A stretch of 64,000 nt of DNA, taken from assembly GCA_947166345.1 (NCBI GenBank), contig CAMVDU010000002.1:52555-116554 (forward strand), in the 5' to 3' direction. Each line of letters begins with the position of its first letter. Within the stretch, counting starts at the first letter, position 1. Made by a program: the position numbers and the translations under genes. The DNA comes from an uncultured Prevotellaceae bacterium (GTDB lineage: Bacteria > Bacteroidota > Bacteroidia > Bacteroidales > Bacteroidaceae). Below the pieces are notes generated by a model. That model was given only the letters and a program-made list of their open reading frames with translations. It had not been told where the DNA came from and made no database searches. Positions 1 through 64,000 of the stretch are shown piece after piece.

Positions 1-2
1 GC

Positions 3-137
3 GGTACTGAGAATACTGACGGTAAGTACTACGAACTTGAACCCATACTGGTGACTGCTGGCACGGAATATAAACTCACCAAAGGCTCTGCTGAGGGCCT
101 TGTGATGCTTATTAAACTGGTGTCTGTGGGTGAGTAG
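3..137 (+). CDS. C-terminal 44 aa of a protein truncated by the window edge, function unknown
   Basis: Frame 3 is open from the window start (GTENTDGKYYELEPILVTAGTEYKLTKGSAEGLVMLIKLVSVGE) to TAG at 135-137. Confidence 0.5.
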   Translation, partial: GTENTDGKYYELEPILVTAGTEYKLTKGSAEGLVMLIKLVSVGE

Positions 138-241
138 TGTTCAGTCTTTTACTTTAAAATTCACTTTTCGAGCAAGGAGACGCTCGGCCCGAGCTGTCGC
201 GCGTCAATCAGTGTTGCACCGAGATACTCCTATATAACTAT

Positions 242-310
242 AGTAACACATCTTGCGCTGCAAAGTGACGCTCGGCGCGTTGCTCCGTGACGCTCTCAGT
301 AGCCAAAGTG
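242..310. repeat. 22-bp-period repeat array A, 69 nt; inverted copy at 63932-64000
   Basis: AGTAACACATCTTGCGCTGCAA / AGTGACGCTCGGCGCGTTGCTC / CGTGACGCTCTCAGTAGCCAAA; the two TGACGCTC are exactly 22 bp apart. 62/69 identity to the reverse complement of 63932-64000. Confidence 0.8.
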
Positions 311-362
311 TATTGTGTGTGTTGACACGCTGCTGCAGAAATCTTACAAGACAATGTCGAAT

Positions 363-388
363 AGGAGGAAAATGAAAGTTTTCCTCCT
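363..388. terminator. Hairpin downstream of adk, likely terminator
   Basis: Inverted repeat AGGAGGAAAA-TGAAAG-TTTTCCTCCT just 3' of the adk stop. Confidence 0.5.
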
Positions 389-396
389 ACTTGATT

Positions 397-969
397 TTAA
401 ATATTGTCAATCACCGCACAGATATCTGCGAAGATGCGGTCAAGGCTGCCCGAGCCGTTGATGTGGTGGTGCAGACCTTCTTGCTTGTACCAGTCGATGA
501 GAGGCTGCGTCTGTGAGTGATAGACCACGAGGCGTTTCTTGATGGTCTCCTCGTTGTCGTCAGCACGTCCGCTCTGTTGTCCGCGCAACAGCAGTCGTTT
601 CATCAGCTCGTCCTCGGGCACGTCCAGTTCAATCATGGCTGCCACGCTGTCACCGCGCTCTTTGAGCATCTGCTTCAAAGCCTCTGCCTGTGGGATGGTA
701 CGGGGGAAACCGTCGAAGATAACACCCTTGTGCGCCTTCCCGAAAGCGTCATAGACGCCTGCCAGGATGCTAATCATCAATTCGTCGGGTATCAGCTGTC
801 CCTTGTCAATAAACTGCTGGGCTGTCTTGCCCAGTTCGGTACCATTCTTAATCTCGGCACGAAGCACGTCGCCCGTGGAGATGTGGTTAAGACCGTACTT
901 CTCAATCATTTTGTCGCTCTGCGTGCCTTTACCACTGCCAGGCGCTCCGAATATCACAATATTTTTCAT
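397..969 (-). CDS. adk: Adenylate kinase
   Basis: MKNIVIFGAPGSGKGTQ Walker A, FDGFPRTIPQAE motif, 190 aa. Confidence 0.95.
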   Translation of the reverse strand: MKNIVIFGAPGSGKGTQSDKMIEKYGLNHISTGDVLRAEIKNGTELGKTAQQFIDKGQLIPDELMISILAGVYDAFGKAHKGVIFDGFPRTIPQAEALKQMLKERGDSVAAMIELDVPEDELMKRLLLRGQQSGRADDNEETIKKRLVVYHSQTQPLIDWYKQEGLHHHINGSGSLDRIFADICAVIDNI

Positions 970-1036
970 AATTCAACTCTTAACTCTCAGTTCTAAACTC
1001 TCAACTCTCAGTTTTCAGTTCTCAGTTCTCAACTAT
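970..1036. repeat. Degenerate short-unit repeat array at the hpt-adk junction
   Basis: aattcaactcttaactctcagttctaaactctcaactctcagttttcagttctcagttctcaac; abuts the adk ATG and overlaps the hpt stop. Confidence 0.75.
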
Positions 1037-1561
1037 CTTATAGATATCTCTCAAATTACGTCCCTCCTGGTCGTAGTCCAGTCCGTAACCCACGATGAAA
1101 TCGTTAGGAATCTCCATCGCTGCATATTCGATGTCTAGATCAACCTTTAACTTGTCAGGCTTCAGCAACAGCGTACAAATGTGGACTGAGGCGGGATTGC
1201 GTGTGCCTAATGATTCAATCATCTGCTTCATCGTCAGACCTGTATCAACGATGTCCTCAATGATAATGACGTGACGGTCGGTCAAGTCTTCGTTGATGCC
1301 CAGCACCTCTCTGATTTTACCTGTCGAGATTGTGCCCTGATAGCTGGCCAGTTTCACAAACGATATCTCGCAGGGGATGGTGATGAAGCGCATAAGGTCA
1401 GCGGCAAACACAAAGGCACCGTTCAGCACAGCTAAAAAGAGGGGATGTTTGTCGGCCATGTCGTGGTTGATACGCTCGGCTACGGCTTTCACATGTTTCA
1501 GTATCTCGTCTTCAGGAATTGACGTCTGAAACGTTTTGTCTTTGATAGTCACTCTGCTCAT
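1022..1561 (-). CDS. hpt: Hypoxanthine phosphoribosyltransferase
   Basis: VIIIEDIVDTGLTM PRPP-binding motif, FLAVLNGAFVFAADL, 179 aa. Confidence 0.92.
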   Translation of the reverse strand: MSRVTIKDKTFQTSIPEDEILKHVKAVAERINHDMADKHPLFLAVLNGAFVFAADLMRFITIPCEISFVKLASYQGTISTGKIREVLGINEDLTDRHVIIIEDIVDTGLTMKQMIESLGTRNPASVHICTLLLKPDKLKVDLDIEYAAMEIPNDFIVGYGLDYDQEGRNLRDIYKIVEN

Positions 1562-1590
1562 AATAGGAACCGTTTTTGATGATTTTGATG

Positions 1591-1598
1591 CAAAAGTA
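1591..1598 (-). promoter_or_regulatory. Bacteroidota -7 promoter box (TACTTTTG) for hpt
   Basis: CAAAAGTA on +, upstream of the hpt start. Confidence 0.5.
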
Positions 1599-1641
1599 CA
1601 AAAAAATAGTGGAAAACGTTCAACATTTGCAAAGAATTTCG

Positions 1642-1649
1642 TATTTTTG
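1642..1649 (+). promoter_or_regulatory. Bacteroidota -7 promoter box (TATTTTTG) for nnrE/nnrD-type gene
   Basis: TATTTTTGC 8 nt upstream of ATG 1657. Confidence 0.5.
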
Positions 1650-1656
1650 CATCGTC

Positions 1657-3168
1657 ATGAAGATTTTTACTGCTGCTCAGATACGTGAGCTCGATAATTA
1701 TACGATAAAACATGAACCCGTCAGCTCAATTGATCTGATGGAACGAGCTGCCATGAAGGTCACTCAGGTGATTACTGAACGTTGGTCTTCCGAGTTGCCT
1801 GTGGTGGTGTTTGCTGGCCCAGGCAACAATGGTGGCGATGCCCTTGCAGTGTCGCGTCAGCTGTTGGATCGTGGCTATAGTGTTGACACTTTCCTCTTTA
1901 ACATCTCTGGTAGTTTGTCGGCTGACTGCGCCGAAAACAAGAAACGTCTGTTGTTTAAGAAGAATAACCGTCTGACAGAGGTGACGCGCGAGTTTGATCC
2001 TCCACGTCTGCAGCAGGGCGTATTGGTTATCGACGGACTGTTTGGTTCTGGTCTCAATAAACCGCTGGCAGGCGGCTTCGCTTCGTTGGCTAAATATATC
2101 AACGCCTCCAATGCTGAGGTTGTCAGTATCGATGTACCGTCAGGTCTGATGACCGAGGACAATGCCTATAATGTGAGGGCCCATATCGTTAAGGCCAATC
2201 TGACACTGACGTTCCAGCAACCCAAACTGGCTTTCCTTTTTCCAGAAAACGGTTCCTATGTAGGCGAACTTCAGGTGCTTGACATTGGCCTCAGTCAGGA
2301 AGGTATCGACAAAACCGATGCTTCGTTTACCCTGCTCGACAAGCATAACATCCGTCAGTTGCTGCGTCCCCGTTCGCCTTTCGCCCATAAGGGTGAGATG
2401 GGGCATGCGCTGCTCATCTGCGGCAGCTATGGTATGGCAGGAGCTGCAGTGCTGGCTACACGTGCCTGTCTGCGTAGTGGCGCTGGTAAGGTCACCATTC
2501 ATACGGCCAAGCGCAATATGCCTGTCCTTCAGGTATCTGTGCCCGAGGCGGTGGTTCATACCGACCGCGATGAGATTATCTTCTCGGAAGCCCTGCCTAC
2601 TGACAGCTTCCAGGCGCTGGGCATCGGTTCGGGCTTGGGTACGGCCGACCAGACGGGCATTGCTGTGATAACCCAGCTGCGTCGCACACAGTGTCCCATC
2701 GTAGCTGATGCGGATGTGATTAATATCTTGTCCACCCATCGCACCTGGATGCAACAATTGCCTAAGGGACTCATCCTGACACCCCATATCAAGGAGTTTG
2801 AGCGCTTGGAGGGACAAAGCGTTGACAGCTACGAACGACTGACTAAAGCCCGACAGTTGGCTGAGCGCATACAGGGCTACGTCATATTAAAGGGCCATTA
2901 CACAGCTATCTGTATGCCCGATGGTCATGTGGCGTTCAACTCGACGGGTAATGCCGGTATGGCTACTGCTGGCAGTGGCGATGTGCTCACAGGTATTATC
3001 ACGGGTCTGCTGGCACGTGGTTACACTCAGGCCGATGCCTGTAGGGTAGGGGTCTATCTCCATGGATTGGCAGGTGACTTGGCTGCTGAGGAGCTGGGCG
3101 AGGAGAGCCTCATGGCCAGTGATATTATCTGCTATCTGCCGAAAGCGTTTCTTAAAGTGAAAGAATGA
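1657..3168 (+). CDS. nnrD: Bifunctional NAD(P)H-hydrate epimerase / ADP-dependent (S)-NAD(P)H-hydrate dehydratase
   Basis: MKIFTAAQIRELDNYTIKHEPVSSIDLMERAA; VVFAGPGNNGGDALAVSRQL; C-terminal GNAGMATAGSGDVLTGIITGLLA. Start moved from 1576 to the conserved N-terminus. Confidence 0.92.
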   Translation: MKIFTAAQIRELDNYTIKHEPVSSIDLMERAAMKVTQVITERWSSELPVVVFAGPGNNGGDALAVSRQLLDRGYSVDTFLFNISGSLSADCAENKKRLLFKKNNRLTEVTREFDPPRLQQGVLVIDGLFGSGLNKPLAGGFASLAKYINASNAEVVSIDVPSGLMTEDNAYNVRAHIVKANLTLTFQQPKLAFLFPENGSYVGELQVLDIGLSQEGIDKTDASFTLLDKHNIRQLLRPRSPFAHKGEMGHALLICGSYGMAGAAVLATRACLRSGAGKVTIHTAKRNMPVLQVSVPEAVVHTDRDEIIFSEALPTDSFQALGIGSGLGTADQTGIAVITQLRRTQCPIVADADVINILSTHRTWMQQLPKGLILTPHIKEFERLEGQSVDSYERLTKARQLAERIQGYVILKGHYTAICMPDGHVAFNSTGNAGMATAGSGDVLTGIITGLLARGYTQADACRVGVYLHGLAGDLAAEELGEESLMASDIICYLPKAFLKVKE

Positions 3169-3188
3169 AATAATGAAACATTGAAATA

Positions 3189-4268
3189 ATGAAGAAGATG
3201 AAGACCATATTATCATTCCTCATTTGTTGCTTGTCATGCAGCATGGTTCAGGCACAGATCAGTCACTACCAGCCAGGCGTGACCGATGAGGGCGCAGTGT
3301 ATTTCCTGCCCAAGACTGTTGTTAACGTCAAAGTGCTGGTAGAGAAGAAAACCTACAAGCCAGGTGACTTCTCCCGTTATGCACAGCGTTATCTGAGACT
3401 GAACAACGTCAGTCAGGAACCATTCGTCAGCTACCGTGTGCTGACAGTAACACAGGAGGCTGCTGCTGTAGCCGACACTACCAAGGGCTTTGCCGTGAAG
3501 TTCAATGCCAGAACTGTGGCTGCCAATGTCGCCTTGTCTGACGACGGTCGTCTGCTGGCCATCAACGCGACACCAACGGCAGCACCACAGGGCAGTGCCC
3601 CATTTGTGGCTGCCCCCAAGCCCACGATGCTGAATCCGCGACAACTGATGAACGAAGAGATACTCTCAGCTGGCAGTACTGCGAAGATGGCGGAGCTGAC
3701 GGCTCAGGAGATTTATGACCTGCGCGAGAACCGTTCGTTGCTCATCAAGGGACAGGCCGACTTCATGCCCCAGGACGGCAGTCAGATGCGGTTGATGCTC
3801 AGTCAGCTGGATGCTCAGGAACAGGCACTTCTTTCATTGTTCCAAGGAACAACCGTATGCGATACTACCGAACATGTGGTCACAGTGGTGCCCGATGGTC
3901 CATTCGACCGTCAGATGCTGTTCCGTCTGTCGCAGGTTAACGGTCTGGTCGATACTGACGACCTGTCGGGTACACCTTATTATATAAGTGTAGAAGACCT
4001 TAAGACCGTACCCCCTGTTGATGAGGCTGGTGCCAAGACCAAGAAAAAGACTCCTGAGTCTGGCATCTACGTCAACGTACCCAGTCGTATGCGTGCTACC
4101 GTCTATCAAGGTATCGAGCCCATCCATACCGCAGACCTCCCTGCACCCCAGTTTGGACGCGTGGAACTGCTCAGCGGTGAACTTTTCAACAAACGCTATA
4201 CCACACACCTGTGGTTGAATGCCCTAACAGGTGCAGTCGAACGTCTGGAGGGAGAACAGCCAAAATAG
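3189..4268 (+). CDS. DUF4831-type secreted protein
   Basis: Signal peptide MKTILSFLICCLSCSMVQAQ; YFLPKTVVNVKVLVEKKTYKPGDFSRYAQRYL resembles the DUF4831 family. Confidence 0.7.
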   Translation: MKKMKTILSFLICCLSCSMVQAQISHYQPGVTDEGAVYFLPKTVVNVKVLVEKKTYKPGDFSRYAQRYLRLNNVSQEPFVSYRVLTVTQEAAAVADTTKGFAVKFNARTVAANVALSDDGRLLAINATPTAAPQGSAPFVAAPKPTMLNPRQLMNEEILSAGSTAKMAELTAQEIYDLRENRSLLIKGQADFMPQDGSQMRLMLSQLDAQEQALLSLFQGTTVCDTTEHVVTVVPDGPFDRQMLFRLSQVNGLVDTDDLSGTPYYISVEDLKTVPPVDEAGAKTKKKTPESGIYVNVPSRMRATVYQGIEPIHTADLPAPQFGRVELLSGELFNKRYTTHLWLNALTGAVERLEGEQPK

Positions 4269-4314
4269 TTTCATGTATCATGATTCATGTTTCAGGTATA
4301 ATGTTTAGTGCTTC

Positions 4315-4674
4315 ATGTTCCGAAGATATCCGCTGACACTGATATGCATCGTGCTGATATGCTATCTGTCCATCTTCTTTAAGCCACCGAAGACACCACT
4401 CGACAGTTTGGCTTTTATTGATAAATGGACACATCTGGTGATGTATGGCGGCACCTGCACGGTGTTTTGGTGGGAGTACCTGCGTCATCACCAGCACAAA
4501 GCATCGTTGCTCACCCTCTTTTACGGTTGGTTTGGGTTTGTCGCTGCCAGTGGTATAATAGAATTGGTGCAGGAGTATCTGACCACTAACCGCGCCGGAG
4601 AATGGCTCGACCTGCTGGCAAACACCACAGGAGCCACCATCGGCACACTGATAGGTCTCTCCATGAGGCGATGA
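4315..4674 (+). CDS. VanZ-like family membrane protein
   Basis: 119 aa, hydrophobic segments, DKWTHLVMYGG ... GIIELVQEYLTTNRAGEWLDLLANTTGATIGTLIG. Confidence 0.8.
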   Translation: MFRRYPLTLICIVLICYLSIFFKPPKTPLDSLAFIDKWTHLVMYGGTCTVFWWEYLRHHQHKASLLTLFYGWFGFVAASGIIELVQEYLTTNRAGEWLDLLANTTGATIGTLIGLSMRR

Positions 4675-4818
4675 TTCATCAAATATGTATCATAAAAAAA
4701 CGACGATTTCATCGACTTAAATGCAGATTGTTGGACTTGTGGAGAGTTAAATTTATAATTTTTTACAAAATCGAAACCTTTTGAGACATTTGTGAAAGTT
4801 CGTTACATTTAACGGCCT

Positions 4819-4826
4819 TACCTTTG
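4819..4826 (+). promoter_or_regulatory. -7 promoter box TACCTTTG upstream of the SusCD operon
   Basis: TTACCTTTGCACA. Confidence 0.45.
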
Positions 4827-4883
4827 CACATTATTTGTAAATAATAAACTTTTTCTTAAAAACTTAAATTCAATAAAAATATG

Positions 4884-4891
4884 TACTTTTG
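4884..4891 (+). promoter_or_regulatory. -7 promoter box TACTTTTG upstream of the SusCD operon
   Basis: ATGTACTTTTGCAGTC about 54 nt upstream of the SusC ATG. Confidence 0.55.
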
Positions 4892-4944
4892 CAGTCAGTT
4901 ATCATAAAGACTAAGAACTAATTATATACTATACTAAAACCAAA

Positions 4945-7900
4945 ATGACTAAAAAACTGAAAAAGATGATGAATCTTGCTAATTGCAAGACATCGCCAAA
5001 AACGCTGTTTCTGGCTGTGCTCATGGCAGTTTTTGCTATGCCGGCATTTGCGCAGGAACTAGTTAAGGGTGTCGTCATTGACAGCAGCGGCGAGTCGGTT
5101 ATCGGTGCAAGTATCTATGACAAGTCCAACAGGACGAATGCTACTGTTACCGACCTCGACGGAAACTTCTCGTTGAAAATGTCAGGTGGTCAGGGCACAA
5201 TTATTGTGACCTGCATTGGCATGAAGCAGAAAGAAGTAAAGGTTTCTTCTGCCAAATTCAGCAGGATTACTCTGGAAGAGGACAAGTCCGAAATTGAAGA
5301 AGTCGTTGTCGTCGGTTATGGCCAGCAGAAGAAAGTATCTGTCGTGGGTGCTATCACACAGACGACAGGTGAAGTTCTGGAACGTGCAGCCGGTATTGGT
5401 AGCGTAGGTGCAGCCCTCACGGGTAACCTGCCTGGCGTTGCCACCATTGCTTCTTCAGGACAGCCTGGTGAGGAAGATCCTCGAATCTACATTCGTGGTG
5501 CTGCTGCCTGGAACCAGGACGCCCAGCCTCTGATCCTCGTGGATGGTGTAGAGCGTGAAATCAAGTCTGTTGATATCTCGTCTGTGGCTACCGTCTCAGT
5601 TCTGAAGGACGCATCTGCCACTGCCGTTTACGGTGTGAAAGGTGCTAACGGCGTTATCCTGATCACCACCAAGCGTGGTGTAGAAGGTAAGGCACGAATT
5701 GATGTCGGTTTCAATGCTACGTTGAAGGCCGTATCAAAGCTCCCGCGCAAGTACGACTCTTATGATGGTTATATGCTCCGCAACCAGGCCATCGAGCATG
5801 AGCTTGCTTTGCCTACTGGAGCTGCTTCATGGGCCTACTACCGTCCGCAGACCTTCATCAACAACTTCCGCAATCAGGATCACACGGTTAAACCACAGTA
5901 TAGTGCTGCCGGTAACTACCTTGGCGACTATAGCCAGGCAGAACGCTATCCTAACGTAGACTGGCAGGATGAGATGTTCAAGAAGACAGCGTTGTCATAT
6001 AATACCAACATCAATTTCTCTGGAGGTACTCAGTTGGTCAAGTATTTCGTATCTTTCGACTTCCAGAACGAAGGCGATATGACGAGAATTTGGGATAATA
6101 ACCAGGGTTATGAAGGTGGTTATTCCTATAACCGTCTGAATGTTCGTTCAAATCTGGACTTCCAGATAACGAAGACCACACAGTTCCATGTGAACTTGGC
6201 TGGTTCAAATGCACAGCAGAAGACCCCACGTTATTATTATGGTAATAGTGGTGAGTGGTTCCAGCAGCAGAACTGGGCAGGTGCCTACCGTATGCCACCT
6301 AACGTGTATCCCGTTAAGTTCTCTAATGGCGCTTGGGGTTACTCCAGATTGGCAGCTTCCAATATGGCTAACTCTCCTATGAATGTGGCAACCGCCGGTT
6401 ACGAGTTGAAGGCCATTACCCGAATCTTCACAGACTTCTCGCTTGAGCAGAAACTGGACTTCATCACCAAGGGTCTTATTGCCCGTGGTACCATCTCATG
6501 GGACAACCAGTTCAGCGAGGGCGGTCGAGGCATTGTCAATAGTCCGAATGGTGGCGGTAGTCACGTCAATAATACGGCCTATATATTGCCAGAGGATGGT
6601 CAGCTCCTCTTTGAGAATGATATCTATGATAAGACAGGTTTCGACTTCTATGAGAAGCGTGACTGGGACGTTGCTGATGGTAATGTGAACTCTACAAGCC
6701 GTGCTACTGAAATGTCGCTCCAGCTCTTCTGGTCCCGCCAGTTCGGTGACCATGGTGTATCTCTCATGGGTAACTGGAAACGTCGTATCAATGCAGGTAA
6801 TGCCGACCTCGAGTTCAAGCGCGAGGACTGGGTGTTCCGTACCACATACGATTTCAAGAGCAGATACTTTGCTGAGTTCAACGGTGCTTATAACGGTTCG
6901 CAGAAGTTCTCTCCCGACAACCGCTTCGCTTTCTTCTGTTCAGGTGCAGCCGGCTGGATGATGTCTGAAGAGAAATTTATGAAGAAACTGAAGGACAAGC
7001 GCATCGTCGATATGTTCAAAATCCGCGGTTCCATCGGTGAAATCGGTGATGATAACTCGGGTGCACGTTGGGCTTACTTGACTAACTGGTCTGTGATTGG
7101 TCCTTATGCTATGACCCTTGACGGTGGCAATAGCCCGTTCACAGGTTATAAGGAATCTACCATTGCCAGCCCCAACCTCCGTTGGGCAACGGTTAGAAAG
7201 ATGAACCTTGGTTTCGACTATGCTTTCCTCGGCGGTATGTTCGCAGGTAGCTTCGACTGGTTCTACGATAACCGTTATGATATCTTTATCTCCGGTAACG
7301 ATCGTACGGTGCCCTCGTTCTATGGTGCTGCCATGACTCCTGATATTAACTTGGGTAAGATTAAGAACCATGGTTTCGAGCTTGAACTTCGCTTCAATAA
7401 GGTGCTGAAGAATGGTATGCGTTTCTGGGCTAATACCAACTACACCTTCGCGCGTAATAAAATTATAAGGAAAGACGACCCCGAACTGATCCCAAGCTAT
7501 CGTAAGGCGCAGGGCTATGCTCAGGGACAGTATCAGTCTTTCATTGACAATGGCTTTATCCGCTCTTATGACGAGCTTTATAGTGTACCTGCCCGTGAGA
7601 AGGACGACGCTCAGGTGCTCATCGGTGACCATTACATCGTTGACTTCAATGGTGATGGTATCGTTGATGAGACCAATGACCAGGCTCCTTATGGCTATAC
7701 TGGCAATCCCGAGCACACTTACAATGCTACCATCGGTTGGGAGTGGAAAGGTTGGAGCTGTTTTGCTCAGCTCTATGGTGTCACAGGTGTTACCCGTGAC
7801 GTAGGTCTTCCCTCTTTCGGCGATCAGCTGCTCACCGTTTATGACAATGGTAAATGGTGGAATCCTGTTGACAGAGGCGGCGAGGTCGTTGTACCACGCT

Positions 7901-8172
7901 TCACCACGCAGGTGTCTTACAATGACGGTACACAGTATCTCTTCGACGGTTCATATTTCCGTCTGAAGAATGTGGAGATCGCCTACACTTGGACGAAGGG
8001 TTGGATTAAGAAGATTGGCTTCACAAGTCTGAAGATTTATGTGAACGGTAACAACCTCTTCCTGATTACAAAGATGCCTGACGACCGTGAGAGTAACTAC
8101 GGTTGGAGTGGTGGCGGTGGCGCTTACCCGACAGTCAGACGTTATAACCTTGGTATTAAGCTTAACATTTAA
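4945..8172 (+). CDS. SusC/RagA family TonB-linked outer membrane protein (XusA-like)
   Basis: CarboxypepD_reg-like domain (VKGVVIDSSGESVIGASIY), EEVVVVGYGQQKK, plug domain DASATAVYGVKGANGVILITTKRG, 1075 aa. Confidence 0.95.
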   Translation: MTKKLKKMMNLANCKTSPKTLFLAVLMAVFAMPAFAQELVKGVVIDSSGESVIGASIYDKSNRTNATVTDLDGNFSLKMSGGQGTIIVTCIGMKQKEVKVSSAKFSRITLEEDKSEIEEVVVVGYGQQKKVSVVGAITQTTGEVLERAAGIGSVGAALTGNLPGVATIASSGQPGEEDPRIYIRGAAAWNQDAQPLILVDGVEREIKSVDISSVATVSVLKDASATAVYGVKGANGVILITTKRGVEGKARIDVGFNATLKAVSKLPRKYDSYDGYMLRNQAIEHELALPTGAASWAYYRPQTFINNFRNQDHTVKPQYSAAGNYLGDYSQAERYPNVDWQDEMFKKTALSYNTNINFSGGTQLVKYFVSFDFQNEGDMTRIWDNNQGYEGGYSYNRLNVRSNLDFQITKTTQFHVNLAGSNAQQKTPRYYYGNSGEWFQQQNWAGAYRMPPNVYPVKFSNGAWGYSRLAASNMANSPMNVATAGYELKAITRIFTDFSLEQKLDFITKGLIARGTISWDNQFSEGGRGIVNSPNGGGSHVNNTAYILPEDGQLLFENDIYDKTGFDFYEKRDWDVADGNVNSTSRATEMSLQLFWSRQFGDHGVSLMGNWKRRINAGNADLEFKREDWVFRTTYDFKSRYFAEFNGAYNGSQKFSPDNRFAFFCSGAAGWMMSEEKFMKKLKDKRIVDMFKIRGSIGEIGDDNSGARWAYLTNWSVIGPYAMTLDGGNSPFTGYKESTIASPNLRWATVRKMNLGFDYAFLGGMFAGSFDWFYDNRYDIFISGNDRTVPSFYGAAMTPDINLGKIKNHGFELELRFNKVLKNGMRFWANTNYTFARNKIIRKDDPELIPSYRKAQGYAQGQYQSFIDNGFIRSYDELYSVPAREKDDAQVLIGDHYIVDFNGDGIVDETNDQAPYGYTGNPEHTYNATIGWEWKGWSCFAQLYGVTGVTRDVGLPSFGDQLLTVYDNGKWWNPVDRGGEVVVPRFTTQVSYNDGTQYLFDGSYFRLKNVEIAYTWTKGWIKKIGFTSLKIYVNGNNLFLITKMPDDRESNYGWSGGGGAYPTVRRYNLGIKLNI

Positions 8173-8177
8173 AGGGA

Positions 8178-8222
8178 AAAGTGAATAGTGAAAAGTAATT
8201 AATTTGCTACCGCTTTAAAGTA
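8178..8222. repeat. Micro-repeat family 'AGTGAATAGTGAAAAGT..TTTGCTACCGCT', copy 1
   Basis: aaagtgaatagtgaaaagtaattaatttgctaccgctttaaag; near-identical to 10358-10405. Confidence 0.75.
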
Positions 8223-8235
8223 AAGAGATTCAATT

Positions 8236-10353
8236 ATGAAATATTATAATAATATCAAAACCCTTTTGTGTGGTTCGCTGCTCCTTCTGGCAGGTGGTGC
8301 TTCGTTCACATCCTGCTCCGACTGGCTTGACAAAGACCCCGAGTCTATCGTGGCCGCAGATGAAGCATTCAAGAACTATCGCAACTTCCAGGGATATATC
8401 GAGGAAATCTACAGTCTGATTCCCGATAAGGAAAAAGTTAACTATTGTACTGCATGGAACTTTGGTGATGATGCTGTCCACAACACCGAAGGCTTTGCGC
8501 ACATGGACCATCAGGTGGACCTTGGTAACTACCGTAACTGGTACACCAATAACCAGTGCTGGCTGAATGGAAACAGTAGTTCGCTTTGGAGAAACTCATG
8601 GTACAGCATCCGTAAGTGCAACATGGGTATCGAAAACATCAAGTCGCTGATTGGTACCGATGAAGAGCGCGACCTGCTGCTCGGACAGATGTATTTCTTC
8701 CGTGCATGGTGGCACTTCGAGCTGATGTGCTACTTCGGTGGTCTGCCTTATATCGATGTTGCTTTTGAGTCCGATGCTATTCCACAGCTCCCCCGCCTGT
8801 CTTTCCAGGAATGTGCCGACCGCTGTGCAGAGGACTTCGAAAGAGCCTATAACCTGCTGCCCTACAGTTGGGATGAGACACTGGCTGGTATGCAGACCTC
8901 TGGCAAGAACGACCTGCGTGTCAACAAGTTCACCGCCCTCTGCTACTTGGGCAAGTGCTATCTTTGGGCTGGCTCTCCTCTTATGAAGGAGTTTGAGAAG
9001 ACCAAGGATGGTGGTGTTGCACAGTTGTTAGGTGCTAGCTCCAATGGCAAGACCTACGACTACGACGTTGCTTATTGTAAGAAGGCCGCCGAGGCTCTCG
9101 GTAAGGCCCTTGACCTGGTGGATAAAGGTACTGTTCCCTACAAACTGGCTGAGTTCAGGTTCGCAAGCGACGGTGGTATCTACAACCACGAGCGTGATGA
9201 GAATGGTGATGAGGCCAATTTCTATTCCAGCATCTTCTATACCCACAAAGAGAGTTGGAAAATGCCTGGTGTCCAAGAGGTCATCTTCCGTGGTGTTTAT
9301 CCTGGTGTCAACTCCGCTAACTGGAACTGCGCTAAGATTTTCGGTCCGAAGGTTCAGGGACTTGTGGCTCACGACAAGATTATTCACCATCCTACAGCCA
9401 ACGTCATCGACCAGTACGGTATGGCCAATGGTCAGCCCATTTACCTGGTAGAGAACGGTCAATATGTGTTGAACCCCAATTCTGGCTGGGATCCCGAGCA
9501 CCCCTACAAGGATCGCGATCCCCGATTCTATCATGACATCATCTTCGATGGTTTCCATTACGTGCTTGCTACTGATGCATTGAATGCTGACCAGAAGAAG
9601 CTGGAATATTGCGACCTTTACACCGGCGGTGCCATGCGTGGTGTTGCCGATGGAAGTAGCACCGGTTATTTCATTCAGAAGTTGGTGCCCCACCAATGCA
9701 ACGAAGGTGATAACTGGTACGGATGGGATGACCAGTTCCAGAGCTATCTCCCCTACATGCGCCTGTCAGATATCTATCTGATGTATGCAGAGGCAATGGC
9801 AGCCATCGCATATGCAACCAGTGATAACTCTATGTTTAAGACGGATAAGACATACTGTTCTGCAATGACGGCTGTAGATGCTATCAATGCACTCCGTGAT
9901 CGTGTCAACACCGACGAATATCCAATGGAACACGTTCCTGCCCAGTTCCTGGCAAGCGCAAAGCTGTTCATGGATGAAGTGCGTCGCGAGCGTGCTGTGG
10001 AGCTTTCATTCGAGGGCTTCCGCTGGTGCGATCTCCAGCGCTGGTTGCTCTTGACCGAGCCTCCCTACACTGAGAAATACTCTCATGAGTTCGAGCGTCT
10101 GGAGTGGGGCAACTACGACCCGACCAAGACCTTTGAGGAGAACAACCTTGATGACAAAGGTAAGCCCAAGAAAGACAATCTGACTTATCCTTGGGACTGG
10201 TTCAAGTCTCACGATCCAAAGGATGCAAAGGTGGCTAACTTCCATAGGGAGACACTGATTGTCCGTCGCCTCGAGTCCAAGCACTACTGGTTCCCGTTGC
10301 CTGACAAGGATACCTATCTTTACGAAGGATTTAAGCAGAATCCGGGCTGGTAA
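8236..10353 (+). CDS. RagB/SusD family nutrient uptake lipoprotein (XusB-like)
   Basis: Lipobox-like SFTSCSDWLDKDP; C-terminal MDEVRRERAVELSFEGFRWCDLQRW. Confidence 0.93.
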   Translation: MKYYNNIKTLLCGSLLLLAGGASFTSCSDWLDKDPESIVAADEAFKNYRNFQGYIEEIYSLIPDKEKVNYCTAWNFGDDAVHNTEGFAHMDHQVDLGNYRNWYTNNQCWLNGNSSSLWRNSWYSIRKCNMGIENIKSLIGTDEERDLLLGQMYFFRAWWHFELMCYFGGLPYIDVAFESDAIPQLPRLSFQECADRCAEDFERAYNLLPYSWDETLAGMQTSGKNDLRVNKFTALCYLGKCYLWAGSPLMKEFEKTKDGGVAQLLGASSNGKTYDYDVAYCKKAAEALGKALDLVDKGTVPYKLAEFRFASDGGIYNHERDENGDEANFYSSIFYTHKESWKMPGVQEVIFRGVYPGVNSANWNCAKIFGPKVQGLVAHDKIIHHPTANVIDQYGMANGQPIYLVENGQYVLNPNSGWDPEHPYKDRDPRFYHDIIFDGFHYVLATDALNADQKKLEYCDLYTGGAMRGVADGSSTGYFIQKLVPHQCNEGDNWYGWDDQFQSYLPYMRLSDIYLMYAEAMAAIAYATSDNSMFKTDKTYCSAMTAVDAINALRDRVNTDEYPMEHVPAQFLASAKLFMDEVRRERAVELSFEGFRWCDLQRWLLLTEPPYTEKYSHEFERLEWGNYDPTKTFEENNLDDKGKPKKDNLTYPWDWFKSHDPKDAKVANFHRETLIVRRLESKHYWFPLPDKDTYLYEGFKQNPGW

Positions 10354-10357
10354 GATA

Positions 10358-10405
10358 AAGTGAATAGTGAAAAGTGAATAGTAAATTTGCTACCGCTAAA
10401 ATATA
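10358..10405. repeat. Micro-repeat family 'AGTGAATAGTGAAAAGT..TTTGCTACCGCT', copy 2
   Basis: aaagtgaatagtgaaaagtgaatagtaaatttgctaccgctaaaatataaa. Confidence 0.75.
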
Positions 10406-10410
10406 AAGAT

Positions 10411-13326
10411 ATGAAGAATATTAAAACAAACATATTTCTCTTTGCCATGATAGCAGCATCGCCGCTGTCGGTCAATGCCCAGACTGCTGACGACGCTGAT
10501 TCTACTGTGGTGAAAAAGAAAGTCCATGTTGCTTTCCGCGATAAGAATGCCGACGAACTGCTCGGAGGCGTCTCATACGTTGACATGGTTGAGCTGTCGA
10601 AGAAAGACTATACACAGGGCAGCTTGGAAGATATGTATGCCCTTGTGGGTGGATGGAATGGCGGCAACCTGTGGGGTATGGACAACGACCGTCTTGACAA
10701 CAACGACAATAGCAACTTGCCGCTCGTCATCATCGACGGTGTGAAGCGTCCGTCCAACAACGTGCTTCCTTCTGAGATTGAGCAGATCACCTTCCTTAAG
10801 GGTGCCCAGGCTGTGGTGCTCTATGGTTCCAAGGCCGCCAAGGGCGTTATCCTGATTACCACCAAGCGCAGCAAGGTGGATGGTCTGCAGATTACCGCCA
10901 ATGCCAATACGGGTTTCCACGTTGCGAAGGAATTCCCTGAGTATCTTGGTTCTGCAGAGTACATGACACTCTACGATGAAGCGATGACCAACGACCGGAT
11001 TACCCCGTTGAAGTATTCTCAGCAGGATATCTACAACCATGCTGCTGGCATTAATCCCTACCGTTATCCTAACATCAACTACTATTCAGACGATTATGTG
11101 CGTAAAGCCTACAACCGTTCTGAAGGTACGTTAGAAATCAATGGTGGTGGTACACGTGCACACTTCTACACGAACATCAACTACTATCGTGTTGAAGACC
11201 TCATCAACTTCGGTCCTGCAAAGGACAACTACACCGACCGTTTCAGTGTGCGTGGTAATGTGGACCTTGTCATCAACAAGCTCGTCAAGGGTTATGCGAA
11301 TGCCAGTGCCACGTTCTACAATGCTCATAGCAACAAGGGCGATTTTTGGGGCGAGGCTGCTACCATGCGTCCTAACTTCCCTGAGAACGCTGCTCCGCTG
11401 ATTGATATCAATTATGTGGATCCCAACGCCACCAAGACGCTTGCCACTTTGGGTAAGTCGCTGAACCTCCTCAACGGAAAGTATTTCCCTGGCGGTACAA
11501 AGCTCAATAAGACCAATGTCATTGCCGACTGCTATTTCGGTGGTAAGACCAGAAGCGTCAGCCGTCAGTTCCAGTTCGATGCAGGTATCGACTATGACAT
11601 GAACAAGTTCGTGGAAGGTTTGTCGTTCAAGACACTGTTCTCTATCGACTATGCAGCCAGATACGCCCTTTCATACAACAATAAGTATGCTGTGTTCATC
11701 CCCACTTGGAGTAACTATAACTCACAGGACAAGATCGTGTCTCTTGCTCAGGAGGGTGATGAAATTGTGACAGGTAACATGTCTATGGGCGATGCAACCT
11801 ATCGTCAGACGATTAGTTGGAATGGTCATTTCGACTATGACCACACCTTTGCTAAGAAGCATCATGTATCAGGTTTGCTGCTCGCCAATATGTTCACGAC
11901 AACATCCAGTGGCACCTACCATCGCTATGCCAATGTCAACCTGGGACTTCAGGGAGGCTACGACTACATGGGCCGTTATTTTGCTGAGATGTCGTTCGCA
12001 GGCGTACATTCTTCCCGTTTGGCTGAGGGTCATCGCAACGCCATCTCTCCTTCATTCACCATCGGCTGGAACATTGCCAAGGAGAAGTTCATGAAGGGTA
12101 GCTTTGTTGACGACCTGTTGCTTAGTGCCTCTTACAGCAATTTGAACGAGGATATCGATGTCTTCTTGGGTGACAATAATTTCTATCTTTACGAGGCAAC
12201 TTGGGATCAAGCTGGCAGCAACTTCTCTTGGAATGAAGGTGTAAGTACTAATCTTACTTACTCTAAGACGGGTAGCAATCCTGCCCTTGACTTCATTCAT
12301 CGCAAGGAATTCTCACTCAGTCTGCGTGGTTCGTTCTTCAACAAGTTGATTAGCACTGAGTTGACCTACTTTAATACGGATATGGATGGTTTCATTATTG
12401 AAAATCCCTCCTTCTTCCCATCTCACCTGTCAGGTGGTCTTTCCAGCAGTTCGTTCAAGCCCGTTATCAACAACAATATTCAGAACCGTCAGGGACTTGA
12501 CTTCAGCGTCACAGCCCAGAAACAGTTCGGTCAGGTTCATGCACAGTTAGGTATCGTCGGTACCTATCTTACCACCAAGTGGAAGAAATACGACGAAACC
12601 ATCGATCCTAATGCACCTCATCGTTACACGGAGGGACGACCCCTTGATGTAATTTGGGGTTACAAGTGCTTAGGTTTCTATACCGAGGACGACTTTAAAA
12701 GGGATGAAGAAGGCAAGTTGACCAGCAAATTGAAGGATGGTCTCCCCTCTTCAAACCTCACTGGTAGCAATAACCTGCAGCCTGGTGACTTGAAGTACGC
12801 TGATGTCAACCACGACAACAAAATCGATAATAAGGACCAGGTTGATCTCGGTAAGTGGGGTACATACGGTGCTCCTCTCACCCTCGGTTTCAACCTCACG
12901 CTTAAGTATAAGAACTGGACGCTCTTCATGTTGGGTAATGGCCAGTATGGTGCCAAGGGTATGAAGAACGGTAGCTACTATTTTATGACAGGCGAAGATA
13001 AGTATTCTGTCAATGCCCGTAATCGTTGGACGCCTGAGACGGCTGCTACTGCCACTCATCCTCGTTTGACCACGAAGCCTACCTCTAATGGTGCTGCCTC
13101 TACGTTCTGGCTGTACAGTACGGATCGTTTCAACATCCGCAAGATACAGCTCACCTACGACTTCCCCAAGGAGATGTTTGAAGGCAAGTGGGTGAATGCT
13201 CTCTCGATTTATCTGAACGGCAACGACCTCCTCACCATCTCAAAGTATCGTAAGATGATGGAGACCAGTGTTGGCTATGCGCCACAGACCCGTTTCTATA
13301 ATCTTGGTGTAAAGGTTACTCTTTAG
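10411..13326 (+). CDS. SusC/RagA family outer membrane protein without N-terminal CarboxypepD_reg domain (XusC-like)
   Basis: Plug LVIIDGVKRPSNNVLPSEIEQITFLKGAQAVVLYGSKAAKGVILITTKR; ATG chosen over the upstream TTG of the ORF track. Confidence 0.92.
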   Translation: MKNIKTNIFLFAMIAASPLSVNAQTADDADSTVVKKKVHVAFRDKNADELLGGVSYVDMVELSKKDYTQGSLEDMYALVGGWNGGNLWGMDNDRLDNNDNSNLPLVIIDGVKRPSNNVLPSEIEQITFLKGAQAVVLYGSKAAKGVILITTKRSKVDGLQITANANTGFHVAKEFPEYLGSAEYMTLYDEAMTNDRITPLKYSQQDIYNHAAGINPYRYPNINYYSDDYVRKAYNRSEGTLEINGGGTRAHFYTNINYYRVEDLINFGPAKDNYTDRFSVRGNVDLVINKLVKGYANASATFYNAHSNKGDFWGEAATMRPNFPENAAPLIDINYVDPNATKTLATLGKSLNLLNGKYFPGGTKLNKTNVIADCYFGGKTRSVSRQFQFDAGIDYDMNKFVEGLSFKTLFSIDYAARYALSYNNKYAVFIPTWSNYNSQDKIVSLAQEGDEIVTGNMSMGDATYRQTISWNGHFDYDHTFAKKHHVSGLLLANMFTTTSSGTYHRYANVNLGLQGGYDYMGRYFAEMSFAGVHSSRLAEGHRNAISPSFTIGWNIAKEKFMKGSFVDDLLLSASYSNLNEDIDVFLGDNNFYLYEATWDQAGSNFSWNEGVSTNLTYSKTGSNPALDFIHRKEFSLSLRGSFFNKLISTELTYFNTDMDGFIIENPSFFPSHLSGGLSSSSFKPVINNNIQNRQGLDFSVTAQKQFGQVHAQLGIVGTYLTTKWKKYDETIDPNAPHRYTEGRPLDVIWGYKCLGFYTEDDFKRDEEGKLTSKLKDGLPSSNLTGSNNLQPGDLKYADVNHDNKIDNKDQVDLGKWGTYGAPLTLGFNLTLKYKNWTLFMLGNGQYGAKGMKNGSYYFMTGEDKYSVNARNRWTPETAATATHPRLTTKPTSNGAASTFWLYSTDRFNIRKIQLTYDFPKEMFEGKWVNALSIYLNGNDLLTISKYRKMMETSVGYAPQTRFYNLGVKVTL

Positions 13327-13361
13327 TAGAATTGATAATTGATAATTGAAAATTGAAAATT
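13327..13361. repeat. Micro-repeat array (attgataattg)
   Basis: tagaattgataattgataattgaaaattgaaaatt immediately before ATG 13362. Confidence 0.75.
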
Positions 13362-15179
13362 ATGAAGACAAATAATATTTTAGTCTATCTTTTCGGTCTT
13401 CTCTTGTTCTGCTCATGCCAGGATATGTTCGAGCCTGCTGACGAAAACAACCGACAGCTCGAGGACATGACCAAGGAGGCCGACTATGCACATGGTATGC
13501 TGATGTATGGCTACAGCCGTCTGCCTTATCTGACGACGACTCAGACCGACGTTGCCACCGATGATGCTGTCTCCAACTTGAACAGCAACGCTTATAGAAC
13601 AATGGCTGAATCTGGTTGGACTTCCAGCAATGACCCCATGTCACAGTGGAACAATTGTAAGGACGGTATCCAGTATATCAACCAGTTCCTCTCCATTGTA
13701 GATAAGGTAAAGTGGTCTCCCAGTGCAGCTTCCAAGCAGCAGATGTTCGTTGACCGTCTGAAGGGTGAGGCCTTCGGCTTGCGCGCTATCCTCTATTATT
13801 ATCTGCTGCAGGCTCACGGTGGCTATGCTGACGATGGCGTACTCTACGGTGTACCCCTGCTGACCTCCTATGAAGACGGTAGCTCCGACTTCAACCAGCC
13901 ACGTGCCCTGTTTTCAGACTGCGTGAAGCAGATTTATGCTGACTGTGACAGTGCTATGGCACTGCTCCCCGCAGTTTATGATGATGTGTTCGATATTGAT
14001 GAAGTTCCTGCCAAATATGTTGAGATGGGTGCCAACTACTCCAATTTCAACCTCGTCTTTGGTAAGAAGGCCAGAAACCTTGTGTCAGCTAAAGTGGCCG
14101 AGGCTGTCAAGGCACAGACAGCTCTGCTTGCTGCCAGCCCTGCCTTCCGTGATCAGAGCGGTGTGACTTCTGCCGAGGCAGCAACGCTTTGTGCCAATGT
14201 GCTCACCCGCATTGGTGGTATGGATGGTTTTGACCCGAATGGTAATATCTGGTACAAGAACAAGACCAAGTTGGATCCCAGTGCCTCTGAAATGCCTGAG
14301 ATTCTGTGGCGTGAGGACCGTCATAAGAATGCCAGCCAGGAGAGCGACAACTTCCCGCCATCCCTGTATGGTAATGGCCGCATCAATCCGACGCAGAATC
14401 TTGTTGATGCATTCCCCATGCGCAACGGTCTTCCCATCACCGATCCCGCTTCAGGTTATGATCCCAACAACCCTTACGTAGGTCGCGACCCACGTCTGGC
14501 TGATGACATTCTCTATAATGGCGTTACCTTCAGAAAGAAGGTGATTATTACTGGTAACTATGCCAATCCTGATAAGGAAGTCGTTGATAACATCAATAAC
14601 ACCCCTAGTTCAACACGTACAGGCTATTACATGCTGAAGCTGCTCCGTGACGATGTCAGCCCAAATGCAAGTTCTCTCATTGAACAGTATCATATCTATC
14701 CACGCATCCGTTATACGGAGATGTTCCTGGCCTACGCCGAAGCTGCCAACGATGCATGGGGACCCAAGGTTGATGGTGCCAATGTAGGTTTCACTGCCTA
14801 CGATGTCATCAAGGCCATCCGCACCCGTGCCGGTCTTGCTACCAATGAGGTAGGTATGCCTCTTCCCGAAGGCGATACTTATCTGGAAGCATGCGCTGCT
14901 GACCAGGCTAAGATGACTGACCTCATCCGTAATGAGCGCCGTATTGAGTTGTGCTTTGAGAACAAGCGCTTCTGGGATCTCCGCCGCTGGATGTTGCCAC
15001 TCGACGAGACTGTGAAGGCCATGGAGATTTCACTTGACAAAGAAAGCGGTGACCTCATTTATACCATCAAAGACCTTGATCCGCGTTCTTTCGACAACTC
15101 CTATCAGTGCTATGGTCCTATTCCAAGGAGCGAAACCCTCCGCTGGAGCAAGCTCAAGCAAAACAAGGGATGGGAATAA
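13362..15179 (+). CDS. RagB/SusD family nutrient uptake lipoprotein (XusD-like)
   Basis: Lipobox LLFCSCQDMFEP; LIRNERRIELCFENKRFWDLRRWMLP. Confidence 0.93.
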   Translation: MKTNNILVYLFGLLLFCSCQDMFEPADENNRQLEDMTKEADYAHGMLMYGYSRLPYLTTTQTDVATDDAVSNLNSNAYRTMAESGWTSSNDPMSQWNNCKDGIQYINQFLSIVDKVKWSPSAASKQQMFVDRLKGEAFGLRAILYYYLLQAHGGYADDGVLYGVPLLTSYEDGSSDFNQPRALFSDCVKQIYADCDSAMALLPAVYDDVFDIDEVPAKYVEMGANYSNFNLVFGKKARNLVSAKVAEAVKAQTALLAASPAFRDQSGVTSAEAATLCANVLTRIGGMDGFDPNGNIWYKNKTKLDPSASEMPEILWREDRHKNASQESDNFPPSLYGNGRINPTQNLVDAFPMRNGLPITDPASGYDPNNPYVGRDPRLADDILYNGVTFRKKVIITGNYANPDKEVVDNINNTPSSTRTGYYMLKLLRDDVSPNASSLIEQYHIYPRIRYTEMFLAYAEAANDAWGPKVDGANVGFTAYDVIKAIRTRAGLATNEVGMPLPEGDTYLEACAADQAKMTDLIRNERRIELCFENKRFWDLRRWMLPLDETVKAMEISLDKESGDLIYTIKDLDPRSFDNSYQCYGPIPRSETLRWSKLKQNKGWE

Positions 15180-15180
15180 T

Positions 15181-15236
15181 TTCCATGGATAATGGATAAT
15201 GAATAATGGATAATGAATAATTGATAATTGACAATT
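15181..15236. repeat. Micro-repeat array (taatggataatgaa)
   Basis: ttccatggataatggataatgaataatggataatgaataattgataattgacaatt before ATG 15237. Confidence 0.75.
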
Positions 15237-16361
15237 ATGAAACTGAAGAAATATATATACGGAACAGTCATGGGAGCGCTTGCTGTCACCTACACGTCGT
15301 GCTATAATGCAGACAAGGAGTTCCCTGACTATGAAGATGGTACCACTGCCTACTTTGCCTATCAGTACCCGGTACGTACCCTCATACTTGGTAACGATAT
15401 CTACGACAACGCCATCGACAACGAGCACAAGTGCCAGATTTGGGCAACGATGGGTGGTGCCTATGAGGGACGCAATGCGGTTGTAGATATCGTGGTTGAC
15501 CCATCTCTTTGTGACAATCTCTTCTTTACGGATGCCGGTGGCAATGCTGCTGCTCCTGTATTGCCTTTGCCTGAGGCTTACTACAAGCTCTCATCCAATC
15601 AGATTAACTACAAAGGCAATCCTCGTGGCTATGTTGAAGTACAGTTCACGGACGCGTTCTTCAACGATCCTCAGGCCATAGAGAACACCTATGTTATTCC
15701 TCTTCTGATGACGAATGTGAAGGGTATCGACCATATCCTCACCGGTAAGCCTCGTGAGGGCTTGGATCCCGCTCGTCAGAATACCGAGGACTGGGACGTC
15801 CTGGCAAAGGACTATGTGCTTTACTGTGTGAAGTACATGAACCCCTGGCAGGCCAAGTACATCCGTCGTGGTGTGGACAATGTGACCGAGAATGGTGTAA
15901 CCAACACTGTTGTTCGCAAGGACTTCTCACTGGTGAACACCGATCTGGAGCACTACAAGGAGAATCCTGTGAACCAGAACGATGAAGTCTGCGCTATCAA
16001 GACCAAGAACATGACGCAGGCCATCTTCCCCGTATCGTTCAAGACCTCTGGTGCTTCTGCTCTTTGTAACCTCATCCTTACCTTTGACGGTAACAAGTGT
16101 ACCATTTCTACCGACGATGAGAACGTGACGGCTACTGGTACTGGTGAGTTCATTGAAAAGGGAACTGAGAGATCTGAATACAAGGACTACCAGTGGGGTT
16201 CAATGAATGGCAAGCCCGTTCAGCGCGACATCCTGCGCCTGGCTTACAATGTCGATTTCACCGATAGGAATATCCAGGTTTCAACAACCGATACGCTTGT
16301 TGTTCAGACCCGCGAGTCTAACAAGAAGGAGTTCTTCGATTGCAAATATGTTAAACCCTAA
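15237..16361 (+). CDS. DUF1735/DUF4973-like PUL lipoprotein (XusE-position)
   Basis: MKLKKYIYGTVMGALAVTYTSCYNADKEFPDYE lipobox; position between SusD and GH10-like gene. Confidence 0.65.
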   Translation: MKLKKYIYGTVMGALAVTYTSCYNADKEFPDYEDGTTAYFAYQYPVRTLILGNDIYDNAIDNEHKCQIWATMGGAYEGRNAVVDIVVDPSLCDNLFFTDAGGNAAAPVLPLPEAYYKLSSNQINYKGNPRGYVEVQFTDAFFNDPQAIENTYVIPLLMTNVKGIDHILTGKPREGLDPARQNTEDWDVLAKDYVLYCVKYMNPWQAKYIRRGVDNVTENGVTNTVVRKDFSLVNTDLEHYKENPVNQNDEVCAIKTKNMTQAIFPVSFKTSGASALCNLILTFDGNKCTISTDDENVTATGTGEFIEKGTERSEYKDYQWGSMNGKPVQRDILRLAYNVDFTDRNIQVSTTDTLVVQTRESNKKEFFDCKYVKP

Positions 16362-16376
16362 TAGGAGGCTAAGAAT

Positions 16377-18059
16377 ATGAAGCAGATTTTTAGAAACTTA
16401 TCTCTGATGTTGGCTGCAGGTGCTCTTGTGGTTTCCTGTGCCGACTACAACGAGACTGACGACTTCAAAGCTACGCCAGATCCTTCTTTCGTTGTGCCAT
16501 ATCAGGACTTGGCCCCCGTTAAGTCCTATATCGACAGAGCATCATATCCTAACATGACGCTGGGCGCTACGCTCAAGGTGTCCGACTTCAACAAGCAGGA
16601 GCTGGCTCACGCAGCAGTGGTGACCAACTTCGATAACGTTGCTTTCGGTACCTCTTTGATGTCGGGTACTATCATCAACGAGAAGGGTGTGATGAACTTC
16701 CTTGACATGAGCGACCTGCTCTCTCATGCCGAAGAAATCAACTTCGACGTCTATGGCAGCCCTCTGTTTGCCAATGCCAACCAGGCTGACGCTTGGCTGA
16801 CCAGGCTCACGGCACCCATTGAGATACCTGTTGACTATGTAGAAGGCAAGGTTGTCAACTACAACGACTCTACGGCATTCCACGGCACCATTGACAAGGG
16901 TAGTGCCTCTATCACTACCTACGACAATCAGAAGGTCCTTAAGGTGAATACACAGGCAAATGTCAACATCATCGAAGGCTTCGAGGTTGACTCACTCGCT
17001 AAATATACCGTTACCTTCTGGGCAAAAGCTGCCAAGCAGACCAGCTATAGTATCAATTTCTCAGGAAACCAGCCTTCAGAGTTGAATAAATCTAATGGTA
17101 AAATTGAACCCATTAAGTACACCCTCAAGGCCTCTGAGAAATGGACCAAGGTGGTGTTTGAGATTCAGAGCAAGCCCGGTGTGACCGATGGTTATTTCAG
17201 AATTGATAACTACCGTACCACGCCTATCTATATTCAGAAGGTGCAAGTGGGCTACTACCCCGACAACCATCGTCCACAGACGGCAGAAGAGAGAATGGAT
17301 ACCATCCACCATGCCATCAACGCTTGGTGCGACGGTATCATGAAGATCAATCTGGGTCGCATCACGTCGTTCGACCTCATTGACGAGGCCATCGATGTTA
17401 AATCGACGCTCGGCAACGGCAAGTACGACCTCAAGCACTCTGAAGACAAGATTTTCTGGCAGGACGAACTGGGTAGCGAGAACTATGCGCCCTTCGTGTC
17501 GCAGGTTGCCAGCGCTGCCTTCGAGAGGCATCAGGGTGATCCTGCCAAGCTGAAGTTCTACATCAGCGAATCTGGTCTTGATGACCAAAAGAAGTTCGAG
17601 AGCCTGCAGTACTGGATGGACATCTGGGAAAACAACGGCGCGAAGATCGATGGTATCAATGCCAAGCTGAATCTTACCTATAGCGAAGATCCCGACAAGC
17701 AGGCTGCTAACGTAGCTACTTTGGATAATTTGCTCGAGAATCTGGCATCCACTGGTAAGCTCGTTCGTCTCTCCAATTTCGACATCAAGTATCAGGATGC
17801 TACCGGTTCATCTGTGACGGCAGATAAGATTACTGCCGACCAGCGTCAGCAGCTTGCCGACTTCTATGGCTATATTATCACGAGCTATATGAACAAGATT
17901 CCTCATGAGAAGCAGGGCGGCATCTGTAAGGGCAACATCATTGACACAAACGATCCTGTAGGTCTCTGGTCTAATAGCTCCATTGACAATAGAAGTGCTA
18001 AGGACTGGGTGCGCACTGCCACTTATGAGGCATTCTGCAAGGCGCTCAGCGGTAAGTAA
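16377..18059 (+). CDS. GH10-fold lipoprotein with inserted CBM-like domain; predicted catalytically inactive
   Basis: NMTLGATLKVSDF...GVMNFLDMSDLLSHAEEINFDVYGSPLF aligns by eye with GH10 N-terminal half; FDLIDEAI corresponds to WDVVNEAI (acid/base E retained); VRLSNFDIK corresponds to ITELDI (nucleophile E to N). Confidence 0.7.
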   Translation: MKQIFRNLSLMLAAGALVVSCADYNETDDFKATPDPSFVVPYQDLAPVKSYIDRASYPNMTLGATLKVSDFNKQELAHAAVVTNFDNVAFGTSLMSGTIINEKGVMNFLDMSDLLSHAEEINFDVYGSPLFANANQADAWLTRLTAPIEIPVDYVEGKVVNYNDSTAFHGTIDKGSASITTYDNQKVLKVNTQANVNIIEGFEVDSLAKYTVTFWAKAAKQTSYSINFSGNQPSELNKSNGKIEPIKYTLKASEKWTKVVFEIQSKPGVTDGYFRIDNYRTTPIYIQKVQVGYYPDNHRPQTAEERMDTIHHAINAWCDGIMKINLGRITSFDLIDEAIDVKSTLGNGKYDLKHSEDKIFWQDELGSENYAPFVSQVASAAFERHQGDPAKLKFYISESGLDDQKKFESLQYWMDIWENNGAKIDGINAKLNLTYSEDPDKQAANVATLDNLLENLASTGKLVRLSNFDIKYQDATGSSVTADKITADQRQQLADFYGYIITSYMNKIPHEKQGGICKGNIIDTNDPVGLWSNSSIDNRSAKDWVRTATYEAFCKALSGK

Positions 18060-18068
18060 CGAATCGTT

Positions 18069-18111
18069 AGCCACCGTTCCCGATGCGTAGCGTCGGGGAC
18101 GGATGGCTCTC
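18069..18111. terminator. Strong hairpin between GH10-like gene and next CDS (attenuator or terminator)
   Basis: AGCCACCGTTCCCGATGCGTAGCGTCGGGGACGGATGGCT imperfect long stem; followed at some distance by a T-rich stretch. Confidence 0.45.
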
Positions 18112-18179
18112 TCAAACAGACAAAACCATTTTTATTTTTTTTATTTTATCTCTTTATTATTAACTAATTTAATTCAATT

Positions 18180-20477
18180 ATGAAGAAACTATTTACTCTT
18201 CTTGCTTTCATGACATGTTTCTTGGGAGCAAAGGCGGCTAACTGGGTGGAAGTCTATTCAATAGACTATTCCAATTATCAGGTTTTCCCATTCTACGTAA
18301 TGGGCTATATACCTGGGTTTGACAATGGCTGCATGACCGACTTCGGTGCAAACTACAGGTTTGTGAAAGTGTCTGAAGCTGAAGAAACCAGCGATGTCAC
18401 CGTAGTGGACAGGGACGGTACTGAGTACTACAGATTTACAGAAGGTGGCGGTTGGCACCAGTATTTCATTGCTGATGGTATCTCCACTCAGCTGGATGGC
18501 CATTACAAAGTTGTTGCCTTAGTGAAGGCTTCTGAGGCTGTTAACATCAGCGTCAACATGGGTTGGGGTTGGGGTCAAGGCGAGACGGCCGGCGGTACCG
18601 CTTCTATCCCTGCTGGTGACGATTTCACTGAGGTAGAATGGGAATACACCGGTATTGGCGGCACTTCTTGTAACCTCGTTGCCCAGCCTGGTGGTTTCAC
18701 AGGAACCATCGAGTGGAAGTCTCTGAAGGTTTATGAGGATCAGAAGGCTCAGAAGCCCGTTGTTTGGCAGCAGTGGATTACCAACGATGGTAAGTCTATC
18801 ATCCCCGATGTAGCTACTGAAAGTAAGTATGTAGGCGATGCTGAGTTCGGTGCTTGGCCTGATTGGGCTCTCGTGGAAACAGAGGGTATTAATGCTAACT
18901 GGAGAAGCGATGATGCAACTAAAATCTGCGCATGGGCTCTGACCATGGGTAAGAACTATGACGACCAGGCTAGTGGTATTACAAATGATAGTCCTCGTTC
19001 ACGTCCTTACCCTGCTAACATTGAGGTAGAAGAAGGAACAGAAAACCACGTATTTGCTGTTCATGTTGATAAGATTGATATCATTCCTGGCAAAGAAAAT
19101 GAAGAACCCGATGCAGCTTCTATTGCTTGGTCTAACCAGTTCTGGATTGAGGCTCCTACGGCTTTCAAGGCTGGAGAATCTGTAAGAATCAAGTTCAGCT
19201 ATAAGGCTGAGCATGCTTGCTCTGCTGGTACTCAGTTCCACACGAAGAATCCTTCTATTTATCTCCACTGGAACGCTGTAGGTGATGTTTCCTTCACCAC
19301 AGAGTGGCAGGAATTTGACAAGACTGTAACGATTCCCAGTGAAGCTAATGGCGCTTATTCACTGGCATTCAACCTCTGCTCTGACGAGACTAATGGCCGT
19401 ACGCCTAATATCTTCTATTTCGATAATCTCTCTATGGAGACCATGGTACTCGAGGAGGGTCTCTTCGTGGCATCTGCTAATACAACCACTGGTCTGGAGT
19501 ATGACTTCGACAACGCTGTTCCATTTGAGTGGGATGCAGAACTTGAAGCTTATGTCGCTACCGCTGGTACTGCAGGCGATCAGGACTCTTGGGTCAATGA
19601 GCTGATGATTTCAACTGTAGCTGGTAACGATGCAGCCTTCAAGGGTAATACTATTAGTCCTTCTGGTAGCTATATCGGCGAAGACGAGTGGGGTGAGTAC
19701 ACCGCTAAGAGCCTTTCTAAGATTAAGCTTCCCGCAGCTGGTGTATGGCAGATTGCTGTTGACACCGATTCTAAGCAGATCAACATCGTTCAGCTTGAGG
19801 GTGAGACCCCTAAGGATCCCGTTGACATCGTAACTAACACGACAGCTGTTAAAGTTGTTGGTCAGGAGCGTGACTGGCTCTCTGCTGACGGTAACGGCAA
19901 TCCTCGTGAAGCTGAGGTTGGTACCGGTGCTGCATGGGACAACCAGCTCTTCATCATCGCTAACCGCACACTCGCAGCTGGTGAGGTGACCGTTCTGAAG
20001 TTCAAGTATAAGGCTTCTAAGGAGGCTAAGGCCACTACACAGTGTCACGTTCTTCCTGGTCAGTATAAGCACTATGGTGCTATCGGCGATGTGAACTTCA
20101 CCACCGATTGGCAGGAATTCAACCAGACCTACACTGTGCCTGCAGACGCTGATGGCATGCAGAGTATCGCCTTCAATTTGGCTGAGATTAAGGAAGCTTG
20201 CGATTATGAGATTAAAGACGTTCAGTGGTATCTGGATTACACCGTGGAAGGCAAGACCATGGAGAACCTGATCGACGCTGAGGGTACTAAGAACTTCTAC
20301 GTGAAGGAAGGTGCTGGCACCGATCCTTATGAGTTCGGTACTGATCCTTCTGGCATCTCTACTGTTGTTGTTAATAACAACGCTAACAACGTGATCTACA
20401 ACATCGCAGGTCAGCGTGTTAACAAGGCCTTCAAGGGCATCGTTGTGAAGAACGGCAACAAGTATGTTGTGAAGTAA
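18180..20477 (+). CDS. Secreted multi-domain CBM-like protein with C-terminal sorting-like domain
   Basis: Signal peptide MKKLFTLLAFMTCFLGAKA; two related modules (WSNQFWIEAPTAFKAGESVRIKFSYKAE..FTTEWQEFDKTVTIP and WDNQLFIIANRTLAAGEVTVLKFKYKAS..FTTDWQEFNQTYTVP); C-terminus NVIYNIAGQRVNKAFKGIVVKNGNKYVVK. Confidence 0.75.
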   Translation: MKKLFTLLAFMTCFLGAKAANWVEVYSIDYSNYQVFPFYVMGYIPGFDNGCMTDFGANYRFVKVSEAEETSDVTVVDRDGTEYYRFTEGGGWHQYFIADGISTQLDGHYKVVALVKASEAVNISVNMGWGWGQGETAGGTASIPAGDDFTEVEWEYTGIGGTSCNLVAQPGGFTGTIEWKSLKVYEDQKAQKPVVWQQWITNDGKSIIPDVATESKYVGDAEFGAWPDWALVETEGINANWRSDDATKICAWALTMGKNYDDQASGITNDSPRSRPYPANIEVEEGTENHVFAVHVDKIDIIPGKENEEPDAASIAWSNQFWIEAPTAFKAGESVRIKFSYKAEHACSAGTQFHTKNPSIYLHWNAVGDVSFTTEWQEFDKTVTIPSEANGAYSLAFNLCSDETNGRTPNIFYFDNLSMETMVLEEGLFVASANTTTGLEYDFDNAVPFEWDAELEAYVATAGTAGDQDSWVNELMISTVAGNDAAFKGNTISPSGSYIGEDEWGEYTAKSLSKIKLPAAGVWQIAVDTDSKQINIVQLEGETPKDPVDIVTNTTAVKVVGQERDWLSADGNGNPREAEVGTGAAWDNQLFIIANRTLAAGEVTVLKFKYKASKEAKATTQCHVLPGQYKHYGAIGDVNFTTDWQEFNQTYTVPADADGMQSIAFNLAEIKEACDYEIKDVQWYLDYTVEGKTMENLIDAEGTKNFYVKEGAGTDPYEFGTDPSGISTVVVNNNANNVIYNIAGQRVNKAFKGIVVKNGNKYVVK

Positions 20478-20494
20478 TCCACAATCAATCTCTA

Positions 20495-20530
20495 ATAAAA
20501 AACCGATGGCGACTTCGTCATCGGTTTTTT
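20495..20530 (+). terminator. Rho-independent terminator of the PUL operon
   Basis: AAAAAACCGATGGCGACTTCGTCATCGGTTTTTTG. Confidence 0.85.
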
Positions 20531-20700
20531 GTATTCTGAGAAAAATCATAAAATAGCAATATACCTACACTGATCTTCTGAAACGCCGATAAACACAGGT
20601 GTTTCAGCTATGTATGCTGCATACACTAACATACATCCTGCATACACTAAATGGCCCAAAATTTTGTGATTCCCTTACAATGAGGTTTTTACACACAAAG

Positions 20701-20845
20701 TGTCCGGATATGATACGAATATCCCGAACAAAGTGTACGGAGCCTTCCGGACGCTTTGTACAAGACGCTTGTACACTCTGTACGAGACTTCTGTACTGAG
20801 TGTACGGGATACAAACACAGCGTGTCCGTGACGCTCGAACACTTT
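20701..20845. repeat. 22-bp-period repeat array B (TGTAC/TGTCC core)
   Basis: TGTAC/TGTCC starts at 20757, 20779, 20801, 20823 (22-bp steps), interleaved TGTAC at 20770 and 20792 (22 bp), earlier cores at 20701 and 20734. Confidence 0.75.
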
Positions 20846-20873
20846 AGAGAGGATGTGTCTGTTTTTTTTATTC

Positions 20874-20900
20874 GTACCCTTGAGCTTCGCTCGAAGGTAC
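20874..20900. repeat. 27-bp promoter palindrome h1
   Basis: GTACCCTTGAGC-TTC-GCTCGAAGGTAC. Confidence 0.8.
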
Positions 20901-20968
20901 TCTCGTTCGACAATAAAAACAAAAAATGCATTTTTGTTTTGTATTGTTTTCACTTATTCGTACCCTTG
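20892..20968 (+). repeat. Direct repeat R1 (with R2 at 21066-21144)
   Basis: cgaaggtactctcgttcgacaataaaaacaaaaaatgc.tttttgttttgtattgtt.tcacttattcgtaccctttg-like sequence repeated at 21066-21144. Confidence 0.85.
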
Positions 20969-20986
20969 ACCTGCGGTCGAAGGTAG
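20960..20986. repeat. 27-bp promoter palindrome h2
   Basis: GTACCCTTGACC-TGC-GGTCGAAGGTAG. Confidence 0.8.
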
Positions 20987-21047
20987 GCTGCACCTCGGAA
21001 AAACAAAAGAATTTTTCGATTTCTTTTGGTTTTTCGCTCGGTTTGCA

Positions 21048-21074
21048 CTACCTTTGGCCTATGGCCGAAGGTAC
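21048..21074. repeat. 27-bp promoter palindrome h3
   Basis: CTACCTTTGGCC-TAT-GGCCGAAGGTAC. Confidence 0.8.
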
Positions 21075-21144
21075 TCTCGTTCGACAATAAAAACAAAAAA
21101 AATGCCTTTTTGTTTTGTATTGTTCTCACTTATTCGTACCTTTG
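21066..21144 (+). repeat. Direct repeat R2 ending in the prfB promoter box
   Basis: See R1; terminates with TACCTTTG. Confidence 0.85.
21137..21144 (+). promoter_or_regulatory. -7 promoter box TACCTTTG of prfB
   Basis: TTCGTACCTTTGCACTATG; box ends 4 nt before ATG. Confidence 0.6.
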
Positions 21145-21148
21145 CACT

Positions 21149-22267
21149 ATGATTACACAAGAGCAATTGAAAGACGTGCTCGACAGAGCCGACAAACTGA
21201 AGCACTATCTGCGCATCGACGAGAAACAGGTGGAGTACGAGGAAGAGGACCTGCGCACGCAGGCCCCCGACTTCTGGGACGACCCCAAGCGCGCTGAGGA
21301 GCAGATGAAGAAGGTGAAGGACATCAAGCGCTGGCTGGACGGCTATCAGGATGTGCGTCTGAAGGCTGACGAGCTGCAGCTGGCCTTCGACTTCTATAAA
21401 GACGAGATGGTGACTGAGGAGGAGGTAGATAACGACTACCAGCAGGCCCTGGCTGCCATCGAGGCACTGGAGCTGATGAACATGCTGCGCCAGAAGGAAG
21501 ACCCGATGGACTGCGTGCTGAAGATCAACTCGGGCGCAGGCGGCACGGAGAGTCAGGACTGGGCATCGATGCTCATGCGCATGTATATGCGCTGGGCAGA
21601 GGCTCACGGCTACAAGGTGACTATCGCCAATATCCTTGACGGCGACGAAGCCGGCATCAAGAGCGTGACCATGCAGATAGAGGGTGGCTCGTATGCCTAC
21701 GGCTATCTGAAGAGCGAGAACGGTGTGCACCGTCTGGTGCGCGTGTCGCCCTTCAACGCTCAGGGCAAGCGTATGACCTCCTTTGCCTCGGTCTTCGTCA
21801 GTCCGCTGGTCGATGACACCATCGAGGTCTATGTCGATCCTGCCAAGCTCAGCTGGGACACGTTCCGTTCGAGTGGTGCTGGTGGTCAGAACGTCAACAA
21901 GGTAGAGTCGGGCGTGCGCCTGCGCTACTGGTACACCGACCCCGACACTGGCGAGGAAGAGGAGATTCTGATTGAGAACACGGAGACGCGCGACCAGCCG
22001 AAGAACAAGGAGCGTGCCTTGAAGCTGCTGAAAAGCCAGCTCTACGACCGTGCCATGAAGAAGCGTCTGGAGGCACAGGCTAAGATTGAGGCAGGCAAGA
22101 AGAAGATTGAGTGGGGTTCGCAGATACGCTCCTACGTCTTCGACGACAAGCGTGTGAAGGACCACCGTACCAACTTCGAGACCCGCGACGTGGAAAGCGT
22201 CATGAACGGCAAGCTCGACGGCTTCATCAAAGCCTATTTGATGGAATTCCCTGTGAGTGAAGACTAA
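21149..22267 (+). CDS. prfB: Peptide chain release factor 2, no programmed frameshift
   Basis: GAGGQNVNKVESGVRLRY GGQ motif, SPF motif (VRVSPFNAQGKR), continuous frame through the RF2 N-terminus (HYLRIDEKQVEYEEED). Confidence 0.95.
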   Translation: MITQEQLKDVLDRADKLKHYLRIDEKQVEYEEEDLRTQAPDFWDDPKRAEEQMKKVKDIKRWLDGYQDVRLKADELQLAFDFYKDEMVTEEEVDNDYQQALAAIEALELMNMLRQKEDPMDCVLKINSGAGGTESQDWASMLMRMYMRWAEAHGYKVTIANILDGDEAGIKSVTMQIEGGSYAYGYLKSENGVHRLVRVSPFNAQGKRMTSFASVFVSPLVDDTIEVYVDPAKLSWDTFRSSGAGGQNVNKVESGVRLRYWYTDPDTGEEEEILIENTETRDQPKNKERALKLLKSQLYDRAMKKRLEAQAKIEAGKKKIEWGSQIRSYVFDDKRVKDHRTNFETRDVESVMNGKLDGFIKAYLMEFPVSED

Positions 22268-22286
22268 CTTAAAAAATATTACTATT

Positions 22287-22436
22287 ATGAAGCAGAAAGA
22301 AAAGCATTTGAATGCCAAACAGAAGGCATACGAGAAGAAAGAAGAGCAGAAAGGACGTCGTGTGGTTAACATGATCTTTGGCGGACTCGTCGCCCTGGCT
22401 ATCATCTATGCAGTGTGGGTTCTTGCTCTGATGTAA
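22287..22436 (+). CDS. Small single-span membrane protein, 49 aa
   Basis: ATG..TAA ORF: MKQKEKHLNAKQKAYEKKEEQKGRRVVNMIFGGLVALAIIYAVWVLALM; fits between prfB and the CYTH gene on the same strand (below the ORF-track length cutoff). Confidence 0.65.
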   Translation: MKQKEKHLNAKQKAYEKKEEQKGRRVVNMIFGGLVALAIIYAVWVLALM

Positions 22437-22437
22437 G

Positions 22438-22923
22438 ATGAGCGGCATGGAGATTGAGAGGAAGTTCCTGGTGAAGGGCTCCGACTTCAAGCAGCAGGCA
22501 CGCAGTATCAGCCACATACAGCAAGGCTACCTCTGTAGCGGCAAGGGAAAGACCATCAGGGTTCGCAGCCGCGACGACAAAGCCTACCTCACCATCAAGG
22601 GCCCCTCTCTGGACGGTGGCCTGAGCCGCTACGAGTTCGAGAAGGAGATAACGCTGGACGAGGCCAAGCATCTGTTTCAGCTCTGTGAGCCAGGCATCAT
22701 CGACAAACGGCGCTACCTCGTGGATTACGAGGGGCACACCTTCGAGGTTGACGAGTTCTATGGCGACAACGAAGGGCTGGTGATGGCTGAGATAGAGCTG
22801 AATGCACCTGATGAATCTTTCAAAAAGCCCGATTTCATCAGTATTGAGGTGACAGGCGACCGTCGCTACTACAACGCCCACTTACGGCAAAACCCCTACA
22901 AACTATGGAAGGACGAGCAATGA
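22438..22923 (+). CDS. CYTH domain-containing protein
   Basis: MEIERKFLVKG, TIRVRSRDDKAYLTIKGP, EVDEFYGDNEGLVMAEIEL. Confidence 0.9.
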   Translation: MSGMEIERKFLVKGSDFKQQARSISHIQQGYLCSGKGKTIRVRSRDDKAYLTIKGPSLDGGLSRYEFEKEITLDEAKHLFQLCEPGIIDKRRYLVDYEGHTFEVDEFYGDNEGLVMAEIELNAPDESFKKPDFISIEVTGDRRYYNAHLRQNPYKLWKDEQ

Positions 22924-22971
22924 GCCCGTCCTTCTTCGTTTGAATCAGGGACTGAAAATCTATATATGAAA

Positions 22972-23006
22972 AAAGGAGTTGCGCAATTTGCGTAACTCCT
23001 TGTGTT
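22972..23006. terminator. Hairpin terminator between CYTH gene and tRNA
   Basis: AAGGAGTTGCGCAATTTGCGTAACTCCTT. Confidence 0.7.
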
Positions 23007-23013
23007 TCTATTG

Positions 23014-23087
23014 TGGACCAGCCAGGGCTTGAACCTGGGACCTCCAGATTATGAGTCTGTTGCTCTAACCAACTGAGCTACAAGTCC
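23014..23087 (-). tRNA. tRNA with CAT anticodon (tRNA-Met elongator; tRNA-Ile2 not excluded)
   Basis: Reverse strand GGACTTG TA GCTC AGTTGGTTA GAGC A ACAGA CTCATAA TCTGG AGGTC CCAGG TTCAAGC CCTGG CTGGTCC A cloverleaf. Confidence 0.88.
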
Positions 23088-23100
23088 TATTTTGCGGCTG

Positions 23101-23108
23101 CAAAGGTA
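23101..23108 (-). promoter_or_regulatory. -7 box (TACCTTTG) for the CAT tRNA
   Basis: CAAAGGTA on +, 14 nt upstream of the tRNA 5' end. Confidence 0.5.
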
Positions 23109-23113
23109 CAAAA

Positions 23114-23141
23114 AACATTAAACATTAAACATTAAACATTA
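23114..23141. repeat. Perfect tandem heptamer (aacatta)x4
   Basis: aacattaaacattaaacattaaacatta between divergent tRNA and ribF promoters. Confidence 0.85.
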
Positions 23142-23171
23142 AAAAATTAGTCGTTTTTAACATTTTCTTCG

Positions 23172-23179
23172 TAACTTTG
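23172..23179 (+). promoter_or_regulatory. -7 box TAACTTTG for ribF
   Basis: CGTAACTTTGTGG upstream of ATG 23197. Confidence 0.5.
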
Positions 23180-23196
23180 TGGCAAAAATCTACGCA

Positions 23197-24096
23197 ATGG
23201 CAGGATATGTAGCTACAATAGGCATGTTCGACGGGGTGCATCTGGGTCACCAGTTTGTGCTGCATCACGTTGTGGAGACAGCCCGTGAGCAAGGCCTGCT
23301 GTCGATGGCTGTCACCTTCGACCGTCACCCGCGTCAGGTGCTGCAACCAGCGTGGCATCCCCAGTTGTTGCTGACTGCCGACGAGAAGCTAAAACAGCTG
23401 CAGGCCACAGGCGTGGATCGTGTCGAGGTGCTTTGCTTCGATGCTGCGATGGCAAGGCTGTCGGCCCAGACGTTCATGCAACAGGTGCTGAAGGAGCAGT
23501 TGGGTGTCAGCGTCCTGCTGATGGGCTATGACAACCGCTTTGGCTCTCGTCGTGAGGATTCCTTCGACGACTATGTGGCCTATGGCAGACAGGTGGGTAT
23601 TGAGGTGGTCAGGGCATCGCAGTGGACTGCCGACGGACAGGTGCCCTGTTCATCACTCATCCGACAGAAGGTGACAGATGGTGAGGTGCATGAGGCTGCC
23701 CTCCTGATGGGACATCCCTATACCCTGAGCGGCACCATTGTCCATGGGCGTCGCATTGGCCATAGCATCGGCTTCCCAACAGCCAACCTGCAACCCTACA
23801 GTCCTGACAAGATTGTTCCGCGTAGTGGCGTCTATGCAGTAACGGCACAGGTCGATGACGATGACAAGGTGCTGAAGGGCATGATGAACATCGGCATGCG
23901 TCCCACCTTCGACGGCCATCATCAGACGCTGGAGACCCATCTCTTCGATGTTGATGCCGACCTCTACGACCACCAGCTGACGGTGACCTTCGTGGACCGT
24001 CTGCGCGACGAACAGCCTTTTCCTGATGCAGAAGCGCTGGTGCGACAGATGAACCAAGACAAACAACAAGCCATAGAAATACTGAAGACAATATGA
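23197..24096 (+). CDS. ribF: Bifunctional riboflavin kinase / FAD synthetase
   Basis: VATIGMFDGVHLGHQ, RIGHSIGFPTANLQP, SGVYAVTAQVDD. Confidence 0.93.
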   Translation: MAGYVATIGMFDGVHLGHQFVLHHVVETAREQGLLSMAVTFDRHPRQVLQPAWHPQLLLTADEKLKQLQATGVDRVEVLCFDAAMARLSAQTFMQQVLKEQLGVSVLLMGYDNRFGSRREDSFDDYVAYGRQVGIEVVRASQWTADGQVPCSSLIRQKVTDGEVHEAALLMGHPYTLSGTIVHGRRIGHSIGFPTANLQPYSPDKIVPRSGVYAVTAQVDDDDKVLKGMMNIGMRPTFDGHHQTLETHLFDVDADLYDHQLTVTFVDRLRDEQPFPDAEALVRQMNQDKQQAIEILKTI

Positions 24097-24878
24097 AGAA
24101 TGCCCTTTCCTACTTCCTTGTGTTCCTGGGTGTGCAGGCCGTCATCGTGGCTGCCGCAGGACAACTCAACGGACTTCTCGATACGATGCTGATCCACGTC
24201 CTTGCCGTAGGCGTCTCGGCGTTGGTCACCATCACCCTGTTCTGTCTGCTGCGCTGGGCCACGCCCACCAAGGATTATATTCTCACCCGTCCGTGGGGCA
24301 CGCTCCTCTGGAGTGCCATTGCTGCCGTAGGGTGTATCATCCCCTCTGTCTTTCTGCAGGAGTTCATCAGCTGGCCCCAGTCGTGGCTGGAGCTGTTCAA
24401 TACCAAGGAGACTGAGGAACTGCTTTCTGGTATGATGGCTACTACTGGCGGCTTCTTTGTCATTGCCATCCTGCAACCGCTGGCCGAGGAACTCGTGTTC
24501 CGTGGGGCAATCCTGCGCTCCCTGCTAAAATGGCAGCCTGAGCGTCGCTGGCTCATGATTGCCCTCTCGGCCCTGCTCTTCGCCCTGGCCCACATGAACC
24601 CCATGCAGTTCATCCATCCTCTGCTCATCGGACTGCTGTTAGGATGGATGTACGAGCGCACGCATAGCATCATCCCTGGCGTGCTGTTCCATTGGGTGAA
24701 CAACAGCGTTGCTGTCGTTGCCACTATCCTTTATGCTGACAAACCCGACTTCTCCCTCACCGACCTGTGGGGACCCCAGCGTGTCTATCTCGCCGTGGGC
24801 TTCTCCCTTCTCATCCTGGTGCCAGCCATCTATCAGCTGCACCTGCTGATGAAGCGCCCATCCTCACAAAGGGTCTGA
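24093..24878 (+). CDS. CPBP family intramembrane metalloprotease
   Basis: PLAEELVFRGAILRSLL and ALLFALAHMNPMQFIHPLLIGLLLGWMYERTHSIIPGVLFHWVNNS. Confidence 0.9.
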   Translation: MKNALSYFLVFLGVQAVIVAAAGQLNGLLDTMLIHVLAVGVSALVTITLFCLLRWATPTKDYILTRPWGTLLWSAIAAVGCIIPSVFLQEFISWPQSWLELFNTKETEELLSGMMATTGGFFVIAILQPLAEELVFRGAILRSLLKWQPERRWLMIALSALLFALAHMNPMQFIHPLLIGLLLGWMYERTHSIIPGVLFHWVNNSVAVVATILYADKPDFSLTDLWGPQRVYLAVGFSLLILVPAIYQLHLLMKRPSSQRV

Positions 24879-24890
24879 CCCTTTGTGCGA

Positions 24891-27164
24891 TTATGCGTAG
24901 CTGTGCATGCCTCCCAACAGGAAGTTGACACCAAAGTAGGTGATGACGACAGAGAGGAATGCCACAATCATATAAAGGTGATAGACGCGCGGCCTGCGGA
25001 ATGCGGGTAGGGAGGCACCATGGAAGGGTACGGCATAGATCATCAGCGTGATGAGCGCCCACGTTTCCTTTGGGTCCCACGACCAGTAGTTACCCCACGA
25101 CACGTTTGCCCAGACAGCACCCAGGAAGATGCCGATGGTGAGGAGGAATACGGCAGGGTAGAGGAGGAGTTGTGAAAGCGCGGTTGCTCTTTCAAGTTGA
25201 GAATTGAGAGTTGAGAGTTGAGAGCGTGCTGCCGCCCTCCCAACGATGAGTCCGTAAATGCCGAGCAGCAGCTGTAGGGCGAAGAGAGCGTAGGCACACA
25301 TCACCGTCATCACGTGGATAGAGAGCAAGGGCGACTGAAGCACAGGCATCAGGGGCGTGAGCTCGGAAGTGCCACCCAGCATGGCAACCAGCAGACAGAA
25401 GGATGCGATGAGGGGGGTGAAGGCGGTCATTAAGTGAAAAGTTAATAGTGAAGAGTGAATAATTTGCTTCCGCCGTAGTATGGCTTTCACTCCTATGGTG
25501 ATGGGCAGCAGGAGCAGCACCCACGCCATGAAGAGCATCGTCTCAGGACCATTACTTACGGGGATATGTCCGCTGAGCCACCAGCGCAGGGCGAGGTGGA
25601 GGGTGACGTACAGAAACAATGTACAATGGACGATGTACAATGAACAATGAACAATCTTCTTTTGCCAGAAAAGACTGGCTATGCATAGCAGGAGACTGAG
25701 GGTGAGGGCCAGGAAGACGGGCCACTTCTGGGTGCGCAGCGTGTTGTAGAATAGTTCTGCCTGAATCTTCGTCTCACTGGGCGTCAGGTCGCCCATGTTC
25801 TGGCGCTGGAATAGTTTGATCTTGGCAATAATCTCGAAAGCACGGTCTTTCTGTCCCGTGACAATCGCCTCCGTCAGGAAGTCCATCGACTGCTTGATGA
25901 AGAACTGCTCCTTGACGGGAATCTCTCTGGGCATCACCTGTGCGCCTGGCGAATACCAATTAACATGGTCGCCAATGCGATAGGGGAATATCTTGGTGAA
26001 CTGTCCGTTGTAGAACATCTCCACGACGGCATAGCGCTCTGCGGCCTTTTTCTGCTCTTTAGAACTCCCCTCGCCCTTAAAGTTCCCCTCGCCCTTTGGA
26101 GAGGGGTTAGGGGTGAGGCCAAGCAGCTCTTTCTCCCACGGCATGTAGTAGATCATCCAACTGAAGAAGATCTCGTCTGCCGAATACCCGTTCCACGAGG
26201 CGCTGCCCGTCATCTTGATGACGAAGTCGGTGGCAACGGTGTTCAGCGGACAGATACGGTTGTTGTAGAGTACCAGCATGGTACCCATGCGGTGGGCGAT
26301 GTCTTTGTCGATGACGGGAAGTGTAGAGCTTGCTGCCGCACTGGTATTGCTGCAGCAGAGGAGGAGCAGGGCTACGGTGATGGCCTTGCGGTAGAGTGCA
26401 CGCATCTGCGTCTTCTTCGACAGCAGGGTGGCGATGATGCCTACGAGCAGCAACAGGTAGCCAGCATAGGTGATGCCGATGCCCCAGGGGTCGTAGTTGA
26501 AACCCAGCATAACGCCCTCACCGTCAGAGTCGTAGCTCTTCTGAAACAGACGATAGCCAGCAACGGAGGCAGGGTGGTTCATGGAGATAGTGACCTCTTC
26601 CCCGTCATCTTGAATTTTGAACTGTGTAATCGGCTTTGCCGCTTCGCTAGTCGAAGAATTATGAACTTTGAACTGTGTAATCGGCTTTGCCGCTTCGCTA
26701 GTCGAAGAATTATGAACTATGAATTGTATCACGCTCTGGTAGTCCATAGGCGCATCGGTACCAGGGTAGTTCACGATGCGAAACTCCTTCAGCGTCAGCG
26801 CGAAGGGTAGGGGATGCACCTTCTGGTCATCGTCCACATAGGTCATCTCTGGAACGCCCGTCCTGAGCAGGATGGTGCCTCTTTCGGCAAAGAGATGTGT
26901 GGTCAGCGCTCCTGCCAGAATGACTACAAACGCCAGGTGGAGCAGCAGGACAGCCAACCGCTTGTAGAGCCGCTGCTTCACGATATAGGCCAGCGCCGTC
27001 ACCGTGAGCACAGCCCACAGTGCCGAAAACCACCAGGCACCGTAGATATGCTCGCTGACAAACGAGGTGCCGTGATATTTCTCTATGATTGTGGTAATCC
27101 CTATACACACCACAATGAGCGTGTATAGGGAACCAATTATGATCTTTGTCAATCTCATTTTCAT
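24891..27164 (-). CDS. ccsA: Cytochrome c biogenesis protein, fused ResB/CcsB + CcsA type
   Basis: C-terminal WWD haem-handling motif WANVSWGNYWSWDPKETWALITLMIYAVPFH; N-terminal ResB-like membrane region; start moved to MKMRLTKII at 27164. Confidence 0.85.
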   Translation of the reverse strand: MKMRLTKIIIGSLYTLIVVCIGITTIIEKYHGTSFVSEHIYGAWWFSALWAVLTVTALAYIVKQRLYKRLAVLLLHLAFVVILAGALTTHLFAERGTILLRTGVPEMTYVDDDQKVHPLPFALTLKEFRIVNYPGTDAPMDYQSVIQFIVHNSSTSEAAKPITQFKVHNSSTSEAAKPITQFKIQDDGEEVTISMNHPASVAGYRLFQKSYDSDGEGVMLGFNYDPWGIGITYAGYLLLLVGIIATLLSKKTQMRALYRKAITVALLLLCCSNTSAAASSTLPVIDKDIAHRMGTMLVLYNNRICPLNTVATDFVIKMTGSASWNGYSADEIFFSWMIYYMPWEKELLGLTPNPSPKGEGNFKGEGSSKEQKKAAERYAVVEMFYNGQFTKIFPYRIGDHVNWYSPGAQVMPREIPVKEQFFIKQSMDFLTEAIVTGQKDRAFEIIAKIKLFQRQNMGDLTPSETKIQAELFYNTLRTQKWPVFLALTLSLLLCIASLFWQKKIVHCSLYIVHCTLFLYVTLHLALRWWLSGHIPVSNGPETMLFMAWVLLLLPITIGVKAILRRKQIIHSSLLTFHLMTAFTPLIASFCLLVAMLGGTSELTPLMPVLQSPLLSIHVMTVMCAYALFALQLLLGIYGLIVGRAAARSQLSTLNSQLERATALSQLLLYPAVFLLTIGIFLGAVWANVSWGNYWSWDPKETWALITLMIYAVPFHGASLPAFRRPRVYHLYMIVAFLSVVITYFGVNFLLGGMHSYA
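25190..25226. repeat. In-frame micro-repeat insertion inside ccsBA (peptide QLSTLNSQLE)
   Basis: caagttgagaattgagagttgagagttgagagcg. Confidence 0.7.
25434..25475. repeat. In-frame micro-repeat insertion inside ccsBA (peptide KQIIHSSLLTFHL), same family as 8178 and 10358
   Basis: aagtgaaaagttaatagtgaagagtgaataatttgcttccgcc. Confidence 0.7.
25616..25656. repeat. In-frame micro-repeat insertion inside ccsBA (peptide KIVHCSLYIVHCTLF)
   Basis: aacaatgtacaatggacgatgtacaatgaacaatgaacaatc. Confidence 0.7.
26061..26120. repeat. In-frame GC-rich repeat insertion inside ccsBA (peptide LTPNPSPKGEGNFKGEG)
   Basis: agaactcccctcgcccttaaagttcccctcgccctttggagaggggttaggggtgaggcc. Confidence 0.7.
26616..26717. 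repeat. Perfect 51-bp tandem duplication inside ccsBA (17 aa x2)
   Basis: tttgaactgtgtaatcggctttgccgcttcgctagtcgaagaattatgaac at 26616-26666 and 26667-26717. Confidence 0.9.
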
Positions 27165-27185
27165 ATTGCAGCCTGTTATCGACCG

Positions 27186-27193
27186 CAAAGGTA
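27186..27193 (-). promoter_or_regulatory. -7 box (TACCTTTG) for ccsBA
   Basis: CAAAGGTA on +, 22 nt upstream of the ccsBA ATG. Confidence 0.55.
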
Positions 27194-27241
27194 CGATTAA
27201 GTGAGCGAAAAACCAAATATTTTTGGATTTTCCGAACGTGA

Positions 27242-27268
27242 GTACCTTAGAGCGAAGCTCAAAGGTAC
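27242..27268. repeat. 27-bp promoter palindrome h4
   Basis: GTACCTTAGAGC-GAA-GCTCAAAGGTAC. Confidence 0.8.
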
Positions 27269-27289
27269 GAAATAAAATGCAAACAGACG

Positions 27290-28990
27290 TCAAATGGACT
27301 CAATAAAATAGATGAGCTGCTCGCGTTCTTTCTTTGTCAGGTTACGGAACTTTACCACTGTCTGATAGGCATCGCTCGTGCCACCCTCGTTCTTACAGCC
27401 GTGCCACATGATAGCCTCCAGCACGTTGCGTGCACGACAGTCGTGCAGACGCTCCACGCCACTGCCACACTTAGCAGCCAGTCCGCGTCCCCAGAGTGGG
27501 GTGGTGCGACACCAGCCCGTGCGGATGTCGTTCTTCATCCACAGACGGTGCTGCACGAAGTCGGTATAGGGCCAGATCTTCTGATTCGGATAGCGAGGCA
27601 TGTCGCTGTCAGAGGTGAAGAACTTGGCAGGGTCCTGAATATGGTCCTCGCCCGTCTGCCACGAGGGACGGTGACAGGCAGCACAGCCAATCTGTGTGAA
27701 CAGCTTCTTGCCAGCCTTGAAGTCGTCTGTGGTGGTGTTGCGTGCAGCAGGCACAGCCAGTCCGCGGTGCCATATCATGAGGTTTTTGTATTGTGCGTCA
27801 CTCATCTCGGGCTCCAGTTGCTTGCTGGTCAGGTAGGTGTAGATGTCCTTCTCCAGATCACCCGTATGCCACTCAGGATGTGCCCCTGTGGGGTCCATGC
27901 GGTTGATGTAGTCCGTGAAGCCAGCCTGCACGTCGGGGTCCTGCGACGACTTCGTGGCATAGTAAGTGCCAGCCAGGTCGAGGTAGTGATAACGACGGTC
28001 TGAACGTGTCACGTTGGTGATGTTCCAGATGGCGTTGGCACCAGCAGCATCGAGGATAGGACCACGCGAGAGGGCGTAGGTGTAACGGCGCACATACTTC
28101 GTGCCGTCGCCCTGCAGCGAGTTGCTATAGTAGCTGTTCCAGGTGTTGGTGGCCTGGTTCCACATGGCAGGGTTCAGCGCATCCGTCTTGCCGATGCTGT
28201 TGAAGTACTTGCTTTCCGACTCCCACTGTGCCGTGATGTCCTCGTCGGGAATGGCATCGGTGAGACCAGTGCCGTAGATGCCGATGGTCGATTCCAGTAG
28301 CACGCCCACCTCGTTGTTATACTGTGTCTCGTCCAGCGTCACGTCCTGTCCGCCACGAGCCACCACCACGGGGGCATAGTAGGCAGAGTAGGGGATGGTC
28401 ACCTCGGGATAGATCAGCTCGTAGGTCTCACCGTCAGGGAACTTGTTGCCCCACTCGTCGGTATAGTCGTTCCACGCAATCTTGATCTGGTCCTCGTCGA
28501 TAGGTGCCTTGAAAGGCTTTACAGCACCCGTCTGCGGCATACCAGCCACCGAGCGGATATAGGCGTTGGTGGTCTTGTCATAGACCACGAGCAGGTAGCC
28601 GTTGCGGTGGTTGTCGGCCTTGTACTCCGTCTGACGGGCACCGTGGCCGTAGCCTGGGTGACAGTACAGACAACCGCGACGCACATAGACGGGACCCAGT
28701 CCGTGGAAGGCGCCCTCGGTATTGGTGTTGTAGTCCTTCTCAAACAGGTATTCACCCTCGTTGAAGGCAGTCATCATACCAGCCGTCTCCACAGCCTTTG
28801 TGGGCTGCTCGAAGGCGGTAGCGGTGTTCACGGCGGTGGTACCCAGCAGTCCGCCGGCATAGTAGTCCTCAGGGTAGTCGGTGGCGGTAGGGTCACCAAT
28901 CTCCCATGATAACGGCTGCACCTCGTCATCGCTACATGCAGCGATAACGAGGGTGCCGAATAGAAGTCCTAAAAAAGAATTTCTGTTCAT
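27290..28990 (-). CDS. Di-haem oxidoreductase-type (DUF1111) cytochrome c lipoprotein
   Basis: Two CxxCH motifs (CLYCHPGYG, CAACHRPSW), lipobox VIAACSDDE, C-terminal WHGCKNEGG..FRNLTKKEREQLIYFI. Confidence 0.85.
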   Translation of the reverse strand: MNRNSFLGLLFGTLVIAACSDDEVQPLSWEIGDPTATDYPEDYYAGGLLGTTAVNTATAFEQPTKAVETAGMMTAFNEGEYLFEKDYNTNTEGAFHGLGPVYVRRGCLYCHPGYGHGARQTEYKADNHRNGYLLVVYDKTTNAYIRSVAGMPQTGAVKPFKAPIDEDQIKIAWNDYTDEWGNKFPDGETYELIYPEVTIPYSAYYAPVVVARGGQDVTLDETQYNNEVGVLLESTIGIYGTGLTDAIPDEDITAQWESESKYFNSIGKTDALNPAMWNQATNTWNSYYSNSLQGDGTKYVRRYTYALSRGPILDAAGANAIWNITNVTRSDRRYHYLDLAGTYYATKSSQDPDVQAGFTDYINRMDPTGAHPEWHTGDLEKDIYTYLTSKQLEPEMSDAQYKNLMIWHRGLAVPAARNTTTDDFKAGKKLFTQIGCAACHRPSWQTGEDHIQDPAKFFTSDSDMPRYPNQKIWPYTDFVQHRLWMKNDIRTGWCRTTPLWGRGLAAKCGSGVERLHDCRARNVLEAIMWHGCKNEGGTSDAYQTVVKFRNLTKKEREQLIYFIESI

Positions 28991-28995
28991 AGTAC

Positions 28996-30186
28996 TTATT
29001 TCTTGATCCTAACAATCGATTGGTATAGCTTATAGGCATTGTCAGCCAGTGTGCGGTAGGTAGCTACGACGACATTGTCCACATAGTTCTCGTTGATCAC
29101 CTGACACTGAGCCTCTACGGTCTCGTTGCCAGCATAGCCCTTCAGGGTCTCAGCCAGTTCGCCCAGGGCGTCGTCCAGCTCACCCAGCGCGTCGATGGCC
29201 ACCTTGCACGAAGCATCGCTGTAGTTGAGGGCAAACGGTGCCTTCATGGCCTTGATCTTGGCCAGGGCGTTGTCCAGCTTCGTCTGCACGGCCTTGGTCT
29301 GGTTGACCACGGTGTTGTTGCCCGAGTTCAGACAGAAATAGACAAGCGACTTCTCGTTGGGCTTGGTAGCACCCATGGCGCCATAGAGGGCGTTCTTACA
29401 CGAGACGATGTTGTCGTAGAAGTCGGTGATGCTGTTGTAGGCATAGGGTGACTCAATGTAGCTGGGGTCCTCACCCGTGTAAGGCAGACCAATCTTCGAC
29501 TGTCCCACCTCGCCGATGATGTCCTGACAGCCAGAGATGATCTCCAGTGTGGCGTCGAGAGCGGTCTCCCAGTCGCCCGTGCCAGGGTTCTTGAAGGCCT
29601 TGCCGAAGTTCTGGAAACCATCCAGTGCACCCTCCTGGTTACCGTCATCGTCGATGGCCAGGTGCGTAGCCACATACTCCTTGGCAATCTTCAGACGCTC
29701 AGCGTTGCTCTCCTTCGAGTCCCAGCAGGCCTCCAGCGTGGCTGTGGCGTTGTAGAGGTCCTTGGCCACGGCACAGATATACTTGTACTCCAGTTCGGTG
29801 ATCTGGTCAATCTTTCGTGGCTGTCCCTGACGGAAGAGCACGTATTCCAGTCCGTGATAGCCCAGGATACCCGAGTTGGCGGTCTTGATGAAATTGTCGA
29901 GGTTCGACATTGCCTTCTCATCGCGCAACACCTGTGCCAGGTCGTTGGCGGCTACAGGCCATGTGTCGGTATGGGGGTCGATAGAATAGACATCGGCGGC
30001 ACCAAAGAGGAAAGCCTCGGTGTTCTCCCAGTTGGCACGGGCCGTCTTCCAGTCCTTACAAGCCTGGTCGAGGGCTTCCTGTGTACCTGAAACAGTCTTG
30101 TTGTCCACATCGTCATCATCCGAACATGATGCGAAACCAACACACACTACGGCAGCCAGTGCTGCCATTTTCAACAGATTCTTCAT
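28996..30186 (-). CDS. Imelysin family (IcmP/EfeO-related) lipoprotein
   Basis: GxHxxE motif GYHGLEYVLFRQGQPR; lipobox GFASCSDDDD. Confidence 0.85.
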   Translation of the reverse strand: MKNLLKMAALAAVVCVGFASCSDDDDVDNKTVSGTQEALDQACKDWKTARANWENTEAFLFGAADVYSIDPHTDTWPVAANDLAQVLRDEKAMSNLDNFIKTANSGILGYHGLEYVLFRQGQPRKIDQITELEYKYICAVAKDLYNATATLEACWDSKESNAERLKIAKEYVATHLAIDDDGNQEGALDGFQNFGKAFKNPGTGDWETALDATLEIISGCQDIIGEVGQSKIGLPYTGEDPSYIESPYAYNSITDFYDNIVSCKNALYGAMGATKPNEKSLVYFCLNSGNNTVVNQTKAVQTKLDNALAKIKAMKAPFALNYSDASCKVAIDALGELDDALGELAETLKGYAGNETVEAQCQVINENYVDNVVVATYRTLADNAYKLYQSIVRIKK

Positions 30187-30205
30187 TTTTTCTTTTTATT
30201 TTTTT

Positions 30206-30265
30206 TCGTTATTACGTTATCTCGTTATTACGTTATCACGATATTTCTTTATCTCGTTATCACGA
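30206..30265. repeat. Micro-repeat array (cgttatnacgttat)
   Basis: cgttattacgttatctcgttattacgttatcacgatatttctttatctcgttatcacga at the porin-imelysin junction. Confidence 0.75.
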
Positions 30266-31633
30266 CTATAAGAAATTTCCACAATACGTCACGCCAATAC
30301 TCACGCTCGGCTCGTTGTTGTAGGACTGCTGGTACAGCGGACTGTCAGCGGCCAGACCGTTGTTGTTGGGCTTCTCGAAGAAACGGTACGAGTACTCGCC
30401 CTTGATGGTGATCTGACTCACGGGCTGGTAGTTCACGCCCACAGCATAGCGGTACCTCTTCGTGTACTTATACATCGACGCATAGGTGCCTGCCGCCATC
30501 GTGTTGTAGTGCTCAAAGCGGCTGAAGAGATACAGTTTCTGCCTGTTGGCCTTTGGCTGTTGGCTGATAGCCATCATATTATAGCCAGCTTCTAAGGCAT
30601 ACGCCAGTGCATTCTTTCCGATGTTCGTATAGTGGTGGGGATTGCCGTCCTGATACTTGTGGTGCGTCCAGTTGGCCTGGTTGTAGGCCGAGATCTCGTC
30701 GGCATCGCTCAGATGGGCATAGTCTATGTTACCACGCACAATCCATCCCCAGCGCTTCAGCTGGAAGTCGAGTGCCACGATGCCCAGCGCACCTGTCACG
30801 TCGTCATACTTCGCTCCTGGCGTGCGCAGCGTGTTGCGGAAGGTGTAGCCATAGTAGCCACTCAGTCCGATGCGCAGGCCCTGTATAGAATAGTTGTCCA
30901 CACGCACGGCCCCAGCGTAGTTGTTGGCCACCTTGAACTCATAGGGACTGGTGGCTCCGTAGTGCACGAAGTTCTCGGCTGTGAAGCTCTCAGAGTTCAG
31001 ACCCGACAGCAGCTGGGCCTCGTAACGCCAGTCTTTCACGCGTCCCCACAGCGACAGGCCCACCTGGTGCCACGTGTTGGGCATGATGGTGGCCTCGCCC
31101 TCCGGACGATAGACCGTGAAGAACTGGTTGGGCTCGTGGTAGGCGTTCGAGTAGCCTACGGGCACGATGATCTCGCCCGCCTTGATGTTGAACTTACCGC
31201 CAGCAAACTCCTTGTTGATCCAGAACTGCTCGATGTTCACCTCGCCGCCCTTCTCCACCTCGGCCTCATATTCGCCAGCTTCCTCGGCTTCTATCTCTAC
31301 GGCTGTGCCGTTGCCGCCGTGTTCAAACTCTATCTCCGTGCCCAGCGTCCAGCCCTTGCCGAAGTCATAACCAATGTTCAGACACACGTGGGGCAGGTCG
31401 AACCTTCCGTGACTCGCGTCATCCTTGTAGTTCTCGGGCTTCTTGTAGCGGTTGAAGCTCTGACTGTAGAAGTTGCGCGTCATCACCGCCTCGCCATAGC
31501 CTCCTACGTGCAGGCGCGATACCTTTTCTTTCTTCGCCGTCTGTTGCGTGGCACCTGTCGTGCCGTCCACGTCCTGTGCCTGTGCGTCAAGGCCTGTCAG
31601 GGCCAATACCATAGCAATTATTGTCGTTTTCAT
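30266..31633 (-). CDS. Outer membrane beta-barrel porin
   Basis: Signal peptide MKTTIIAMVLALTGLDAQAQ; alternating aromatic beta-strands; GYGEAVMTRNFY, FDLPHVCLNIGYDFGKGWTLGTEIEFEHGG. Confidence 0.8.
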   Translation of the reverse strand: MKTTIIAMVLALTGLDAQAQDVDGTTGATQQTAKKEKVSRLHVGGYGEAVMTRNFYSQSFNRYKKPENYKDDASHGRFDLPHVCLNIGYDFGKGWTLGTEIEFEHGGNGTAVEIEAEEAGEYEAEVEKGGEVNIEQFWINKEFAGGKFNIKAGEIIVPVGYSNAYHEPNQFFTVYRPEGEATIMPNTWHQVGLSLWGRVKDWRYEAQLLSGLNSESFTAENFVHYGATSPYEFKVANNYAGAVRVDNYSIQGLRIGLSGYYGYTFRNTLRTPGAKYDDVTGALGIVALDFQLKRWGWIVRGNIDYAHLSDADEISAYNQANWTHHKYQDGNPHHYTNIGKNALAYALEAGYNMMAISQQPKANRQKLYLFSRFEHYNTMAAGTYASMYKYTKRYRYAVGVNYQPVSQITIKGEYSYRFFEKPNNNGLAADSPLYQQSYNNEPSVSIGVTYCGNFL

Positions 31634-31705
31634 CTCTTTTCTCTTTTTTGTTTTTGAGGAGTTTAGAAGTTTAGACTCCTACACTCCTTTTCTTTTTTTT
31701 CGCTG

Positions 31706-31713
31706 CAAAGGTA
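31706..31713 (-). promoter_or_regulatory. -7 box (TACCTTTG) for porin/imelysin operon
   Basis: CAAAGGTA on +. Confidence 0.5.
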
Positions 31714-31836
31714 GGGCGATTCAGGCTTACCGACAATACCTAAAAATGGTGAAACCGCTATTTTCCATCTTCCATCTTCCGTTTTCCATTACTAAAATAC
31801 CTATTTGTGATTATTGTTCATCTCGAAAATAATGCC

Positions 31837-31844
31837 TACCTTTG
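31837..31844 (+). promoter_or_regulatory. -7 box TACCTTTG for hemerythrin-LuxR regulator
   Basis: GCCTACCTTTGCATCC. Confidence 0.55.
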
Positions 31845-31866
31845 CATCCGGTAATCATTATTGAGT

Positions 31867-31912
31867 AGTTCATAGTTCATAGTTCAGAGTTCATAGTTAA
31901 TTGTTCATTGTT
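31867..31912. repeat. Micro-repeat array (gttcatagttcat)
   Basis: agttcatagttcatagttcagagttcatagttaattgttcattgtt directly before ATG 31913. Confidence 0.75.
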
Positions 31913-32902
31913 ATGAAGAATCAGAAGTTGTATGAGGCCGACGACAAGATGATATCGCTGATACGCGACAACTACGACCTGTTGCAGATGCTGGGCAGCT
32001 TCGGCATCAGCCTCGGCTTTGGTGACAAGACCGTCAAGGAAACCTGCGAGGACAACCATGTAGATACCTACACCTTCCTCACCGTTGTCAACTTCATCAT
32101 CAATGGCTATGGCGAACGACTGGGGACGGGCGCCTCGGCAGGAACCATCGAGAACGACGAGCATATCTGCGTGCCCACACTGCTGCACTATCTGGAGGCC
32201 AGCCACGCCTATTTCCTCGACTTCCAGCTGCCCTATATCCGTCGCGAGCTGCAGGAGTCGCTCAACGAACACGACTCTCTGGCGAAGCTCATCCTGCGCT
32301 TCTACGACGAATACGCCCACGAGATACGCCGTCACATGAAATACGAGCAGAAGACGCTCTTCCCCTATGTGCAGTCGCTCATCAACGGACAGGCTGCCAA
32401 CGACTACAACGTCGATACCTTCTCCAAGCACCACGCCGCCACCGACAAGAAGTTGCGCGAGCTGAAGCTGCTCATCATCAAGTACCTGCCGCAGGACGGC
32501 CTGCACAACAACCAGCTCACAGCCACCCTCCACGACATCTACGAGAACGAGGTGTGGCTGCGTCAGCATGCCATGGTCGAGGACTATATCTTCGTGCCTG
32601 CCATCCGCCGTCTGGAGCAGATCACCAAGAAGAGCGACATCACCCGCAACATCTCCGACATGGTCTTCAAGAACGGCATGAATGGCGACGAGACCCTCTC
32701 CGACCGCGAGAAGGATGTCATCATCGCCCTGGTGCAGGGTATGCAGAACAAGGAGATTGCCGACCACCTCTGCATCTCTGTCAACACCGTCATCACCCAC
32801 CGTCGCAACATCGCCCGCAAGTTGCAGATCCACTCCCCTGCGGGCCTCACCATCTACGCCATCGTCAACAACCTTGTTGACATCTCTACGGTGAAGCTCT
32901 GA
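31913..32902 (+). CDS. Hemerythrin/RIC(YtfE)-like di-iron sensor domain fused to LuxR-type HTH, transcriptional regulator
   Basis: HHE ligands in ASHAYF, RRHMKYEQKTLFP, SKHHAATD, RQHAMVEDYIFVP; C-terminal LSDREKDVIIALVQGMQNKEIADHLCISVNTVITHRRNIARKL. Confidence 0.85.
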   Translation: MKNQKLYEADDKMISLIRDNYDLLQMLGSFGISLGFGDKTVKETCEDNHVDTYTFLTVVNFIINGYGERLGTGASAGTIENDEHICVPTLLHYLEASHAYFLDFQLPYIRRELQESLNEHDSLAKLILRFYDEYAHEIRRHMKYEQKTLFPYVQSLINGQAANDYNVDTFSKHHAATDKKLRELKLLIIKYLPQDGLHNNQLTATLHDIYENEVWLRQHAMVEDYIFVPAIRRLEQITKKSDITRNISDMVFKNGMNGDETLSDREKDVIIALVQGMQNKEIADHLCISVNTVITHRRNIARKLQIHSPAGLTIYAIVNNLVDISTVKL

Positions 32903-32917
32903 GAATCTATGAGAGAA

Positions 32918-33123
32918 TGACGCATTTTCTTCGAGAAGGTGACGCACTTTCTCAGGCAGAGTGACGCAGAACGCATGGCAACGTGACGCAGAAGGCAACC
33001 CTTTGACTTAAGTCAAACGACCTTTTGACTTAAGTCACGAGACCTTTTGACTTAAGTCGAGCGACCTTTTGACTTAAGTCACGCGGTAGGGAAGTGTGTC
33101 TTCTCGTGTTGAGAAGTGCGTCA
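32918..33123. repeat. 22-bp-period array C: 4x TGACGCA, 4x TGACTTAAGTCA-type palindromes, then inverted TGCGTCA
   Basis: TGACGCA at 32918, 32940, 32962, 32984; TGACTT at 33004, 33026, 33048, 33070; AAGTGnGTC at 33092 and 33114. Steps of 22 bp within each block. Confidence 0.92.
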
Positions 33124-33133
33124 GTTTGCGTTG

Positions 33134-33171
33134 AAAAAAGACAGCCCTGCAATCAGCAGGGCTGTCTTTTT
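33134..33171. terminator. Bidirectional Rho-independent terminator
   Basis: AAAAAAGACAGCCCTGC-AATCA-GCAGGGCTGTCTTTTT. Confidence 0.9.
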
Positions 33172-33220
33172 ATTGGTGGAGTTTAGGAGTCTAGGAGTTT
33201 AGACGATAGACCCCAAGTCT

Positions 33221-36052
33221 TTACTCCTTGGTCATGTCGGGGAGCATGATGACCTCGACGTGGTTGCCGCTGGAGAGGACCTTCGTGCGGACGAAGGTGC
33301 TGACGGCCTCGGGGGTGAGGGCCTCGACGGTCTTCTTGTAGTCGGTATAGACATCGAGTCCGTAGTCCTTGTAGGTGGTGATGGTGTTCACCCAGTAGTT
33401 GTTGTTCTTGAACTTGATGTCGGCATCCTTCAGCATGTTCTCCTTGACCTGTGCCAGGTCGTCGGCGCTGATGTTCTCGGAGACGCTCTTCATGCCCTCG
33501 TGGAGCAGGCGTACGGCTGTCTCCTGCTTGTCGGGGTTCATGGGGCAGTAGGCCTGGAGCGTCATGAGGGGCTTGGAGCTGCTGAGGTCGAAGCCACCAG
33601 CGGCACCGCAAGAGTAGGCGGCACTCTCTTCCTCGCGGATGGTGCGGAGGTAGAGGATGGAGAGGAGCTGTCCTGCTGCGTCGAGCTTGACGATGTTGTC
33701 GAGGGTGTAGGGTGCCTCGGCTGTCCAGAACTCTACGGCTGTGGCCTTGGGAGAGTCGGTCTTCACGAGGAACTTGTTGACAACCTCGCCCTTGGCGTAG
33801 GTCTGCACGTCGCGGAAGTTGTCGGCCTTGCCCTTACCAGGCAGGGCGGCGATGTACTGCTCGATGTAGGGAAGGATCTCTTCCTCGGTGAACTTACCCA
33901 CGATGACGAAGGTGAACTGCGAGGCGTTCTTGAAGCGATCCTGATGGATGGCGAGGATGCGGTCGTAGTTGATGTCCTTCAGGTCTTCCACCTGCAGGTT
34001 GTTGAAGCGTGGGTTGTGGCTGTAGATGGTGCACAGCAGTGAGTCGTTATAGACGGCGTCGGGCGACAGCGACTTGTTCTTCAGAGCCATCTCGAGCTGT
34101 GTCATGAGGTTCTGGAACTGCTTCTCGTCCTTGTTGATCTTGGTGAAGTAGAGATAGACCATCTGGAACATGGTCTCGCGGTCCTTCGGGGTAGTGTGGG
34201 CCGTGACGTACTGACGGGTGAGACCCATGGTGGCGTCGGCGTTGACCTCCTTGCCTGCGAGGGCCTTGGTGAGCTCAGTGCTTGAGAAGTTGCCGATGCC
34301 GCTGTAGCCGATGACCTCGTCGAAGACCTTCAGGTTGGTGTAGTCCTCAGGACCGAACACCGACTTGCCACCCTTGGCGAAGGCCTGCAGGCGAATCTCG
34401 TCGTCGTTGTAGTCGGTAGGCTTGAGGATGACGGTGGCACCGTTGGAGAGCTTCAGCTCCTTGTAGCCCAGCACCTTGTTCTCGGTGGTCTTCACCACCT
34501 TGCCGGCCTTGGGCAGCTCGCTCATGAGGGGCTCGTCCTTGACGTTGTCCACGTAGGCGCTAATCTCCTGGGCGCGTGCCTTCTCGACGGCAGCCTTCAT
34601 GTCAGCCTCGGTGGGGTAGGTGAGACCATCGGCCTCGCGTGCCCACTCCATGACGACGAGGTTCTTGTCGTTAACGGAGATGAGCTCGGGCAGAGCCTGG
34701 TTGATGATGGTCACAGGGATATTGGGAGCCAGCATGTTCATGGTCTGGTAGAGCACCTCGATAGAGGGGATGGGCTCGTTCTGCAGGTAGTTGTCGCGAT
34801 AGTCGTCGCCATAGGCGGCATTGGTGATCTTCGCACGGTTGTTGTACTGCTTCTCGAGGGCGCTGAGGTAGTCGGCCTTGGCACGCTCGTACTCTGTAGC
34901 GGTGAAGCCAAACTCAGCAGCACGGCGCGACTCGACCATCAGGGCGGTCAGCGCATCCATGTCGCGACCCTCCTTGGGATAGGCCATCAGCTGGAAGGCA
35001 TCCTTGGTGCTGGCCAGCAGGTAGTCGTCGTCCTCGCCGGCAGCCTGGAAGAAGGGACATTCGGCATTCTCGGTCATCTCGCGCAGGCGTGCGTTCATCA
35101 TATTAGCTATGACGGCCTTGGCATAGATCTCGATGAGGTAGGCCATCGATGCCTTCTCCTCGGGAGTGGTCGTCTCGTGCTTCATGAAGACGAGGATCAT
35201 GTTGGTCTGCATCTCCTTGTCCTTCTCGAAGATATAGATAGCCTCGTCGTTGTCGGGCACGGGCTCAGCCACCACCTGGGCAGCGTTTGCAGCCACCTTG
35301 ATGCCGCTGAAGTACTCCTTGATCTTGGCTTCCATGTGATCGACATCGACATCGCCCACCACGATGATGGCCTGGTTGTCGGGGCGGTACCACTTCTGGT
35401 AGTAGGCGCGCAGCGTCTGGGGCTTGAAGCTGTCGATGACGCTCATCAAGCCGATAGGCATGCGCTCGCCGTACTTAGAGCCAGGATACATCTTGGGCAG
35501 GGCACGGGTAATCATGCGCTGTGAGGGACCTTCGCCCAGGCGCCACTCGTTGTGCACCACGTCGCGCTCCTTGTCAATCTCCTCGGCTTCGAGCGACAGT
35601 CCGCACGACCAGTCCTTCAGGATGAGCAGACACGAGTCGAGAGCTGCCTGACCCTTGGCCGTAGGCACGTTGCAGACGCGATAGACGGTCTGGTCGATAG
35701 AGGTGTAGGCATTGAGGTCGCTACCAAACTCCACGCCGAGTGAGCGGGTGTAGTCGATGATGCTCTTGCCAGGCTTGTTGGGGAAGTTCTCCGAGCCGTT
35801 GAAAGCCATGTGCTCGAGGAAGTGGGCCAGGCCGCGCTGTGAGTCGTCCTCCTGGATGGAACCTACACGCTGGGCGATGTAGAAGTTGGCTACATGCTCG
35901 GGCCACTCGTTGTGACGGATGTAATAAGTCAGTCCGTTGTCCAGTTTGCCGATGCGCACATCGGGGTCAACGGGAATGGGAGGCATCTCTTGTGCCACCA
36001 CGGTCGTCATACCAGTGAAAAAGAGTATGGCGGCTAAGAATAGCTTTTTCAT
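33221..36052 (-). CDS. M16 family zinc metallopeptidase
   Basis: HFLEHMAFNGSENFP (HxxEH), signal peptide, two M16 halves, 943 aa. Confidence 0.93.
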   Translation of the reverse strand: MKKLFLAAILFFTGMTTVVAQEMPPIPVDPDVRIGKLDNGLTYYIRHNEWPEHVANFYIAQRVGSIQEDDSQRGLAHFLEHMAFNGSENFPNKPGKSIIDYTRSLGVEFGSDLNAYTSIDQTVYRVCNVPTAKGQAALDSCLLILKDWSCGLSLEAEEIDKERDVVHNEWRLGEGPSQRMITRALPKMYPGSKYGERMPIGLMSVIDSFKPQTLRAYYQKWYRPDNQAIIVVGDVDVDHMEAKIKEYFSGIKVAANAAQVVAEPVPDNDEAIYIFEKDKEMQTNMILVFMKHETTTPEEKASMAYLIEIYAKAVIANMMNARLREMTENAECPFFQAAGEDDDYLLASTKDAFQLMAYPKEGRDMDALTALMVESRRAAEFGFTATEYERAKADYLSALEKQYNNRAKITNAAYGDDYRDNYLQNEPIPSIEVLYQTMNMLAPNIPVTIINQALPELISVNDKNLVVMEWAREADGLTYPTEADMKAAVEKARAQEISAYVDNVKDEPLMSELPKAGKVVKTTENKVLGYKELKLSNGATVILKPTDYNDDEIRLQAFAKGGKSVFGPEDYTNLKVFDEVIGYSGIGNFSSTELTKALAGKEVNADATMGLTRQYVTAHTTPKDRETMFQMVYLYFTKINKDEKQFQNLMTQLEMALKNKSLSPDAVYNDSLLCTIYSHNPRFNNLQVEDLKDINYDRILAIHQDRFKNASQFTFVIVGKFTEEEILPYIEQYIAALPGKGKADNFRDVQTYAKGEVVNKFLVKTDSPKATAVEFWTAEAPYTLDNIVKLDAAGQLLSILYLRTIREEESAAYSCGAAGGFDLSSSKPLMTLQAYCPMNPDKQETAVRLLHEGMKSVSENISADDLAQVKENMLKDADIKFKNNNYWVNTITTYKDYGLDVYTDYKKTVEALTPEAVSTFVRTKVLSSGNHVEVIMLPDMTKE

Positions 36053-36110
36053 TTTAATAATAGTTTTTGTATGTAAAGTAAGTAGTTACTATCGATGGAA
36101 TCGCGGTTTT

Positions 36111-37856
36111 TTACCACAGTTGCTCCCTCTGGCGGGTACCCATGCGGGCCTCGACGACGTTGACCACGTAGTCGCCCAGCTTCTCGCACTCGTTGATGAG
36201 GTCCATGTAGATGGTGCCCACGGCGTAGGTGTATTCGTGGTTGTTGATATCGACGATGTTCTGCGCCTTCAGCTGGTTGCGGTAGTTGTTGATCTCGTTT
36301 TCGATGTTGAACGTGCGGTTCACGTCGAACGAGTCCTTGCGACCACCCATCAGACGGTTCATCTGCGTGAGCGACTGGTCGGTGAGCTCCATCATCTGAT
36401 GGATATGCTCGTACTGCTTGTTGATGAAGTGGTCCTGCTTGCCGTTGTACTTGCGCGAGATGGTGCGTGCCATGTTGTAGCAGGCATCGCCGATAGACTC
36501 CAGCTCGCTGATCTCACGCAGCATGGCGCGGATCTTGGCCTTCGTATCGTCGCTGAGGTGAGCGTCGCCCACAGAGTCGAGGTACTTCGCAATCTCGAGC
36601 TCCATGTTGTCGGAGATGCCCTCGTACTTCTCGATGCGGGTGAAGAGCTTGTTGAAGTCGCCGTCCTTGTTGTTCTTGCTGTTGGCGGTGCTGCTCAACG
36701 TCAGCAGCTCGCGCACCATACCGAACATACGCTGCATACGGTCGGAGAACGACTGTATCTCCTTCTGGGCCTCGAGCACGGAGAGCTCGGGGGTCTTCAT
36801 GAAGCCAGCAGTGATGAAGTGCAGGCGGAAGTCCTCCTCCTCGTCCAGTTTCTTGGGTTTGATGACCCAGCATACGAAACGCTCGATCTGCGGGATGAAC
36901 CATATCAGGATGAAGGTGTTGGCCACATTGAACGAGGTGTGGAAGGCTGCCAGCACGAAGCTCAGCTTGGCGGCATTGGCCAGGAACACCTCTGTGGTCA
37001 CCTGGTCTTTCACCATCGCCACGTCGTAGCCTACCCAGCCGCACACCATGTCGATGAACGGACGGAAGACGAACAGTATCCAGATGACGCCAAACACGTT
37101 GAAGAACATGTGGGCGAGGGCTGCACGACGGGCCTGCGTGTTGGCAGAGAGGGCAGCGAGGTTAGAGGTCACGGTGGTACCGATGTTCTCACCCATCACC
37201 AGCGCAATACCCTGATAGATGGGCAGGGCGCCGCTGGAGCAGAGGATCATGGTGATAGCCATCACCGCTGCCGACGACTGCACGCAGAACGTCAGGATGC
37301 CACCCATGATGAGGAACAGCAGCGTGGTGAGGAACGAGTCGGGATTGAACGAGGCGAAGAAGTCGAGTACGGCCTGGTTCTGACCAAGGTTCATCTCAAT
37401 ACCCGTCTGGCGCAGGGTACCCAAGCCCAGCAGCAGGAACGCCATACCAAAGAGGAAGTCGCCAATGTAGCGGTGCTTCTTCCTGTAGATGAGGATGATG
37501 CCCAGCAGGAAGGCGGGATAGACCACGTTGGTGATGTTGAACGACATACCTGCCGACATGATCCACGCCGTCAGCGTCGTTCCGATGTTGGCACCCATGA
37601 TGACCGAGATGGCCTGGGCCAGCGTCAACAAGCCCGCATTGACAAACGAGACGGTCATCACCGTGGTGGCCGTCGATGACTGTACGGAGGCAGTAACAAG
37701 CGTACCTGTGAGCATACCCGTAAAACGGTTGGTGGTCATGGCTCCCAGCACGTGACGCAGCTGTGGACCTGCCATCTTCTGCAAGGCGTCACTCATGGAC
37801 TTCATACCGAACATGAGCAGGGCGAGTGAGCCTAAAAGTTTTAAGACAATCAGCAT
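36111..37856 (-). CDS. Na/Pi cotransporter family protein with PhoU-like C-terminal domain
   Basis: SVQSSTATTVMTVSFVNAGLLTLAQAISVIMGANIGTTLT; QSSAAVMAITM; helical PhoU-like C-terminus. Confidence 0.9.
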   Translation of the reverse strand: MLIVLKLLGSLALLMFGMKSMSDALQKMAGPQLRHVLGAMTTNRFTGMLTGTLVTASVQSSTATTVMTVSFVNAGLLTLAQAISVIMGANIGTTLTAWIMSAGMSFNITNVVYPAFLLGIILIYRKKHRYIGDFLFGMAFLLLGLGTLRQTGIEMNLGQNQAVLDFFASFNPDSFLTTLLFLIMGGILTFCVQSSAAVMAITMILCSSGALPIYQGIALVMGENIGTTVTSNLAALSANTQARRAALAHMFFNVFGVIWILFVFRPFIDMVCGWVGYDVAMVKDQVTTEVFLANAAKLSFVLAAFHTSFNVANTFILIWFIPQIERFVCWVIKPKKLDEEEDFRLHFITAGFMKTPELSVLEAQKEIQSFSDRMQRMFGMVRELLTLSSTANSKNNKDGDFNKLFTRIEKYEGISDNMELEIAKYLDSVGDAHLSDDTKAKIRAMLREISELESIGDACYNMARTISRKYNGKQDHFINKQYEHIHQMMELTDQSLTQMNRLMGGRKDSFDVNRTFNIENEINNYRNQLKAQNIVDINNHEYTYAVGTIYMDLINECEKLGDYVVNVVEARMGTRQREQLW

Positions 37857-37937
37857 AAATTATGGTTGCTTGATAATTTTCGGTGCAAAAATACTAAAAA
37901 AAACGTAAACAACAACAACCTTTTAAATAATTATTTG

Positions 37938-37945
37938 TATTTTTG
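37938..37945 (+). promoter_or_regulatory. -7 box TATTTTTG for nucleoside kinase
   Basis: TTTGTATTTTTGCAGTG. Confidence 0.5.
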
Positions 37946-37963
37946 CAGTGATAAAAATCTAAA

Positions 37964-39628
37964 ATGATGGAAAAAACGATTCGTATTCAGTGTAAAAACA
38001 ACGGAAAAGAGATAGACGTGCCCATGGGATGTCACCTGAAAGAGGTGTACAACCAACTGGGACTGCAGATGGACTACGGTCCCATGATAGCACGTGTCAA
38101 CAATAAGATTGAGGGTCTGCACTACCGTATCTACAACCCCAAGGAGATAGAGTTTATGGACCTGACCACGCCCAGTGGCATCAGGGCTTACACCAGGACG
38201 CTGTTCTTCATCCTGGCAAAGGCTACCCACGACCTGTATCCCGAGTGCAAGGTGTCGATAGACATCCCCGTGAGCAACGGCTACTATGTGGACCTGCAGA
38301 TAGGACGGCCCGTGACGCCCGACGACGTGAACGACCTGCGCGACAAGATGAAGGAGATCATCGCAGCGGCGCTGCCCATCCACCGCTATGAGACCAGCAC
38401 CGAGGAGGCTATCAGTATGTTTGCCGCAACGGGGGCTGTGTCGAAGGTGAAGTTGCTGAAGAGCACGGGTAAGCTCTATACCACTTATTATGATATAGAC
38501 GGCTACAAGGACTATTTCTACGGCACGCTGCTGACCAACACGGCACAGATACACCTGTTTGGACTGGAGTACTACTTCGACGGTATATTGCTACGCATAC
38601 CATCACTTGCTGATCCCTCGAAGTTGGGTGCGTTTGTGCGTCAGGACAAGATGTTCGAGATCTTCAAGGAACAGCACCGCTGGCAGGATATCCTGCGTCT
38701 GCGTACCGTTGGCGACCTGAACGATGCAATCCGCATGGGATACTCGCCACAGCTTATCCAGATCAGCGAGGCACTGCAGGAGAAGAAGATTGCCTCGATA
38801 GCTGACGAGATAGCCCAGCGCAAGGGTGTGAAGGTGGTGCTCATCGCAGGACCGTCGTCCAGCGGCAAGACGACAACGTGCAAGCGTTTGTCAGTACAGC
38901 TGGCGGTGAATGGCATCTATCCCATCCCCATCTCGTTGGATGACTATTTCCTGGACCGTGACAAAACACCGCGCGACGAGAAGGGCGACTACGACTTTGA
39001 ACACCTGCATGCCCTGAACCTGCAACTCTTCAACGACCAGCTGAATGCGCTGTTCCGTGGTGAGGAGGTAGAGCTGCCACGCTATGACTTCCCCACGGGA
39101 AAGAGTGTGCCCAGCGGTAGGAAACTCCAGCTGAAAGGCAAGGAGGTACTGGTCATTGAGGGTATCCATGCCCTGAACCCCGAGCTGACGGCACAGGTGC
39201 CACAAGAACAGATCTACCGCATCTATGCCTCGGCCCTGACCACTATCCTGCTGGATGCGCACAATTATATTCCCACCACTGACAACCGTCTGCTGCGACG
39301 CATCATCCGCGACCATAAGTATCGTGCTGTCAATGCCCAGGAGACCATCCGCCGCTGGCCGTCAGTACGCAAGGGTGAGAACCGCTGGATATTCCCCTAT
39401 CAGGAGAATGCCGATGCGATGTTCAACACAGCCATGCTCTTCGAACTGGCCGTCATCAAACAGCAGGCCGAGCCGCTGCTGGAACAGGTGCCTGAGAACT
39501 GTGTGGAATATGCCGAGGCCTACCGACTGCGTAAGTTCATGAGTTACATCAAACCTATCCCTGAGGACCAGATACCACCCACCTCGCTGCTGCGCGAGTT
39601 CTTGGGAGGCTCATCCTTTGAGTATTAG
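37964..39628 (+). CDS. Nucleoside (uridine-type) kinase with N-terminal TGS-like domain
   Basis: VVLIAGPSSSGKTTTCKRLSVQL P-loop, PISLDDYFLDRDKTPRDEKGDYDFEHLHAL. Confidence 0.88.
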   Translation: MMEKTIRIQCKNNGKEIDVPMGCHLKEVYNQLGLQMDYGPMIARVNNKIEGLHYRIYNPKEIEFMDLTTPSGIRAYTRTLFFILAKATHDLYPECKVSIDIPVSNGYYVDLQIGRPVTPDDVNDLRDKMKEIIAAALPIHRYETSTEEAISMFAATGAVSKVKLLKSTGKLYTTYYDIDGYKDYFYGTLLTNTAQIHLFGLEYYFDGILLRIPSLADPSKLGAFVRQDKMFEIFKEQHRWQDILRLRTVGDLNDAIRMGYSPQLIQISEALQEKKIASIADEIAQRKGVKVVLIAGPSSSGKTTTCKRLSVQLAVNGIYPIPISLDDYFLDRDKTPRDEKGDYDFEHLHALNLQLFNDQLNALFRGEEVELPRYDFPTGKSVPSGRKLQLKGKEVLVIEGIHALNPELTAQVPQEQIYRIYASALTTILLDAHNYIPTTDNRLLRRIIRDHKYRAVNAQETIRRWPSVRKGENRWIFPYQENADAMFNTAMLFELAVIKQQAEPLLEQVPENCVEYAEAYRLRKFMSYIKPIPEDQIPPTSLLREFLGGSSFEY

Positions 39629-39656
39629 GCAGTTAGACCATAAAACGGGTAACAAT

Positions 39657-39694
39657 AAAAACGTTTTGGAAAGGAAAGTTTTCCAAAACGTTTT
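39657..39694 (+). terminator. Terminator hairpin
   Basis: AAAACGTTTTGGAAA-GGAAAG-TTTTCCAAAACGTTTT. Confidence 0.8.
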
Positions 39695-39777
39695 CTTATG
39701 TTATTGATAATGAGAGGATTGACGTTTTTTAACAAGAAAAAAGTCGCCCAAAAGATTTTATTTTGATATAATTGTAG

Positions 39778-39785
39778 TATCTTTG
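39778..39785 (+). promoter_or_regulatory. -7 box TATCTTTG for nrdDG
   Basis: GTAGTATCTTTGCAAAC. Confidence 0.5.
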
Positions 39786-39831
39786 CAAACAGTTTTAAGA
39801 TAACCCAAAAACAATATCTTTTTAATCGTTT

Positions 39832-42063
39832 ATGATACAGACAGTTGTAAAGCGCGATGGCCGCATCGTGGGCTTTAACGAACAGAAAATCATGGCCGCT
39901 ATCCGTAAGGCTATGATGCATACCGACAAGGGTGAGGACGAGCGTTTGCTCAATGTGATAACCGATCATATCGCCCAGCGCGGTCAGACACAGATGACCG
40001 TGGAGGAGATACAGGATCTGGTGGAGATAGAGCTGATGAAGAGTGCGCGCAAGGACGTGGCTCAGAAGTATATCGCCTATCGTAACCAGCGTAGCATTGC
40101 ACGTAAGGCGAAGACACGCGACATCTTCCTGGACATCGTCAACGTGAAGTCGAACGACATCACCCGCGAGAATGCCAATATGAATGCCGACACCCCTGCC
40201 GGCATGATGATGAAGTTTGCCTCTGAGACCACGAAGCCCTTCGTCGATGACTATCTGCTGTCGCCAGAGAGCCGTGATGCCGTAGCGCACAACTACCTGC
40301 ACATCCACGATAAGGACTACTATCCCACCAAGTCGCTGACCTGCGTGCAGCACCCGTTGGACAATATCCTGAACTGCGGTTTCATCGCTGGTCACGGGGC
40401 CTCGCGTCCTGCCAAGCGCATCGAGACGGCTTCGGTGCTGGCCTGTATCTCGCTGGAGTGTGCTCAGAACGAGATGCACGGCGGACAGGCTATCCCTGCC
40501 TTCGACTTCTACCTGGCTCCCTTTGTGCGTTCCTCCTATATCGAGGAACTGAAATATTTGGAGCAGCTGTATGGCGAGAGCTTCGAACAGCTGTATGACG
40601 AGCCCCTGATGGACTACATCAAGCAGCCGCTGGACGGACTGAAGGGTGTGGACCGTGTGCGCCAGCATGCCATCAACAAGGTGGTGGGTCGCGTGCATCA
40701 GGCGATGGAGGCCTTCATCCATAATATGAACACCATTCACTCGCGTGGTGGCAATCAGGTGGTGTTCTCTTCTATTAACTATGGTACGGATACGAGTGCC
40801 GAGGGCCGTTGCATCATGCGTGAGATCCTGCTGAGCACCTATGAGGGTGTGGGCAACGGCGAGACGGCTATCTTCCCCATCCAGATATGGAAGAAGAAGC
40901 GTGGCGTGAACTACCTGCCTGAAGACCGTAACTTCGACCTCTATCAGTTGGCATGTAAGGTGACGGCACGCAGGTTCTTCCCCAACTTCCTGAACCTCGA
41001 CGCCTCGTACAACCAGGACAGCGAGTGGAAGGCTGACGACCCCAAGCGCTACCTGCACGAGGTGGCTACGATGGGCTGTCGTACGCGTGTGTTCGAGAAC
41101 CGCTTCGGACCACGCACCAGCATCGGACGTGGTAACTTGTCGTTCACCACGATCAATATCGTGAAACTGGCTATCGAATGTATGCAGACGGAGAACAAGG
41201 AGGAGCGTATCGCACAGTTCTTTGCCAAGCTCGACAACCTGCTTGAGGTGGCTGCTAAACAGTTGGACGACCGCTTCCAGTTCCAGAAGACAGCCTTTGC
41301 TAAGCAGTTCCCGCTGCTGATGAAGAGCCTGTGGCTTGGTGCTGACAAGTTGGGTCCCAACGATACAGTAGAGAGTGTCATCAACCAGGGAACGCTGGGT
41401 ATTGGTTTCATCGGACTGGCAGAGTGTCTGGTGGCCCTCATCGGCAAGCATCATGGTGAGAGCGAGGAAGCCCAGGAGCTGGGACTGAAGATTGTGACCT
41501 ATATGCGCGATAGAATCAATGATTTCTGCGAGCGCTACCATCATAACTACTCCGTGCTGGCAACACCAGCGGAGGGTCTGGCAGGACGCTTCACCAAGCG
41601 CGACCGCAAGGAGTTTGGTGTCATTCCTGGTGTTACGGACCGCGATTACTACACCAACTCGAACCACGTGCCCGTCTATTACAAGTGCTCGGCACGCCAC
41701 AAGGCCGAGGTGGAGGCTCCCTATCACAACCTGACGCGTGGTGGCCACATCTTCTACGTAGAGATTGATGGTGATGCCACACACAACCCACAGGTGATTA
41801 TGGGCGTGGTTGATATGATGGATAAGCTCGACATGGGCTATGGTTCAGTGAACCACAACCGTAACCGTTGTATGGACTGCGGCTACGAGGATGCCACTGC
41901 CGACCTGAAGACCTGTCCGAAGTGTGGTAGTCACAACATCGACCGTCTGCAGCGCATCACGGGTTATCTGGTGGGTACCACCGACCGTTGGAACAGCGGC
42001 AAGCTGGCTGAGCTGAACGACCGTGTGACCCACGTGGATGACGGCAATCAACAGCTGTTCTAG
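39832..42063 (+). CDS. nrdD: Anaerobic ribonucleoside-triphosphate reductase
   Basis: N-terminal ATP cone (VVKRDGRIVGFNEQKIMAAIRKAM), CxxC pairs MDCGYEDATADLKTCPKCGS, glycyl-radical region RITGYLVGTTDRWNSGK. Confidence 0.95.
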   Translation: MIQTVVKRDGRIVGFNEQKIMAAIRKAMMHTDKGEDERLLNVITDHIAQRGQTQMTVEEIQDLVEIELMKSARKDVAQKYIAYRNQRSIARKAKTRDIFLDIVNVKSNDITRENANMNADTPAGMMMKFASETTKPFVDDYLLSPESRDAVAHNYLHIHDKDYYPTKSLTCVQHPLDNILNCGFIAGHGASRPAKRIETASVLACISLECAQNEMHGGQAIPAFDFYLAPFVRSSYIEELKYLEQLYGESFEQLYDEPLMDYIKQPLDGLKGVDRVRQHAINKVVGRVHQAMEAFIHNMNTIHSRGGNQVVFSSINYGTDTSAEGRCIMREILLSTYEGVGNGETAIFPIQIWKKKRGVNYLPEDRNFDLYQLACKVTARRFFPNFLNLDASYNQDSEWKADDPKRYLHEVATMGCRTRVFENRFGPRTSIGRGNLSFTTINIVKLAIECMQTENKEERIAQFFAKLDNLLEVAAKQLDDRFQFQKTAFAKQFPLLMKSLWLGADKLGPNDTVESVINQGTLGIGFIGLAECLVALIGKHHGESEEAQELGLKIVTYMRDRINDFCERYHHNYSVLATPAEGLAGRFTKRDRKEFGVIPGVTDRDYYTNSNHVPVYYKCSARHKAEVEAPYHNLTRGGHIFYVEIDGDATHNPQVIMGVVDMMDKLDMGYGSVNHNRNRCMDCGYEDATADLKTCPKCGSHNIDRLQRITGYLVGTTDRWNSGKLAELNDRVTHVDDGNQQLF

Positions 42064-42092
42064 ATAATAGGCTGTACAGTTCCTACTGAAAG

Positions 42093-42593
42093 ATGATATC
42101 AGTACTGTCAATCATAGAGGATACGATGGTGGATGGTCCGGGCTTCCGGACCTCCATCTACTGTGCTGGCTGCCGTCACAAGTGCGAGGGTTGTCATAAT
42201 CCGCAGTCGTGGGACTTTGAGGGTGGTCATGCGATGACGACGGATGATATCATGCGCATCATCGAGGCCGACCCCTATGCCAACGTCACCTTCTCGGGAG
42301 GTGATCCTATGTACCAGCCTGAGGGCTTTGCTGAGTTGGCGAGAGCCATCCATCAGCGTACTGATAAAGATATCTGGTGCTATACGGGCTTCACGTTTGA
42401 GACACTCATCAACATGCCGCGACAGAGGGAGCTCTTGAATCAGATTGACGTCCTCGTCGATGGACCGTTCATCAAGAGCCAGCGCGATGACTCGCTGGTG
42501 TTCCGTGGCAGTCGCAACCAGCGTATCATCGACGTGAAGGCCTCCATCAGTCAGGGGCACACCGTTACGCTCAACTATTCTTCTACTTTATAA
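42093..42593 (+). CDS. nrdG: Anaerobic ribonucleotide reductase-activating protein
   Basis: MVDGPGFRTSIYCAGCRHKCEGCHNPQSWDF; radical SAM CxxxCxxC, follows nrdD. Confidence 0.93.
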   Translation: MISVLSIIEDTMVDGPGFRTSIYCAGCRHKCEGCHNPQSWDFEGGHAMTTDDIMRIIEADPYANVTFSGGDPMYQPEGFAELARAIHQRTDKDIWCYTGFTFETLINMPRQRELLNQIDVLVDGPFIKSQRDDSLVFRGSRNQRIIDVKASISQGHTVTLNYSSTL

Positions 42594-42598
42594 AAGAA

Positions 42599-42627
42599 TT
42601 AAGGAGTCCTTGTTAGGGACTCCTTAA
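42599..42627. terminator. Terminator hairpin after nrdG
   Basis: AAGGAGTCC-TTGTTAG-GGACTCCTT. Confidence 0.75.
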
Positions 42628-42673
42628 CTTCTTTGACTTCTTAACTTCTCTAACTTCGTTAACTTCTTACAAG

Positions 42674-44479
42674 TTAAAGGTACATCAAATCAATTTCCTT
42701 TTTGTAGTTCTCATTCAGCACGCGACGTTTGATCTTCAGCGTGTTGGTCAGCTCGCCACGCTCCACAGAGAAAGGCTTTTCAAGCAACGTGAAACGCTTC
42801 ACCTGCTCGTAGTGGGCCAGCTGTTGCTGTAGGGTGTCGATACGCTCCTGCAACATCTCGTGAATCTGTGGGTTCTGACACAGGTCCTTACGGCTCTCGA
42901 ACTTGATGTTGTGGGCACGCGCATATTCCTCCAACAGACTATAGACAGGAATGATGAGGGCCGACACGAACTTGCGCTGGTCAGCGATAATGGCTACCTG
43001 GTCGATGTATTTATCTACCAGCAGCTTCGACTCAATCATCTGCGGCGCGATATATTTGCCGTTAGAGGTTTTGAAGAGGTCCTTGATACGCTCCTTTAGG
43101 AACAGCTCGCCGTCTTTCAGGTAACCTGAGTCACCAGTACGGAAATAGCCGTCCTCAGTGAAAGCCTGCTTGGTCAGGTCGTCACGGTTGTAGTAGCCTC
43201 GGGTGATGGTGGGACCCTTCAACAGCACTTCGCCTTCCTCGCTGATCTTGATATCGATGCTGTCGATGGGATAGCCCACGCTACCAACGGTGAACGGCTT
43301 GTCAAGATGGAGGCAGCTGACGGTAGCCAGACTCTCTGTGAGACCATAGCCTACGTCCATGTAAATACCGATGGAATGGACGAATTCTTCCACATGAGGC
43401 GAGACAGCTGCACCTGCGGTGGGGAAGAAGTGAGCGTTCTCAAGTCCCAGCTCCTTGCGCACCAGCGAGAAGACGGTCTTGTTGAGCAGTTTGTATTCAA
43501 GATGTAATGCCAAGGGAGGACGTTTGCCCCTCGAGATATATTCGATGTTATGCTTGCGACCCACGTTAAGCGCATGACGGAACAGCTTGCGCTGCATGGC
43601 ACTTGAACTCTCAATCTTTTCCTGCACACCCATATAGACCTTCTCCCAGAAGCGGGGTACGCTCGACATACACGTGGGGTGCTGCTCGCGCATGGTCTGC
43701 TGCACCTCCAAAGGATAGGTGTTGATAATGAGACGGGCACCCACGGTAATGCAGAGTATCTTCCATCCCTTCTCAAAGATATGGGTGAAGGGCAGGAAGT
43801 TCAGGATGCGGTCCTTGTCCGTAACGGGTACGCATCTGTGGTTGGCTTCTATCGCAGCATGATACTGTCCACAGGTGAGGACGACGCCCTTAGAGTCGCC
43901 TGTGGTGCCACTGGTATAGAGGATGTTGGCGATATCATCCATCGTTGCCTCCTTCTGGATACGCTCCACCTCAGACTGACGGGGCAGGCCCTCGCCCAAC
44001 TTCATGAAGGTCTCGAAACTCATGGTGGTGGGGTCGGAAGGGTCGATGGCTACCAGGGGATCGAAGACGATGATACGCTCCAGCGTCTGACAGGTTGAGA
44101 AGATGCGCTTGGCCTTGTCATACTGCTCCTGTTCGCCAACGAAGAGAAGACGTATCTTGGCATCGTTGATCATGAACTGGATCTGCTGTTCTGAGCTGGT
44201 GGCATAGAACGGGATGGTCACGGCTCGGATACCCCAGGCTCCGAAGTCGGTGAAGAGGTACTGCACAGAGTTCTGGGAAAAGATACCCACGTTCTCCTGG
44301 ATCTTTACGCCCATGTTGAGCAAGGCGTTCGACACACATTTCACACGCGCAGAGAACTCGTTCCATGAGTACGACTTCCACTGCTTGCCGCTGTAATCTT
44401 TGTAGATAAGCGCTTCACGGTCGCCCCATTGGGCTGCCACGTCTTGTATCAGACGGGAAAGATGACTGTTAATCTGCAT
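42674..44479 (-). CDS. Long-chain fatty acid--CoA ligase, AMP-binding family
   Basis: ILYTSGTTGDSKGVVLT, GYGLTESLATVSC, YFRTGDSGYLKDGELFLKERIKDLFKTSNGKYIAP. Confidence 0.92.
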   Translation of the reverse strand: MQINSHLSRLIQDVAAQWGDREALIYKDYSGKQWKSYSWNEFSARVKCVSNALLNMGVKIQENVGIFSQNSVQYLFTDFGAWGIRAVTIPFYATSSEQQIQFMINDAKIRLLFVGEQEQYDKAKRIFSTCQTLERIIVFDPLVAIDPSDPTTMSFETFMKLGEGLPRQSEVERIQKEATMDDIANILYTSGTTGDSKGVVLTCGQYHAAIEANHRCVPVTDKDRILNFLPFTHIFEKGWKILCITVGARLIINTYPLEVQQTMREQHPTCMSSVPRFWEKVYMGVQEKIESSSAMQRKLFRHALNVGRKHNIEYISRGKRPPLALHLEYKLLNKTVFSLVRKELGLENAHFFPTAGAAVSPHVEEFVHSIGIYMDVGYGLTESLATVSCLHLDKPFTVGSVGYPIDSIDIKISEEGEVLLKGPTITRGYYNRDDLTKQAFTEDGYFRTGDSGYLKDGELFLKERIKDLFKTSNGKYIAPQMIESKLLVDKYIDQVAIIADQRKFVSALIIPVYSLLEEYARAHNIKFESRKDLCQNPQIHEMLQERIDTLQQQLAHYEQVKRFTLLEKPFSVERGELTNTLKIKRRVLNENYKKEIDLMYL

Positions 44480-44508
44480 ATCAACTATAGTGTTTTGTTC
44501 GTTCGCTG

Positions 44509-45942
44509 TTATTTAGATAGCCACTGACGAGGATTGAGGGGGTCAGTCCAGTTGCGCAACTGGAACTGCATCACGTGGTCGTCGGCAACCTTACCGAGAA
44601 TCTGGTTGATCTTCACCTGTTGGCGGTTGGATACCGACACAGAAGCCAGGTTGCAATAGACGGAGATATAGCGTCCGTGGCGTACGATGACCATGTAGTT
44701 CTGACCTCTCTGTACGACAGCAGTCACCTGTCCGTCGAAGACGCATCGGGCCTGAGCACCGTCCTTGCCCTTGAGGTAGATACCCTTACTCTCCAGCGTC
44801 ACACCAGGCGTGCCTGTCACATCGTAGGTGCCCATTCCTCTGACAATGTTGTAGGGACCAGTGATGGGGACGGGCAGACGTCCTTTGTTCGACTCGAAGC
44901 TGCCGCTGAGGGCACGGTCGGCAGCAGGCAGTTCGAAGTGCTCAGCCTTGGGGGTGGCCACCTTCGTCTTGTCTCTGCTGGCAGTAGCTGTTGTCTTGGT
45001 GGTGCCTTTGGTATTCTTGTTGGCGTCCTTGGCAGCCTTGGCTCTCTTGGCTTCCTCTGCTGCCTTGCGGCGTGCTTCTTCTGCGGCCAGTCTGCGTGCC
45101 TCTGCCTCGGCACGGGCTATCTCTGCCTTTATCTCGCGCTCAATCTTGGCGTTCAGTTCTTTCTCTTCTTTCTGCTGTTGGGCTATCAGTTGCTTCACGG
45201 TCTTCTGTTCTTTCTGCAGACTGACGACGAGGTTTTTCTGTTCCGTCTGCTTCTGCTCCATCTGACGGTGTTCCTGTTGGCTGCGCGACAGCAGGGCCGA
45301 TTTCTCATCTTTCACACCGTTCAGCTCTTTCTGCTTGGCTTCCACCTGTTCGCTCTTCACCTTCAGGGCCTGACCCTGCATCTTCTCGTAGGTAGAGTAT
45401 TCTTTTGAGAAACGCATGCGACGGAACATCTGGTTGAAGTTCTTGGCACTGAACATAAACATCATCTTGTTCTGTGTCTTGCGGTTGCGATACATATAGC
45501 GCATGGACTTCATGTACTGCTCCTTGCGGTCGGCCAACTCTTTCTGCAACACCTTCAGTTCCTCGTCCAACGACACGATGTTACTGTCCAGCACGACGAT
45601 ATCCTGTCGGATGCTGTCGATGGTCAGCTGCTTGTCCTTGATCTCACCGTCAAGGATCTGCACATGCTCCAGTTCGTTCTTAACCTTTTTCTCCAGTTCT
45701 TGCTGACGCTTGCGTGCTTCAGCCTGCTGCTGTTGTACCTTTTTCTTCTGGTCCTCCAGTTGCTGACGCTTGGTAAGCTTGGGTGCTGCCTGCTTCTTGA
45801 CAGGCTGCTTCTTGGTGGCAGTCGTCTTGGTAGTTGCCTGTTTTGTCTTCTGTTTCTGGGCAGGAACAGCCAAACAGAAGAGACTGAGAAGAAGGATGAT
45901 GACGATTCTCTTGATCATAGGGTGGGGCGATTGTGATGACAA
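44509..45942 (-). CDS. EnvC-like coiled-coil protein with degenerate LytM/M23 domain
   Basis: Signal peptide MIKRIVIILLLSLFCLAVPAQ, long coiled coil, C-terminal LytM fold (GVTLESKGIYL, VMQFQLRNW) lacking canonical Zn-binding His. Translation may start at 45918. Confidence 0.85.
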   Translation of the reverse strand: MSSQSPHPMIKRIVIILLLSLFCLAVPAQKQKTKQATTKTTATKKQPVKKQAAPKLTKRQQLEDQKKKVQQQQAEARKRQQELEKKVKNELEHVQILDGEIKDKQLTIDSIRQDIVVLDSNIVSLDEELKVLQKELADRKEQYMKSMRYMYRNRKTQNKMMFMFSAKNFNQMFRRMRFSKEYSTYEKMQGQALKVKSEQVEAKQKELNGVKDEKSALLSRSQQEHRQMEQKQTEQKNLVVSLQKEQKTVKQLIAQQQKEEKELNAKIEREIKAEIARAEAEARRLAAEEARRKAAEEAKRAKAAKDANKNTKGTTKTTATASRDKTKVATPKAEHFELPAADRALSGSFESNKGRLPVPITGPYNIVRGMGTYDVTGTPGVTLESKGIYLKGKDGAQARCVFDGQVTAVVQRGQNYMVIVRHGRYISVYCNLASVSVSNRQQVKINQILGKVADDHVMQFQLRNWTDPLNPRQWLSK

Positions 45943-45953
45943 CGGTTTATATG

Positions 45954-46796
45954 TTAGAGTGAAAGAAGTCGGCGGAAGATGGTTTCGGCACTTACCTTTT
46001 TATATTTGTTAGAGACGGTGGTACGTTTCTCCCAACTGCTGTCATGCTCCAGCGATGACAATTGGAAGCCAGCCTGCAGCGTCTTGCCGTCGGCTTTGAT
46101 GCGCACCTGCTGGTCGGTGGGGAACTGCTTCTGTCCCAGTTTCTTGAATGAACGGTATTTCCAGTTCATCTCTCCGTCTGTCGTTCCCTGATTGTCGTGA
46201 CTGATGGTGGTGCTGTTGATCTTTCCCGTCTCGCGATCAGCCTCCCACTGGTAGTCCAGACGACCGCTGGAGAGTGTGATGAGCACGTCGCCCTCTTCTT
46301 GTGGTGTGGCAGCGAACTTATCCAGTGACGGCTGCTCCTTGCCTGGCTGGAACAGCTCGTTCCAGAACAGGGCCTGCAGGGTGTGGAAGTTGACGTTGTT
46401 GGCACGCAGGAAGTCGATATCGTCGTAGGAAGCCTTGACGTACTGTTTATTGATACGGTCCATGATGAGCACGTAGTCCTTGGTGAACTCCAGTCTGCCT
46501 GCCTCCATGATGCCGAAGGCCACCAGCTGGATGCGGATGACGTCGTCGCGCTTCATCTTCAGGGAACCGCCCACTGACACGCTTTGTCCTGCCATCGTGG
46601 CTGAGAACTTCAGTTTGGCTGTCACATACTGGCTGGTGAGAGCTCTGTCGACCACCGTCTTCATGAAGTCCTTTTTGGAGAAGGTCTTGTCAATGGTCGT
46701 CGTACCGTCTGTACTCACTTTCTCGCCTGTCTTACAGGCGGTCAGCAGTAGTGCCAACAGCCAACAGCCTATGGTCAAATGCAGTATTTTCTTCAT
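45954..46796 (-). CDS. DUF4292-like lipoprotein
   Basis: MKKILHLTIGCWLLALLLTACKTGEKV lipobox; LolA/outer membrane lipoprotein-like sequence; start moved inside ORF. Confidence 0.75.
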   Translation of the reverse strand: MKKILHLTIGCWLLALLLTACKTGEKVSTDGTTTIDKTFSKKDFMKTVVDRALTSQYVTAKLKFSATMAGQSVSVGGSLKMKRDDVIRIQLVAFGIMEAGRLEFTKDYVLIMDRINKQYVKASYDDIDFLRANNVNFHTLQALFWNELFQPGKEQPSLDKFAATPQEEGDVLITLSSGRLDYQWEADRETGKINSTTISHDNQGTTDGEMNWKYRSFKKLGQKQFPTDQQVRIKADGKTLQAGFQLSSLEHDSSWEKRTTVSNKYKKVSAETIFRRLLSL

Positions 46797-48490
46797 TTCT
46801 GTTTGATGTATTTGCGTTTCTTGATTTTCTTGGTGAGCAGTTTGTTGCCTGGGTCTTGCTCCAGTGCCTGCTGCCACAGCTCTACAGCCCGTTCGGTCTC
46901 ACCGTTCATCGCGTAGATGTCGCCAGCATGCTCTGTGACCACAGCACCAACGTTCTCGTCGTTTTTCAATGCCTGCTCAATATAGACCTTTGCCTCGGCA
47001 TAGCGCTCTTCCATAAAGAGAATCCAGGCGTAGGTGTCGAGATAGGTGGCGTTGTCGGGTTCGGCCTTGATGGTCTTATAGCTCATCTCCTCGGCTTCCT
47101 TCAGACGGTCGTTCTTCAGACTGAGGTAGTAGGCGTAGTTGTTGAGGCATCCGATGTTGTCAGCATTCCATTGCAGACACGAGTCGTAGGCGGCAAAGGC
47201 TTCCTTTTCCTGCTGACGCATGAAGAGCAGGTCACCCATTACAGCATAGAAGTCGGAGACGATCTCTGGCGAGCTGCTGTCGTCAATCACGCTGATGCCG
47301 TTCTTGAAGGCTTCCAGTGCGCCGTCGTGGTTCTCCTGACGGTAATAGGCCATGCCCTGATAGTAATAAAAGGCCATTTCATCGGGGTTATACTGACGGG
47401 CAGCCTGACAGAGGTCTATGATACGTTGGTCGTCATCGTCCTCCCACGCCTGTTGTACCAGGTGCAGACGTGCTGAAGCACGGTCGGGTGCCAGTTGCAG
47501 GACATACTCATAGGCTTGTGCCACCGTGTCGCGTGGCATCTTCTTGAGGTCCATATAGGCAGCGCGAAACTCTGCTATGTCGGCATCTACATCGGGTTGC
47601 TCCAGCATCTCATCAAACAGCTGCAGCACCAGTGTGCTGTCGCCACCGTTCTGTTCGCTTTCACCAATCAGTTGGCGCAGGTGGTTGATCTTGTCTTCGA
47701 GGGGTGTCTTGGCATTCAGCAGGATGCAACGCGTCAGCGAGTCGGCCTGCTCCTTCTCCTCATTGGAGATATAGTAGTTGCGAAGAGCGTTTTGTGCCTT
47801 GGTATTATCGGGCTCCTCGCGCAGCACGTCTTGCAGGATGGCCAGACCCTCTGACGAGCGGTCGTTGGCTATCAGCGTGTGGGCATAGAGTGTGCGGTAG
47901 TTCAAGTCGTTGGGGTACTTCTCCGTCAGGGTCAGCACCTCGGCGAGTGCTTTCTCAGTATCGTCCAGCTGTAGGTAGAGCGCACTCTTGGCAAGCGTCG
48001 TCGTCTCGTTCTTGCCATCGATAATCTCCATTCTGTCGAGTACGCTGATGGCTTTCTCAAAGTCTTTCTCTTCGATATACAGGCGATAGAGCATTTCCAA
48101 CAGCTCCTGACGGCTCTTGTCAATGTCGTACATGTGTTCCACGACAGCGATAGCTTCGACATATTGGTCATTGTTGATATAGGCATGGACCAGTGACTCC
48201 AGCAGCGTCAAATTGTCGGGGTCCAGATCGGCAGCCTTCTTGAAGTCCGACAGGGCCGTCTCTGCGTCACCCATTTCGTGATAGTACTGGGCACGGAAGA
48301 AGAAAGCCTCCGATGCCTGCGGGTTCATCTCCACACAACGGTTGAACAGGTCGAAGGCGGCCGTATGGTGTCCTTTCAGCCGTTGCTGCAACGCCTCGTG
48401 AAACAGGACATCATACTCGCGACTTGGGGTTTGGGCCCAAGTGCCTAAGCCGATGGCTGTCAGAAGGAATATGATGATGCTACGCTTCAT
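46793..48490 (-). CDS. Tetratricopeptide repeat protein
   Basis: Repeated TPR signatures (A-x-F-x-R..A..A..DF.KA..LDPDN), signal peptide MKRSIIIFLLTAIGLGTWAQ. Confidence 0.88.
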   Translation of the reverse strand: MKRSIIIFLLTAIGLGTWAQTPSREYDVLFHEALQQRLKGHHTAAFDLFNRCVEMNPQASEAFFFRAQYYHEMGDAETALSDFKKAADLDPDNLTLLESLVHAYINNDQYVEAIAVVEHMYDIDKSRQELLEMLYRLYIEEKDFEKAISVLDRMEIIDGKNETTTLAKSALYLQLDDTEKALAEVLTLTEKYPNDLNYRTLYAHTLIANDRSSEGLAILQDVLREEPDNTKAQNALRNYYISNEEKEQADSLTRCILLNAKTPLEDKINHLRQLIGESEQNGGDSTLVLQLFDEMLEQPDVDADIAEFRAAYMDLKKMPRDTVAQAYEYVLQLAPDRASARLHLVQQAWEDDDDQRIIDLCQAARQYNPDEMAFYYYQGMAYYRQENHDGALEAFKNGISVIDDSSSPEIVSDFYAVMGDLLFMRQQEKEAFAAYDSCLQWNADNIGCLNNYAYYLSLKNDRLKEAEEMSYKTIKAEPDNATYLDTYAWILFMEERYAEAKVYIEQALKNDENVGAVVTEHAGDIYAMNGETERAVELWQQALEQDPGNKLLTKKIKKRKYIKQK

Positions 48491-48494
48491 GTTC

Positions 48495-48926
48495 TTATAC
48501 GCCAGTATGTCCATAGCCGCCCTCGCCGCGTTCTGTCTCGTCCAGCACGCTCACCTCTATGAAATCGGCTGTCTCGTGACGGGCTATCACCATCTGGGCA
48601 ATACGCTCACCGTCGTTCACGACAAAGTCTTCTTGCGACAGGTTGATGAGGACCACACCTATCTCACCACGATAGTCGGCATCAATGGTGCCAGGCGAGT
48701 TGAGGACGGTGATGCCTTTCTTCAGGGCCAGTCCGCTACGTGGGCGCACCTGTGCCTCATAGCCTTTTGGTAGGGCGATGTGCAGGCCAGTGGGGATGAG
48801 TCGGCGCTCCAGGGGTTTCAGTACGATGGATTCTTCAATATTAGCACGCAGGTCCATGCCTGCGCTCTGTTCCGTTGCGTAAGTTGGCAACGGCTGATGT
48901 CCTTTATTAACAACCTTTATCTGCAT
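48495..48926 (-). CDS. dut: dUTP diphosphatase
   Basis: [67 protein letters not shown]. Confidence 0.95.
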
Positions 48927-48943
48927 ATTCTGTAATTTGGTTG

Positions 48944-48951
48944 CAAAGATA
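48944..48951 (-). promoter_or_regulatory. -7 box (TATCTTTG) for dut
   Basis: CAAAGATA on +. Confidence 0.5.
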
Positions 48952-48997
48952 ATCATTTTTTTTAGAATAGAAGCATGGAAAAGTCTAAAAAATGTTG

Positions 48998-49005
48998 TAA
49001 CTTTG
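48998..49005 (+). promoter_or_regulatory. -7 box TAACTTTG for dgt
   Basis: GTTGTAACTTTGCAGCCATG. Confidence 0.55.
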
Positions 49006-49010
49006 CAGCC

Positions 49011-50357
49011 ATGATGAAAATGAACTGGAACCAACTGATTTCTAACCGCCGTCTGGGACAGGAACACCGTCATCTGGAGCGGCACGATGACCGTACGGAA
49101 TTTAAGCGTGACTACGACCGACTGATTTTCTCGGCTCCCTTCCGTCGTCTGCAGAACAAGACACAGGTGTTTCCCTTGCCAGGCAGTGTGTTTGTGCATA
49201 ACCGATTGACCCATTCGCTTGAGGTGGCCTCAGTGGGTATGTCATTAGGTAACGACGTCTCGCGTGCACTATGTGCAAAAAATCCCGATTTCAACGATGG
49301 ATTAATTCCTGAGATAGGACAGATTGTGGCTACCGCTTGTCTGGCTCATGATCTGGGTAATCCACCCTTCGGACATTCTGGTGAGAAAGCTATCCAGACG
49401 TTTTTTACGGAGGGTAAGGGCGCCTATCTAAAAGAGAAGGTGTCAGCTGCCTTCTGGGACGATATCACCCACTTTGAAGGCAACGCTAATGCGTTCCGTC
49501 TGCTCACACATCAGTTCAAGGGTCGTCGCCCAGGTGGCTTCGTCATGACCTATAGCACGCTGGCTTCCATCGTGAAATATCCCTACGCCTCTTCTGCATC
49601 AGGCAAGAAGGGGAAGTTCGGATTCTTCAATAGCGAACAGGCGATCTATCAGCGTATCGCCGATGAAATGGGTATTTTCTGCGTTTCTTCTCAAGGAGAA
49701 CCCCTACGCTATGTGCGCCATCCATTGGTGTATCTTGTTGAGGCTGCCGATGATATCTGCTACGAAATTATGGACCTCGAGGATGCCCATAAACTGAAGA
49801 TTCTGTCGTTCGAAGAGACCAAACAGCTGATGCTTGGCTTCTTCGATGAATCCACGCAGAATCATATCCTTCAGCGTATTTCCGACGAACAGTTGTCTGA
49901 TCCTAATGAGCAGGTACAGTATCTGCGCGCCTGTGTCATCGGCAAACTGGAGAACGAGTGTGTCTCTACGTTCCTGATGCATGAGGACGAGATACTGCAG
50001 GGCACTTTCACAGGCTCGCTCATCAACCACATCAGCGACCTGCCCCGTGAGGCGTATATCAACTGTACGAAGATCTCGAAGGTACGCATCTATCGCAGCA
50101 AACCCGTACTCGACGTCGAACTCTCTGGTTATCGCATCATGGCTACGCTCATGGAACTGATGATTGAGGCTATCGAGCACCCCGACCGCTATTACTCCCA
50201 GCAGCTCATTGGGCGTGTGTCGTCACAGTACGATATTGACCACCCTGATCTGGAGACTCGTCTGATGGCTGTCATCGACTATATCAGCGGCATGACTGAT
50301 GTCTATGCCTTGGATGTCTATCAGAAAATCTGCGGTATCTCTCTGCCTATCGTCTGA
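49011..50357 (+). CDS. dgt: dGTP triphosphohydrolase (HD domain)
   Basis: [46 protein letters not shown]. Confidence 0.93.
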
Positions 50358-50421
50358 TAAGAAATAGGTGCGCTTTTTTATATTTTGGGAGAAAAAGGTA
50401 TCGGAATACGGGAAAATTTTA

Positions 50422-50429
50422 TAATTTTG
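50422..50429 (+). promoter_or_regulatory. -7 box TAATTTTG for SNF transporter
   Basis: TTATAATTTTGCACCC. Confidence 0.5.
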
Positions 50430-50457
50430 CACCCGAATTCCGAGAAACTGTTAGAAA

Positions 50458-51816
50458 ATGGAACAGACAAAGCGTGCAAATTTCGGTAGTCGACTGGGTA
50501 TCATCCTCGCTACGGCAGGTTCTGCTGTAGGCTTGGGCAACGTATGGCGTTTCCCCACGATGGCAGGTGAGAACGGTGGTGCTGCCTTTATCCTTATATA
50601 TATTGGCTGTGTGGTGGTACTGGGCATCCCCTGTATGCTCAACGAGTTTATCATTGGTCGCAGGGCACAGTCTAATGCTGCCCGTGCCTACAGCATGTTG
50701 TCGAACGGTACCCCTTGGCGTCTCATTGGCTATTTTGGGGTGTTCACTGGCTTTCTCATTGCCAGCTACTATGCAGTAGTATCGGGCTGGTGCCTGCAGT
50801 ATGTCTATGCCAGCGTGATGGGCGAGCTTAATGGTAATCCTACCTATGTGAAAGACTATTTTGTGAGTTTCTCAACCAACCCCTGGAAGCCCGTTCTCTG
50901 GCTGGTGCTGTTCTTCTTGATCAGTCATCTCGTCATTGCACGTGGTGTGGAGAAAGGTATTGAGCGCGCTGCCAAACTGATGATGCCCCTGCTGTTCATT
51001 CTTTTGGTTGTTATCGCTGTGGCCGCTTGTCTGCTGCCCAATGCAAGCAAAGGTATCAGCTTCCTGTTTGCCCCCGATTTCTCAAAGGTTGACAGTAACG
51101 TGTTCCTGGGTGCTTTGGGACAGTCGTTCTACTCGCTCAGTCTGGGCATGGGTTGTCTGTGTACCTATGCCAGCTACTTTGGTCGCGACATCCATCTGAC
51201 GAAGTCGGCTGTTCAGATTATCTCTATCGACAGTCTGATAGCTATCCTCGCCGGACTCATGATTTTCCCTGCTGTCTTCTCTGTAGGCGGACAGGTTGAT
51301 GCAGGACCAGCTTTGGTGTTTGTCACCCTGCCCAACGTATTCAACCAGGCCTTCTCTGGCGTGCCTTTCTTGGGCACCCTGATAGCCCTGTTGTTCTATC
51401 TGCTCCTCTCTGTGGCAGCTCTGACCTCGCTCATCTCGCTGCACGAAGTGAATACTGCTTTCTTCCATGAGGAAACGAACATGTCACGCAAGAAGGCTGC
51501 TGGCATCGTTACGGTGCTCTGTACTTTCATCGGTATTTTCTGTTCCCTGTCGTTCTGTTGTCCGCAGCTGTCACTGTTTGGCTTGAGTCTCTTCGACCTC
51601 TTCGATTTCACCACGGGACAGTTGTTCCTTCCTATAGGAGGCTTTCTCACCTGTCTGTTCATGGGCTGGTATGTGCCCAAGAAACTGATCCGTGAGGAGT
51701 TCACCAACCGTGAGACGCTCAGTGGTCGTTTCTTTGGTGTCTATCTCTTCTGCGTACGCTATGTCTGTCCTGTCTGCATTTTGGTGATCTTCCTGCATCA
51801 GCTCGGGGTGGTATGA
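50458..51816 (+). CDS. Sodium-dependent transporter, SNF family
   Basis: FGSRLGIILATAGSAVGLGNVWRFPTMAGENGGAAF. Confidence 0.93.
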   Translation: MEQTKRANFGSRLGIILATAGSAVGLGNVWRFPTMAGENGGAAFILIYIGCVVVLGIPCMLNEFIIGRRAQSNAARAYSMLSNGTPWRLIGYFGVFTGFLIASYYAVVSGWCLQYVYASVMGELNGNPTYVKDYFVSFSTNPWKPVLWLVLFFLISHLVIARGVEKGIERAAKLMMPLLFILLVVIAVAACLLPNASKGISFLFAPDFSKVDSNVFLGALGQSFYSLSLGMGCLCTYASYFGRDIHLTKSAVQIISIDSLIAILAGLMIFPAVFSVGGQVDAGPALVFVTLPNVFNQAFSGVPFLGTLIALLFYLLLSVAALTSLISLHEVNTAFFHEETNMSRKKAAGIVTVLCTFIGIFCSLSFCCPQLSLFGLSLFDLFDFTTGQLFLPIGGFLTCLFMGWYVPKKLIREEFTNRETLSGRFFGVYLFCVRYVCPVCILVIFLHQLGVV

Positions 51817-52712
51817 GATGGCGCCAGTTCTTCTATCTTCGTAAGTCCGACCGTCAGGTGATCCTGGTACTGCTGGTAGTGGTTGTCGTAGCCTTGCTGG
51901 TACTCTTCTTTTCTCAAAAAGAGTCCATTCCATCGACTAAAACCGCTGTTACGCCACCAGCGTCTTCGGGTGTCCAGACATCTGCTGGTGAGAAGTCCTC
52001 AGGCTATTACCGTCAGCCGGAACGTCAGGTGGAGCGCTTTGTCTTCGATCCCAATACGGCCGACTCCACCCAACTGCTCAGATTGGGCTTGCAGGACTGG
52101 CAGGTACGCAACATTTACAAGTACCGTGCTGCTGGCGGCATCTATCGTAAGAAAGAGGATTTTGCCCGTCTCTATGGGCTCACCGTCAAACAGTATCGTG
52201 AGTTGGAACCCTATATCCAAATATCTTCCGACTACCAGCCTGCCTCCACCTTGGTGAAAGAGACGTCCTTCGAACGTGACACCCTGCACCTGAAATACCC
52301 CCAGAAGGTGGCTGAGGGGGAGCATGTGGATCTGAATGTGATGGATACTACCGCCTATCGTACCGTTCCTGGCATCGGCAGCTACTATGCCCGTAGGATA
52401 CAACAGTACGGACAGCGTTTAGGAGGTTATGTGAGTGTCAATCAGCTCGATGAAATCGAGGATTTTCCACAGGATGCGAAGGCTTATTTCTCTATCGATG
52501 CTTCCTCTTCCGTTCAGAAGATCTACATCAACCGCTTGTCGTTGAACGAACTGAAGCGTCATCCCTACATCAACTACTACCAGGCGAAAGCCATCATGGA
52601 CTATCGCAGGCAGAATGGAGCTGTCCATGACTTGCAAGAGCTCCGTCTGCTGCGTGACTTCCCTCCCGAGGCTATTGAACGCCTGCGCCCTTACGTCAGC
52701 TATGACGAGTAG
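51813..52712 (+). CDS. Helix-hairpin-helix (ComEA-like) protein
   Basis: FDPNTADSTQLLRLGLQDWQVRNIYKYRAAGGIYRKKEDFARLYG, VPGIGSYYARRIQQYG. Confidence 0.85.
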   Translation: MRWRQFFYLRKSDRQVILVLLVVVVVALLVLFFSQKESIPSTKTAVTPPASSGVQTSAGEKSSGYYRQPERQVERFVFDPNTADSTQLLRLGLQDWQVRNIYKYRAAGGIYRKKEDFARLYGLTVKQYRELEPYIQISSDYQPASTLVKETSFERDTLHLKYPQKVAEGEHVDLNVMDTTAYRTVPGIGSYYARRIQQYGQRLGGYVSVNQLDEIEDFPQDAKAYFSIDASSSVQKIYINRLSLNELKRHPYINYYQAKAIMDYRRQNGAVHDLQELRLLRDFPPEAIERLRPYVSYDE

Positions 52713-52739
52713 TTGCAGCAATGGTTTTATGGTGCATTA

Positions 52740-52770
52740 AAAAATGGCGACCTTCTGGGTCGCCATTGTC
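52740..52770. terminator. Bidirectional terminator
   Basis: AATGGCGACC-TTCTG-GGTCGCCATT. Confidence 0.75.
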
Positions 52771-52785
52771 TGTCTCTTTTAATGC

Positions 52786-53865
52786 TTATTCGAAGATAAA
52801 GTCTGTTTTCTCTACGCCTTCGCCGTAGATGGTCTTGAAGTCATTCTTCATCGAGATGACATGATAGCCGTTCTCGCGCCACTGGTTGCCCAGCTTCAGA
52901 GCTTTCTCCCTGTTGGCGTGGTCGCGTTCATCGTCATCGGCAATCAGCATAAACGCTGCTGCACGGTGGGCGGTGTTGCTCAGGCAGTAGTTGTGCATCG
53001 CACAGTCGCCGCTGCTGTTGCCGAATGTGAGCACAGGCACCTTGCCAATCTCCTGCGAGATCTGGCGTACCTTGTTGGTCTTCAGGTTCTTGATAATCAG
53101 GCTATCAGTACGTATCAGATACTCATCTTTGCCCATGGTGTAATCAACGCCGACGTTGTCACCCTGCTTGCTCGACTTGAGGCACACATCCATGCCTATC
53201 ACCCTGTTGGGCGCAATGCCGATAGACTCTACCAGCGCACGGCAGATGTACCTGTCTGAACCTGAAACAACGTAATAGGTAAAGCCGTTGTCCTCCAGAT
53301 AGTCAAACACTTCGAGCATGGGCTTGTAGAAGCTCTGTCCGTAGGTCATGCCCTTGAAACCGTTGGCCTGCTTGGAGGCATAGGCCTTCACGTAGGCATC
53401 AAACTCAGCCAGCGTCATACCTGCATATGCCTTTGCTGCTGCACGGGCGTGTATCATATCGAAATGGTCAGGCAGTTTCTTGCCTTCCCTGACGAAGTCT
53501 CTGATGTTCTGGGCAGCTTCCTTCACGTCATCGGGGGCTATGTCCTTATAGTCGGGGTCGTCCAGTACGCGGTACTCCAGCATATTATACTCGAAATAGG
53601 TGGGATAGAGTTCACCCACGAAGGTACCGTCCATATCGAAGGTGGCAATACGGTCCTCCACATTAATATAATGAGAGGAGTTGGGATTGGTCACGTCTTT
53701 CACGTACTCCTGCAGGGCGGTCAATGCCTCACATTGGTTCCACAGGAGGAAATACTCCTTCTGGACCGTAGGTAGCCGGTTCTCTTTGTCGTCATCGTTG
53801 CCGCATCCTGTGAAGATGAGGGCAAGGACAAAGAGGAGTGGAAAAAATAGTTTCGTTTGTCTCAT
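52786..53865 (-). CDS. HAD superfamily hydrolase lipoprotein
   Basis: RIATFDMDGTFVGELYPTYFEY, YYVVSGSDRYICRALVE, VLTFGNSSGDCAMHNYC; lipobox IFTGCGNDDD. Confidence 0.85.
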   Translation of the reverse strand: MRQTKLFFPLLFVLALIFTGCGNDDDKENRLPTVQKEYFLLWNQCEALTALQEYVKDVTNPNSSHYINVEDRIATFDMDGTFVGELYPTYFEYNMLEYRVLDDPDYKDIAPDDVKEAAQNIRDFVREGKKLPDHFDMIHARAAAKAYAGMTLAEFDAYVKAYASKQANGFKGMTYGQSFYKPMLEVFDYLEDNGFTYYVVSGSDRYICRALVESIGIAPNRVIGMDVCLKSSKQGDNVGVDYTMGKDEYLIRTDSLIIKNLKTNKVRQISQEIGKVPVLTFGNSSGDCAMHNYCLSNTAHRAAAFMLIADDDERDHANREKALKLGNQWRENGYHVISMKNDFKTIYGEGVEKTDFIFE

Positions 53866-53893
53866 GATGATGATTTATTGTTCGTTCGGGGTG

Positions 53894-53901
53894 CAAAGGT
53901 A
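53894..53901 (-). promoter_or_regulatory. -7 box (TACCTTTG) for HAD lipoprotein
   Basis: CAAAGGTA on +. Confidence 0.5.
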
Positions 53902-53944
53902 CAAATAATTTTGATTTTTGACGGTTGAATGACGAATATTTTTG

Positions 53945-53952
53945 TATCTTTG
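53945..53952 (+). promoter_or_regulatory. -7 box TATCTTTG for sulfatase
   Basis: TTTGTATCTTTGCACCG. Confidence 0.55.
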
Positions 53953-53990
53953 CACCGCATAACAATACTAACCGTCATACAAGAACAGAT

Positions 53991-55409
53991 ATGGGTGTTA
54001 TAGAGCGAATCATGTGGAGAGTGCCGGTTGTGGGGGCTGTGATGGGCAGTCAGACGGCAATGGCTGAGGATGAGATGCAGCAGGCAACGCCTGAGCGACC
54101 AAACATTGTCTTCATCCTGGCTGATGATATGGGCTATGGCGATCTGGCCTGCTACGGCAACCGCTATATCCAGACACCCAACATCGACAGACTGGCACGT
54201 ACTGGTACCAGTTTCACGCAGGCCTATGCCGGCAGTGGTATCAGTTCGCCCTCACGCTGTTCGCTGATGACTGGTAAGAACACGGGCAACACACGAATAC
54301 GCGACAACCAATGCTATGCCGGTGGACTGACAGGCCTGAAGATCAACACCAACGGTGACACGACCATTGTGAGAAGGGCCAACCTGCTGCAAGAGGATGT
54401 CACGCTGGGTACCGTGATGGGTAAGGCTGGCTACAGAACTTGTCTGGTGAACAAATGGCACCTCGACGGCTATGACCCGCAGGCTGCGCCCAACCATCGC
54501 GGCTTCGACGAGTTCTATGGCTGGACCATTGCCACCGTCCACTCTAACTCACCTTATTACTATCCCTACTACAGACTGCACGGCGACAGTCTGGTTCATA
54601 TCAAGGAGAACGAACACGATGCCCACGTGCGCCACAATACGGAGATCTCGACTGACGACGCCATCGCCTTCATCCATCGTAACAAGGACCAGCGCTTCTT
54701 CCTGTTCCTGGGCTATGATGCGCCCCATGAGCCTTATAACATCGACGACACATCGTGGTATGACGAGCACGGAGACTGGTCGATGAACACCAAACGCTAT
54801 GCGGCGCTCGTCACCCACATGGACTATCACATAGGACGACTGCTGGGCACACTCGACGCCCTGGGACTGAGGGAGAACACACTCGTGGTCTTTGCCAGCG
54901 ACAATGGTGCTGCCGTGATGGCACCCATCGAGGTGCTGAACTGTGGTGCCGGACTGAAAGGTCGCAAGGGACAGCTCTATGAAGGGGGCATCCGTGTGCC
55001 GCTCATTGTGAACCAGCCAGGACGCGTGCCTGCCCGACAGATTTCCAATCTGGTCTATTTCCCTGACTTCATGCCCACGCTGGCCCGACTGGCAGGCAGT
55101 AGTGAGGCTGTGCCCAGCGACACCAACGGTATGGACATCTCGCCACTCTTCTTTGGCGACAGTTTGGATACCGACCACCGCTACCTCTACTGGGAGTTTC
55201 CTGGCAAACAGCGTGCCCTGCGCTATGGCGAATGGAAGGCGGTGACGGTGAAGAAAGGGGCGCCTCTGGAACTCTATCACATCAGCGTCGATCCCAACGA
55301 GACGAACAATGTGGCTGATGCACATCCTGAGATGGTGCAGGCCTTTGATAAGAAGATGCGTGAGATGCGGACGCCCTCGCCCAACTATCCCATTGAGGGT
55401 GAGAAATAA
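53991..55409 (+). CDS. Sulfatase (arylsulfatase-like), Ser-type active site
   Basis: NIVFILADDMGYGDLACYGN; active-site SSPSRCSLMTGK with Ser (codon 54243-54245) in place of Cys; FASDNGAAV. Confidence 0.92.
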   Translation: MGVIERIMWRVPVVGAVMGSQTAMAEDEMQQATPERPNIVFILADDMGYGDLACYGNRYIQTPNIDRLARTGTSFTQAYAGSGISSPSRCSLMTGKNTGNTRIRDNQCYAGGLTGLKINTNGDTTIVRRANLLQEDVTLGTVMGKAGYRTCLVNKWHLDGYDPQAAPNHRGFDEFYGWTIATVHSNSPYYYPYYRLHGDSLVHIKENEHDAHVRHNTEISTDDAIAFIHRNKDQRFFLFLGYDAPHEPYNIDDTSWYDEHGDWSMNTKRYAALVTHMDYHIGRLLGTLDALGLRENTLVVFASDNGAAVMAPIEVLNCGAGLKGRKGQLYEGGIRVPLIVNQPGRVPARQISNLVYFPDFMPTLARLAGSSEAVPSDTNGMDISPLFFGDSLDTDHRYLYWEFPGKQRALRYGEWKAVTVKKGAPLELYHISVDPNETNNVADAHPEMVQAFDKKMREMRTPSPNYPIEGEK

Positions 55410-55422
55410 CGTTGGCCTCGAC

Positions 55423-56571
55423 ATGATTGCACAGCCCTTTGCCCGTCCCCTCTATGTGATGCTGAAACCAGCCAGCAGCCAGTGTAACCTGGCCTGTCGC
55501 TACTGCTATTACCTGAAGCCTTGTGCCAAGGACCAGGTGATGGACGACGCGTTGCTGGAGCGTTTCACGCGCCAGTATCTGGAGGCACAGACCCAGCACG
55601 AGGTGCTGTTCATCTGGCACGGTGGCGAACCCCTGTTGCGACCCCGTTCGTTCTATGAGAAGGCGCTGGCCCTGCAACGGCGCTATGCCTGTGGCCATCA
55701 TATTGACAACTGTCTGCAGACCAATGGCACCCTGCTCGATGATGACTGGTGCACGTTTCTTAAAGACAACCGTTTCCTGGTAGGCATATCCATCGACGGT
55801 CCTCAGGCGCTACACGATGCCTACAGACGGACGCGTGGCGGACAGCCCACGTGGGAGATGGTGATGAGGGGCATCCATCTGCTGCAGAAACATGGGGTAG
55901 AGTGGAATGCGATGGCTACAGTCAACCGTCTCAATGCCGACCGCCCCGAGACTTTCTACCGTTTCTTCAAGGATATTGGCTGCCAGTTCCTGCAGTTCAC
56001 GCCTGTGGTGGAACATTCTCAGGGACAGGTGGCCGACTACTCAGTAACACCCACACAATGGGGACAGTTCCTCTGCCGGCTCTACGACGAATGGGTGCGC
56101 CACGATGTGGGTAGTGTCTTTGTGCAGACCTTCGATGCCACCCTGGCCAACTGGGCAGGCGAGCCCCCTGGCGTCTGCTCGCTGTCGTCTATGTGCGGCC
56201 ATGCTGCCGCTATGGAGTATAATGGCGATGTGTACAGCTGCGATCACTTTGTCAGACCTCAGCACCTGCTGGGAAATATTCGTCAGCACACCCTTACAGA
56301 GATGCTCTATGGTCAGCGGCAGCAGACCTTTGCCAATGTCAAGCACCAAGGCCTTCCCCAGCAATGCCGTGAGTGTCGCTTCCTGTTTGCCTGTCACGGT
56401 GAGTGTCCCAAGAACCGCTTCCTCACCGACCGTTACGGGCAGCCTGGCCTCAATTATCTGTGTGCCGGCTATCTGCAGTTCTTCAACCATGTAGCTCGCG
56501 ATATGGACTTCATAAAGGCCGAACTCGATGCAGGACGTGCACCGATGAACATCATGACCCACCAATCATGA
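55423..56571 (+). CDS. Anaerobic sulfatase-maturating radical SAM enzyme (anSME)
   Basis: KPASSQCNLACRYCYYLKP; SPASM-like C-terminus CRECRFLFACHGECPKNRF; follows sulfatase. Confidence 0.9.
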   Translation: MIAQPFARPLYVMLKPASSQCNLACRYCYYLKPCAKDQVMDDALLERFTRQYLEAQTQHEVLFIWHGGEPLLRPRSFYEKALALQRRYACGHHIDNCLQTNGTLLDDDWCTFLKDNRFLVGISIDGPQALHDAYRRTRGGQPTWEMVMRGIHLLQKHGVEWNAMATVNRLNADRPETFYRFFKDIGCQFLQFTPVVEHSQGQVADYSVTPTQWGQFLCRLYDEWVRHDVGSVFVQTFDATLANWAGEPPGVCSLSSMCGHAAAMEYNGDVYSCDHFVRPQHLLGNIRQHTLTEMLYGQRQQTFANVKHQGLPQQCRECRFLFACHGECPKNRFLTDRYGQPGLNYLCAGYLQFFNHVARDMDFIKAELDAGRAPMNIMTHQS

Positions 56572-56579
56572 CCATGTTT

Positions 56580-57368
56580 TTATTTCTTTGATGTCATGAG
56601 GATGCCCGTGAAGATGCGACCCGAGTTGATGCCCAGTCGTCGGGCTGAAAAGTAGGTGTCGTACTGCTGGAAGGTGCAGATGGGGGAAACAGCAATGTTT
56701 TCGCCAGGAATGCCTGCAGACAAAAGCTGCTGGCGATTGCATTCAGGAAGGTCGATGTGCCACTTTTCTTTTTTTCTGCTGATGGAATTCATGTCAAACC
56801 CCGCTTTCTCAAAGGCTTGATACACCTCGTCACCCACTTCGAAGCTGTCCAGATGGATGCCTGGTCCTATCTGGGCTACGAGGTCGGCAGGACGGGTGCC
56901 ATAGACGGCAGTCATCTTGCTGACGGCTTTCTCTACGATGCGCTGCACGGTGCCTCGCCAGCCGGCATGAATGGCGCAGACGGCCCGCTGCCTCTTGTCG
57001 AACAGCAACACGGGGATGCAGTCGGCTGTGGAAACGCCGATACACACGCCCTCCACGTTGGTCATTAGGGCATCAACACCCTCCAACGTGGTCTGCCGTT
57101 CATCGTCAGAACGTTGCAGGAAATCCTCGTCCACAACGGCAATCTCCGTCAGGTGCACCTGATGGGGCATCACCAGACGGTTGTCGCTCACGTCCAGCAG
57201 CTGGCACAGGGCCTCGCGGTTCTGTCTGATAGTCTCCTCGTCGTCCCTACAATAGCGGTTGATGTTGAACGAGGCATAGTTGCCCTTGCTGCAGCCCCCC
57301 TGTCGGGTGCTGCTGAAGGCCACCACCTCGGGCCCCATCTCGTAATAGTCCAGTTGCGGCTGTCTCAT
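56580..57368 (-). CDS. pgeF: Peptidoglycan editing factor PgeF (laccase-domain family)
   Basis: TADCIPVLLFDKRQRAVCAIHAGWRGT. Confidence 0.9.
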   Translation of the reverse strand: MRQPQLDYYEMGPEVVAFSSTRQGGCSKGNYASFNINRYCRDDEETIRQNREALCQLLDVSDNRLVMPHQVHLTEIAVVDEDFLQRSDDERQTTLEGVDALMTNVEGVCIGVSTADCIPVLLFDKRQRAVCAIHAGWRGTVQRIVEKAVSKMTAVYGTRPADLVAQIGPGIHLDSFEVGDEVYQAFEKAGFDMNSISRKKEKWHIDLPECNRQQLLSAGIPGENIAVSPICTFQQYDTYFSARRLGINSGRIFTGILMTSKK

Positions 57369-58396
57369 CGTGGTAGTGAAAACGTCTTTTTGTCAGGTCG
57401 CCATTGTGGGAAGATACGTTTCAGCGTGTAGCGTCGTGCCTCTTTCTTGCTGAGCACGGTCTCTATGGTGTTGGTCTCGTCGCGCAGGGTCAGCGTCAGC
57501 ACGTTCGACGCAGGCATCACGCTGCGGCCCTCGTAGTCGTGCGTACCATATTCTTTGAACTGACTGTCGATGGTGCGCATGCCGTGCGGGTCGAAACGCG
57601 TGGCGTCCAACTTGTCAGGAGAGAGCAGGGTGGTGTTGATCCACGTACACTTAGGCGAGATGCGCCATCCGCGGGCATAGACAAACGATGAACCCTCATT
57701 GTAGATGCTGCAGTTCAGGAACACGTAGCCCCAGGGCGTCTTCGACGTGCGAGGGGCGGCAATCACACAGCGTCCCCTGCCGCTACGGTGCTCCGTGACC
57801 AGCGTGCAGTGGTTGAACACCACATCGCCAGCCCCACAGATGAAGTCCACCGTACCGTGAATCTCGCAGTCCTCAAAGTACATCTGTCCCCTTTCGTTGT
57901 CCGAGTAATAAGTGTCCTGAAACGACAGCATACACACACGTCGGCAGATGGTGCGCGTCCCCTTGTCCTGCAGACAGACGGCACGGCCTGCAGCCCTAGT
58001 CTTGTCGTAGTCCAGCGCATTCTGCAGCGTCAGGTCCTGCAAGCAGTTGTCTGTGCCCGTGATGCGCAGGGTCGCTGTGGTGGCAATACCCTCCTGTTCT
58101 ACGGGTGGCTGGTTGCGTATGATGGTGCTGTCCATGCTCTCGCCCAGCAACACCACGTGGTTGGCTGTCAGTGTCGTCAGTACGCGCTGTCCCAGGTCGT
58201 AGGTGCCGTTAGGAATCACAATGTAGAGCCACTCTGATGCAGGCGCGTCGTTACGACTGTTAGCCTCGTCGATGGCCTTCAGCAGACTCTCTGCATTGCC
58301 TGCCTCCACGTTGATTCTGTTCTCTTGGGCCGAAGCCTTGCTAATGAACAATGTACAATGAATAATGAACAATGATATCCACAATAAATGCTTCAT
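57365..58396 (-). CDS. Pectinesterase family protein
   Basis: GTVDFICGAGDVVFNHC, LSFQDTYYSDNERGQMYFEDC, FVYARGWRISPKCTWINTTL. Confidence 0.85.
   Translation of the reverse strand: MKHLLWISLFIIHCTLFISKASAQENRINVEAGNAESLLKAIDEANSRNDAPASEWLYIVIPNGTYDLGQRVLTTLTANHVVLLGESMDSTIIRNQPPVEQEGIATTATLRITGTDNCLQDLTLQNALDYDKTRAAGRAVCLQDKGTRTICRRVCMLSFQDTYYSDNERGQMYFEDCEIHGTVDFICGAGDVVFNHCTLVTEHRSGRGRCVIAAPRTSKTPWGYVFLNCSIYNEGSSFVYARGWRISPKCTWINTTLLSPDKLDATRFDPHGMRTIDSQFKEYGTHDYEGRSVMPASNVLTLTLRDETNTIETVLSKKEARRYTLKRIFPQWRPDKKTFSLPR
58340..58380. repeat. Micro-repeat array forming part of the pectinesterase signal peptide (SLFIIHCTLFI)
   Basis: taatgaacaatgtacaatgaataatgaacaatgat. Confidence 0.75.
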
Positions 58397-58463
58397 TTTC
58401 TTACCTCTTTTACAATTCGAGCACAAAAATACGAAATAATTTTGAAGTATCAAAAAAAAAGCG

Positions 58464-58560
58464 TACCTTTGCACGCGGTTTTTCAAAAACCGCCTGCGAT
58501 TGTAGGCAGCACCTCGGCATAAAGCCCGCTTTATGCACTCGGTTTGCACTACAATTGCAC
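58464..58560. repeat. Promoter-hairpin element related to 20960-21056
   Basis: TACCTTTGCAC-GCGGTTTTTCAAAAACCGC-..GTAGGCAGCACCTCGG-CATAAAGCCCGCTTTATG-CACTCGGTTTGCACTAC; same frame at 20983-21050. Confidence 0.65.
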
Positions 58561-58570
58561 CCTCAAAAAT

Positions 58571-58643
58571 CGGGATGTAGCGCAGTTGGTAGCGCACTAC
58601 GTTCGGGACGTAGGGGTCGGGCGTTCGAGTCGCCTCATCCCGA
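58571..58643 (+). tRNA. tRNA-Pro (CGG)
   Basis: CGGGATG TA GCGC AGTTGGT AGCGC A CTACG TTCGGGA CGTAG GGGTC GGGCG TTCGAGT CGCCT CATCCCG A cloverleaf. Confidence 0.93.
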
Positions 58644-58651
58644 CTTTTCAA

Positions 58652-58690
58652 CAAAAAGGGAATGCCGTTGGCACTCCCTTTGTTTGTTTT
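58652..58690 (+). terminator. Terminator after tRNA-Pro
   Basis: AAAGGGAATGCC-GTTG-GCACTCCCTTT followed by GTTTGTTTTT. Confidence 0.75.
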
Positions 58691-58692
58691 TG

Positions 58693-58749
58693 CCGTTTAC
58701 TTCTGCCTCACGGGTATTTGTTCCAGACCGTTTACTTCTGCCTCACGGG
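58693..58749. repeat. 22-bp direct repeat duplicating the 3' end of the dipeptidase gene
   Basis: ccgtttacttctgcctcacggg at 58693-58714 and 58728-58749. Confidence 0.85.
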
Positions 58750-59523
58750 GAAGGTGAAATACGTGTCGGGGAAGGGCTCGTCCTTCAGCGTGAAGTGCCA
58801 CCACTCGGAGTCGAGGGCCTTGAAACCGTGACGGAGCATGGCCTGGCGCAGGATCATGCGGTTGCGGAACTGCTCAGGGGTGATGGTGCGTCCAGCTGGC
58901 GACTTGGAGCAGTCGCCCGTATATTCGCCCGTCTCGGGATTGCCGCAGAAGTCGGGATGGCTCTCGGGCCCAAACCAGTCGAAGGTGCCACCCATGTCGA
59001 GCTCCTTCTCGGTAGTCATGTCGAAGAGGGTGAGGTCGAGGGTGGAGCCGCGCGTGTGTCCACTCTTCTCGTAGATATACTCCTGCTCGAAGAGGACGCT
59101 CTTGTCGAGGTCGGGGTAGAAGTAGCGCTTCATCAGCGTGTCGGGGATATTGGCAGCCCATCGCACGAAGTGGTCAACACCCTTCTGCGGACGGTAGGCA
59201 TCGTAGATTTTCAGACGATAGCCCTGTTTGATGACGTCGTCGCTCACAGCCTTCAAGCTGTCGGCAGCCACGCGTGTGAGCAGCGCCGTAGGCTGCTCGT
59301 AGCCGTCGATGCTGGTGCCCACGAAGTTGTAGGTGCCATAGTAGCGTATCTCGAGGATCACATCGGGCACCACGTCGGTGATGTTCACAAACTGAGAGTT
59401 GTCGTCGGTGGGGTTGACGGCTTCTTTCTTCTCTTCCTTGGCAGGCGAGGCGCATGCCACCATCACGAGGCTGCAGACGGCAAGGAGGGTCGTCGCGAAC
59501 CATTGGGTTGTTTTCTTCATCAT
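58732..59523 (-). CDS. M15 family D-alanyl-D-alanine dipeptidase (VanX/DdpX-like)
   Basis: SGHTRGSTLDLTLFDM, SEWWHFTLKDEPFPDTYFTFPV. Confidence 0.9.
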   Translation of the reverse strand: MMKKTTQWFATTLLAVCSLVMVACASPAKEEKKEAVNPTDDNSQFVNITDVVPDVILEIRYYGTYNFVGTSIDGYEQPTALLTRVAADSLKAVSDDVIKQGYRLKIYDAYRPQKGVDHFVRWAANIPDTLMKRYFYPDLDKSVLFEQEYIYEKSGHTRGSTLDLTLFDMTTEKELDMGGTFDWFGPESHPDFCGNPETGEYTGDCSKSPAGRTITPEQFRNRMILRQAMLRHGFKALDSEWWHFTLKDEPFPDTYFTFPVRQK

Positions 59524-59551
59524 GTTCGGATTATCTTTTCAATAATTGCTG

Positions 59552-59559
59552 CAAAGTTA
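59552..59559 (-). promoter_or_regulatory. -7 box (TAACTTTG) for the dipeptidase
   Basis: CAAAGTTA on +. Confidence 0.5.
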
Positions 59560-59621
59560 CGAAAAGTATTTGGATTGTTCACATTTTTCTCCGAAATATT
59601 TGTCAGTTGCATTCTTTTTTA

Positions 59622-59629
59622 TATCTTTG
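59622..59629 (+). promoter_or_regulatory. -7 box TATCTTTG for SpoIIE-type phosphatase
   Basis: TTATATCTTTGCATCGC. Confidence 0.55.
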
Positions 59630-59639
59630 CATCGCTATT

Positions 59640-61991
59640 ATGATGAAAAGGTTTCGAATACAGAATTCATTCTCTGCCCGTCTGAGCCTCTGGGTGACGC
59701 TGGCAGTAGCTGTGGTACTCGTAGTTACCGCAATCATTACCAATGTGCTGGTGCGCGACGGCATCCTGCGTGAGGAGAAGCTGCGTGCCGGCAGTACCCT
59801 TGACAACGTGGAGCAGCGCATCGACGGTGTGCTGATAGCTGTTGAGACAGCCGTGAAGAACCATGTGGGCGAGATAGGCTTCTTCCTGCACGCACCCCGT
59901 GAGGAGATGTATCGCATCACCCGACAGTTGCTGGAGACCAACCCTGCCATTGTGGGGTCGGCCATTGCCTTCGAGCCCGACTACTATCCTGAGCAGGGCC
60001 GCTGGTTCTCGCCCTACAGCTGGCGTGAGGGTGACAGCATCCGCTCGAAGCAGTTAGGGACGGAAGACTACCAGTATCACGACATGGAGTGGTACACCGT
60101 ACCCAAGCAGTTGAACCGTGACTATTGGAGCGAGCCCTATCACGACGATGGTGGCGGCGAGATGACGATGACCACCTACAGTCATCCCCTCTACGACGAG
60201 GACGGACGCTTCTGTGGTGTGGTGACGGCCGACATCTCGCTGGACTGGCTTTCCAGCATGATGGACTCGCTGAACTACTACAAGGATGCCTACAGCTTCA
60301 TCATAGGCCGCAGCGGCACCTTCATCACCCATCCCAACAAGAATGCTGTGCTCAACGAGACCGTGTTCTCGTGGGCTCAGGCCAAGGGCGACACCGTACT
60401 CAATTCGATAGGCCGCGAGATGGTGGCAGGACAGAGCGACATGCGTGCTGTGGAGACCGAACGCTTCGGCAAGTCGTTTGTCTTCTTCCAGCCGGTGAAG
60501 CACACGGGATGGTCTATGGCCATTGTCTGTGACAGCAAGGCGTTCTTCAAGACAGCCAACCGCACCGGATTCATCGTGGCAGGCATCATCCTGCTGATGC
60601 TGTTGCTGCTCACCTTCATCCTGCGCTATGCCGTGAGACGCCTGACGAAACCGCTGGCGCTCTTCAGCAGGGCTGTCGATGAGGTGGCCAAGGGCAACCT
60701 GCAGGCCGAGCTGCCCGAGGTGCAAACGAAGGACGAGATGATGCACCTGCACAACTCGTTCAGCACCATGCAGAAGTCGCTGGCCCGACAGATGGACGAG
60801 CTGAAGGCCATCAACGAACAGAAAGGACGCATCGAGGGCGAGCTGCATGTGGCCAGCGCCATACAGATGGGCATGCTGCCCAAGACCTTCCCCACCTATC
60901 CTGACCGCGACGACGTGCAGATCTTTGGCTCGCTGGTGCCTGCCAAGGCGGTGGGTGGCGACCTCTTCGACTTCTTCATCCGCGACGAGAAGCTGTTCTT
61001 CTGCATCGGTGACGTCTCGGGCAAGGGCGTGCCTGCCTCGCTGGTGATGGCAGTCACCCGTTCGCTGTTCCGCACCGTGTCGGCCCACGAGTCGATGCCC
61101 GACCGCATCGTTACCAACATCAACGAGTCGATGGCCGACATGAACGAGAGCAATATGTTTGTGACGCTCTTCGTGGGCGTACTCGACCTGCCCACAGGTC
61201 GCATGCGCTATTGTAACGCAGGCCACGATGCCCCGTTGCTCATCGGCTCGGGCGTGGGCCATCTGCCCGTAGAGTCGAATATCCCCATAGCTGTCATGTC
61301 GGGTTGGAAGTTCGTGGCACAGGAGGTCCGCATCTTTACCGGCACCACCATCTTCCTCTTCACCGACGGACTGACAGAGGCCGAGAATGCACGTCACGAG
61401 CAGTTCCGACTGGAACGCATCGAAGAGATATCCGAACAGGCCCTTGCCGCCCAGGAGCAGGTTCCCAAGAAGATTATCCAGAAGATGAGCGATGCCGTTC
61501 GCCAGTTTGTGGGCGAGGCCGAGCAGAGCGACGACCTGACGATGCTGGCCATCCAGTATATCAAGCAGCAGAGCGACGTGAAGCTGCAGAAAGCCATCGT
61601 GCTGACCAACGACACCCAGGAGGTGCCGCGACTGGCTACCTTCGTCGATGAGGTGTGCGAGGCCCTGCATTTCAACGCCAGCCTCACCATGCAGATGAAC
61701 CTTGCCATCGAGGAGGCTGTTGTCAACGTGATGGACTATGCCTATCCGCCAGGCACACGTGGCGACATCAACATCGAGGCGCAGTCGAACGACGTGCGAC
61801 TGAAGTTCACCATCATCGACAGCGGCGTGCCCTTCGACCCCACCGTGAAGACCGATGTCGATACCAGCCTGTCGCTGGAGGAGCGACCCATCGGCGGACT
61901 GGGCATCCATCTGGTCCGACAGATCATGGATTCCATCAACTACGAGCGTATTGAGGGGCGCAACATCCTGACGCTGAGAAAGAAACTCTAA
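59640..61991 (+). CDS. Cache-HAMP-SpoIIE (PP2C) phosphatase fused to RsbW-like HATPase
   Basis: Two TM segments, AKAVGGDLFDFFIRDEKLFFCIGDVSGKGVPASLVMA, QSDDLTMLAIQY; C-terminal LAIEEAVVNVMDYAYPPG..IGGLGIHLVRQIMD. Confidence 0.92.
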   Translation: MMKRFRIQNSFSARLSLWVTLAVAVVLVVTAIITNVLVRDGILREEKLRAGSTLDNVEQRIDGVLIAVETAVKNHVGEIGFFLHAPREEMYRITRQLLETNPAIVGSAIAFEPDYYPEQGRWFSPYSWREGDSIRSKQLGTEDYQYHDMEWYTVPKQLNRDYWSEPYHDDGGGEMTMTTYSHPLYDEDGRFCGVVTADISLDWLSSMMDSLNYYKDAYSFIIGRSGTFITHPNKNAVLNETVFSWAQAKGDTVLNSIGREMVAGQSDMRAVETERFGKSFVFFQPVKHTGWSMAIVCDSKAFFKTANRTGFIVAGIILLMLLLLTFILRYAVRRLTKPLALFSRAVDEVAKGNLQAELPEVQTKDEMMHLHNSFSTMQKSLARQMDELKAINEQKGRIEGELHVASAIQMGMLPKTFPTYPDRDDVQIFGSLVPAKAVGGDLFDFFIRDEKLFFCIGDVSGKGVPASLVMAVTRSLFRTVSAHESMPDRIVTNINESMADMNESNMFVTLFVGVLDLPTGRMRYCNAGHDAPLLIGSGVGHLPVESNIPIAVMSGWKFVAQEVRIFTGTTIFLFTDGLTEAENARHEQFRLERIEEISEQALAAQEQVPKKIIQKMSDAVRQFVGEAEQSDDLTMLAIQYIKQQSDVKLQKAIVLTNDTQEVPRLATFVDEVCEALHFNASLTMQMNLAIEEAVVNVMDYAYPPGTRGDINIEAQSNDVRLKFTIIDSGVPFDPTVKTDVDTSLSLEERPIGGLGIHLVRQIMDSINYERIEGRNILTLRKKL

Positions 61992-62022
61992 AAGGAAAAG
62001 CGGAGAACAGCAAGTCTATCGT

Positions 62023-62110
62023 CTAAACTCCAAAACTCCAAAACTCCTAAACTCCTAAACTCATCAACTTATCAACTCAAAAACTCATCAACTCCTAAAC
62101 TCCTAAAAAT
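62023..62110. repeat. Micro-repeat array (aaactcctaaactcc/atcaact)
   Basis: gtctaaactccaaaactccaaaactcctaaactcctaaactcatcaacttatcaactcaaaaactcatcaactcctaaactcctaaaa. Confidence 0.8.
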
Positions 62111-62122
62111 AAATATAATACA

Positions 62123-62428
62123 ATGATGAAAACAACAATCCAAGAAATTGACGGCAGCATGGTTGCCATGCTGGAAGGACGTCTTGACACAGCAGCCTCG
62201 CCCGAGACTGAGAAGAACATGCAGCCCCTTTATGACTGCGAGAATCAGGACATCATCATCGACTGCACCAAACTCGAGTACATCTCGTCCAGCGGCCTGC
62301 GCATCTTCCTGTCGGTACTGAAGAACACCAAGCCCCGCGGCTGTCATGTGTATATCAGCGGCCTGAACGACGACCTGCGCCAGGTGTTTGCAATGACAGG
62401 CTTCACTAACCTCTTCGACTTCAAATGA
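62123..62428 (+). CDS. STAS domain anti-sigma factor antagonist
   Basis: VAMLEGRLDTAASPETEKNM, IIIDCTKLEYISSSGLRIFLSVLK with conserved Ser. Confidence 0.93.
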   Translation: MMKTTIQEIDGSMVAMLEGRLDTAASPETEKNMQPLYDCENQDIIIDCTKLEYISSSGLRIFLSVLKNTKPRGCHVYISGLNDDLRQVFAMTGFTNLFDFK

Positions 62429-63501
62429 CCGGATTGTCACCACATAGCGAGTGGCTGCTCAACGAGTTCCACGAGTTGCGTCCACAGCTGCTGCAGCTGT
62501 CGGACAAGGTCTATGCCTACCTCTGCGACACGCTGAAGGAGCAGGGCATCGAGCTGAATGCCATTGAGCATCGTGTGAAGACCGAGCCGTCGCTGGCCAA
62601 CAAACTGGTGAAGAAAGGCGACAAGTACCACAGCCTCACCGATATCACCGACCTTGTGGGACTGCGCATCGTCACCTTCTATACCGACGATGTGGACAAG
62701 GTGGCAGCCATCGTCAAGCGCCTCTTCGATGTGGACTGGAGCAACTCTGTCGATAAGCGTAAGCTGCACCAGCTGACCAGCTTCGGCTATAACTCGCTGC
62801 ACTACGTCTGCCGACTGAAGCCCGACCAGCAGTTGGTCGATGCCTCGTTGGCCAACATCCCCTTCGAGATACAGATGCGCACAGCCCTGCAGCATGCGTG
62901 GTCGGCCATCGAGCACGACATCGGCTACAAGGGCGCCGTCAAGTTGCCACCCGAATACCGTAGGCAGTTCAGTAGGTTGGCAGGTATGCTCGAGCTGGCT
63001 GATGATGAGTTCAGCCGACTGCGCACCACGATGACCGAGTACCGCCGCAAGGTGGAGACGCTGGTCAAGTCGGGACAGCTGAGCGATGTGCCCCTCTCCA
63101 CCGACTCCTTCAGCAGCTACCTGAAGCTGCAGCCCTTCGAGCGTCTGAACCAGCGCATCGCAGCTGTCAACCAGGCCGAGATCTATCCTGCCTCGCTGAT
63201 GGTGTTCCTGCCGCTGCTCGAATCGTTCGGGCTGGAGACCCTCGACGACGTGCAGCAGTTCATTGCCGACAACAGCGACGATGCCTATCAGCTGGCCCTG
63301 TCGCAGCTGGCAGTCACCGACATCGACATCCTCTCTGAGAGCATCGGACTGCTGAACCTCTGCCTGGTCTATGTGCTGAAGCACCACGGAGGGCGCGAGG
63401 GCCTCTGTCAGGTCTATGACACCATCAACGGCAAGGACCCCTCCAACACCCTGCTGGCTGATGTCATCCTGAAACAAGCGCGCGCCCTGTCGTTCGGATA
63501 A
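62425..63501 (+). CDS. RelA/SpoT-domain (p)ppGpp synthetase-like protein (no HD hydrolase)
   Basis: DKYHSLTDITDLVGLRIVTFY, LTSFGYNSLHYVCRL, PFEIQMRTALQHAWSAIEHDIGYKG. Confidence 0.9.
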   Translation: MTGLSPHSEWLLNEFHELRPQLLQLSDKVYAYLCDTLKEQGIELNAIEHRVKTEPSLANKLVKKGDKYHSLTDITDLVGLRIVTFYTDDVDKVAAIVKRLFDVDWSNSVDKRKLHQLTSFGYNSLHYVCRLKPDQQLVDASLANIPFEIQMRTALQHAWSAIEHDIGYKGAVKLPPEYRRQFSRLAGMLELADDEFSRLRTTMTEYRRKVETLVKSGQLSDVPLSTDSFSSYLKLQPFERLNQRIAAVNQAEIYPASLMVFLPLLESFGLETLDDVQQFIADNSDDAYQLALSQLAVTDIDILSESIGLLNLCLVYVLKHHGGREGLCQVYDTINGKDPSNTLLADVILKQARALSFG

Positions 63502-63566
63502 ACGCAAAAATCATGGGGGGACAGGAACACCAATTTTGCCGTTTTTTCTGCATTTACCTCGAACCC

Positions 63567-63610
63567 AAATCCTCCGCTTCCAGAGTCTTTACTGCAGAAG
63601 CGGAGGATTT
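63567..63610. terminator. Perfect 14-bp-stem hairpin downstream of relA-like gene
   Basis: AAATCCTCCGCTTC ... GAAGCGGAGGATTT. Confidence 0.6.
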
Positions 63611-63683
63611 CATGCTAAATGAAGAAAAACAAATCAAAATACAATCAAGACCCCTCCCTTTTCTCTAATTTGTAAATATTTTT

Positions 63684-63836
63684 CTTTCACATTCCACATT
63701 TCCACATTTTCCACATAAAGCACTTTCTGGATTCACAAAATTAAATTTTATAGTTCAAAGATATATTATAATATATCTTTGTTTGAAAGTCAAAAATAGT
63801 AAATGTGGAAAATGTGGAATGTGGAAAATGTGGAAT
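63684..63836. repeat. Inverted micro-repeat arms flanking a 24-bp perfect AT palindrome
   Basis: Left tttcacattccacatttccacattttccacat, right aaatgtggaaaatgtggaatgtggaaaatgtggaat; centre AAAGATATATTATAATATATCTTT at 63757-63780. Confidence 0.75.
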
Positions 63837-63931
63837 ACCAGAGAGACAGCCCGTTCCTGTATCCTAGTCATTTTGACTCATTGTAAATAAATATTACCAA
63901 CATTCTCTACACACACCAACACCCACTTTTT

Positions 63932-64000
63932 CACTTTGGCTGCTGGGAGCGTCTCGAAGCAACGCGCCGAGCGTCACTTTGCGTCGCAAGATGTGTCACT
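63932..64000. repeat. 22-bp-period array D, inverted copy of 242-310 (may continue beyond the window)
   Basis: Reverse complement AGTGACACATCTTGCGACGCAA / AGTGACGCTCGGCGCGTTGCTT / CGAGACGCTCCCAGCAGCCAAA. Confidence 0.8.

Follow-up and report, generated by a model that had tools for sequence, protein, structure and literature searches.

A dispersed intergenic repeat element with a constant 22-bp step in a family of the Bacteroidales

Introduction

Dispersed repeats of bacteria are usually recognised through their sequence. In E. coli, REP and BIME elements are found near the 3' ends of genes, while the iterons and partition arrays of plasmids consist of direct repeats in phase, their dyads spaced by about two helical turns. 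REP/BIME and RAYT systems have been described as short palindromic units which are clustered, intergenic and dispersed, and whose sequences are species-specific (PMC3733652). Within the Bacteroidales, Porphyromonas gingivalis possesses BrickBuilt, a MITE/minisatellite of 23-nt tandem repeats with leader and tail flanks, of which one genome has 19 intergenic copies. BrickBuilt has a pitch of 23, 1 to 22.8 repeat copies and IS5-like terminal repeats, and occurs only in P. gingivalis and P. gulae; both 22- and 23-nt tandem repeats have been noted in P. gingivalis W83 (PMC4596501).

We describe here an array of 22-bp units in a 64,000-nucleotide stretch (the window) of the genome of an uncultured Prevotellaceae bacterium, together with its relatives in other genomes. 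The part of the literature that was searched contained no earlier report of 22-bp arrays in Prevotella, and there is apparently none of a class of intergenic repeats whose step stays at exactly 22 bp throughout a bacterial family even as the sequences change completely.

Results

Structure of the array

The array lies between two convergent genes, whose identities as a LuxR-type regulator with a hemerythrin domain and an M16 peptidase, proposed in a first-pass annotation made from the sequence, were confirmed by Pfam. When the sequence is cut into 22-bp frames, a single unbroken register spans arms and core from 32911 to 33130, with four left-arm units (TGACGCA), four core units (TGACTTAAGTC) and two right-arm units (GTGnGTC). 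The features of the window that concern us are:

20734 to 20796, plus strand: second, more degenerate array of 22-bp pitch and different sequence (TGTACGAGACTTCTGTACACTC; TRF period 22, lag-22 score 39/66)
31913 to 32902, plus strand: LuxR-type regulator with hemerythrin domain, neighbour outside the element (Pfam GerE, Hemerythrin)
32911 to 32998, plus strand: left arm, TGACGCA in each of four 22-bp units (22-bp frames, motif positions)
32999 to 33086, plus strand: core, exactly four 22-bp units with GACTTAAGTC at the centre (frames, positions; the same in 24 of 24 complete copies)
33087 to 33130, plus strand: right arm, GTGnGTC(A) in each of two 22-bp units, in inverse orientation to the left arm (22-bp frames)
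33134 to 33171, no strand: inverted repeat GACAGCCCTGC-AATCA-GCAGGGCTGTC flanked by A/T tracts, likely a bidirectional terminator (read from the sequence)
33221 to 36052, minus strand: M16 peptidase, convergent neighbour outside the element (Pfam M16 domains)

The motif positions given in the first-pass annotation are exact: TGACGCA starts at 32918, 32940, 32962 and 32984, TGACTTAAGTC at 33004, 33026, 33048 and 33070 (the next base being A in three of the four), and AAGTGnGTC at 33092 and 33114, with the inverted TGCGTCA at 33117. The stop codon of the regulator occupies 32900-32902, 15 bp short of the first motif, as had been read. The bidirectional terminator that had been proposed is borne out in part: the inverted repeat with its A- and T-tracts is present, but it is absent from the list produced by a mechanical terminator scan.

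At lag 22, the best 66-bp window of the array region matches itself at 57 of 66 positions. One thousand shuffles of the same region, with dinucleotide composition preserved, gave a mean of 22/66 and a maximum of 35/66. We find support for the claim that the array is organised, non-random and phase-locked, and the claim holds far beyond the window. The companion suggestion that all sites lie on nearly the same face of the DNA hinges on the helical repeat in the cell, since 22 bp correspond to two turns only if that repeat is about 11 bp.

The window also contains many AT-rich, degenerate intergenic repeats with a 7-/8-bp period, among others at 973-1031, 15185-15235, 31866-31912, 58343-58375 and 62023-62108. 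Their units (TAGTTCA, ATGGATA, AATGAAC and TAAACTCA) form a period class separate from the 22-bp arrays.

Copies in the source genome

A genome-wide pattern search, as had been proposed for this array, showed that it is not local. There are 52 occurrences of TGACTTAAGTCA in the assembly (2.28 Mb, 82% complete) and none of the reversed control pattern. Among the places examined, at least 25 arrays have the form of the same cassette, 4 x GACTTAAGTC at 22-bp steps between inverted TGACGCA / TGCGTCA arms in one register, these counts being based on pattern searches and sampled stretches of the genome. Every one of the 24 complete copies has exactly four core units, of which no more than one deviates, by a single mismatch at most. 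The 12-bp fillers between the cores are variable and recur in other combinations among the arrays of this genome. All of the copies are intergenic, with none inside a gene; the array is thus one copy of a dispersed, intergenic, non-coding DNA element.

The stretch common to most copies measures only 130-220 bp, with a longer leader and/or tail in six of them. GGTAG is found to the right of the core in most copies, not at each hairpin foot. One copy (L029) has inverted ends of about 30 bp, and the arms of the cassette are themselves inverted. No clean target-site duplication was seen at the sites compared between related species, and no autonomous partner was found.

On their left side, L005, L006, L021, L024 and L028 share a leader of some 300 bp in which GGTAGC/GCTACC palindromes abound; on the right, L006, L021, L024 and L026 share a tail of about 200 bp. 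These segments suggest a longer composite element.

22-bp arrays in related genomes

For a census of pitch we scored self-identity at every lag, ignoring the sequence itself and excluding simple repeats, with lags 13-32 not divisible by three for comparison. In DNA of the same genus (1.18 Mb), lag 22 gave 47 arrays, or 39.8 per Mb, whereas the other lags averaged 0.46 arrays each, and periods neighbouring 22 bp were almost absent. Other genera of the family yielded 10 lag-22 arrays in 0.35 Mb (28.4 per Mb) and other families of the order a single one in 0.67 Mb (1.5 per Mb; genus versus order, p = 2e-8). One genome can hold several unrelated sequence families of 22-bp arrays. Their consensus sequences are self-complementary at 5.29/7 compared with 4.48/7 when shuffled (59 arrays, p ~1e-7 to 1e-9), an excess of dyad symmetry not found in arrays of other periods. 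That the 22-bp step is constant across the clade is the most surprising result of our analysis.

Two arrays of 23-bp pitch (CTCACAATCTTGTCAATTTTTAT) were seen at L151 8231 and 9647, in a genome from another family of the order (G053); they are perhaps a sister class.

The exact TTAA form of the core is rare beyond the source species and was found in none of 59 relatives searched; it is present in public genomes named Xylanibacter brevis and Xylanibacter muris and in several Prevotella/Bacteroidales metagenome bins. When the central tetramer is freed, the generalised pattern (TGACNNNNGTC three times at 22 bp) occurs in 23 of 300 same-genus genomes, compared with three matches for the reversed pattern, and such three-in-a-row arrays also occur in several other genera of the family. 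The preferred tetramer differs by species (TTAA, TGGA, CTAG, GAAG, TATA), and so do the arms which flank the core. Where the first-pass annotation asked for conservation of core or spacing among relatives, it is the 22-bp spacing that is kept across genus and family while the core sequence varies by species.

Within this variation the dyad is kept. A Y precedes GAC and an R follows GTC in 255 of 255 core units, and of 117 unique units 108 have complementary outer bases in the tetramer. For three inner filler pairs the frequency of complementarity is 0.53, 0.60 and 0.59, where shuffling the halves among species predicts 0.33, 0.34 and 0.36, an excess of about 2 sd for each; the fourth inner pair does not exceed the shuffle expectation. 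Complementarity beyond that of the species shuffles indicates that the dyad is maintained as the sequence turns over.

Genomic position and turnover

Arrays of the GAC type are enriched in gaps between convergent genes (20/59 versus 27/203, OR 3.3, p = 0.0008), and in tandem gaps 27 of 33 arrays are closer to the 3' end of the upstream gene, at a median distance of 115 bp; these statistics were obtained with a simple codon-based gene caller, and copies from the same genome are not independent. Depletion from divergent gaps reached only p = 0.08.

Turnover was followed in a species pair of ~89-92% identity, Xylanibacter brevis ATCC 19188 (G302) and G140. At orthologous sites of the two genomes an array can be present or absent (L053 versus L201), swapped for one of another family, or resized by units. 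In one case the net difference amounts to exactly 264 bp, or 12 x 22, and is in register with a two-unit arm array of the other species; in a second it is 66 bp, or 3 x 22, inside the core. Elsewhere, most array gaps differ in length by amounts not divisible by 22, so change by whole units is a tendency at best and not the sole process. Universal insertion in multiples of 22, which the one clean case of 264 bp and the one of 66 bp would fit, was rejected.

The comparison of orthologous LuxR-hemerythrin loci, which had been put forward as a check, covered the 29 nearest loci: none has the cassette downstream of the gene, although unrelated 22-bp arrays occupy the place in three relatives. In L092, L089 and L096, differing arrays (ACCCGCCGGGT; AAGCACCGCTTT; TTTCAAGCCT) are located at or near the same spot just 3' of the LuxR-hemerythrin orthologue.

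Comparison with described repeat systems

The leader and tail of six cassette copies recall the leader-repeat-tail layout of BrickBuilt. The cassette differs from it in its pitch of 22, its fixed four-unit core and its unit sequence, GACTTAAGTC, and the 22-bp class to which it belongs is family-wide, independent of sequence and near-absent outside the family. The symmetric arm-core-arm dyad layout of the cassette has likewise not been described for BrickBuilt. As in REP/BIME systems, the palindromic units are short, clustered, dispersed and intergenic, with at least 25 copies and none in genes, their sequences are species-specific, and they lie near the 3' ends of genes; unlike in those systems, they stand in exact 22-bp tandem register, and a clear GTAG/CGTC-tagged hairpin organisation was not seen, though GGTAG does follow the core in most copies. 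Y1 transposase (PF01797) was not found in the source genome (82% complete); of 12 genomes that bear arrays, 8 have it, without its lying regularly beside the arrays.

Partnership with a RAYT was rejected after inspection of 19 Y1 loci, none of them in the source genome: the arrays which flank some of them (L101, L108) belong to other repeat families. In L108 (G196), repeats containing GTGTAGGGGCAGGCCTTGTGCCAGCCCG lie on both sides of a RAYT-like Y1 transposase gene (1408-2082) and look like a separate REP/RAYT system. A CRISPR array was also rejected, as the cassette has a 10-bp core and 12-bp fillers which recur between arrays, not long identical repeats with unique spacers. No Rfam family was matched at anything close to a gathering score.

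The cassette thus resembles both REP/BIME and BrickBuilt and is filed under neither, because the source genome yielded no Y1 transposase, the unit is not the 23-nt one of BrickBuilt, and terminal repeats and target duplications are not established. Repeats defined by pitch and spread over a family may deserve a category of their own if a dedicated protein is found.

Discussion

The explanation we favour, to which we give an even chance of being right, is that the array is a dispersed element in the manner of REP/BIME or MITEs, and that a putative bound protein holds its pitch at 22 bp. The element is modular: a core of about four dyad-symmetric 22-bp units is framed by inverted arms made of weaker 22-bp units, and the whole keeps a single register. 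Its copies prefer sites just 3' of genes and between convergent genes and are gained, lost, replaced and resized, sometimes by whole units, and the pitch stays constant while the sequence turns over in concert inside each genome. On the simplest account, each 22-bp dyad, or two helical turns, would be the seat of one dimer of a cooperatively binding protein. A change of spacing would then be selected against, and the recognised sequence would be free to drift along with the protein. Binding of one dimer per dyad with cooperativity would explain the pitch, the symmetry and the concerted change of sequence, and might affect transcription ends or local supercoiling. The coexistence in one genome of different core families of equal pitch is not explained by a single sequence-specific protein.

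The first-pass annotation had suggested, among other readings, a protein-binding scaffold and a structured 3' UTR; the organised array it saw is real, and both readings are still candidates. Were the arrays transcribed as 3' UTRs, they could fold into rows of 22-nt hairpins which shield the ends of mRNAs or serve as sites for an RNA-binding protein, 22 bp being two turns of an A-form helix. The RNA fold of the array region has a z-score of -5.65 relative to shuffles, arrays lie near 3' ends, and the one described here is preceded by a stop codon and followed by a terminator-like hairpin. The invariant Y and R around the core fit this reading too, as does a polarity of T-G 'wobble' pairs which is consistent inside arrays (4 exceptions in 62), and the polarised strand folds better with RNA parameters in 49 of 59 arrays. 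However, that strand was picked by T-G pairs, which themselves favour its RNA energy, and the polarity may partly reflect shared descent. DNA folding is equally extreme (z -6.1), arrays are often found between convergent genes, and in tandem gaps polarity shows no significant agreement with gene direction (18 same, 13 opposite). On balance we regard an RNA role as a real alternative, though a rather unlikely one. It is also unlikely that the arrays are purely selfish or neutral MITE-like repeats without host function, with a pitch set by a copying or recombination process and not by a bound protein. Their dispersal, polymorphism between close species, avoidance of genes, several sequence families per genome, and leader and tail segments common to a subset of copies would all suit such repeats. 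A neutral mobile origin fits the turnover, and fits less well the fixed four-unit core, retained in 24 of 24 copies despite diverged fillers, and the one pitch shared by unrelated sequences. These, with the species-level covariation of the dyad, point to constraint, and no transposase partner was found, a Y1 transposase not being detected in the source genome.

The remaining readings are far less probable. Tandem repeats of many other periods occur in the window, as might be expected of an ordinary slippage minisatellite or of chance; chance is ruled out by the 1000 shuffles, and slippage predicts neither one exact period over unrelated sequences and many species nor a fixed unit number, so that this origin is very improbable and the earlier view that the array is not a simple slippage repeat holds. 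Replication iterons, parS-like partition sites or the remnants of an integrated plasmid would account for iteron-like direct repeats with palindromes. Yet the cassette is dispersed over the chromosome in about 25 intergenic copies, among several unrelated sequence families per genome. A search of 72,556 plasmid records returned no match, among viral contigs only one was hit, and the neighbours of the array are the LuxR-hemerythrin and M16 peptidase genes and not a replication initiator; the iteron or partition-type array proposed in the first pass is accordingly highly improbable. Least credible of all is the proposal that the array is an autoregulatory sink or operator array for the LuxR-hemerythrin protein. 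The gene is adjacent, and an HTH protein beside dyads is suggestive, but at least 24 further copies adjoin unrelated genes, and the gene is present in 267 of 300 genomes although the cassette is missing behind its 29 nearest orthologues.

It is possible, if somewhat doubtful, that genomes of this family each carry on the order of a hundred intergenic arrays set by pitch rather than sequence (an extrapolation from ~40 arrays per Mb), all of exactly 22 bp and dyad-symmetric, and drawn from several unrelated sequence families in each genome. Together they would make up a nucleoprotein or hairpin scaffold common to the clade and located at gene ends, its spacing read by a dedicated putative protein or copying machine. 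Xylanibacter brevis ATCC 19188, a named strain which bears arrays, makes direct testing possible. The host group is abundant in the gut, mouth and rumen, and its chromosome organisation and transcription ends have been little studied. What is conserved here is the 22-bp step, over unrelated sequences in many species that span several genera of the family. Such a constant step near gene ends, combined with dyad symmetry, suggests that the 22-bp units have a physical reader or maker in common.
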